Source: a virus. Taken from it: a DNA stretch of 31,485 nucleotides. Of this stretch, positions 1-31,485 are shown in pieces; positions within the stretch are counted from its first letter, which is position 1; every line of letters starts with the position of its first letter. The stretch lies in the IMG/VR virus record IMGVR_UViG_3300042465_000945, positions 1 to 31,485 of that record, one strand, 5' to 3'. Made by a program: the position numbers and the translations under genes. Below the pieces are notes generated by a model, which saw only the letters and a program-made list of their open reading frames with translations, was not told where the DNA came from and did not search any database.

Positions 1-2332
1 AAGAAATGCCATAGCTACTTGCCCCACTATTGAAAGTATTATATAATCTTAAATTCCCTTGATTAGCTGTTGTTGCTTTTATTTCTAATAAATCATTAGG
101 ATTACTTGTTCCTATACCTACATTGCCTGAAGCGTTTAACGTCATTGCTTGGGTAAATGTTATAGCGTTACCTGCCGTTCCTGAAGGTGCGGTGTAAAAC
201 TCGTGTTGCCCATCATATTGAGAATACCTTGTTGCTTTACCATTGTATTGATAAATGTAGGCAGGTGTGCTATTTAAGTAAACATTATTACCAAGTGATA
301 CTGTTCCTGTACCTGTTGTTTGCCCAAATAAATGTGCAGCACCTATTTGTAAAGCGTTTAAGGAACTAAGCCACGCACTCGGTGTAACTCCTAATCCTAA
401 ATTGCCTGAAGCGTCAAGACGCATTCTCTCTGTTCCACCTGTTTCAAAAATCATATTTGCAGAAGTATCAACAGATAGTTTTCCTTTTTCTGTTGAGCCA
501 CTACCAAATCTTAAAATCGCCGTTCCTGAAGATGGATATATTCTAAATTCTCCTACATTTTTTGTTAATGATGTAATAGTAACTGTACTACCATCATCTT
601 GCAAACTACTATCTCCTATTGTACTTGCACCTGTAAATTTAGGTAGGTAGTTGGTAGTACCTGTTCCTGTTACAGGATTAGTTAACACTCCTTGATATTG
701 TGGAATGTTTAAAGTGTTTGAAGTAAAGGTCGCAGCACCACTTGTTCCTGTTGTGGTTAATGTTATTGTAGCTTGCTTTGAATTAAATGTACTCCAATCG
801 GCACTTGATAATGCACCACGATTTGTTGCACTTGCAGTTGGCACATTTAAAGTAATTACAGGAGTTGTTGTTGAATTAGCTACACTTGAACTTAAATCCG
901 TTCCACTTGTTCCTAATGTTAAAGCAGCAACGCTTGTAACTGTCCCCCCACTTGAAGGTGAAGTATTTGTTATAGTAAAGTTTGGATAAGTTCCCGTTAC
1001 ACTAATTCCTGTACTTGCAGTTAAAGCAACTGTTTGGTCAGGTGCAGTATTTGTTATTGTTATTGTGCCACTTGTAGTAATTGGACTACCTGTTATTGAT
1101 ATTCCTGTTCCCCCTGTTGCAGCAACACTTGTAACTGTACCTACAAATTGGTCTGCATATTGTGGAATATTTAAAGTCGCACCTACTAATGTACTTGCTC
1201 CGCTTGTTCCTGTTGTGGTTAGCGTTATAGCATTTTGCTTATTGTTAAAAGTTGTGAAATCCGCAGAAGCCAAATATCCGTTAACTGAAGTTGTCGCAGC
1301 AGGTATTGATATTGTATTTGTAGTTCTTACTAAAGGGCTAGAAAAAGTTAAAGCATTTTCTTTCCCATTAAATGTACTCCAATCTGCACTTGTAAGCAAC
1401 CCTCTATTTGTAGCAGATGCCGAAGGAATATTAAAAGTATGCGTAGCAATTGTACTTGAAATATTGAAATCCGTTCCACTCGTTCCTGTTGCTAAAAATT
1501 GTACTTGTCTTGTTAAGCTATTTAAAGTAGTTAATCCTTTTGAAAAAGTTGTAACAACTTGACATAAATGACTATTCTCTGTATGTAAAGTAACTGTTTT
1601 AGTATCTACATTAGCAAAGATTCTAATTGCAATCCTATCCGTTATAGTTAAAACACTTGCAGCAACAGGAATAGCAAAATAATAAGGACTTAATGTAGTT
1701 CCATTACTTAAATATTCAGGTACACTTTGACTACTACCTAATAAAGTAAAAGTAGTTCCGTCATATTTATAGACTTCAGCATAAACATAAGGATTATGAG
1801 CATTAGAATTTACACTAAAATAAAACTCACAATTAAAGTTTCCTGCAGGTACTTCTAATAAAGCAGGGTCATTAGCATCAGTTATGTAACTAGCTATGTA
1901 ACCATTAGCGGAAATAGTAATATCTGTTCCTGCACCTGCAATAGGTGTTTTACTTAATTGTTTGTAAGCATTACCACCGATAGTGCCTTGTGAAACACTT
2001 GAATTTAAATAGTAACTAACCGAACTACCACCACCTGTTTGAGTAGGAAAATCAGCTAAAGCACCATCCCCTCTTACATATTGAGTAGCATCCCCTGCAA
2101 AGCCTATATTAATTGTTCCTGCAGTTGTTATTGGACTTCCTGTTATTGTTAAAGCCTCACCTGTTTCAGTAACTGCTACGCTTGAAACTGTACCTGTTGT
2201 AGCAAATAAATTAGCTATCTGTAATAAAGTAATCTTTTTACTTACCCCTGTTGTTGGGTCTCCTATAATAGTTAAATCAGAAGTTTGTGGAGCAACATTT
2301 GTTGCTAGTTGATTTATTTTTTTAGATTCCAT
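1..2332 (-). CDS. Tail fibre / receptor-binding protein, partial (3' end beyond the window)
   Basis: An open frame runs from ATG at 2332 off the left edge, giving about 777 residues with no stop. The protein is rich in Thr, Ser, Gly and Asn. It carries repeated segments: versions of ATNRGxLxSADWSTFNxK are encoded near 1362-1430 and 778-840, with a diverged form near 1240-1310. TTTGTSGA...LNIPQY blocks are encoded near 1150-1235 and 690-765, and GTVTSVA-type motifs also recur. The last part has ASGNxGxG(T/V) motifs, which in phage fibres often come just before an intramolecular chaperone domain; that domain would lie outside this window. The start is 1 nt after the stop of the upstream gene. 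It probably forms a trimeric tail fibre that contacts the host surface. The fibre class is clear from composition and repeats; the receptor is unknown. Confidence 0.8.
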   Translation of the reverse strand, partial: MESKKINQLATNVAPQTSDLTIIGDPTTGVSKKITLLQIANLFATTGTVSSVAVTETGEALTITGSPITTAGTINIGFAGDATQYVRGDGALADFPTQTGGGSSVSYYLNSSVSQGTIGGNAYKQLSKTPIAGAGTDITISANGYIASYITDANDPALLEVPAGNFNCEFYFSVNSNAHNPYVYAEVYKYDGTTFTLLGSSQSVPEYLSNGTTLSPYYFAIPVAASVLTITDRIAIRIFANVDTKTVTLHTENSHLCQVVTTFSKGLTTLNSLTRQVQFLATGTSGTDFNISSTIATHTFNIPSASATNRGLLTSADWSTFNGKENALTFSSPLVRTTNTISIPAATTSVNGYLASADFTTFNNKQNAITLTTTGTSGASTLVGATLNIPQYADQFVGTVTSVAATGGTGISITGSPITTSGTITITNTAPDQTVALTASTGISVTGTYPNFTITNTSPSSGGTVTSVAALTLGTSGTDLSSSVANSTTTPVITLNVPTASATNRGALSSADWSTFNSKQATITLTTTGTSGAATFTSNTLNIPQYQGVLTNPVTGTGTTNYLPKFTGASTIGDSSLQDDGSTVTITSLTKNVGEFRIYPSSGTAILRFGSGSTEKGKLSVDTSANMIFETGGTERMRLDASGNLGLGVTPSAWLSSLNALQIGAAHLFGQTTGTGTVSLGNNVYLNSTPAYIYQYNGKATRYSQYDGQHEFYTAPSGTAGNAITFTQAMTLNASGNVGIGTSNPNDLLEIKATTANQGNLRLYNTFNSGASSYGIS
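737..1430 (-). repeat. Internal direct repeats in the tail-fibre gene
   Basis: CTTGTTCCTGTTGTGGTTA (plus-strand reading) occurs exactly at 741-759 and 1203-1221. A longer imperfect unit coding for the DWSTFN-type block occurs near 787-843 and 1371-1426. These are coding repeats within the fibre shaft and could let the shaft expand or contract by recombination. Confidence 0.7.
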
Positions 2333-2333
2333 T

Positions 2334-2762
2334 TTAAGGTATTTGACAAGTGTCGTTTAATGAAGATAATGTTAATGAAAAATCTATTTTAATACCTGCT
2401 AAATAATCAGGGTCACTTTCTGTATAAAAGGTTATTGGCATATTATCACTTGCTATCCAATTATAAATAGGGTCTCTTAATTCAGCAACCATATCTTGAC
2501 CTACTAAAGTCATATCACTTAATACCTCTGTCTCGTTTGTTTCTTCCATTAGCATTCTATCCATTACATAGATAGAGAAATTGTATTGTATTTGCTTTGC
2601 TAATATTTGAGCATCAGTTAAAGTAAAAAATAAAGCAGGATAAGTTACCTCACCATTGCTTAATCGTTCCCAAACATCACCGAAATATACGAACTTAATT
2701 TGCTCGTGATTGTTTCCGAATGTTGTTATTTGTTTTACTATTTGATTGAGTGTTAATGCCAT
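2334..2762 (-). CDS. Putative tail completion / neck protein
   Basis: 142 residues, mixed alpha/beta, with no membrane segment or recognised catalytic motif. It lies between the connector-like gene at 2831-3403 and the fibre, whose ATG follows its stop by 1 nt. Features include YPALFFTLTDAQ near residue 41 and a strand-rich C-terminus (GIKIDFSLTLSSL). Size and position fit a tail terminator or head-tail joining protein, but this is inferred from context. The start at 2762 has an A-rich upstream sequence, as is usual for Bacteroidota genes. Confidence 0.6.
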   Translation of the reverse strand: MALTLNQIVKQITTFGNNHEQIKFVYFGDVWERLSNGEVTYPALFFTLTDAQILAKQIQYNFSIYVMDRMLMEETNETEVLSDMTLVGQDMVAELRDPIYNWIASDNMPITFYTESDPDYLAGIKIDFSLTLSSLNDTCQIP

Positions 2763-2830
2763 TCTTTTTTGTTTTTTCTAAATAAACTTTTAGCTTATTT
2801 TGATTCTTAATGTTTGCTTCTTTGCTCATA

Positions 2831-3403
2831 TTAGCATCCTATTTTACCTTGATACTTTTCAGCTAGGTTTTTATTCTCATAACAACTATCATCCTCTAAA
2901 TATAATGATGAAGTGTACCCTTCTAAATCAGGTACTATGGTATCAATGCCACTTGTGAAATTTAAATATTCAGGAAACAAAGTATTATTCTGTCTTAAAT
3001 ATTTAATCATTCTTTGCTTGTAAAATTCTGCTCGTGTTCTATATCTATTAGCTACATCAATCATATCCTGCATTGAAGGATTTTCTGTGTTATCACCCGA
3101 CTTTCTTAATAGACCTTTGTTATAAAACTGATATGATAACCCCATAGGAAGTTCACTCATAACATAATAAATCAAACAATCAGCTATGTAATTATTTAAA
3201 AGTATTACTTCATTAGCGGTTAAATTAGCTGCAGTTATCCCTGCTTGTAATCTATTATAAAGTGTACTACCCAATGCAGGTAATATATACATATCTTGTG
3301 CGGTTTTTATTTCAGGCAATACTAACTTTTCATCTACATTAGCGTGCAAACCTGTTCTATCTTTAATACCTTGTACTGATATGAATAATGTATTTAATGA
3401 CAT
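2831..3403 (-). CDS. Putative head-tail connector protein (conserved Bacteroidota phage type)
   Basis: 190 residues, mostly alpha-helical. It begins SLNTLFISVQGIKDRTGLHANVDEKL, shown here only as its key parts: an SLNTLFIS start and an INVDEKL-like helix. A TLYNRLQAG segment and a run of amphipathic helices follow. It starts 3 nt after the portal gene. Helical adaptors directly downstream of the portal usually form the first ring on the portal vertex, so that role is proposed from position and fold type. I recognise the family from Bacteroidota phages and prophages but know no experimental function for it. Confidence 0.6.
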   Translation of the reverse strand: MSLNTLFISVQGIKDRTGLHANVDEKLVLPEIKTAQDMYILPALGSTLYNRLQAGITAANLTANEVILLNNYIADCLIYYVMSELPMGLSYQFYNKGLLRKSGDNTENPSMQDMIDVANRYRTRAEFYKQRMIKYLRQNNTLFPEYLNFTSGIDTIVPDLEGYTSSLYLEDDSCYENKNLAEKYQGKIGC

Positions 3404-3406
3404 TTC

Positions 3407-5389
3407 TTATTTTTTTCTTGTTACTACATTTGTTTTCCACTCGTGTCTGCAAGATTCACTTGCTACACCATTGTCGTTCCACCATCCGCCCCTTCTATCC
3501 CAAACTGAATAACCTAATCTAGCTGACATCATCTCAATATCACTTCTGCTATATAGTTTATTTGCACCTAATAAAGCCTTACAAAAAGGTCTGCTATTAG
3601 TTATATCTGAATCATTAAAACCTGCAATCCAATCATAAGAATAGCGTACTAAAATTTCAGTTGTTTGTGGCTTTGTTTCACCTACTGCTTTGCTTAATGG
3701 TTGTGTTAACTCCCTAGATACTTCAATATTGCTATTGATACCTTTTCCTATTTTAGTTTCAGTAGTCTTTAATATTTTTCTATCTTCTAAATCTTTTAAT
3801 ATGCTCTTTATATTATTAACATCTTCATCTAAAACTTCTGATAATACTTCAGGTGTAATATTCTTTTGTTTAGAAATTTGGTCAAGTATATCTGATTCTA
3901 ATTGTGTAACATCTGCAAACATATAAAAATCTGTTTCATCATTAAAACGCTTTTTAGACTTCCAAATGTTATAACTTTCTTTTGCTTCACCAAACTCCAT
4001 AAATACTCCAAAGTCTTGTGCTGCAAATTGTGCATCTAGTTCTTCTGAACCTAGCCAAGTATTTACTTCTTCATCACTTAAAGCATATCCTGTTTTAAGC
4101 ATTGCTGAAGCCTGTTCTCTGTTAATCTTACCTTTAGTAAACTCACGAATGATACGCTGCATATTCTGCCACTCACGACCTTTTAAACCTTTAATATGTT
4201 CATTAACAGATAAACTTTGTGCAGGTACTGCAGCATCTTGTGCAGGTGCATATTTGGTCATATCAATTCCTATCTTCTCTAATATCCACTCTTTAGGAGC
4301 AAGTGAAGCTATTGTTTGCTCACTAAATTCTATTCCTATTGGTTCAGTAGGTATAATCTTAATCTCACTTGTAACACCTTTTAATTTAGCTAACATATTA
4401 AATACACTTTCTAGGTGCATTTGTTTAGCGTTAACATAAGTGTTTTTAAATATCTCGTAACCATCACGCATCTCTGTTCTGCTTCCTAATTTACCTGCTT
4501 CTGCAATACCCATAATGGATGGAGTAGTAACTTGATGACCACTAAAGATGTTAGTTTGTATTAATTCATCTACCCTTCCAAAATCTTCTTTAGTTAAATC
4601 ACTCGTACCCAAATCATCTACTACAGGCTTCCTAGATATGTCATTTACAAAAGCAATCATATATTTCTTACCATCAGCACCGCTATATGTCTTTCTTAAT
4701 CTATTATCTACATTACGCTTTTCTTCATCATTAGGCTCACCATTAGGTAAGGTAATAAGTTTACTTGCAGAAAACCCTGTTTGAGCATTACCTAAAATAT
4801 GTTTAGATACTTCAATATCTGATTCAATATAATTTAAAGCAGCAAAGTAACTAGGTAAACCATAGATACCTATGTTTGGTCTGTACTCTTTTACATAAAG
4901 AATTTGTTTGCCTGTTGGTTGTTTAGGATTAAAAGCAGCAATAACATTAGGTTTAACTTTGTTATCCTTCCAATCTTCTTTATACCAATACTGCGTATTA
5001 TCTTTATTTGTGCGTATTTTAACATAATCACAATGCCATATCTCGGCTAAATTACCTGCTAAATCCCAAATAATTTCCATATAAGCACCGCCAAATATTT
5101 CAACATCTAAAGATACCTTTCTTGTTAAATCATTTAAAGATTCAACTCTATTTGCTTTATCAATAAATGCTTTAGCATCTGCCTCACCTGACCAACCATT
5201 ACCTGTAATGTAGTGAACCTTACTTTTAATGATGGCACTATGCTTTGATGACTTGTTGTATAAGTCAACTATATATTCAGGGTAATCATTATTTTCCCCA
5301 TATTTAATGTAGCCGCCATCAATACCTTTCTTCTCTTTGAATTCAGGTTGCCTAGCTTCTGCGAATGTTAGAACTCTTAAATCTATCAT
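3407..5389 (-). CDS. Portal protein with C-terminal winged-helix and MuF-like segments
   Basis: 660 residues, longer than a typical 400-500-residue portal. Residues 1 to about 400 form the portal core: GGYIKYGENNDYPEYI, then LYNKSSKHSAIIKSKVHYITGNGW, each named here by its start, and VFEIFGGAY-like and TTPSIMGIA segments. About residues 494-550 look like a winged helix (ITPEVLSEVLDEDV, then LKDLEDRKIL). The last 82 residues contain SRPFCKALLG and end with SCRHEWK, resembling the C-terminus of Mu F-type minor head proteins. The portal forms the dodecameric DNA gate at one capsid vertex. It overlaps the upstream gene by 4 bp (ATGA). The portal call is firm; the two added domains are read from motifs only. 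Confidence 0.87.
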   Translation of the reverse strand: MIDLRVLTFAEARQPEFKEKKGIDGGYIKYGENNDYPEYIVDLYNKSSKHSAIIKSKVHYITGNGWSGEADAKAFIDKANRVESLNDLTRKVSLDVEIFGGAYMEIIWDLAGNLAEIWHCDYVKIRTNKDNTQYWYKEDWKDNKVKPNVIAAFNPKQPTGKQILYVKEYRPNIGIYGLPSYFAALNYIESDIEVSKHILGNAQTGFSASKLITLPNGEPNDEEKRNVDNRLRKTYSGADGKKYMIAFVNDISRKPVVDDLGTSDLTKEDFGRVDELIQTNIFSGHQVTTPSIMGIAEAGKLGSRTEMRDGYEIFKNTYVNAKQMHLESVFNMLAKLKGVTSEIKIIPTEPIGIEFSEQTIASLAPKEWILEKIGIDMTKYAPAQDAAVPAQSLSVNEHIKGLKGREWQNMQRIIREFTKGKINREQASAMLKTGYALSDEEVNTWLGSEELDAQFAAQDFGVFMEFGEAKESYNIWKSKKRFNDETDFYMFADVTQLESDILDQISKQKNITPEVLSEVLDEDVNNIKSILKDLEDRKILKTTETKIGKGINSNIEVSRELTQPLSKAVGETKPQTTEILVRYSYDWIAGFNDSDITNSRPFCKALLGANKLYSRSDIEMMSARLGYSVWDRRGGWWNDNGVASESCRHEWKTNVVTRKK

Positions 5390-5760
5390 TGTCTAATTGT
5401 ATAAGTGTCTGTTGTTGTATATTCTGTATATGACATAGTAGTACCTAGAAGCCACATAATGCCTGTTTCTAGCTTGTTTAAGCCACTAGGATTTGTGTTG
5501 CTAGTACTTGCTTGTTCATATATTTCGTATGTGTATTGCCCTTCTAAAGCGGTGCTAAAATTAGTATTAGTTATAATGCTAAATTCATTATATCTATCCT
5601 TATATAAACTTGTATCTGTTGCGTATAATTTCACAAAACTTATTACTACATTGCTACTTCTATTAGTAAACACAAATAAGTAGTTTGGGTTAGTCAATAA
5701 CTGCTTTTCAGTTAATGTTAACACAATAGTATTTGTTTCGCCTTTTGTCAAATGTATCAT
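5386..5760 (-). CDS. Conserved phage structural protein of unknown function
   Basis: 124 residues from ATG at 5760. A longer in-frame start at 5811 exists, but the added residues look non-coding, and the family I recognise begins MIHLTKGETNTIVLTLTE. The fold looks all-beta, with a central YLFVFTNR strand and a Tyr/Thr-rich C-terminus. Its stop overlaps the portal start by 4 bp. It is the first gene after the long gap at 5761-6228, so its transcript probably starts there. It is likely a minor virion or tail-associated protein, inferred from context only. Confidence 0.62.
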   Translation of the reverse strand: MIHLTKGETNTIVLTLTEKQLLTNPNYLFVFTNRSSNVVISFVKLYATDTSLYKDRYNEFSIITNTNFSTALEGQYTYEIYEQASTSNTNPSGLNKLETGIMWLLGTTMSYTEYTTTDTYTIRQ

Positions 5761-6228
5761 TACTAATATATAGGGAAATAATGAATGTTTGCAAAATAGA
5801 ATTAGTGTCACCGATTTATCTAAATATGTAACAAAGTGATAGGTAATTCGGTAATAATACTACCCTAATAGCAAAAAATGTAAACTCTGCAAGTTTTGAT
5901 AGTGTTCACTAATTTTGGTTGTTCAAGTTTCGTGAACATAGCTAATAAATGAACAGTCCGTTATAATCGGACAAACCATAAAGTCAAGCTATTATTTTAC
6001 TTTATAAGTACTAAAGTAAAACTAAAACTTTACTATTTTACTTTACTCAATAGAGTGAGTAATTTTACTCAATCAATAAATATTCATATATCAATCAAAA
6101 TGAGCCGCAAATGATTGACAATAGGCTCAAAGATGATTGACAAATGCACATCATAAAGTGCAATTAATGACTCATATTGCCATCATTAGTGTCATATAAG
6201 ACACATTATGGTGCATATATATAACATA
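5761..6228. other. Long non-coding gap with clustered inverted and direct repeats
   Basis: About 470 bp without a credible gene, very AT-rich, between a strong terminator and the next leftward gene. Inverted repeats: GTTCAC/GTGAAC at 5904-5909 and 5932-5937; GTCCG/CGGAC at 5956-5960 and 5968-5972; TTACTCA/TGAGTAA at 6043-6049 and 6056-6062; TGCAC/GTGCA at 6145-6149 and 6158-6162; GTGTC/GACAC at 6189-6193 and 6200-6204. ATGATTGACAA is directly repeated at 6111-6121 and 6133-6143. It could hold a promoter, packaging site, replication origin or small RNA. No convincing TTTG/TAnnTTTG pair was seen on the minus strand. Confidence 0.7.
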
Positions 6229-6232
6229 AAAA

Positions 6233-6258
6233 CCCCCACCTAGAGAACTAGGCAGGGG
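6233..6258 (-). terminator. Rho-independent terminator after the tail-tube gene
   Basis: On the minus strand the RNA reads CCCCTGCCTAG, TTCT loop, CTAGGTGGGGG, then TTTTTATG. The stem is near-perfect with one internal mismatch, and the U-run follows at 6228-6232. It lies 25 bp after the stop of the 6283-6801 gene and closes the capsid/tail-tube transcript. Confidence 0.85.
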
Positions 6259-6282
6259 AACTAACTATGAAAAACTACAAAC

Positions 6283-6801
6283 CTAACCTGCGGTTGTTAG
6301 AGCAGCAGCTACTGTACTATTTACTTCAGCACACAAACTAGGTTCTGCACCTGTAAATGTTAAAGTATATCCGCTTCTATCTCCTTCAGCAGTACCTGTT
6401 GCGGCACTACCTGCGGTTAAATCTATTGCCCTTGTTTTACCTACATACCAAAACTTACCATTGTTGTCTTTAGCAACTGCGACAAGTCTATTCTGTGCCA
6501 ATAAAAGAATTTCATTTCTTGTATTTGCTTGTAACTTATTTAAAATTATTGTCAATTCAGGGGTAAAATATAAAGTACCATTTTGAACATTTGATGCTAC
6601 ATTCTCTGTCAGCATTGAAGTTCCTTTTGTTAATTCATATTTATAGAACCTCTTACCTGTTGCTTTTACTAAAGCGGTAATTACACCACTTACTTCGGTT
6701 GTAGAAGTTACATCTGAACTTGCAATAAAATAAACCTCCGTAATTCCACCTAAAGAATCACGACAATCTAGGGTATATCCCTGTGTTAATGCACACGCCA
6801 T
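6283..6801 (-). CDS. Putative major tail tube protein
   Basis: 172 residues, beta-rich, beginning MACALTQGYTLDCRDSLGGI, which I recognise from Bacteroidota siphophages, where it sits next to the capsid gene. NEILLLAQNRLVAVAKDNNGK and GYTLTFTGAEPSL (parts named) are typical tube-like strands. It would polymerise around the tape measure to form the tail tube. It follows the major capsid gene across a hairpin terminator and is itself followed by a strong terminator, which suits a very highly expressed gene. The tube assignment rests on family memory and position. Confidence 0.68.
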   Translation of the reverse strand: MACALTQGYTLDCRDSLGGITEVYFIASSDVTSTTEVSGVITALVKATGKRFYKYELTKGTSMLTENVASNVQNGTLYFTPELTIILNKLQANTRNEILLLAQNRLVAVAKDNNGKFWYVGKTRAIDLTAGSAATGTAEGDRSGYTLTFTGAEPSLCAEVNSTVAAALTTAG

Positions 6802-6822
6802 TTTTGTTTATTTTATTTTATT

Positions 6823-6851
6823 AAAAAATGGGGGATATATTCCAATCCCCC
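6823..6851 (-). terminator. Hairpin terminator/attenuator between capsid and tail-tube genes
   Basis: The minus-strand RNA reads GGGGGAT, an 8-nt loop, ATCCCCC (arms at 6845-6851 and 6830-6836), then ATTTTTTAA. It lies just downstream of the capsid stop at 6858. The next start is at 6801, so it probably gives partial termination or protects the capsid mRNA 3' end. Confidence 0.8.
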
Positions 6852-6857
6852 TTATAA

Positions 6858-7808
6858 TTAAATTGCTACCTTAACGATTTCATCAGGGAATGCTACGTTT
6901 ACACCCATTTTGAACTCTGCTGCAAAACGAACTTCATCCGCTTCTTTAGCAAAAAAGATTTCAAACTTTTCTTCTTCGTTAAGTAAATCTGTACCTAAAA
7001 ACAAGTTGCTTAATCTCATTGCATAAACATCATTTGTTCCGTTTAAACCTTGTAAAGCTACTACTTTAATAGAAGTGCCCGGCAATACAAATTCAGCATC
7101 TGCTTTAACATCAATTGAATATTGGAACATATTAGCGTTCTTCAATGCAATAGTGTAAGTTCTAAAAGTATCTTGACCACAAACGATAACCATATCATCA
7201 GCAGCTACTACTTTAGCAGGGATTGCTTTGTAGATACCATCAAACAAGCTAACAACATTAGCTGAAGTGATAGAACTCAAAGGAGCACCTGAAATAAATC
7301 CTGATACATTCGCATCTACTACACCACTTGCAGCACCGATTAATTTGATGAAGCCATCAAACTTATTTAAGTTACCATTAGCAGAAGCAGTATCACCTTG
7401 CCATAAAGCAGTCTCTAATTGAGAAGCAATTGTTTTAGCTTTTCTATCAGAATAATCTTGCTCAAAAGGAATTGAATCATATTGACTTCCTGTTGGTAAA
7501 GCCTTTTGTAAGTATTTAGCTTCTAATGCTTTTGGACATAAAGCCTCTTGTACTTTAATCTTACCTACAGTTACAGTTCTTTGAGTGAAAGAAGTTGTAC
7601 CTGATGCATTCCATCCGCAAGTACCACCTGCTTGAAAGAAAGCATCTGTATCCATAATGTTGATAGTCTCTGCTGATTTAACACCGACCATAACATTACC
7701 TGCACTTTTAATAAGGGCAGCAGTTTTTGCACCTAATACAGATGAAGTCACTAATTGTGCTTCGTTTTCTTTTGTATAGTTGCTTAATGTACTAATTGAA
7801 AATGACAT
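6858..7808 (-). CDS. Major capsid protein (HK97-fold type)
   Basis: 316 residues with no transmembrane segments. It follows a protease and a scaffold gene, the standard capsid-assembly trio. Motifs include QRTVTVGKIKVQEALCPKAL near residue 76 and DMVIVCGQDTFRTY near residue 204. The C-terminus (EVRFAAEFKMGVNVAFPDEIVKV, named by its ends) matches the end of many HK97-fold shells, with a late beta sheet around a 'GVNVAFPDEI' strand. It forms the icosahedral shell. Start at 7808 follows an A-rich stretch, and a terminator follows the stop. Confidence 0.85.
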   Translation of the reverse strand: MSFSISTLSNYTKENEAQLVTSSVLGAKTAALIKSAGNVMVGVKSAETINIMDTDAFFQAGGTCGWNASGTTSFTQRTVTVGKIKVQEALCPKALEAKYLQKALPTGSQYDSIPFEQDYSDRKAKTIASQLETALWQGDTASANGNLNKFDGFIKLIGAASGVVDANVSGFISGAPLSSITSANVVSLFDGIYKAIPAKVVAADDMVIVCGQDTFRTYTIALKNANMFQYSIDVKADAEFVLPGTSIKVVALQGLNGTNDVYAMRLSNLFLGTDLLNEEEKFEIFFAKEADEVRFAAEFKMGVNVAFPDEIVKVAI

Positions 7809-7819
7809 TTTTTATAAAT

Positions 7820-8425
7820 TTATTTGTTTAAAATTGCGTTTCTATATTTCTCTAATCTCTCATATTTAGTATCATTTGTAGATACGTATGATTGAAAAGC
7901 GTTTGCTGCTTTTTGAGTTGGTTCAGCAGTTGGAGTGTTTGAAAGTGCTTCTACTAATTCAGCTACTTGTGCAAACCCTTGTTTTACTTTGCTCTCTAAT
8001 TCAGCAATTTTTGTTTCTAATTGACTTTTTTGCTCTGCAAAATCTGCTTTTAATTCAGCTACCATTGCAGTAGTGTCTTCTGCAGGTGCAACAGGTGCAG
8101 CAGGTGCAACAGGTTCTTCTTCTACAATATCTTCTTTAGGAGAAGCTATTTCAATGATTGTTCCTGTTTCATCTACTTGGATAGAAGTACCATCCATTAA
8201 TTGATGTTCGCCTTGTGGTGCAGGAGTGCCATCAGCCATCTCTACTTTGCCACCGATTTTTAATTCAGAAATCATAATCTTCGTTCCATCAGCCAAAGAA
8301 TATTCAGCCATTTCTACCTTTGTAACTGCAGGTTCTGCAGGTGCAATAGGTTCTTGTGGCTCAATTACTTGTGGCATATCTTCAAATAAGGCTCTTATTT
8401 GTTGCAATGCTTCTTTTGGGTTCAT
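7820..8425 (-). CDS. Head scaffolding / capsid assembly protein
   Basis: 201 residues, acidic and Ala/Pro/Glu-rich. Residues 40-95 hold repeated 'DGTxIxI' beta segments (SLADGTKIMIS, EMADGTPAPQGEH, LMDGTSIQVDE). About residues 120-165 form a coiled coil (LKADFAEQKSQLETKIAELE). The C-terminus is basic (YERLEKYRNAILNK), as is usual for scaffolds that contact the capsid. It sits between the protease and the capsid gene. It would guide procapsid assembly and be degraded during maturation. Call based on architecture plus position. Confidence 0.75.
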   Translation of the reverse strand: MNPKEALQQIRALFEDMPQVIEPQEPIAPAEPAVTKVEMAEYSLADGTKIMISELKIGGKVEMADGTPAPQGEHQLMDGTSIQVDETGTIIEIASPKEDIVEEEPVAPAAPVAPAEDTTAMVAELKADFAEQKSQLETKIAELESKVKQGFAQVAELVEALSNTPTAEPTQKAANAFQSYVSTNDTKYERLEKYRNAILNK

Positions 8426-8468
8426 CTTTATTTTTCTTTAAATGTTAATAAATAATATTGTTTATCAC

Positions 8469-9062
8469 TTAAGCCTTAATAGAACTTAATATGTCTTTAA
8501 TCTTTTGCATCTTAACTTCATCTTTTGATAGTTTTGGAGTGTAGTTAAATATACCTTCAATAGAGAATCCATTAATCTTACCTTCCTTAACTTGCTGCCA
8601 TACTGCATCGTTTTCAACTAGCATAGATACAAACCAACTTCCATCAGGTGCATCTTCAAAACCTTTCATTGGCTCAATGCCCCTTGACTTATCACTAATA
8701 AAACTTTCAAACATTGTTACCCCTGTTTCTATTTGGTTGGGGTCGTGCATTAAATTCACATTGTTTTGGTATCCCTTTTTAAAATACTTCTGTACGATTT
8801 TGACAATAGTATCTTTAGAGAATGCCACATAATAATCACCGAAATTAGCATCACTTCTAAAAATAGGAGTGTCAGCCAACATAGCACAACCGCTAATGAT
8901 GTGCTTATCTTCACTAATGATTTGAAACTTTTGCTCATTTTTAAACGCATTCCAATTCTTTTGAATAGCCGGTCTATCAACTAAAGCGACAAACTGAACT
9001 TCAGCATCATCGGTTAAGTCATCTGATATTTCCAACATATATAACGGTAATTCCATACTCAT
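8469..9062 (-). CDS. Prohead maturation protease, XkdF-like serine protease
   Basis: 197 residues. An N-terminal VQFVALVDRPAIQK segment (about 22-35) is typical of XkdF-type phage proteases. NLMHDPNQ places a His at 106 and NGFSIEG a Ser at 167, the expected catalytic pair. It would cleave scaffold and capsid N-termini during head maturation. It lies directly upstream of the scaffold and capsid genes. A second Met at residue 3 is an equally possible start. Confidence 0.82.
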   Translation of the reverse strand: MSMELPLYMLEISDDLTDDAEVQFVALVDRPAIQKNWNAFKNEQKFQIISEDKHIISGCAMLADTPIFRSDANFGDYYVAFSKDTIVKIVQKYFKKGYQNNVNLMHDPNQIETGVTMFESFISDKSRGIEPMKGFEDAPDGSWFVSMLVENDAVWQQVKEGKINGFSIEGIFNYTPKLSKDEVKMQKIKDILSSIKA

Positions 9063-9082
9063 AAATATCTAATTTTAAAATA

Positions 9083-10891
9083 TTAACTAAATCTTGCTCT
9101 TTGTCTTATTGCAGCTATCCTTTGTTGATTGCTAGTAACATCACTTTCAATTACATAGGCTCTTACTGCTTGATTACCTATATCATTAATTGATTGCTGA
9201 CTTAAATTAGTTGTAGTGGCATTTGGTATTTGTGGCATCATAGGTGCTGAAGATGAAACAGATGGAACACTTCCACCACCTCCTTTAACTTGGCTTAATG
9301 CTTGTTTTGCTTTACCTACTGCTCCAATTACTGCTAAAATTTGTGATGCATAAAATATTGGCATTGTAAATGGTGCTAATGGGCCTGTACCTTTTGCACC
9401 CTTTTGAGCAATATCTAATCCTTGTATATAACCTAATGCAGTATTAATACCTATTTCGGCTATTGCTGCAGTCTTACTTGCTGCAGTTCCTTGTTCAAAT
9501 GCTGCTCCTAAATTACCAATAAATCCTACTAATGTTTCAAATTGTGCTTGTTTTGATATTAATGCAGCTTCATCAATAGCTTTATTTGCATCTGCATTTT
9601 GTTGACTTAAAACTATCCCTTTATTAAAGGCAGTAGTTTTATCTTGAAGCATTTTTCCTAGACCATTCTTGTTGATTTCAATTAATAATTCTTGTTGCTT
9701 ATCAGCATCCTCTTTTTCTTTTTCATCTTTAGCTTTTTTATTTTCTAATTCAATATCATTAATAGTTAAACCTGATTGTTTACCTCTCTTTCTTTTTTCA
9801 TAAGCAGCTAATTCTGCATCAATAGCTTTCTTTTCTTTTAAGGCTGCAGCAACTTCTTCTTCTAATTTAAGTTCATTTGCTAATTTTCTTAACCTAGATT
9901 GATTTGCAAAATAATTAACGATTCCTTCATTTCTTAATTTAGCTATTTGTTTTTGTATTTCACCTTCAGCTTCTACATCTAAACCTTTTATTTTTTCATT
10001 ATGTGCATTTAATGCATCAATTTTTTGTTGTCTGTATTTTTCTTCTATTTGAAATTTAGCATTTTCATCATCACCTGCTCTTGCTAATTCAGTTTCTTTT
10101 AAATCATCTAAATCTTGTAAATATTGAGTATTGGCTTTTTTACTTCCATCAACAAATGATTTATTAAGTGCCTCTTGTGCCTTTCTAGCTTTTTCAGATG
10201 CACCTGATAATGATGACATATATTCAATCAAAAGACCAATACCTGCAATTAAAGCACCTATTCCTGTTGCTATTAATGCTGCTCTAAATAATCTTAAAGC
10301 TATTGTTGCTCCTGTAGTCGCTACTGCAACTTGGGTTGTAGCTACTGTCTCTGCCTCTAATGCAACTGTTTGTTCAACAGTAGTTATTGTTGCATCTTTA
10401 GTTACTTGAACAGTTGTACCCATTATAAAATTATATGCAGCTTGATATAAAGATGTACTTTTTATTACTGCACCTAGTTGTTTAAAACTATCTATACTTT
10501 CTCCAACTGCTTGTAAGCCTTGTGATAAAGCCATAGCAGATTGAACCTTTAATAAAGTCTTTTGAACATTCTCACTTTCAGAACCAAATAAAGCCATAGC
10601 ACCTTGCACCGCACCAAAGCCACCTGCAACACCTGATAAAGATGAAGTCAATGCTTTAAACTTTGCATCAGGATTAAAAGCATCTGTTAATGCTTTTGCA
10701 TCACCTATCCTATCTCTTAACTCTGCTGCTTTCTTTGCTGCATTTACCGCTTCTACAGAAGTAGCACCAAACTTTTCAGATAATGCCATTACCTCTGCCT
10801 GTGCTTCACGTAGTTGTTTTTTAAGTGAACCTATTGAACCTTCAGCACCTGAAGTATTTATTTTAATATTTAAATCTAAATTCTCTGCCAT
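9083..10891 (-). CDS. Tail tape measure protein
   Basis: 602 residues. A helical N-terminal region (SLKKQLREAQAEVMALSEKF) is followed by hydrophobic Gly/Ala-rich segments near residues 205-235 (ALIATGIGALIAGIGLLIEY). A long charged coiled coil spans about 250-420 and a second Gly/Ala-rich block lies near 470-540. This pattern is typical of tape measures. The protein fills the tail tube, sets tail length and helps DNA cross the cell envelope. At this length it predicts a short to medium tail. It follows the 689-residue tail gene with a 1-bp overlap. It has no peptidase or transglycosylase motif that I can see. Confidence 0.88.
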   Translation of the reverse strand: MAENLDLNIKINTSGAEGSIGSLKKQLREAQAEVMALSEKFGATSVEAVNAAKKAAELRDRIGDAKALTDAFNPDAKFKALTSSLSGVAGGFGAVQGAMALFGSESENVQKTLLKVQSAMALSQGLQAVGESIDSFKQLGAVIKSTSLYQAAYNFIMGTTVQVTKDATITTVEQTVALEAETVATTQVAVATTGATIALRLFRAALIATGIGALIAGIGLLIEYMSSLSGASEKARKAQEALNKSFVDGSKKANTQYLQDLDDLKETELARAGDDENAKFQIEEKYRQQKIDALNAHNEKIKGLDVEAEGEIQKQIAKLRNEGIVNYFANQSRLRKLANELKLEEEVAAALKEKKAIDAELAAYEKRKRGKQSGLTINDIELENKKAKDEKEKEDADKQQELLIEINKNGLGKMLQDKTTAFNKGIVLSQQNADANKAIDEAALISKQAQFETLVGFIGNLGAAFEQGTAASKTAAIAEIGINTALGYIQGLDIAQKGAKGTGPLAPFTMPIFYASQILAVIGAVGKAKQALSQVKGGGGSVPSVSSSAPMMPQIPNATTTNLSQQSINDIGNQAVRAYVIESDVTSNQQRIAAIRQRARFS

Positions 10892-12960
10892 TAGTATGTT
10901 GTTTCAATTACTTTTAATAAACTTATTTTAGTGGTATTGTATTCCATAGGATTAAATCCATCAACTTTATTTAACCTGAATAATACACCATCTATCCAAA
11001 TGTATTTGCTAAAGTCTAAATTCAATATATCAATAGTATTAAGTAAAGCAGAACAAGTTAATAGTTTACTATTCTTGTCTGTTATCTCTGCTATGTAATC
11101 ACTATGATATGCGTTAAATAGATTTGTTGTTGGGTATGTTGTAGGGGTAAATGATAACTCTTTAGGTACTCCAAAGTTAATATCATTAGCAGGAGTAGTA
11201 GGGTCATCTAAATGCCCTGCATAACCATAAGCAGTAGGACTACTTAATACAGTTCCTAGATTCATAATATTCCAACTTGTTACTCCTGTTATCTTTTTAA
11301 CTTGCATAATTCTTATAACACTATCCATTGTATCTTCTGTAGTATTATTATTAGATTTCTTATATATAGCAGCATATATTTTATCAGTTCCTGTTTGTTG
11401 AAATAAAACACTAGGTGCAAATATTATCTCTGTTGTTTCAGTATTTTTACTAAAGTCAAACTCTGTGTCATAAATCCTATCTGCGTATCCTTGACTATAT
11501 TTCTTTGAATAGTTTTCGTTATAAAAATCGTTATCTGTTTTATACTTATATTGATAATACCTTGCATTAAGTTCACTCATTGGCTTTATACTTAATGGCT
11601 TTGACCTATCTATTTTATTAGACCAATCCTCTGCGTTATCACTAACTGAAGGATAAAAATTTATATAAGGTTTTATAATTATCTTTTTATCATTCCACTT
11701 ATCATCATAAACATATAGGTTAAACATCTTACATATACTCAAAAAGAAATCTCTTTGGAATATACCTTTAGGAATAACATTATTAATTTTAATATTTTCT
11801 CCATAATTAATAGGTACTATTTCTACTGAAGTAGTTGTCATATTAAATCCTGAAGAACTTAAACTATTAAACTCATAAGGCTGACTGCCTAATGACCAAG
11901 TAATATGTACTTGAAAATAATCATTAGTATTAATTGTTACCCCTGTTAAATTAAAGTTTACTTGGAAAAAATTACCACTAAATCCTGTACCCATATTATA
12001 AGAAGCAATAGCAGTTCCATTCTTCTTTAAAGACATTGTAGCATTTTGACCTATTGCCCACTCTGCGTTTACATTAAAATCTATATTAACTACCTTTGAA
12101 GTAGCACCTGTAAAAGTAAATTTAGTATTGCTTTCTGTTAAAGTAAAATTACCTAATGTAAATGTTCCAAATTGCAAATATAATTCAACTGCAGTTCCAC
12201 TATATGTTTGGTCTATTGGGTATGCTTTTAATTGAACATTACTTGAACTAGATAAAATCTTTTGATTATGTGGTACTATAAGTCTATTATATAATTCTAA
12301 ATCACCTGCTTCTAAATCTAAAGTATATGTATAATCAGTTCCTGCAAACATTTTATCTATGTATTCAGCTACAAATAAAGCAGGTCTAAATGTGCTTACT
12401 TGGAAATCCTTTTTTAAAACACCATAAGTTCCTGTGCTTACATTGCCAAAGTCAATTAATGGGTAATAATATCCTGTACCTGTTATGCTATTCCAACTGC
12501 TTGTAATATTTGAAACATTATAAGTATGGTCGTATGCACTAAAATCTAAATCCTCTATTCTTGAATTTCCTAATGCAGTTATAAATCCGCCTAACTCACC
12601 AAACACAGAACATTGATATTCTATTGTTTTATTATCTACAACTATCTCAAGTATTCTTAATGTACCCTTAAATATTTGCACCTTGTCAATAAATATCTTG
12701 CATTGTGCTGCTTTACTAGCATTGAAGTTATAGTTTACATTAGGCAAAGTATTATCAAAGAAGTTAGCATTACCCAAGTCAAATACAAAGCCAAAGATTT
12801 GGTTATTTATAGCAGTACCTGATAATGATATTGTTTTACTAAAGGAAGTATTTTTACTACCAAAGTCTGTAATATCATCAATGGCATAAGTAAACTCTGT
12901 ACTTATATCTTGCAATAAATCTAGTTTATAATCTTCTACATATATCTCTGTACTAATCAT
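10891..12960 (-). CDS. Tail tip / baseplate protein (hub-like), conserved in Bacteroidota phages
   Basis: 689 residues, beta-rich and Asn/Thr/Tyr-rich. It begins MISTEIYVEDYKLDLLQDIS and includes a FTYAIDDITDFGSKNTSFSK segment, which I recognise as a conserved Bacteroidota phage tail protein. Middle repeats such as FTLTESNTKFTFTG look like beta-sandwich domains. It lies between another tail-tip-like gene and the tape measure, so a baseplate hub or tail-associated role is inferred. No lytic enzyme motif is seen. It overlaps both neighbours by 1 bp, suggesting translational coupling. Confidence 0.62.
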   Translation of the reverse strand: MISTEIYVEDYKLDLLQDISTEFTYAIDDITDFGSKNTSFSKTISLSGTAINNQIFGFVFDLGNANFFDNTLPNVNYNFNASKAAQCKIFIDKVQIFKGTLRILEIVVDNKTIEYQCSVFGELGGFITALGNSRIEDLDFSAYDHTYNVSNITSSWNSITGTGYYYPLIDFGNVSTGTYGVLKKDFQVSTFRPALFVAEYIDKMFAGTDYTYTLDLEAGDLELYNRLIVPHNQKILSSSSNVQLKAYPIDQTYSGTAVELYLQFGTFTLGNFTLTESNTKFTFTGATSKVVNIDFNVNAEWAIGQNATMSLKKNGTAIASYNMGTGFSGNFFQVNFNLTGVTINTNDYFQVHITWSLGSQPYEFNSLSSSGFNMTTTSVEIVPINYGENIKINNVIPKGIFQRDFFLSICKMFNLYVYDDKWNDKKIIIKPYINFYPSVSDNAEDWSNKIDRSKPLSIKPMSELNARYYQYKYKTDNDFYNENYSKKYSQGYADRIYDTEFDFSKNTETTEIIFAPSVLFQQTGTDKIYAAIYKKSNNNTTEDTMDSVIRIMQVKKITGVTSWNIMNLGTVLSSPTAYGYAGHLDDPTTPANDINFGVPKELSFTPTTYPTTNLFNAYHSDYIAEITDKNSKLLTCSALLNTIDILNLDFSKYIWIDGVLFRLNKVDGFNPMEYNTTKISLLKVIETTY

Positions 12961-14186
12961 TATCTAAATTGGCTTGTTAAATATTTACCTACTTCTATGT
13001 CAATTTCAAAATTGAATAACTTGTCGCTGCTTTCTAACTTGTACTCATAGTTTGTGCTGCTAATGGTAACAGGGAAGTATGCACCTTGCACTTCCATATA
13101 TGTAATAGTACTTGCAAATAATTGTGCTAACCATTCATAATCCTGTTGGCTTACCCAATCCGATATAAGATGGAATTTATCTTTATGCTGAATTGCATAG
13201 TTCAAAGTAGTTTCATTATACTTATTATAAGAATCTATATTAGTCATAGTGTTTCCGCTTAACTGCCAATCGTTTCTTCTATATGATGCTCTTTGTAATT
13301 CAGTTGACCTTTTATTAACCAATGCAAACTTCATAGTATCCCAACCGCCTAAACGATTAAGGAAATGCAGATTATATTGCTGATATTTAGGATAGCACTT
13401 TTGTTTAAATTGTAACTTCCTAGATATTGCTACCCCTAATTTAATATAAACATTATAGCCATAAGTAGATTCTGTAATTAAAGTTCTACCTGCAAATGTA
13501 TTGATATGTCCTGCCTGACAATTAAATAAGTTCATCTCACCACTAAAGGTAATGCCACCACTTGCAGTATCTATTACAGACCCTGATTCATTTATAACAT
13601 CAATGAAAGCCGAATAAGTACCGCTAGTAATCTTAAAATAAGTTGCATAAAAATTATCCCCATATTCAATCGTAATATTGTCATTGTCTCTTTCCGTAAT
13701 CCAATCATCTGTAAAGTTTTCTATTAGTAAATTGTCATAATAATCAGACAATACTAATGGGGTATTGTTATTAGTAAATAGAATATCTGCAAATAATGGT
13801 GGGTAATAATTGTAAGCACTTAAAGCACCTGATGCAAGGTTAAAACTTGTAACTAGATTACCACCGCTTATATATTCCTCACCTACTTTAATTTCTGATG
13901 CTACCTTTATTTTGTCATTAGATGCTACTAATATTGATGAACCTGATGGCTCAAAGTAATTAGTTACATAACTTCTTACCATTGGTGATGCGTTAAATAT
14001 TCCATAGCTACCTTCTGCTGAAGGTGATGGATATACTTTTGTCCTACTTACCTGTGCTCCGTTTATATAAACATCATACACAAATTTAAATGCAGTTTGA
14101 CCTACATTAGTTGAACTTGAAACGAACCATAAGTCATCGTGCATACTACTATAAGGTGCAGGACTACTTTGTATTGTTATTGCCAT
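12960..14186 (-). CDS. Putative distal tail / tail tip structural protein
   Basis: 408 residues, beta-rich, with no signal peptide or membrane helix. The N-terminus (ITIQSSPAPYSSMHDDLWFV) and a central NRLGGWDTMKFALVNKRS segment are familiar from Bacteroidota phage tail modules. It overlaps the preceding gene by 23 bp and the next by 1 bp. Position before the hub-like protein and tape measure suggests a distal-tail or tail-tip component. Function is from context. Confidence 0.58.
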   Translation of the reverse strand: MAITIQSSPAPYSSMHDDLWFVSSSTNVGQTAFKFVYDVYINGAQVSRTKVYPSPSAEGSYGIFNASPMVRSYVTNYFEPSGSSILVASNDKIKVASEIKVGEEYISGGNLVTSFNLASGALSAYNYYPPLFADILFTNNNTPLVLSDYYDNLLIENFTDDWITERDNDNITIEYGDNFYATYFKITSGTYSAFIDVINESGSVIDTASGGITFSGEMNLFNCQAGHINTFAGRTLITESTYGYNVYIKLGVAISRKLQFKQKCYPKYQQYNLHFLNRLGGWDTMKFALVNKRSTELQRASYRRNDWQLSGNTMTNIDSYNKYNETTLNYAIQHKDKFHLISDWVSQQDYEWLAQLFASTITYMEVQGAYFPVTISSTNYEYKLESSDKLFNFEIDIEVGKYLTSQFR

Positions 14187-14832
14187 TATTTAATTCTTTA
14201 CCTATTTGTTTTATCTTAATTTGAATGTCTTTACCTAATGCAACTTCCATTATTTCATAGAAGTTTTTACCAAATGTTTCCTTTGCAGCATTATCAAAAT
14301 AATGTGTTGACTTAATACCTTTTCTATGTATTGACCTAGCTATTACATAAGCTAAAGTCTTTTTAGTATCTATTGCCTTTGATTCTACTCCTAGCTTTCT
14401 ATATGGTTTTACAGATACTGCCTTTAGTTTGTTATAACCTAGCCAACCTTCTACTGCTGAAATTGGGATGCTCTTTTTAGATGGGTTGAATTTATAAGGG
14501 GTCTTACTATCTGCCTTAATGTTTTTAGTTCCTTTTACCCCTTTGTTTACAAAATCAAAATACTTTGAAGCAGGTTCACTTTTTGGATAACCTAATGATA
14601 ATGTATAACTTGTAGCAAACTTTGTGAACTGCAGCCTTATATCGTTAATCTTACCTGATGCTATTGAGTTATTATCCCTTAAATTCTTTTGAGCAGTTAG
14701 TATGAAATCAGCACCAAAGTCTTTTAGCAATCGTTCAATCACAGGCAACTCACCTTCCTTCATAGGCTTTTCACCTAATGTATTAAGGAATCCATCTGCT
14801 ATTGCTTGTGCCTGTGCCTTGCTTATGCTCAT
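14164..14832 (-). CDS. Tail/neck structural protein, possibly HK97 gp10-like
   Basis: 222 residues, basic. The FDFVNKGVKGTKN segment near residue 90, and the late AYVIARSIHRKGIKSTHYFD segment followed by a helix, resemble gp10-like tail-completion proteins, which often have a 'kGv' loop and a C-terminal 'ia.si..kGi' helix. It directly follows the tail chaperone and a hairpin. A weak match would also fit an uncharacterised tail protein. Moderate confidence that it is a structural gene, low on the exact role. Confidence 0.5.
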   Translation of the reverse strand: MSISKAQAQAIADGFLNTLGEKPMKEGELPVIERLLKDFGADFILTAQKNLRDNNSIASGKINDIRLQFTKFATSYTLSLGYPKSEPASKYFDFVNKGVKGTKNIKADSKTPYKFNPSKKSIPISAVEGWLGYNKLKAVSVKPYRKLGVESKAIDTKKTLAYVIARSIHRKGIKSTHYFDNAAKETFGKNFYEIMEVALGKDIQIKIKQIGKELNNGNNNTK

Positions 14833-14866
14833 ACCAATAAATAGGACAAAGGTCTAAAAATAACTA

Positions 14867-14890
14867 ACCCCACCTTTTTAGGGATGGGGT
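14867..14890 (-). terminator. Hairpin, possible terminator after the tail chaperone
   Basis: ACCCCA (14867-14872) pairs with TGGGGT (14885-14890), with extra CC/GG pairing inside. On the minus strand the stem is followed by TTAGTTATTTTTAG, so the U-run is slightly displaced. It lies between the chaperone stop (14912) and the next start (14832). Confidence 0.6.
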
Positions 14891-14911
14891 CATTAACCAA
14901 AAACTAAAAAA

Positions 14912-15166
14912 CTATCTAACCTTCTTTATTTGCTCATTGTCATAATCTGTCTTTGCTTTTAGATAGGACAGGATATTAAGACATTCTATTGTAGTGAGTT
15001 CATACGCTTCCGTAACTGTGCAATTTTCGTACTCGGCAATAAGTTTGGTGCTATACTGCCATCCAAAATATTCAATAAACTTACTACCACCTCTGTCGCT
15101 TCTTGCTCCTTCATCCCCACCTTTGTCAGTTTTTTCACCATATAATCCTGTGAAACTTCTATCCAA
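14912..15166 (-). CDS. Frameshift extension of the tail assembly chaperone (T-like part)
   Basis: This frame is at -1 relative to the gene at 14986-15666 and overlaps its last 181 bp. The first part is a Gly/Asp/Arg-rich linker-like stretch (TDKGGDEGARSDRGGS). The second part looks like a real folded domain: FIEYFGWQYSTKLIAEYENC followed by TTIECLNILSYLKAK. That is the pattern of the T part of GT chaperones in siphophages. It lacks its own convincing start, so expression through frameshifting is the best reading. The fusion would help load tube protein on the tape measure. Confidence 0.62.
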   Translation of the reverse strand: MDRSFTGLYGEKTDKGGDEGARSDRGGSKFIEYFGWQYSTKLIAEYENCTVTEAYELTTIECLNILSYLKAKTDYDNEQIKKVR

Positions 15167-15666
15167 TTTCTGTATAGTTGATAAAAAAAAACCAATGAGT
15201 GATAAACATCTACAAACCTAGCTTCTAACATATCATTAGCATATTCCTGATGCCTACTAGCATCATAGGGTAAGTCAACCCAAAAGCCTAGCTTTCTTTT
15301 CTGTGGGATAACCATAGTCGCTGCTAACTTGTGCAGGTTACCATATAAATCCTCACTAAATACCTTGCTCTCAATATACCTTGCAAATGGCATCTTGCTT
15401 ACATCGTAGTTTATTCTATACCTTCTAGTGCTAGAAGTGCGTATAAACTTAATAGGCTTCCCATTAATCGGCTCATTTAAGAAAGCAATGGTTTTACTTA
15501 ACTTCGCATATTCATCCAAAGGAAGGCTATCTACTTGCATTTCTGTAAGGTTATTGACTATTGCCACTAATCGTACATTTATGTCTAGGTCAGTATCATT
15601 CTTATCCTTTGAGTTAAGAACATTGTATATCTGTTGGTATTGCCAAACGCTTATTTTTTCCCACAT
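14986..15666 (-). CDS. Tail assembly chaperone (G-like part)
   Basis: 226 residues, mainly helical, beginning MWEKISVWQYQQIYNVL. It lies before the tail-tip and tape-measure genes, the usual place of the G/GT chaperone, and a second frame with coding character continues past its stop. The start overlaps the upstream microprotein by 16 bp. It would bind tape measure and tail tube subunits during tail assembly and not appear in the virion. Family recognition is moderate; the frameshift arrangement strengthens it. Confidence 0.65.
   Translation of the reverse strand: MWEKISVWQYQQIYNVLNSKDKNDTDLDINVRLVAIVNNLTEMQVDSLPLDEYAKLSKTIAFLNEPINGKPIKFIRTSSTRRYRINYDVSKMPFARYIESKVFSEDLYGNLHKLAATMVIPQKRKLGFWVDLPYDASRHQEYANDMLEARFVDVYHSLVFFYQLYRNWIEVSQDYMVKKLTKVGMKEQEATEVVVSLLNILDGSIAPNLLPSTKIAQLRKRMNSLQ
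15130..15135 (-). other. A6 slippage site, candidate for frameshift into the T-like frame
   Basis: On the minus strand the chaperone frame reads GTG AAA AAA CTG. Inserting one A by transcriptional slippage, or a -1 ribosomal slip here, joins it to the 14912-15166 frame. It is not a canonical X XXY YYZ heptamer because the base before the A-run is G. No better slippery site was seen in the overlap. Confidence 0.4.
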
Positions 15667-15776
15667 AGTTCCTTAAATTTACATAAAGATACAACTATTG
15701 TTAATAGCACCACACCTAATAATGTACCTAAAATTAATCTAGTTAGTTCCATTGTAATTCCTAATATAGCTTTCAT
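15651..15776 (-). CDS. Small membrane protein, 41 residues
   Basis: ATG at 15776. One hydrophobic segment (LILGTLLGVVLLTIVVSLC, about residues 14-32) is followed by a Lys-rich tail ending GKK. The stop lies inside the start of the tail chaperone (16-bp overlap). The ATG follows an AACT leader like the neighbouring small genes. Function unknown; a small membrane effector is possible. Confidence 0.6.
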   Translation of the reverse strand: MKAILGITMELTRLILGTLLGVVLLTIVVSLCKFKELCGKK

Positions 15777-15791
15777 AGTTTAGTTTTATAG

Positions 15792-15908
15792 TTAATCCAT
15801 CCATTTACCGTGCTTTCTTAAATGCCAAAATCTGTGCTTTAATACTTCAACAATAATACCCCATAAGGTATCTGCTTCATAAGTTCCTTCATTTACTATT
15901 AGTTTCAT
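15792..15908 (-). CDS. Hypothetical microprotein, 38 residues
   Basis: ATG at 15908 overlaps the upstream stop by 4 bp (ATGA). The product starts MKLIVNEGTYEADTLWGII and ends in a basic, aromatic tail (HRFWHLRKHGKWMD). No known domain. The 4-bp coupling with the preceding gene supports translation. Confidence 0.6.
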   Translation of the reverse strand: MKLIVNEGTYEADTLWGIIVEVLKHRFWHLRKHGKWMD

Positions 15909-16084
15909 ATATTATTTATTTTAGCTATTAAAGTTAATTCTTTTTGATATTCTAAATATTCTTCAAGTGCTTTAATTTGTAAATCCTTTATTGATATTTG
16001 AATTTCTTGTTTCTTAATGCGTTCAAGTAGTGTTTCTATTTCCATCCTGTCTAATAGACTTTGTTTTAATTCGTATGGCTTCAT
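15905..16084 (-). CDS. Hypothetical coiled-coil microprotein, 59 residues
   Basis: ATG at 16084, preceded by ATAACT. Nearly the whole product is one charged helix with heptad-like Leu/Ile spacing (LLERIKKQEIQISIKDLQI). Its stop overlaps the next start by 4 bp. No family recognised; likely a small adaptor or regulator of unknown target. Confidence 0.62.
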   Translation of the reverse strand: MKPYELKQSLLDRMEIETLLERIKKQEIQISIKDLQIKALEEYLEYQKELTLIAKINNI

Positions 16085-16093
16085 AGTTATATA

Positions 16094-16318
16094 TTAGTCA
16101 TTAGAAATATAATTCATAAAATAATATTCACTAGATTCTCCCTGCATTGTTTTGCCATATCTGAAAGCATTTTCAATTTCCTTTCTTTCATTATTAAGTA
16201 ACTCTTTGGCTAATCTTTGTGCTTCCATTAAACCATAGAACTTAATGCCACCTAATGATGTTTTCTTAATCTCTTTTTCTAATGTTTCAATTAGAATTGT
16301 TAATGTTGTTTTTTTCAT
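16094..16318 (-). CDS. Conserved small phage protein, 74 residues (paralogue of 25552-25791)
   Basis: Starts MKKTTLTILIETLEKEIKK; the second half contains LNNERKEIENAFRYGK and ends ..YYFMNYISND. The same plan (LE/NE-x-RxEIxxAFxxG ... E-x-Y-F-x-x-x-Y) is seen in the product of 25552-25791. Proteins of this type are common in Bacteroidota phages, where I know no function. Start chosen at ATG 16318 after AAACAA. Confidence 0.68.
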   Translation of the reverse strand: MKKTTLTILIETLEKEIKKTSLGGIKFYGLMEAQRLAKELLNNERKEIENAFRYGKTMQGESSEYYFMNYISND

Positions 16319-16342
16319 TTGTTTGTTTTTTAGTTTTTAAAA

Positions 16343-16401
16343 TATCCCTGCCCCCATAAGGACAACCCACTAACGGTTATTAATTTAATTAAGCAGGGAT
16401 A
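16343..16401. repeat. 9-bp inverted repeat flanking a 41-nt spacer
   Basis: TATCCCTGC (16343-16351) is the exact reverse complement of GCAGGGATA (16393-16401). On the minus strand it starts just after the stop of the 26-residue membrane protein and ends upstream of the 74-residue gene. The spacer has a GGTTATTAATTTAATTAA-like palindromic part. It may be a structured leader or an intergenic RNA stop. Confidence 0.55.
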
Positions 16402-16406
16402 GTGCG

Positions 16407-16487
16407 TTAAATATTTTGTAGGTATGCAGTTATTAAGAATGCGAAGATAAGGATAATTACTGCTTCTGTATTGTGTTTGTTTTTCAT
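16407..16487 (-). CDS. Membrane microprotein, 26 residues
   Basis: ATG at 16487 after TAACTTT. MKNKHNTEAV then a hydrophobic helix (IILIFAFLITAYL) and a short tail. One predicted transmembrane segment with a positively charged N-terminus. Too short for family assignment; support comes from operon position, leader and a clean hydrophobic core. Confidence 0.48.
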   Translation of the reverse strand: MKNKHNTEAVIILIFAFLITAYLQNI

Positions 16488-16495
16488 AAAGTTAT

Positions 16496-16669
16496 TTATT
16501 TTATTCTATATAAAGAAGGATATTTTTCAAAAGTCTTTTTGGCTATTCTAGTAAATCCTGAACCTTTGAACCATACAAAAGAATCTGATATTTTATATAT
16601 TACTGATTCTATCCAAATGCCATTAGCAATTTTATATTCAATGATAGTTCCTGTTGTTAGATGTTTCAT
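16496..16669 (-). CDS. Hypothetical small protein, 57 residues
   Basis: ATG at 16669 gives MKHLTTGTIIEYKIANGIWI and a short SH3-like beta pattern ending YPSLYRIK. A longer GTG start at 16696 would run through a hairpin and adds unlikely residues, so the ATG is preferred. Function unknown. Confidence 0.58.
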   Translation of the reverse strand: MKHLTTGTIIEYKIANGIWIESVIYKISDSFVWFKGSGFTRIAKKTFEKYPSLYRIK

Positions 16670-16677
16670 AATAAAAT

Positions 16678-16696
16678 GTGCGTTGTTCAGCCGCAC
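16678..16696 (-). repeat. GTGCG/CGCAC hairpin, copy 1
   Basis: GTGCG (16678-16682) and CGCAC (16692-16696) with a 9-nt loop. The minus-strand reading GGGGTGCGGCTGAACAACGC is nearly the same as a plus-strand copy at 27556-27577. It lies between two small genes. Confidence 0.55.
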
Positions 16697-16708
16697 CCCT
16701 AATGGGGG

Positions 16709-16909
16709 TTAGTAATTATTTTGAACAAAATCTAAAAGATTAATATAATATTCAGTTTTTTCTTTTACAAATATTTCACTTTCACCACTTGTAAAAGTTC
16801 CGCCCATAGGAGTTATTTTAATTGTTACGTATTCAGATACATTGTAAAGTTGTGTAAATAAACAACCGTTGTGTACTACTTCTGTTGTTGTAATTTGATA
16901 AGTTTTCAT
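16709..16909 (-). CDS. Hypothetical small protein, 66 residues, first gene of the second promoter
   Basis: Starts MKTYQITTTEVVHNGCLFTQ; all-beta look with a C-terminal helix (YYINLLDFVQNNY). ATG at 16909 is 31 nt below a good promoter and follows an A-rich leader ending ACACTATG. No family recognised. It opens the microprotein run that leads into tail assembly genes. Confidence 0.62.
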   Translation of the reverse strand: MKTYQITTTEVVHNGCLFTQLYNVSEYVTIKITPMGGTFTSGESEIFVKEKTEYYINLLDFVQNNY

Positions 16910-16940
16910 AGTGTTTGTGTTTTTGGTTTGTTTGATAAAT

Positions 16941-16973
16941 CAAAGATAGTATAAGATATATACCACTTCCAAA
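16941..16973 (-). promoter_or_regulatory. Bacteroidota-type promoter (late/middle operon)
   Basis: Minus strand: TTTG (16970-16973), 21-nt spacer, TATCTTTG (16941-16948), matching the TTTG/TAnnTTTG consensus. The downstream gene starts at 16909. A repeated CGGTAAAT element lies exactly 34 bp upstream of the TTTG box. Confidence 0.72.
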
Positions 16974-17007
16974 CATTTTCTAAACTATTTTTAAACTTTG
17001 TGATGAA

Positions 17008-17035
17008 CGGTAAATATCAAGGATAAGCGGTAAAT
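17008..17035 (-). repeat. Paired CGGTAAAT element upstream of the 16.95 kb promoter
   Basis: CGGTAAAT (plus-strand reading) at 17008-17015 and again at 17028-17035, 20 bp apart. The sequence CGGTAAATATCA at 17008-17019 recurs exactly at 27011-27022, and AAGGATAAGCGGTAAAT at 17019-17035 recurs inverted at 27100-27116. The spacing suggests a protein binding on one face of the helix. Confidence 0.7.
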
Positions 17036-18186
17036 TACATAAAAGTGTACCTTCCATTGCCCCTTTTGATGCTAAAATTATTCCACGCTAAAGCCAAAGC
17101 CATAACGCAGTCATCGTGAAATCCACTAGGTGCAGAGTACTTAACCCCATTTGCAGTGAACTGATATTCAAACACTTGTAACTCATTAGTGATTGCACCT
17201 TCAGGGAATCCTATTCTACCCTGTTGGATGGCGGTTGCTAGACCTTCCATTAGCTGCTGCTTACTTGAACTTGTAAACTTTAAACCTTCTATGGCTATTC
17301 CATCCCTTTTCAAATCCTCTAGGATAGGGTCACCTACACCTGTGCTATCTACTAATATAGGGCATCTAGGCAGCCTTTTAATATTCTCTTTGGTATTATG
17401 CCAATCCATTTGGTATCTGTCAAAATAAGCCACATTACCGGCATTATCTAAACCTATGATAACTGTATGGTCAACTGACTTTGCAAGGTCAATCCCAAAA
17501 GATACTATAGGTTGATTGCTGATAGGCTTAATGCAATCCTGTATGAATTTGTTACCAAATGGGTTCGCACTATTCTCACTAGGATTAGCCATATATTCCT
17601 GCTCAAATACTACATTTGGCAGTTGCATCCTAGCTTCATCTATTTCCTGTGGGTCTATGTATGGATTGTCATAACTCGTAAACTTAAATGATGCCCAATC
17701 GTTTTCCCCTTCTTTCATAAACAGGCTATAGAAATAATTCTTACCTCTAGGTGTAGAAAGGAATATTGCCTTCCCTTTGTAATCTGTTAGGGTAGGTCTA
17801 ATACTATTCTGCCATCCTGATTCAAGGTCAGGGATATATGATGCTTCATCTATGATAACCAAATGAAATTTGCGACCCCTTAAATTATCTAATCGTTCGC
17901 CGGTAAAGAACTCAATCTGTCCGCCATTAGGAAAATCTATTTTAAGGTCTGACTTGTTTTTAGGCAATTCTAGGCTCTCTGTTAGCTTACCAAAGAAAAC
18001 CTTCGCCAATCCATAAGTAGGGGTAATATAAGCCACTGAATAGCCTTTAACTGCGTATGTGACTGAAAGTATCTGTGACAATTCAGACTTACCAAATCTT
18101 CTGCCACACATCACCACCCTAAAACGCTTGTCGCATTCTAGTATCTTCTGTTGATTTGCGTGTGGGTTAGGTAGGAATATTTGCAC
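17035..18186 (-). CDS. terL: Terminase large subunit
   Basis: 383 residues. N-terminal ATPase: Walker A CGRRFGKS (27-34), Walker B LVIIDE (109-114), coupling motif STPRG (144-148). C-terminal RNase H-like nuclease with Asp at 233 (GIDLAKS), 280 (LVDSTGVGD) and 358 (HDD). It pumps DNA into the prohead through the portal and cuts concatemers. At 383 residues it is compact compared with the usual 400-500. It starts at the stop of the small-terminase gene, and the paired CGGTAAAT element ends at its own stop codon. Confidence 0.95.
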   Translation of the reverse strand: MQIFLPNPHANQQKILECDKRFRVVMCGRRFGKSELSQILSVTYAVKGYSVAYITPTYGLAKVFFGKLTESLELPKNKSDLKIDFPNGGQIEFFTGERLDNLRGRKFHLVIIDEASYIPDLESGWQNSIRPTLTDYKGKAIFLSTPRGKNYFYSLFMKEGENDWASFKFTSYDNPYIDPQEIDEARMQLPNVVFEQEYMANPSENSANPFGNKFIQDCIKPISNQPIVSFGIDLAKSVDHTVIIGLDNAGNVAYFDRYQMDWHNTKENIKRLPRCPILVDSTGVGDPILEDLKRDGIAIEGLKFTSSSKQQLMEGLATAIQQGRIGFPEGAITNELQVFEYQFTANGVKYSAPSGFHDDCVMALALAWNNFSIKRGNGRYTFM

Positions 18187-18551
18187 TATAAAATAGTTTT
18201 GCCATCTACAAAGATAACCTCAATTTTATTATCTGATTTAATATCCATCTGTTCCTTTGGCTTACCATATACTCTAGTCAATAAAGTTTCTATTGAATAT
18301 AGACTGCCCTTACTCATTGAATTTAATATAGCCTTGCAAATGGTTCTTTCTAAAGCAGTTGCTAATATATCTTCTTGTATAGATTTAAGTTGCTCTTGAT
18401 TCATTGCCATTAGATTTTGTATTGTATCGTTTACTTCTGATAACTTATACCCTTGTTCAATAAGTAAGCTAACATACTTTCTAGGTCTGCCATTAGGATT
18501 TGCAACTTCCCCCTTTTTAAATTGATGTTGTATTATATCTTGTGCTGCCAT
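18186..18551 (-). CDS. Putative small terminase subunit
   Basis: 121 residues. FKKGEVANPNGRPRKYVSLL near the N-terminus is the NPNGRP motif of DUF5681-type phage proteins. A helical, basic remainder could bind DNA and oligomerise. It abuts terL by 1 bp, the usual place of terS. It would recognise phage DNA for packaging. The role is inferred mainly from position. Confidence 0.65.
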   Translation of the reverse strand: MAAQDIIQHQFKKGEVANPNGRPRKYVSLLIEQGYKLSEVNDTIQNLMAMNQEQLKSIQEDILATALERTICKAILNSMSKGSLYSIETLLTRVYGKPKEQMDIKSDNKIEVIFVDGKTIL

Positions 18552-18569
18552 TGTGCTATTATTATGCTA

Positions 18570-18923
18570 TTATTTATCTAATTTAGACTTAAAATGCTCA
18601 CAAAGTTTATCCATCTTGCTGACATAATAAGTCATAAAATCTTTGAAGCCTTCGTTATCTTGTTGATAGCTAACATACAAAATACCCCTTAATCTTTGTG
18701 ATGGGGTCTTGTTTGATTCTAGGTCAGTCTTAATGCTATCTATGTTATCTAGTTCATCCTGTTGGAATGGTTCTTCTTTGATGGCTATATAGCAGAACCT
18801 TTGGTTAAGTTGGAATACCTGTGCTGCATCGTTTGGTGTTAGTTCCTGTGTTCCAAATGTTACCTTGATTGTTTTATCCTTCCTTGATGTTAAGCCTTCT
18901 ATTTGTGCAGGTAGTATTATCAT
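18570..18923 (-). CDS. Conserved hypothetical phage protein near terminase
   Basis: 117 residues, starting MIILPAQIEGLTSRKDKTIK, with LTPNDAAQVFQLNQRFCYIA and a C-terminal helix. I recognise this pattern from Bacteroidota phages, upstream of terminase, but know no function. Its ATG overlaps the HNH gene stop by 4 bp. No catalytic motif seen. Confidence 0.65.
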   Translation of the reverse strand: MIILPAQIEGLTSRKDKTIKVTFGTQELTPNDAAQVFQLNQRFCYIAIKEEPFQQDELDNIDSIKTDLESNKTPSQRLRGILYVSYQQDNEGFKDFMTYYVSKMDKLCEHFKSKLDK

Positions 18924-19168
18924 CCTAGTTTTTGTTTATGTATCTCTTTTAAAAATTCTATATATTGTTTCTTGTCTCCGTATTGTAAATGATGCTCTCT
19001 GCATAGTGCCATAAGATTATCTATTGTATCTGCCTTCTTTGTTCCGCCCATTCCCCTTGCTTCTATGTGGTGAATGTCAACTGCCCTTGCTCCACAAGTT
19101 TCACAAGGAATAAAATCCTCACCTGTGTAACCAAAATGGTTCAGATATACTTTAGTGTGGTTTTTTAT
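18920..19168 (-). CDS. HNH endonuclease, apparent AUA start codon
   Basis: 82 residues. Zinc pair C22/C25 (PCETCG), the DIHHIEARGMGG core with His33-His34, N51 (DNLMALC), and second pair C56/H59. HNH proteins beside terminase help DNA packaging or cutting in HK97-like phages. The frame has no ATG before residue 40. The sequence IKNHTKVYLNHFGY matches family members that start M-K-N-H, with ATA in place of ATG at 19168. A stop lies two codons upstream, so no longer start exists; CTG at residue 9 is the only other option. Stop overlaps the next start by 4 bp. Confidence 0.82.
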   Translation of the reverse strand: MKNHTKVYLNHFGYTGEDFIPCETCGARAVDIHHIEARGMGGTKKADTIDNLMALCREHHLQYGDKKQYIEFLKEIHKQKLG

Positions 19169-19587
19169 TTCTTATCTATTTGTTTTAGTTTATTTATTGC
19201 CCATTCAACACCTGAAGTTCCACCCCACGCATCCCACATTAAACCGCCACAACCTTCTGAATATGGAACATCTTTATTTTGCTGCTGCCTTTTAAATGAT
19301 GCCATCCTAGCAATAGTATCCCTAGATATATTTTCTTTGTTTGCTAATTGGTTTGCCCTTGCTTTGCCAACTGCAGTTCCACATTCACCCCATCCATTTT
19401 CTTCTGCCCACTTCAATGCTCTCTTTGCATTGTTACTAGCTGATTCAGGATAGTCATTATAAGTCTCCTCATATTTACCACTAGCTATAATAGCTGCCCA
19501 AACTTCTGCAGCCTTTTCTTGTGTATCATAAATACAACTTCCTGTACCTATTCTATATTTTCCGTTGGAGCATTTATATATTGGCAT
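19165..19587 (-). CDS. Conserved phage protein with a CGTxVGKxRANQLAN / RMASFxR domain
   Basis: 140 residues. N-terminal part MPIYKCSNGKYRIGTG with a Cys pair; C-terminal part runs ALKWAEENGWGECGTAVGKA, RANQLANKENIS, RMASFKRQQQN and CGGLMWDAWGG. I know this C-terminal block from many phage proteins, sometimes joined to prohead protease or head proteins, but not its biochemical role. It sits directly upstream of HNH and terminase genes, so packaging or head maturation is likely. Its stop shares 3 bases with the AUA-started HNH frame. Confidence 0.7.
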   Translation of the reverse strand: MPIYKCSNGKYRIGTGSCIYDTQEKAAEVWAAIIASGKYEETYNDYPESASNNAKRALKWAEENGWGECGTAVGKARANQLANKENISRDTIARMASFKRQQQNKDVPYSEGCGGLMWDAWGGTSGVEWAINKLKQIDKK

Positions 19588-20578
19588 TGCCTATTAATTT
19601 ATTATAAATAGCAAAACGCTTGTTATTTATTTTGTCAAAGTTAAACTCCCTCTCGCAGAACTCAAATAGGTTCTGTCCGTATTCTATCCTAGCTGCTTCA
19701 TCAAAGGTTAATAGCTTAATCCATTTATACCAATCTTGTTGGCTATTGACATAACAAACCGGCATATTCTTATAAGGATGCACATTACTAACAATGGCAG
19801 GGTTTTTCTTTGCAGCAGTTTCTAATACTTTTAAATTAGATTTCATTGAACCAAACTTGTTTTCTACTAAAGGAATTATACTTATATCAGAATCAGCATA
19901 AGCACCCATATACTTTGTAATTTCTGCATAGTCATATATGGTGGGGTTTAACTTTAATCCGTTTGTAAATACTCCTATCATTCTATCCCACAAATGTTTC
20001 TCACCTAGATTATATCCTGCAATAACTGTTCTTACAGGGAAGTTAATTTTTTTCATTGGTTGTCTTAATATATCTAAATCAGGTGTGTGTGTTCCTGACC
20101 CTGACCAAAACAACCTTACCATATCTGATTCAATCTTATTATCTTGAAACTGTTCTTTACCATAAGGTAATGCGTTTGGAAGTATTTCTACATTAGGATT
20201 GTAGATGGCTATTTCTTCTGCTAATCTTTCGTGTGTGCAGGTGCAAAGGTCAGCAACTCTAATAAAATCAGTTATTCTTTTAGTTACATCACTATCCCTG
20301 TATCTTTCATATAAAATATGTGAAGGTGGTAAAATCCAATAGTCATCATTATCTACTACTAACTTAAACTTGTATCTCTTTCGCATAGCTTCAAGCATAC
20401 TTATTTCTGTGTGTGCTAGAAATCTATTGAATATTACTATGTCATAATTGTTATCAAATACTGCTTCGTTGATTGTATCTGTAATTAGACAATAGTCTTT
20501 CTGCATATTTACTAAAGGCATCATAATTCTATGATAACCTACACCACTAAATTTACTTGTGATAGCTAGTATTCTCAT
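19574..20578 (-). CDS. Glycosyltransferase, GT-B / group 1 type
   Basis: 334 residues. N-terminus MRILAITSKFSGVGYHRIMM with an early GVGYHR loop, and LVVDNDDYW near residue 73. The C-terminal half has VRLFWSGSGTHTPDLDIL and a late SNLKVLETAAKKNPAIVSNV block, typical of the donor-binding part of group 1 enzymes. It would transfer a sugar from a nucleotide-sugar to a glycan, in the cytoplasm. Overlaps the upstream glycosyltransferase gene by 4 bp, and the downstream gene by 14 bp. Confidence 0.8.
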   Translation of the reverse strand: MRILAITSKFSGVGYHRIMMPLVNMQKDYCLITDTINEAVFDNNYDIVIFNRFLAHTEISMLEAMRKRYKFKLVVDNDDYWILPPSHILYERYRDSDVTKRITDFIRVADLCTCTHERLAEEIAIYNPNVEILPNALPYGKEQFQDNKIESDMVRLFWSGSGTHTPDLDILRQPMKKINFPVRTVIAGYNLGEKHLWDRMIGVFTNGLKLNPTIYDYAEITKYMGAYADSDISIIPLVENKFGSMKSNLKVLETAAKKNPAIVSNVHPYKNMPVCYVNSQQDWYKWIKLLTFDEAARIEYGQNLFEFCEREFNFDKINNKRFAIYNKLIGNANI

Positions 20579-21162
20579 AAAGGAAGGTAATATGTTTTGC
20601 TGCCATTTGCATAATTAGATACATTGCTACTATGTAATTCCCAAGTACTTTTAACTAATTCATTTTTATTATAACCATAAGCATCTATACCATTTTGTTC
20701 TATGTGAGTTGCCCAACCTGAACGAATGTATTTAGTATATAATCCTGCTGCTCTTACTCGTGTGCAATAGTCAAGGTCAATTGCTCCGTATGGGTCAAGT
20801 GCAGTATTGAACGCACCTACACTTTTAATTACTTCTTTGCTTATTGTAAAGTTCCCTATTATATCTGTTGTGTCATCAAAGCTACCCACTAAAGGTATTG
20901 CACATATACCTATAGTTTTATCTTGCATAAATTCATTTCTTACCTTTAACCAATTATCAGGTTCTAGTATATCATTACCCATTATAGTTACATAATTAAC
21001 AATATCAAAGTTTATTTGTTTTAATCCTTTGTTGATTGCATTTGCTATTCCTTGTTCGTTAATTACGGAAACAAAGTCAATGTGCATTCCTGCCCTTTTA
21101 ACATTATTATAAAGTGTTTCAAGGTTAACATCTAAATAGTTTAAATAAATTATTGCGTTCAT
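20575..21162 (-). CDS. Glycosyltransferase, GT-A / family 2-like
   Basis: 195 residues. IIYLNYLDVNLETLYN at the N-terminus, a middle VTIMGNDILEPDNWL that fits a DxD-like donor site, and late DPYGAIDLDYCTRVRAAGL, which resembles the ED-motif region of family 2 enzymes. Short compared with the usual 250-300 residues. Linked by 4-bp overlaps to the LpxA-like gene before it and the GT-B gene after it, so the three proteins probably build or modify one glycan. Confidence 0.75.
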   Translation of the reverse strand: MNAIIYLNYLDVNLETLYNNVKRAGMHIDFVSVINEQGIANAINKGLKQINFDIVNYVTIMGNDILEPDNWLKVRNEFMQDKTIGICAIPLVGSFDDTTDIIGNFTISKEVIKSVGAFNTALDPYGAIDLDYCTRVRAAGLYTKYIRSGWATHIEQNGIDAYGYNKNELVKSTWELHSSNVSNYANGSKTYYLPL

Positions 21163-21683
21163 TTGATTATATTTTGTCCTAAAGATTTAGCAGGAACTCC
21201 TGCGTATTTTGTATATGGTTCTGACTGACCTTTAAAAAATGCACTTGCTCCTATCATACAACCTACTTCAATTTGACTGAACTGATGCAATACTGCATTT
21301 AATCCTATGTTAGATTTTTCACCTATCACAGAATGTCCGCCAATTTTAGCACCGCAACTAATTGTAACATTTGAATTTATTGTGCAATCGTGACCTATGT
21401 GTGAGTGTTTCATAATAAAACAATTATCCCCTATATAAGTAGTTTGTTCTGTTCCTGCATCTATTGTAACTAATCCTGTGATTATATTGTTATTCCCAAT
21501 TATAACTCTACCACTAATAACCTCTCGCATTCCATTATGTTTATTATTTACATTTCTTTCATATTTCCAAAATGCTTTATGTTCAGCAGGGTCTCCTATA
21601 ATACAATAAGCACCTATATAATTGTTATCACCTAGTATAACATTATCACCTATGATTGCAGTTGGATGAATGTAATTAGCCAT
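21159..21683 (-). CDS. LpxA-like acyltransferase (left-handed beta helix)
   Basis: 174 residues with hexapeptide repeats throughout (IGDNVILGDNNYIGAYCIIG and others). LpxA active-site features appear kept: KHSHIGHDC with His95 and His98, GGHSVIG with His117, and VLHQF with His133-Gln134. LpxA moves a hydroxyacyl chain from ACP to UDP-GlcNAc as the first lipid A step. This protein is about 85 residues shorter than LpxA (about 260) and lacks its C-terminal helical domain, so the acceptor or acyl donor could differ, for example an O-acetyltransferase. Part of the glycan cassette. Confidence 0.85.
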   Translation of the reverse strand: MANYIHPTAIIGDNVILGDNNYIGAYCIIGDPAEHKAFWKYERNVNNKHNGMREVISGRVIIGNNNIITGLVTIDAGTEQTTYIGDNCFIMKHSHIGHDCTINSNVTISCGAKIGGHSVIGEKSNIGLNAVLHQFSQIEVGCMIGASAFFKGQSEPYTKYAGVPAKSLGQNIIK

Positions 21684-21969
21684 TTCTTTTCTTTTTAGTT
21701 TTTTTAATTATAACTTGTTCAGGTTCAATTACTTCAACAATTTTGTTTTCTATTGGTAAACTTTCATAGTATTTATATAACCTTAATAACATTTGCATCC
21801 TACAATCACCGCACCAAATGGTAAGGATGAAAGTAGGATTAAGATATAACTTATAAATATGCTCATACATTTTAAGTACCGGCAAATCTAAATTTCTTAC
21901 ATAGCCACTTAACGCAGTTTCATAATTATTATAATGTTCCTTTAAAAACTCCCTGTGTTCTAGTTCCAT
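21676..21969 (-). CDS. Hypothetical protein with a CGDC motif
   Basis: 97 residues, helical. ILTIWCGDCRMQMLLRLYKY carries a CxxC pair near residue 53 and the C-terminus is Lys-rich. Overlaps the LpxA-like start by 8 bp and the membrane-protein stop by 10 bp. The Cys pair could bind metal or form a disulfide. Function unknown. Confidence 0.6.
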   Translation of the reverse strand: MELEHREFLKEHYNNYETALSGYVRNLDLPVLKMYEHIYKLYLNPTFILTIWCGDCRMQMLLRLYKYYESLPIENKIVEVIEPEQVIIKKTKKKRNG

Positions 21970-22199
21970 ATCTTATACATTAATGTTTCTATGATTGCAC
22001 CTAGATAACCTGATATAAATAATACACTTGCTATATCTAAAACTAATTTAGGTGAGAAATATAATACGACCCCAACCCACGCAGCCAAACAACTTCCGCA
22101 ACTGAAAGGCTTGAAGTTGATATGCCATTTACGGTGTAGGTTGTGTATAGAATTAAAAAATAATGATGCACAGACACTTGTTATAATTATTTGAATCAT
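21960..22199 (-). CDS. Small membrane protein with FxCGxCLxxWxG motif (DUF1360-like)
   Basis: 79 residues with an N-terminal hydrophobic helix, a central KPFSCGSCLAAWVGVVLYF and a last hydrophobic segment (ASVLFISGYLGAIIETL). The C-x2-C-L-x2-W-x-G pattern resembles DUF1360 membrane proteins. Likely in the inner membrane. Overlaps the sigma-like gene by 4 bp. Could support the adjacent glycan genes. Confidence 0.6.
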   Translation of the reverse strand: MIQIIITSVCASLFFNSIHNLHRKWHINFKPFSCGSCLAAWVGVVLYFSPKLVLDIASVLFISGYLGAIIETLMYKIWN

Positions 22200-22678
22200 T
22201 TACGAATATGTTTTTTTAGTTCGTTTTTAGTTTGTTTTAAAGTTCTTATGATTGACATATATGGTATTCCTGTCTTTCTGCTTAACTCTTTTGCGTTTTT
22301 ATTAAACTCAAATGTATATAAGTTTAATATTTCTTTTTGATACCAATGCAGTTTTTCAATGCCCTTTTCCATTATATCTAATACACTATTCTGTTCAACC
22401 TCTGCTTTTTCATTATCCTCATATTCAGTATAGTTCCTGTACTTTTTCCAAAATTGACTTCTGTCTGACTTAATCATATTAAGCATAGTTCTTACTATGT
22501 AAAATCTAATCTCACCTCTTTCATATAAGCCAAATAACTTTTCATTATCCATTTCTAACAATACCATAAACACTTCAACCTTCAAATCATATTGCAATTC
22601 TTCAGGCTGCATCTTTGCAAATGCCTGATTTACTTCATCATTAAGCCAATATTGCTCTATAATTTTATTTTTCTCCAT
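22196..22678 (-). CDS. Sigma-70-like (ECF-type) transcription factor
   Basis: 160 residues. A region-2-like block (EELQYDLKVEVFMVLLEMDN, then IRFYIVRTMLNMIKSDRSQF) and a region-4-like helix-turn-helix (YQKEILNLYTFEFNKNAKEL, then KTGIPYMSIIRTLKQTKNEL). The two-block plan is like small ECF sigma factors and is often seen in Bacteroidota phages. It could redirect host RNA polymerase to phage promoters, possibly those with the CGGTAAAT elements. Overlaps the next gene by 4 bp and the VRR-NUC gene by 22 bp. Confidence 0.72.
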   Translation of the reverse strand: MEKNKIIEQYWLNDEVNQAFAKMQPEELQYDLKVEVFMVLLEMDNEKLFGLYERGEIRFYIVRTMLNMIKSDRSQFWKKYRNYTEYEDNEKAEVEQNSVLDIMEKGIEKLHWYQKEILNLYTFEFNKNAKELSRKTGIPYMSIIRTLKQTKNELKKHIRK

Positions 22679-22971
22679 TCAACTAAAGCAGGTTTATTTT
22701 CTACTTCAGTACAAATATAGACTAAACTTCCACATTTCCAACAATCTGAAAACCTTTCAATTTGTTCTTTACTTAATTTATCACCTAGTTTTTTAATTTC
22801 AACCATAACATATTTACCTTCTGCATTATATCCTTGCAGGTCTGCCCATCCCTTTTCTATTGTTCCTTTTCTTCTGCCATAAGGAATATTGTTAACTCTA
22901 TTTAATCTAACTCCAATATAACCTAAATTTAACTTTGCCCATTGTGTAAGTTCGTTTGCTGAAATATCCAT
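22657..22971 (-). CDS. VRR-NUC-type nuclease
   Basis: 104 residues. KGWADLQGY (Asp44) and VMVEIKK (Glu58, Lys60) form the PD-(D/E)xK core, and GDKLSKEQIERF is the typical next helix. Stand-alone VRR-NUC proteins act on branched or flapped DNA during recombination or replication. ATG at 22971; overlaps the sigma gene by 22 bp. Confidence 0.85.
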   Translation of the reverse strand: MDISANELTQWAKLNLGYIGVRLNRVNNIPYGRRKGTIEKGWADLQGYNAEGKYVMVEIKKLGDKLSKEQIERFSDCWKCGSLVYICTEVENKPALVEWRKIKL

Positions 22972-23117
22972 AATTTTTCATAAAATTCTTTAGTGAATAA
23001 AATCCTGTCTTTATTTTTTTCTAAATCAGGTATAGATAAATAGCAGTCAGTAAGGTTGTTTGTATAGCACCACTTTACAACTCCGTATTCAGTATATCTA
23101 ACTTGATATGTTTTCAA
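22929..23117 (-). CDS. Hypothetical small protein, TTG start
   Basis: No ATG in frame. TTG at 23117 gives MKTYQVRYTEYGVVKWCYTN (62 residues), which resembles the MKTYQ start of the product at 16709-16909; another TTG at 23129 would add 4 residues. The remainder is a mixed alpha/beta domain. Overlaps both neighbours (20 and 43 bp). Function unknown. Confidence 0.52.
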   Translation of the reverse strand: MKTYQVRYTEYGVVKWCYTNNLTDCYLSIPDLEKNKDRILFTKEFYEKLWIFQQTNLHNGQS

Positions 23118-23838
23118 AATATTTGACAAGTGCTAATTTTTTACATTGTGTATCAACAAAATTTTCATCTTTAATCCTTTTATTAAACTCCTTTGCATCT
23201 GCTCCATAAAGTTTCTGCAATCTTTGAGCATTATCCTCTCTTACTATCCTAACAATTTGTAGCATTTCGCTAGGATGAAATTTAAGTTTTTCCTGTTTTA
23301 TTAAAATATCAAATACCTTTTCAGCGTTAAATACCCTGTTAAAGTCATTTCTAGGCGATTCTAGCCACTCTTTCTGCGTGAATGATACTATCTGTTCATC
23401 AGTTAATTTAGGTGGCTCTAATTCGTTTACAATCGGTTTTGCTATTTTTCTAACTTCATTAGCTTTTTTTGTGTAAGCTACCATAACCTGACCAATAAAT
23501 TTTGCACTAAACTTTTCATAGTGTTCAGTACTGCAATCTAACTTACCCTGAACCGCCATTTTAAAAGCAATCCTAAATTCCTGTATTGTATATAGTGGAT
23601 AGCTAGTTCTAATAAAATCTTCTATTACAATCATTTCTTCTTTAGCAGGATAGTTCTTAAATCCTAGCAAAGTAAAAATGTAAGCTAGATTTTCCCTTAA
23701 TGTTATTGGTGAAACTAAATTTAATTTGTCTCCATTAAAAGAATTAAGGATTTCATTATCAACTATGTACCCACTCTTTAAGGGCTGCCATTCTTGATTC
23801 ACTTGTAGTGCCTGTGCTAAATGTTTTTGAATTTCCAT
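23098..23838 (-). CDS. Hypothetical replication-region protein
   Basis: 246 residues, mostly helical. TLYTIQEFRIAFKMAVQGKL-like and YEKFSAKFIGQVMVAYTKKA segments (shown in part) are familiar from Bacteroidota phage replication regions. A long charged C-terminus follows. It overlaps the Lin1244-type gene by 80 bp. It may be a helicase loader or replication partner by context only. Confidence 0.58.
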   Translation of the reverse strand: MEIQKHLAQALQVNQEWQPLKSGYIVDNEILNSFNGDKLNLVSPITLRENLAYIFTLLGFKNYPAKEEMIVIEDFIRTSYPLYTIQEFRIAFKMAVQGKLDCSTEHYEKFSAKFIGQVMVAYTKKANEVRKIAKPIVNELEPPKLTDEQIVSFTQKEWLESPRNDFNRVFNAEKVFDILIKQEKLKFHPSEMLQIVRIVREDNAQRLQKLYGADAKEFNKRIKDENFVDTQCKKLALVKYFENISS

Positions 23839-24445
23839 ATCTTAATTTGTTTTTTATCCAAGTATTTACTCTGCGTTTTACATCAAAAAATTTTTCTAGT
23901 TCATATCGTGTCTTACCATTTTTATCAGGCTCACACCAATATTCAATAAATTCATCATAAGATTCACCTAGTATTTCTTTGTATTCATTTATATTATTTA
24001 AAAATAAATCTTTATTATATACTTTACTTTCTTTTTCTTTTATTTCCTTTTCTTTTCTTTTCTTTGCATTGCCCTCCCCAATAGCCCCCCCATTAGCCTC
24101 CCCATTTTTCCATCTTGAAATAGCACCATTTTTACCGCTTTCACTTAATTTTGCCCTCAATCCTAAATGGTCATTAAGTCTTTCAGACCAAAACTCACCT
24201 TCATCAATATTGAATAAATCAAATTGCATAATAACCCCTTTTACTTTTATGTCTGTAGATTGCATCTGCATAGCTAGAACAGGGATTAATTCTAGTGGTA
24301 ATTTACCACCGGCATCAGCTAATCTTTCTATAATAAACCAATAGATACCATAGCCTTCCATACCTAATTGATGCCTTAAAAAAAGCACCTTTGTGTCATT
24401 AGCCGCATTATAATCGTGGCTAAAATAATAAGATTTGTTTTTCAT
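23759..24445 (-). CDS. Lin1244/Lin1753-like (DUF4373) replication protein
   Basis: 228 residues from ATG 24445; a GTG at 24472 would add 9 unlikely residues. The N-terminal domain has YYFSHDYNAANDTKVLFLRH and GMEGYGIYWFIIERL, the DUF4373 winged-helix signature related to DnaD/RepA-type initiators. A basic Lys/Glu-rich linker follows (KKRKEKEIKEKESK). The C-terminus ends TTSESRMAALKEW. Likely binds the phage origin or loads a helicase. Follows the DnaA-IV gene across an 94-bp gap with an inverted repeat. Confidence 0.78.
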   Translation of the reverse strand: MKNKSYYFSHDYNAANDTKVLFLRHQLGMEGYGIYWFIIERLADAGGKLPLELIPVLAMQMQSTDIKVKGVIMQFDLFNIDEGEFWSERLNDHLGLRAKLSESGKNGAISRWKNGEANGGAIGEGNAKKRKEKEIKEKESKVYNKDLFLNNINEYKEILGESYDEFIEYWCEPDKNGKTRYELEKFFDVKRRVNTWIKNKLRYGNSKTFSTGTTSESRMAALKEWVHS

Positions 24446-24474
24446 AATAAAAATAGGGTTCAGGCATCCCACAG

Positions 24475-24528
24475 GTCGTATCTGCAGTTTGCCCTCCCCC
24501 TAATATTGTTCTAAATACTATATACGAC
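24475..24528. repeat. 7-bp inverted repeat between replication genes
   Basis: GTCGTAT (24475-24481) and ATACGAC (24522-24528) with a 40-nt spacer that includes a G-rich strand (AGGGGGAGGGC on the minus strand). It lies between the DnaA-IV gene and the Lin1244-type gene and could be an operator or an origin part. Confidence 0.45.
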
Positions 24529-24539
24529 ATAGTAGTTTT

Positions 24540-24965
24540 TTAATTCTGAACAAAGGTATTAAACTTTTTGATTTCATTTTCTATTTCATCAATTTTATTT
24601 TTGTACCATTCTTCAGTAACAATTAAATCCCTAGCAGTAGAAACATTATAAATTACAGTTGTATGGTCTTTAACTCCTATGTATGGAGCAATTTCCTTTA
24701 GTGATAGTGAAGTATGTTTCTTCAATACATACGCTGCTGCCTTTCTTGCAAATACTGTATTCTGCATTCTATTCTTTGCTAATACATCTGTATCAAAAAC
24801 ATCTTCAACTAATCCAACTAGCTTCTTCATTGTTACCCTGTTATTATTTCTATTCGTATCATCTTTTTCTAATAGATTATATGCTACTAAAGTATTCTTT
24901 AATTGTCTTAAATTTTTCTTTTGTGCTTGATAATAATCTAAAATGTTTGCTTCAATTGTTTGCAT
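24540..24965 (-). CDS. Stand-alone DnaA domain IV-like DNA-binding protein
   Basis: 141 residues. ARKAAAYVLKKHTSLSLKEI (from 73) and IGVKDHTTVIYNV (from 96) match the DnaA domain IV signature (compare GGRDHTTVIHA). The AAA+ ATPase domain of DnaA is absent. The N-terminal 60 residues are helical with Asn-rich linkers. It would bind DnaA-box-like DNA, either to start phage replication, to recruit the Lin1244-type protein, or to compete with host DnaA. ATG at 24965. Confidence 0.85.
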   Translation of the reverse strand: MQTIEANILDYYQAQKKNLRQLKNTLVAYNLLEKDDTNRNNNRVTMKKLVGLVEDVFDTDVLAKNRMQNTVFARKAAAYVLKKHTSLSLKEIAPYIGVKDHTTVIYNVSTARDLIVTEEWYKNKIDEIENEIKKFNTFVQN

Positions 24966-24967
24966 AT

Positions 24968-25159
24968 TTAAAATTCTAAATCATCTTTGGGTTTATAATT
25001 ATCTTCATAAATTTGGTAATCAGGGTGCTTTGCTTCTGTCTTATAAGTGTTAACCCACATTGAATATTTTTTATCTTCAATAGTAAAGCTAATAACTTCA
25101 CCTTTAGCAGTTTGCTTTTTCCACGCACCATACTTTTTCTTTTGTTCTTTTGTTTCCAT
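24968..25159 (-). CDS. Conserved small phage protein
   Basis: 63 residues, METKEQKKKYGAWKKQTAKG, then a short strand region (VISFTIEDKKYSMWVNTYKT) and an acidic tail. Common in Bacteroidota phages near replication genes; no function known to me. Start overlaps the upstream stop by 1 bp. Confidence 0.62.
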   Translation of the reverse strand: METKEQKKKYGAWKKQTAKGEVISFTIEDKKYSMWVNTYKTEAKHPDYQIYEDNYKPKDDLEF

Positions 25160-25371
25160 TAGTTTTTATTTTTTAAAAGTGAATACTGTGCAACATATTT
25201 AGTGTTGCGTTTTGTTCCTACATTAACAATATCTGTCTTAATATTGTGTCCTTCATCACGAAGGTTAAAAATTAAGGCAGCTAATCTTAATGTTCCATAC
25301 TTTTTTAATGCTACTAATGGTGTTAGCGATTGACTTTTTAAGTGGTTTAGCACTTGTGTTTGTTGACTCAT
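25159..25371 (-). CDS. Winged-helix DNA-binding protein
   Basis: 70 residues. LTPLVALKKYGTLRLAALIF followed by NLRDEGHNIKTD is a helix-turn-helix with a wing-like C-terminus (GTKRNTKYVAQYSLL). Known type in Bacteroidota phages. Likely a small regulator. The start at 25371 lies inside the 3' part of the gene at 25265-25549. Confidence 0.75.
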   Translation of the reverse strand: MSQQTQVLNHLKSQSLTPLVALKKYGTLRLAALIFNLRDEGHNIKTDIVNVGTKRNTKYVAQYSLLKNKN

Positions 25372-25549
25372 TTTGTCGGTTTTTAATTTTAGAAAAATTG
25401 TATTGTTTGTTTAAAGAAATTGCATTTTCAATTGGTTCATTATTACTATATCTAGTTGATACTTTTAATTGTTTAAACCATTCATTTAGTGTTAGTTTTT
25501 CTTCAGGTAAAGCTATTCTGCTTATCCTAATTCCCCAAATATTTTCCAT
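25265..25549 (-). CDS. Hypothetical small basic protein overlapping the winged-helix gene
   Basis: 94 residues. The first 60 (MENIWGIRISRIALPEEKLT, then LNEWFKQLKVSTRYSNNEPI) look coding and the start follows the upstream stop by 2 bp with a strong AAATAACTATGG leader. The last 35 residues overlap the winged-helix gene by 107 bp and look like a shadow frame. It may have lost an earlier stop, or the overlap is real. Confidence 0.5.
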   Translation of the reverse strand: MENIWGIRISRIALPEEKLTLNEWFKQLKVSTRYSNNEPIENAISLNKQYNFSKIKNRQNESTNTSAKPLKKSIANTISSIKKVWNIKISCLNF

Positions 25550-25551
25550 AG

Positions 25552-25791
25552 TTATTTGTTTTTATATTCTTTATTAAAATAATCTTCACCGCCTTCGTAT
25601 TCAAAAAAGTTTCCATCTCTATCTCTATTCCATACATTAGCCTCACCATTGTTAAAAGCATCCCTAATTTCCCTTCTTGATTTTTCAAGGTAAATATCTT
25701 CAATAGTTTTAGCTAATTGTTCCGGTAAGAATGTGAATGTATGAGCAGTTTTAATGTACTCTAATAATTGTTGCATTGATGTTTTTTCCAT
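25552..25791 (-). CDS. Conserved small phage protein, 79 residues (paralogue of 16094-16318)
   Basis: MEKTSMQQLLEYIKTAHTFT then LEKSRREIRDAFNNGEANVW and a last GEDYFNKEYKNK. Shares its plan with the product of 16094-16318 (RxEIxxAFxxG followed by an acidic Y-F-x3-Y end). Starts with the same 20-bp leader-plus-start as the next gene. Function unknown, very common in Bacteroidota phages. Confidence 0.7.
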   Translation of the reverse strand: MEKTSMQQLLEYIKTAHTFTFLPEQLAKTIEDIYLEKSRREIRDAFNNGEANVWNRDRDGNFFEYEGGEDYFNKEYKNK

Positions 25792-25793
25792 AG

Positions 25794-26339
25794 TTATTTG
25801 TTTTGATTTTCGTTAATTGATTTTAAAGCCTTATTATATTGCTCTATAGATGTTAAAGCACTAATTTTAATAGCTATCTTTTGTTTCATCTTTTCATCCC
25901 AAGTAGTGTTTTCAAGCATTAAGATTAACTCCATTCTTTTCTGCTCACCTATTTCATCCTTATGCTCATTAGTTGCATCACTATCTTTAGTGTCATCAAT
26001 AGCAAATAAACCATTGAGTGCATACTTCCTAGCATAGCTTGATGCACTACCTGTTATCTGTGCTGCATCCATTCCCTTTTTAACTTCTTCTTCTCGTGCC
26101 CAACCATTAACAGAAATATGGTTGTCTGTGTTATCTAATAGTGTTGCAGTAGCTTTAATGTAGATTCTTTCACCTACCTGTACTACTTCATCACTAATTA
26201 CTAATGCAGTTCCATATTTGTTTAGTATGGGTTTGACTGCTTCAATGATGTCCTCTGCACTTCGGTATTTGTATTTACCAAAAGCATTGGTTTGATTTTT
26301 TGGTGCTCTTAATTCTGCCTGAATTTTTACTAGGTTCAT
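25794..26339 (-). CDS. erf: Single-strand annealing protein, Erf family
   Basis: 181 residues. FGKYKYRSAEDIIEAVKPIL near residue 20 and GSASSYARKYALNGLFAIDD (97-116) are the Erf core. It anneals complementary single strands and supports phage recombination and concatemer formation. A C-terminal helical region (TTWDEKMKQKIAIKI) follows. Lies in the leftward early operon with nuclease genes. Confidence 0.88.
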   Translation of the reverse strand: MNLVKIQAELRAPKNQTNAFGKYKYRSAEDIIEAVKPILNKYGTALVISDEVVQVGERIYIKATATLLDNTDNHISVNGWAREEEVKKGMDAAQITGSASSYARKYALNGLFAIDDTKDSDATNEHKDEIGEQKRMELILMLENTTWDEKMKQKIAIKISALTSIEQYNKALKSINENQNK

Positions 26340-26357
26340 AGTTGTTTTTTTTATTTA

Positions 26358-26609
26358 TTAATAATTTTCGTATTCTTCAAATATTTCTGTCTTATCTGCT
26401 AATCTTATATAATCTTTTGTTTCCTGTATTGGTTTGGCAGTTGGATATGTTACCCTGTAATAATCACCAAATTGTTTTCTTGCTTCTTGATACTTTTTAT
26501 AGTATTCAGCATTATGAAATTGGTAGCAGCTTTCATACTTCCATCTCCAATAATCAAGGTTAAATCCTAATTGATTTAATTTTTCATCAGGTGTAGGTGC
26601 GTGTCTCAT
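26358..26609 (-). CDS. Hypothetical small protein, Tyr-rich
   Basis: 83 residues. MRHAPTPDEKLNQLGFNLDY, then a helical, Tyr-rich middle (AEYYKKYQEARKQFGDYYRV). No domain recognised. Spaced 1 bp from the upstream gene and 18 bp from erf; early operon. Confidence 0.6.
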   Translation of the reverse strand: MRHAPTPDEKLNQLGFNLDYWRWKYESCYQFHNAEYYKKYQEARKQFGDYYRVTYPTAKPIQETKDYIRLADKTEIFEEYENY

Positions 26610-26610
26610 T

Positions 26611-26805
26611 TTAAATTGTTTTAGTTTCTAAAATAGTTTTTACCGGTTCTAAAGTTCCTCCATTTGCTAAAATAATAAATTTTTCATAGGCAATATCTTT
26701 ATCGTGACTGCCTGATTCACTAACAAAAAAGGAATCAATAGTAGTATAATACCATATACTTGTTGAGTTCCATTTAGTTTCTTCTACAAATTGAATTTTT
26801 TTCAT
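26611..26805 (-). CDS. Hypothetical small protein
   Basis: 64 residues, MKKIQFVEETKWNSTSIWYY, with a SGSHDKDIAYEKFIILANGG segment. A pattern I associate with Bacteroidota phage early regions; function unknown. ATG at 26805 follows AAACAAACT. Confidence 0.62.
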   Translation of the reverse strand: MKKIQFVEETKWNSTSIWYYTTIDSFFVSESGSHDKDIAYEKFIILANGGTLEPVKTILETKTI

Positions 26806-26819
26806 AGTTTGTTTTTTGA

Positions 26820-26921
26820 TTAATTAATTAATGCGTGTTTAAATTTTGTAATCATAGCATTAAATGCTTTGTTAGTTTTTTTGATTTCTAATTTTTCTTC
26901 TTTTGTTAGTTTTTGTTTCAT
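26820..26921 (-). CDS. Microprotein, 33 residues, first gene of the early operon
   Basis: ATG at 26921, 23 nt below a good promoter. MKQKLTKEEKLEIKKTNKAF and a basic helical end (ITKFKHALIN). Short and very Lys-rich; could bind nucleic acid. The leader (AAACACAAAAACTATG) is shared in style with the gene at 16909. Confidence 0.6.
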   Translation of the reverse strand: MKQKLTKEEKLEIKKTNKAFNAMITKFKHALIN

Positions 26922-26944
26922 AGTTTTTGTGTTTGTTTATAAAG

Positions 26945-26976
26945 CAAATCTACAGGCTTTAAACATACTATCCAAA
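26945..26976 (-). promoter_or_regulatory. Bacteroidota-type promoter of the leftward early operon
   Basis: Minus strand: TTTG (26973-26976), 20-nt spacer, TAGATTTGC with core TAGATTTG (26945-26952). The first downstream ATG is 26921. A CGGTAAAT element begins exactly 34 bp upstream of the TTTG box, as at 16.95 kb. Confidence 0.78.
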
Positions 26977-27010
26977 TATTATACCCACTATTTTACATAA
27001 ATATTATGAG

Positions 27011-27038
27011 CGGTAAATATCAGGGATGAATGGTAATT
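27011..27038 (-). repeat. Paired (C/T)GGTAAAT-like element upstream of the 26.95 kb promoter
   Basis: CGGTAAAT at 27011-27018 and the variant TGGTAATT at 27031-27038, 20 bp apart. CGGTAAATATCA (27011-27022) and the inner GGAT (27024-27027) match the element at 17008-17035. Confidence 0.7.
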
Positions 27039-27044
27039 ATCCTA

Positions 27045-27100
27045 TATTTTGTCCGATATTTTGTCCGGACAGAAAACCGGACATACTAAAAAATTTAGTA
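27045..27100. promoter_or_regulatory. Probable operator cluster in the divergent region
   Basis: TATTTTGTCCG is directly repeated at 27045-27055 and 27057-27067 with a 12-bp period. TGTCCGG/CCGGACA form a 7-bp inverted repeat (27062-27068, 27077-27083). TACTAAA/TTTAGTA form another (27084-27090, 27094-27100). They lie between the leftward promoter and the rightward gene. The GTCCG/CGGAC core also occurs at 5956-5972. Confidence 0.6.
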
Positions 27101-27126
27101 TTTACCGCTTATCCTTTTATATTACC
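27100..27126 (+). repeat. Third paired element, inverted, facing the rightward gene
   Basis: ATTTACCGCTTATCCTT (27100-27116) is the exact reverse complement of 17019-17035, and ATATTACC (27119-27126) is the diverged partner 20 bp on. Together with the 27011-27038 element it makes a large inverted arrangement; TATTTACCGCT at 27099-27109 pairs with AGCGGTAAATA at 27009-27019. Confidence 0.65.
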
Positions 27127-27253
27127 ATTTGTGTAATAAATTTGGATATGTCGTTTATAAGTTGTATATTGTTTTATAATTAAGAAATTAATTATGCTCT
27201 TTGAAACATTAACCAAAAACAAGTGAGACACACTTAAAACTGTAAAACCAATT

Positions 27254-27544
27254 ATGATAAGTAAAACTATCAAAAATGAAATCAAGGTAATTATGAAACA
27301 ATTACCTAAAATGGGTTGGGATGACCCTGATTATTTTATAACTTATGAATTAATGATTTACACCAACAAAGAAAATAATGATTGGGATTTAGATGACTTT
27401 AGCCACTTTAAAGATTTAAGAGATTTGGATAAAGTAATTAAAAGAATTATTAATAACTATGGTGAAAGACTTAATCATATAGATTTTAAATGGTCTGAAG
27501 AAGAAGGTGATTTTGACCAAATGACAATTTATACTAGAGTATAA
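27254..27544 (+). CDS. Hypothetical protein, the only rightward gene
   Basis: 96 residues, acidic, MISKTIKNEIKVIMKQLPKM then MGWDDPDYFITYELMIYTNK and a last DFKWSEEEGDFDQMTIYTRV (parts shown). No helix-turn-helix or enzyme motif seen. Its opposite orientation from the switch region suggests an immediate-early or lysogeny/anti-host role, but this is inference. Convergent with the HExxH gene; a GTGCG hairpin lies between them. Confidence 0.68.
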   Translation: MISKTIKNEIKVIMKQLPKMGWDDPDYFITYELMIYTNKENNDWDLDDFSHFKDLRDLDKVIKRIINNYGERLNHIDFKWSEEEGDFDQMTIYTRV

Positions 27545-27558
27545 ATATGAACGCAGGG

Positions 27559-27577
27559 GTGCGACTGCTTAACGCAC
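27559..27577 (+). repeat. GTGCG/CGCAC hairpin, copy 2
   Basis: GTGCG (27559-27563) and CGCAC (27573-27577) with a 9-nt loop; extended sequence GGGGTGCGACTGCTTAACGC matches the copy at 16678-16700 on the minus strand at most positions. Lies between two convergent genes, 1 bp from the minus-strand stop. It could end transcripts from both sides. Confidence 0.55.
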
Positions 27578-27847
27578 TTATATACTACCATCCTGCAAAG
27601 GCAAATCAATAGTATCATCTATCTTACGATAACCTTCCTTCCATAAAACTTTAGTGATTAAAACACTCTTACGAATGATAGTCTGTTCACTATCCTTTGG
27701 ATTTGTCAAGTGCATCAGTTCGTGGATTAAAACCTCCATCATCTTTCTACCCTTTAGCCTTTCATCAATCTCAATAACCCCATCACTTGATGAAATGCCA
27801 TAAGCCTGTTCCTTACCTAGTTTACGATATATGATTGTAATCTTCAC
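27578..27847 (-). CDS. Small HExxH metallopeptidase-like protein
   Basis: 89 residues. VLIHELMHL places the zinc-binding His42-Glu43-x2-His46, preceded by a strand region (GVIEIDERLKGR) and followed by a helix ending LWKEGYRK. Known as a small 'HExLHL' family in Bacteroidota phages; the third zinc ligand is not obvious. Could be a mini ImmA/SprT-like protease, or have lost activity. Overlaps the upstream gene by 4 bp. Confidence 0.68.
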   Translation of the reverse strand: MKITIIYRKLGKEQAYGISSSDGVIEIDERLKGRKMMEVLIHELMHLTNPKDSEQTIIRKSVLITKVLWKEGYRKIDDTIDLPLQDGSI

Positions 27848-28029
27848 GACTTTAATAATGCTTCATCAGGTCTATCAATCTCTTTAACTTGTATTCTTTC
27901 ACCGCCTCTTATCTTGGCTAACATCTTTGTAATTTGACTTTCAACTGCATAGTATTCCTGCAGTCTATTAACTAGCCATAATTCTTGTTCGCTTAATGTC
28001 CATTTGCTAAAACCCTTTGGCATTTTCAT
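27844..28029 (-). CDS. Hypothetical small helical protein
   Basis: 61 residues from 28029; a second Met at residue 3 is equally good. FSKWTLSEQELWLVNRLQEY then SQITKMLAKIRGGERIQVKE. Two helices, no known domain. Overlaps neighbours on both sides (4 and 23 bp). Confidence 0.6.
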   Translation of the reverse strand: MKMPKGFSKWTLSEQELWLVNRLQEYYAVESQITKMLAKIRGGERIQVKEIDRPDEALLKS

Positions 28030-28210
28030 CTTGTTTAGTTTTTATAATTTTTTTTAAATAGATTGCTAAATCTAATGCTTCTTCGTATGCGTGTTGTAAC
28101 CATTCCTGTTCTGTTAAATCCTTTCTATCCATAGTTGTCCCATATTCCATACGACCTTTTTCTTCTCTGTATAACAAATCATCTATGATTGAATATAATA
28201 GTTTGCTCAT
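28007..28210 (-). CDS. MazG-like / nucleotide pyrophosphohydrolase-like small protein
   Basis: 67 residues. REEKGRMEYGTTMDRKDLTE then WLQHAYEEALDLAIYLKKII. The R-x3-G-x3-YG-T-x2-R-D ... W-L-x-HA-x-EE-x2-D-x3-YL pattern is a common phage family related to MazG helices. May adjust nucleotide pools, or may be a remnant domain. Overlaps the exonuclease stop by 1 bp. Confidence 0.68.
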   Translation of the reverse strand: MSKLLYSIIDDLLYREEKGRMEYGTTMDRKDLTEQEWLQHAYEEALDLAIYLKKIIKTKQDENAKGF

Positions 28211-28944
28211 TATTTATCAGTTTTAGAGTGCATTTTATTGCAGGTTTTACAAATGTATTGAATTTTTTTAACCCCTGCTGCAGTCGTTCTTCTTTGATTA
28301 ATTATAATATCATCACTTCCACATTCAGGGCAGCTACCTTTATCCTGTCCAAAAATAACACCATAATGTGTTTTAGCAGGTATGTGATTGTTTAATGCTT
28401 TGTGTACTTTTTCTAATAGTACGACATCTTGAATGCAATAGTCTATCATTGTATTCATTGCAGTCTTATCATTCTTCAACATTATATCCTTCCACAAATC
28501 AAAGTTGGTATGATTCTTTTGACCTAACCCTAAAAACTTACCTATGTAATCAAGCCTGTTTGAATTGAATCTAAATTTAGACCTAGCAACTTTTAATGTA
28601 TCTATTGTATTGTATGTAGGGAACATCTGTATATTATGGAATAAACATCTAGTTCTAATCCACGACAAATCAAACTTGTCGCCATTGTGTCCTACTAATT
28701 CATCTGCAGTATTTGCAACTGCAATAAAATCTTGTAATAGTTTTTTATCACATTGTTTCTTATCCCACTGCAAATAGTAAACATCTTTTTCTTCTTCCCA
28801 CTTATAGCAGATACAAATCACTGCTCGTTCTTTAATTATGTTCTCTGTACCTATTTGTAATTTGTAACCTGACTGCCAAAATAAACCAATGTTTGCCGAT
28901 ACTTCAATATCAAAGTATAGCCTCCTCCGTTTTGTTTGTAGCAT
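28210..28944 (-). CDS. 3'-5' exonuclease (RNase H-like/DEDD) with C-terminal zinc ribbon
   Basis: 244 residues. Exo I motif YFDIEVS (Asp12, Glu14), Exo II-like GHNGDKFDLSWI (Asp89 or Asp92), and Exo III-like YCIQDVVLLEK (Asp173). The C-terminus holds a CPECGSDD and a CKTC pair (Cys205, 208, 232, 235), a zinc ribbon. It would trim DNA or RNA ends in replication or recombination. The start overlaps the endolysin stop (TAATG). Confidence 0.83.
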   Translation of the reverse strand: MLQTKRRRLYFDIEVSANIGLFWQSGYKLQIGTENIIKERAVICICYKWEEEKDVYYLQWDKKQCDKKLLQDFIAVANTADELVGHNGDKFDLSWIRTRCLFHNIQMFPTYNTIDTLKVARSKFRFNSNRLDYIGKFLGLGQKNHTNFDLWKDIMLKNDKTAMNTMIDYCIQDVVLLEKVHKALNNHIPAKTHYGVIFGQDKGSCPECGSDDIIINQRRTTAAGVKKIQYICKTCNKMHSKTDK

Positions 28945-29408
28945 TATATTTGTTTGTAGTGTGTATTTCCATTAGTTTTAGTTGCTTTTAAAATTTGTTT
29001 TCTTTGCTTACCTGTACTTTCATAAGATATATGAACCCAATCAGGATTTTCATCAGTACCAAATTCCCAAATTAATTGGTCAAATTCTAGGTTATTTTTA
29101 ATATAATCAAAAACCATTTTGTTAGTTACCCCATTTGCTGTACCATCCATATCAATATCAATAGCCTCACCTTGACAATGCTGACTTGTTGCTGAACCGC
29201 CAATGCATTTATTAAGTTCAACTGACCTATACCCACTAGATATATGTATAGGACATCTAAAGTTTGTTCTAATAGGCTCAAATACTTTTTCTGCTAATAA
29301 CTTAAAATTAGCAATATGTGCTTCTGTTGGCATATTACTGATGCCATTTCTTTTAGCACTTTCGCTTCTAATTACTTCTGATAAATCTAGGTGTTCTGAT
29401 AGTTTCAT
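28944..29408 (-). CDS. Endolysin, peptidase M15 family (D,D- or L,D-peptidase)
   Basis: 154 residues. SSGYRS (57-62), SQHCQGEAIDID with His77 and Asp84, and DWVHISY with His126: the usual zinc site of M15_3 peptidases. Cuts peptide cross-links in the cell wall at lysis. No signal peptide, so it relies on the holin-like protein at 29410-29622, 1 bp upstream. Confidence 0.88.
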   Translation of the reverse strand: MKLSEHLDLSEVIRSESAKRNGISNMPTEAHIANFKLLAEKVFEPIRTNFRCPIHISSGYRSVELNKCIGGSATSQHCQGEAIDIDMDGTANGVTNKMVFDYIKNNLEFDQLIWEFGTDENPDWVHISYESTGKQRKQILKATKTNGNTHYKQI

Positions 29409-29409
29409 A

Positions 29410-29622
29410 TTAATCTTTTTTAAATATTTTTTCAGCAGTTGTTAATCCTAAACATCCAAAAGCTAATGCAGATACTGCATACACTAAAGCCTCACTAGGT
29501 GCTTTACTTAAATCACTAAATGAATTGTGATACATTGTAATGCATAACGCTACAACACACAACAAACCACATAAACGCTTCATAGATAACCTTCCATTAT
29601 CTTCTGTAAAAAATTGCTTCAT
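29410..29622 (-). CDS. Putative holin (two membrane segments)
   Basis: 70 residues. Hydrophobic segments at about 17-32 (LCGLLCVVALCITMY) and 46-63 (ALVYAVSALAFGCLGL), with a charged C-terminus ending KKD. Next to the endolysin gene. It would make pores in the inner membrane. Class assignment by topology and position. Confidence 0.68.
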   Translation of the reverse strand: MKQFFTEDNGRLSMKRLCGLLCVVALCITMYHNSFSDLSKAPSEALVYAVSALAFGCLGLTTAEKIFKKD

Positions 29623-29623
29623 C

Positions 29624-29947
29624 TTAATTAGTTGTATCAGTTTTAGTCTTACCCCAAAAGTTCTTTTTTTCTTTAATTAGAACTGTATCGTGAATATAAA
29701 TAGTGTCTATCCTTATTTGCACAACCCCATTTTTTAGTTCACTAATTTCGCTTTTCATTTGGGTAATGGTTGCAACTGCATCTGTAACTAATTGCTTTTC
29801 CTTTTTAGTTGCCTTTGCTATAACTGTTGCAGATTTTGCATTGGTTGCATCTACTTGCTTCATTAACTCCTCAAACTCAATATCCTTATCAATCTTTTGT
29901 GCTTGTACTCCGCAACCAAATAAGAATAAAATAAATAAATATTTCAT
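29624..29947 (-). CDS. Putative outer-membrane spanin subunit (Rz1-like lipoprotein)
   Basis: 107 residues. Signal peptide with a lipobox-like LFGC (Cys12) after MKYLFILF. Then a coiled coil (TKKEKQLVTDAVATITQMKS) and a short charged tail. It starts 1 bp from the TM coiled-coil gene upstream. Together they resemble an Rz/Rz1 pair that fuses the membranes in lysis. Lipoprotein processing is predicted only. Confidence 0.6.
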   Translation of the reverse strand: MKYLFILFLFGCGVQAQKIDKDIEFEELMKQVDATNAKSATVIAKATKKEKQLVTDAVATITQMKSEISELKNGVVQIRIDTIYIHDTVLIKEKKNFWGKTKTDTTN

Positions 29948-30213
29948 TAGTTAATCTTTTGAATTTTACCTAATTGCTCCAAAGTAGAAAGTTTGGTACT
30001 TGCTGCTGCTAAACTTGAATCACATTTGCGTAAAGCATTTGTAACCACATCCAGCCTAGTTTCTAGTTTCTCAATCTTTACATCTTGATTTTTAGCCTGA
30101 CCTTGAAAGGTAGAACGCACATCAACATATAAATAGCCAATGGCTACTAAAACAACAAACAAAGTACCCACAACAGGATTTGAAGCAAATTCCTTAAATT
30201 TAATTGGTATCAT
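29947..30213 (-). CDS. Putative inner-membrane spanin subunit (Rz-like)
   Basis: 88 residues. One membrane segment (GTLFVVLVAIGYLYV, about 16-30) and then a coiled coil (IEKLETRLDVVTNALRKCDS), the usual plan of an inner spanin. Overlaps the lipoprotein gene by 1 bp and follows it in function. Confidence 0.6.
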   Translation of the reverse strand: MIPIKFKEFASNPVVGTLFVVLVAIGYLYVDVRSTFQGQAKNQDVKIEKLETRLDVVTNALRKCDSSLAAASTKLSTLEQLGKIQKIN

Positions 30214-30214
30214 A

Positions 30215-30754
30215 TTATAACTTTTTATAAATTCCTATTGAATATTGATTAGTAGTTGCACCTAACGTAAATAAGCCATTTTTAGGCATCTTAAAAGCTA
30301 ACCCAAAGCCAAACCCTACTTTCTTGTCAAACTCCCTATAATCGCCTAAAACACCCCAATAAACCGCAAATTTAGAAGGTAATGTCTTGGTGGTTTCTAT
30401 TCTTATGGTTTTCTCTACGAAATGTCCTCCATATCCCCTTCCAAGTATCTTGTTTTGACTAATGGTGTCGCTTACATAAACATATTGAGCAGAATCCAGC
30501 TTTAAGGTATCATAATACGCATATACTCGGTTATAATCGGATATGATACGAATTGTATCGTGAACCTCATCTATTTTAACGATTGTGTCTAAAACTACAA
30601 AAGGGATGCTTTCACCCCTCTTATATTTTACTATGTTTTTAACCTCTACAATAGTATCGTACTTCGTTATTACTATCGGCTTTGTTTCTTTTTTTGGCTC
30701 AAGAACCAACACTAAAACCGCTATTATCAATATGGCAGTAATTATGTCCCTCAT
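30215..30754 (-). CDS. Membrane-anchored protein with beta-rich C-terminus
   Basis: 179 residues. N-terminal membrane segment (ITAILIIAVLVLVL, about 4-17); repeated DTI strands (YDTIVEV, LDTIVKI, HDTIRII, SDTISQ); and a last part with alternating strands (FAVYWGVLGDY, VGFGFGLAFK, GLFTLGATTN) that recalls an outer-membrane barrel end. Sits with the lysis genes. It might link inner and outer membranes or change the outer membrane. Confidence 0.6.
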   Translation of the reverse strand: MRDIITAILIIAVLVLVLEPKKETKPIVITKYDTIVEVKNIVKYKRGESIPFVVLDTIVKIDEVHDTIRIISDYNRVYAYYDTLKLDSAQYVYVSDTISQNKILGRGYGGHFVEKTIRIETTKTLPSKFAVYWGVLGDYREFDKKVGFGFGLAFKMPKNGLFTLGATTNQYSIGIYKKL

Positions 30755-30963
30755 CGGTCTTGTTTGTTTTGCAATGCAATAGAAAGTTTATTTATTTGGT
30801 CAAGTATATGGTCTAGCTTTTTACTCAAGGTATCATCTTGCTTTTCAACCATACTAACACGAATTTCTAGTTCTTTTAATTTAAGACTTATCTTAACGTA
30901 GATTCCGATTAAACCAGCAATGATAATGATGGCTTGACCAATAATAAATAAAGTTGCGTTCAT
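30751..30963 (-). CDS. Small TM + coiled-coil protein (holin- or spanin-related)
   Basis: 70 residues. N-terminal hydrophobic segment (LFIIGQAIIIIAGLIGIYV, about 5-23) and a coiled coil (LKELEIRVSMVEKQDDTLSK). 4-bp overlap with the gene at 30215-30754. Could be an accessory of the lysis proteins; no family certain. Confidence 0.6.
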   Translation of the reverse strand: MNATLFIIGQAIIIIAGLIGIYVKISLKLKELEIRVSMVEKQDDTLSKKLDHILDQINKLSIALQNKQDR

Positions 30964-31349
30964 TACAATTCTTCTTCTTCTTCTTTAATAAAAGTAATAC
31001 CAGTAGTCCAATTTTCTAGGAAGTTAAAGTCCTCTAATCCTTGTGGATTAACAACATTAATCGGTGTAAACTCAAACTCCTTCTCCCCTAGTTCTTTAAC
31101 TTGAGCAGTTAGCTTTTTGATACTTTCTTTAGTAAACTTGTAACCATTTTTTTCATCCAATAATAAAATGTCTTTATCATCGGTTGATGCGTTATCAAGG
31201 CGGAGTTCTTCAACTTGGGCTTGATAGCTTTCGTGGTAGGATTTGACTTTTTCATACAAACGGAATAATTTTTTTTGAACTTTAGTTTCTTGTGAACCAA
31301 TAACCGCATTAATTGATGCGACTAGGGTGTTGAGTTGTTGATATTTCAT
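30963..31349 (-). CDS. Conserved Bacteroidota phage protein
   Basis: 128 residues. MKYQQLNTLVASINAVIGSQ, ELRLDNASTDDKDILLLDEK, YKFTKESIKKLTAQVKEL and an acidic KEEEEEL end. I recognise this family from Bacteroidota phages, usually near lysis or tail-fibre genes, but know no function. Start at 31349, 16 nt below a TATATTTG box. Confidence 0.68.
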   Translation of the reverse strand: MKYQQLNTLVASINAVIGSQETKVQKKLFRLYEKVKSYHESYQAQVEELRLDNASTDDKDILLLDEKNGYKFTKESIKKLTAQVKELGEKEFEFTPINVVNPQGLEDFNFLENWTTGITFIKEEEEEL

Positions 31350-31365
31350 TTGATTGATTTTTTTA

Positions 31366-31373
31366 CAAATATA
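31366..31373 (-). promoter_or_regulatory. Possible -7 box of a promoter
   Basis: Minus strand TATATTTG fits TAnnTTTG. No TTTG box at the usual distance, so support is weak. It would give a very short leader to the gene at 30963-31349. Confidence 0.35.
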
Positions 31374-31394
31374 GTTAATTGTTATAGGTTTTCT

Positions 31395-31484
31395 TTAGTA
31401 CCATTTTTTTCTTTTTTCATCATCAGTTTTTAATCCTATTAATATTGCTATTATAAAAATTATTATTAAAGGTATTGCTGACAT
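31395..31484 (-). CDS. Membrane microprotein, 29 residues
   Basis: ATG at 31484, next to the window edge. MSAIPLIIIFIIAILIGLKT followed by a charged tail DDEKRKKWY. One membrane helix. An earlier start outside the window is possible. Function unknown. Confidence 0.45.
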   Translation of the reverse strand: MSAIPLIIIFIIAILIGLKTDDEKRKKWY

Positions 31485-31485
31485 A

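Follow-up and report, generated by a model that had tools for sequence, protein, structure and literature searches.

The E. coli btsT promoter, with the sequence ACCGCTTAC-12-ACCACTCAG, is the target of the LytTR regulator BtsR, whose motif is ACC[GA]CT[CT]A. Regulators with a LytTR domain bind 9-bp direct repeats 10–13 bp apart, which in activators lie mostly upstream of the -35 box (PMC11347149), the repeats being bound as pairs or triplets (PMC11347149, PMC4847170) and conforming to no single consensus (PMC4847170). The repeats of the S. mutans BrsR operon read ACCACTTAT-12-ACCGCTTAT, and repeats of this type end 4–11 bp before the -35 box (PMC6193735). No paper on LytTR operators in phages was found in the open-access literature; the closest precedent for the arrangement described here comes from phages of Alphaproteobacteria that have captured CtrA, a response regulator of their hosts, and whose unrelated lineages bear high-scoring CtrA sites in their promoters (Mascolo et al. 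2022, PMC9437464).

The DNA analysed here, referred to as the window, is a 31,485-base record from the virus collection IMG/VR, carrying three tandem pairs of a 14-bp unit that reads WTTACCGYTYATCM in the sense of transcription and recurs at a period of 20 bp; sites A and B face leftward and site C rightward. Site A reads TTTACCGCTTATCC-ttgata-TTTACCGTTCATCA (17034 to 17001): its upstream unit, U1 (17021..17034, minus strand, core ACCGCTTAT), begins immediately past the stop codon of the terminase large subunit, and its promoter-proximal unit, U2 (17001..17014, minus strand, core ACCGTTCAT), lies exactly 20 bp from it. Site B reads ATTACCATTCATCC-ctgata-TTTACCGCTCATAA (27037 to 27004; U1 at 27024..27037 and U2 at 27004..27017, minus strand, 20 bp apart), and site C reads TTTACCGCTTATCC-ttttat-ATTACCATTTGTGT (27101–27134; U1 at 27101..27114 and U2 at 27121..27134, plus strand). 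Measured against a unit consensus partly shaped by the search patterns used, both units of sites A and B and U1 of site C match at 14/14 positions and U2 of site C at 12/14, with a degeneracy (TTGTGT) that recurs in relatives and in the phage record G017. The 9-bp cores of the pair, ACCGCTTAT and ACCGTTCAT, are separated by 11 bp. The tandem unit at the 20-bp period occurs three times in the window against 0.0067 expected from 300 dinucleotide shuffles, and CGGTAAAT six times against 0.40 expected by chance, counts that rule out a chance origin of the pairs.

The initial annotation had reported a paired element at two promoters with identical spacing, and all of its coordinates hold: CGGTAAAT stands 34 bp from the TTTG box at both promoters (at 17008 and 27011), with a second copy 20 bp further (starting at 17029 and 27032). 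The element it described is real, although it had been taken from the wrong strand and at too short a length, GGTAAAT being merely the complement of one end of the 14-bp unit, whose -YAT- half is kept in both copies; the two pairs are both present, but the third, at site C, had been missed.

Bacteroidota primary-sigma promoters combine a -7 box, TAnnTTTG, with a -33 box, TTTG, 19–21 bp upstream, and promoters A and B both fit this pattern exactly. Promoter A has its -33 TTTG at 16970..16973 and its -7 box, TATCTTTG, at 16941..16948 (minus strand, spacer 21), in a register of 66 from U2 that is conserved in relatives; promoter B has its -33 TTTG at 26973..26976 and its -7 box, TAGATTTG, at 26945..26952 (minus strand, spacer 20). 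On the plus strand, promoter C has a conserved -33 TTTG (27141..27144), 20 bp past the start of U2, and the -7 box TATATTGT (27165..27172). Mapped promoters of F. psychrophilum show a -7 consensus and a TAnnTTGY (SM5) variant of it (PMC9723704), and it is this variant that TATATTGT fits, both in the window and at the C sites of relatives. The first genes behind A and B both begin in an A-rich ACTATGAAA context. At site A, genes of 66, 66, 74 and 59 aa (16709..16909, 16496–16696, 16094–16318 and 15905–16084, minus strand) precede the structural genes, the first of them, an open reading frame without a family in the family search, being highly variable among relatives. Operon B opens with an open reading frame for a 33-aa microprotein (26820..26921, minus strand), followed on the same strand by 26611–26805, 26358–26609 and an ERF gene recognised by Pfam (25794–26339), and site C faces a plus-strand gene for a 96-aa protein of no family (27254..27544, with a second possible start at 27292). 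Between the divergent sites B and C, at 27045–27088, lies TTTTGTCCGATATTTTGTCCGGACAGAAAACCGGACA, a repeated and palindromic GTCCGGAC-type sequence that is perhaps a second operator or an origin; a similar sequence, 'ggacaaaatatcggaca', is found 5' of B-type sites in the relatives G002, G005, G008, G020, G062 and G071.

Distinct sequence contexts that hold the pair number about 180, and most of the relatives collected without the motif are among them. The pair is carried by hundreds of uncultured phages whose hosts are presumed to be Bacteroidota, an assignment based only on promoter type and on distant relatives (a Nonlabens phage). A scan of IMG/VR with one 16-bp unit yielded 82 stretches, and in most of them a second unit is present as well; among contigs fetched by this single-unit seed the spacing was exactly 20 bp in 47 of 59 pairs of good units, and in 20 of 29 once the seed-containing pairs had been dropped, every other spacing being represented by at most three pairs. 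Two later scans imposed the 20-bp period, and the period is claimed from the single-unit-seed contigs and the terminase relatives only. A first motif-blind set comprised the best 80 of at least 595 relatives of the window terminase, at an identity of at least 77%; the pair was found at 59 of these 80 loci (77 with usable downstream sequence), mostly within about 80 bases of the terminase stop, and the best pair always had the 20-bp period. Three pair-less loci end too early for a call, and the remaining ones keep the promoter at that place with other sequence upstream, which argues that the operator can be lost or swapped. Several pair-less relatives (L347, L349, L350, L351, L354, L355, L356, L359, L370 and L371, at about 2650–2800) share a conserved ATTGATTTCTAA...TTTTAACAT..TTTTAAG, possibly a swapped operator upstream of the same kind of promoter. 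Another set, likewise collected without the motif, started from the sigma-like protein discussed below, and at least one pair was present in 46 of its 54 loci. The record G030 has three units rather than two. The conservation of element and spacing in related phages, on which the initial annotation had staked its proposal beforehand, is therefore intact, and supports the view that the promoters are controlled in a coordinated way by a factor seated on a single face of the helix.

Offsets from U2 to the -7 box, taken over 38 context clusters, gather at 45, 53–55, 64–66 and 84–85 bp with a 10-bp periodicity (Rayleigh p about 1e-9), and this quantisation in 10-bp steps places the pair in phase with the DNA helix; in the window, sites A and B occupy the 64–66 register and site C the 44–45 register. 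The pair stands one to three DNA turns upstream of the promoters, with 8–9, 18 or 29 bp between the end of the core and the -33 box, and the proximal units start 20–41 bp before that box. The match to the -33 box is 3.56/4 in class 65 and 3.25/4 in class 55, and falls to the background level of 2.00/4 (control, 1.61) in class 45, a figure that leaves out the C-type sites, where TTTG is kept, because their -7 box differs. The phage promoters thus differ from Bacteroidota primary-sigma promoters in that the -33 box is dispensable where the pair stands closest. Class I and class II activation are well established, and placement on the same face as polymerase, together with a -33 box that can be dispensed with at close range, argues for an activator. 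We infer that the paired element is an upstream activator site on one DNA face, acting in activation rather than repression; the timing of its use during infection would be a matter of similar inference.

Several features place the pair close to the operators of LytTR regulators such as BtsR at E. coli btsT, BrsR and HdrR of S. mutans, YpdB, AgrA and ComE. In about 180 contexts direct repeats of about 9 bp are present in pairs, arranged head to tail about two helical turns apart (11 bp between cores, within the 10–13 bp range), and standing in phase upstream of the -35/-33 box, as in LytTR activators. The phage cores conform to ACC[GA][CT]T[CT]AT, 11 bp apart, and match those of BtsR and BrsR: ACCGCTTAT is identical to BrsR repeat 2, and the phage core matches ACCGCTTA, btsT site 1, at 8/8 positions. 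In class 45, ACCGCTTAT-11-ACCGTTCAT ends 8–9 bp before the -33 position. Because the family lacks a common consensus, likeness to known repeats is a weak test, and the 9-mer match counts as a lead and not a proof; taken over length, number, gap, place and letters, the fit to the LytTR class is a strong lead drawn from sequence. The phage element differs from the described operators in its 11-bp gap (period 20), near the lower limit of the LytTR range, in its conserved WTT- and -CM flanks, in serving several promoters per phage, in its Bacteroidota promoter type, and in a promoter distance that is variable yet helically phased, pairs A and B lying 29 bp core-to-box from -33 rather than about 10. 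It also stands in phages that have no LytTR protein of their own: a cognate protein in the same genome was found in 0 of 72 phage records. Such a protein is a feature of the regulator and not of the operator, and the binder is therefore sought in the host.

The search behind this figure, with the LytTR profile PF04397, gave no match in the 72 carrier records at E values up to 1 and was positive in 7 of 14 control genomes, Bacteroides ihuae among them; a phage-encoded LytTR activator was rejected on this ground. When the proteins of 20 diverse carrier records were clustered, no family turned out to be shared by all of them. G017 (49.7 kb) has in common with the window and its sampled relatives only a small HTH_39 winged-helix (wHTH) family, and G063, which bears the same element as G017 and the window, has nothing in common with the window clade. 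A constant site in unrelated phages is best explained by a factor outside the phage genome. These two carriers, and the match of the core to a bacterial operator class, also make it doubtful that the control is phage-specific, as had been supposed. We consider it probable, though well short of assured, that the element is an operator for an activator of the LytTR class and that a LytTR response regulator belonging to the Bacteroidota host is its most likely binder, the phages themselves encoding no LytTR domain. The operator would be of the AgrA/ComE/BtsR-like kind, with the 9-bp sequence ACCGYTYAT directly repeated across an 11-bp gap, and the activator would bind it as a head-to-tail dimer on one DNA face, upstream of Bacteroidota primary-sigma promoters and at a distance that steps by one helical turn. 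Host RNA polymerase, together with the host activator, would then transcribe the small phage accessory genes, with read-through into the operons behind them.

Against a host regulator stands the absence of a visible Bacteroidota regulon with the same perfect operator: no strict pair was seen in Bacteroidota among the 84,980 species genomes of bacteria and archaea that were scanned, and none of these genomes showed a host-wide regulon with the same strict operator. This absence is a caution rather than a refutation, since LytTR regulators with a specialised role often act on just one or two imperfect targets. The sole strict-pair match in the scan is in Fictibacillus arsenicus (L140 3736–3810), where four tandem TTTACCGTTTATAA-like units in steps of about 20 bp sit between the genes for a TerC-like membrane protein and a methyl-accepting chemotaxis protein; as evidence of a host regulon this array was set aside, and it was regarded as a chance occurrence or an unrelated site. 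A blastn search, weak for a query of 37–39 nt, found the element in no cultured phage or plasmid.

The same absence of the strict pair from sequenced Bacteroidota favours an activator encoded by the phages, either a small, unrecognised protein with no known domain or a set of proteins that differ from phage to phage, and the many small phage genes without a family would offer candidates. We nevertheless judge this unlikely, as no family spans every carrier and unrelated proteins would hardly converge on one 14-bp unit at one period.

The initial annotation had proposed a sigma-like, winged-helix or DnaA-IV protein of the phage as the binder, and none of the three keeps company with the element throughout. 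The HTH_39 winged-helix protein is missing from G013, G045, G051, G075, G083 and other carriers, and was rejected. The sigma-like protein (22196–22678, 160 aa, without a Pfam match) is the most widespread regulator-like protein among carriers: it is present in the window clade, in diverged form in G068, G075 and G081, and probably in further versions in G051, G058, G061, G064 and G083. Its predicted structure is of modest confidence (pLDDT 77, pTM 0.48), and Foldseek matches to it are all weak, the top ones nearly all sigma factors; a profile comparison relates it to gp33 of Nonlabens phage P12024S, annotated as sigma-70 region 2 (E 8e-6). The predicted fold and this weak similarity suggest an ECF-sigma-like protein. 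The Nonlabens phages P12024S/L (genus Inhavirus) resemble the window in a distant portal homologue (24.5%), in ERF and in the VRR-NUC gene that adjoins the sigma-like gene in the window and gp33 in P12024S, but they lack the paired element. In another reading the sigma-like protein, which has ECF-like regions 2 and 4, or else a partner protein, would recognise the repeats and drive transcription of the middle or late phase; this would agree with the wide co-occurrence of the sigma-like protein and with the first rank of sigma factors among its structural matches, and yet appears improbable. The sigma-like protein is absent from the carrier G045, where its neighbours, VRR-NUC and a small membrane protein, adjoin, and it was not found in the carriers G017, G063 and G073; the P12024S homologue occurs without the element. 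Its recognition helices differ strongly among carriers while the element is constant, and identical C-termini occur at loci with and without the pair.

That the repeats are repressor sites or replication iterons for DnaA-IV is very unlikely: sites B and C do lie together between divergent genes, a DnaA domain-IV protein is encoded by the phage and unit 1 contains TTATCC, part of the DnaA box, but the proximal units, 20–41 bp before -33 and phased to the promoter, would mostly not block polymerase, one to four separate promoters per genome bear sites, site A lies directly past the terminase, and DnaA-IV, confined to the window, G001-like and G013 clades, is missing from seven carriers (G017, G045, G051, G058, G064, G075 and G083).

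The genes behind the element are small and diverse. The first downstream genes of about 100 sites on the retrieved contigs fall into 58 families, nearly all of about 40–110 aa and without known domains, the few recognisable ones including ERF in G045, G068 and G075; the element is thus a marker of islands in which small genes change fast. It provides a searchable regulatory signature for a large group of uncultured phages, and the co-regulated small genes that it flags make a short list for functions in counter-defence and in takeover of the host. Should the activator be a LytTR regulator of the host, these phages would read a host signalling pathway. It is possible, if rather doubtful, that several unrelated Bacteroidota phage lineages have tied their accessory-gene islands to one and the same host LytTR two-component regulator; a host signal would then set the expression of fast-evolving small phage genes, and this would be a second capture of a host regulator besides CtrA, in another phylum and with another regulator class. 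The CtrA-controlled phages are alike in that the promoters of unrelated lineages carry sites for a response regulator of the host; they differ in regulator class, in host phylum and in that CtrA binding has been demonstrated, whereas the present comparison is one of sequence alone. Small proteins of two kinds, 'MTPKDKAKQL...' and '...EKEQTEHAFNES...', turn up repeatedly in Bacteroidota phages that otherwise differ, and are located in G045 and in L256 at 6181–8168 and 12601–12843.
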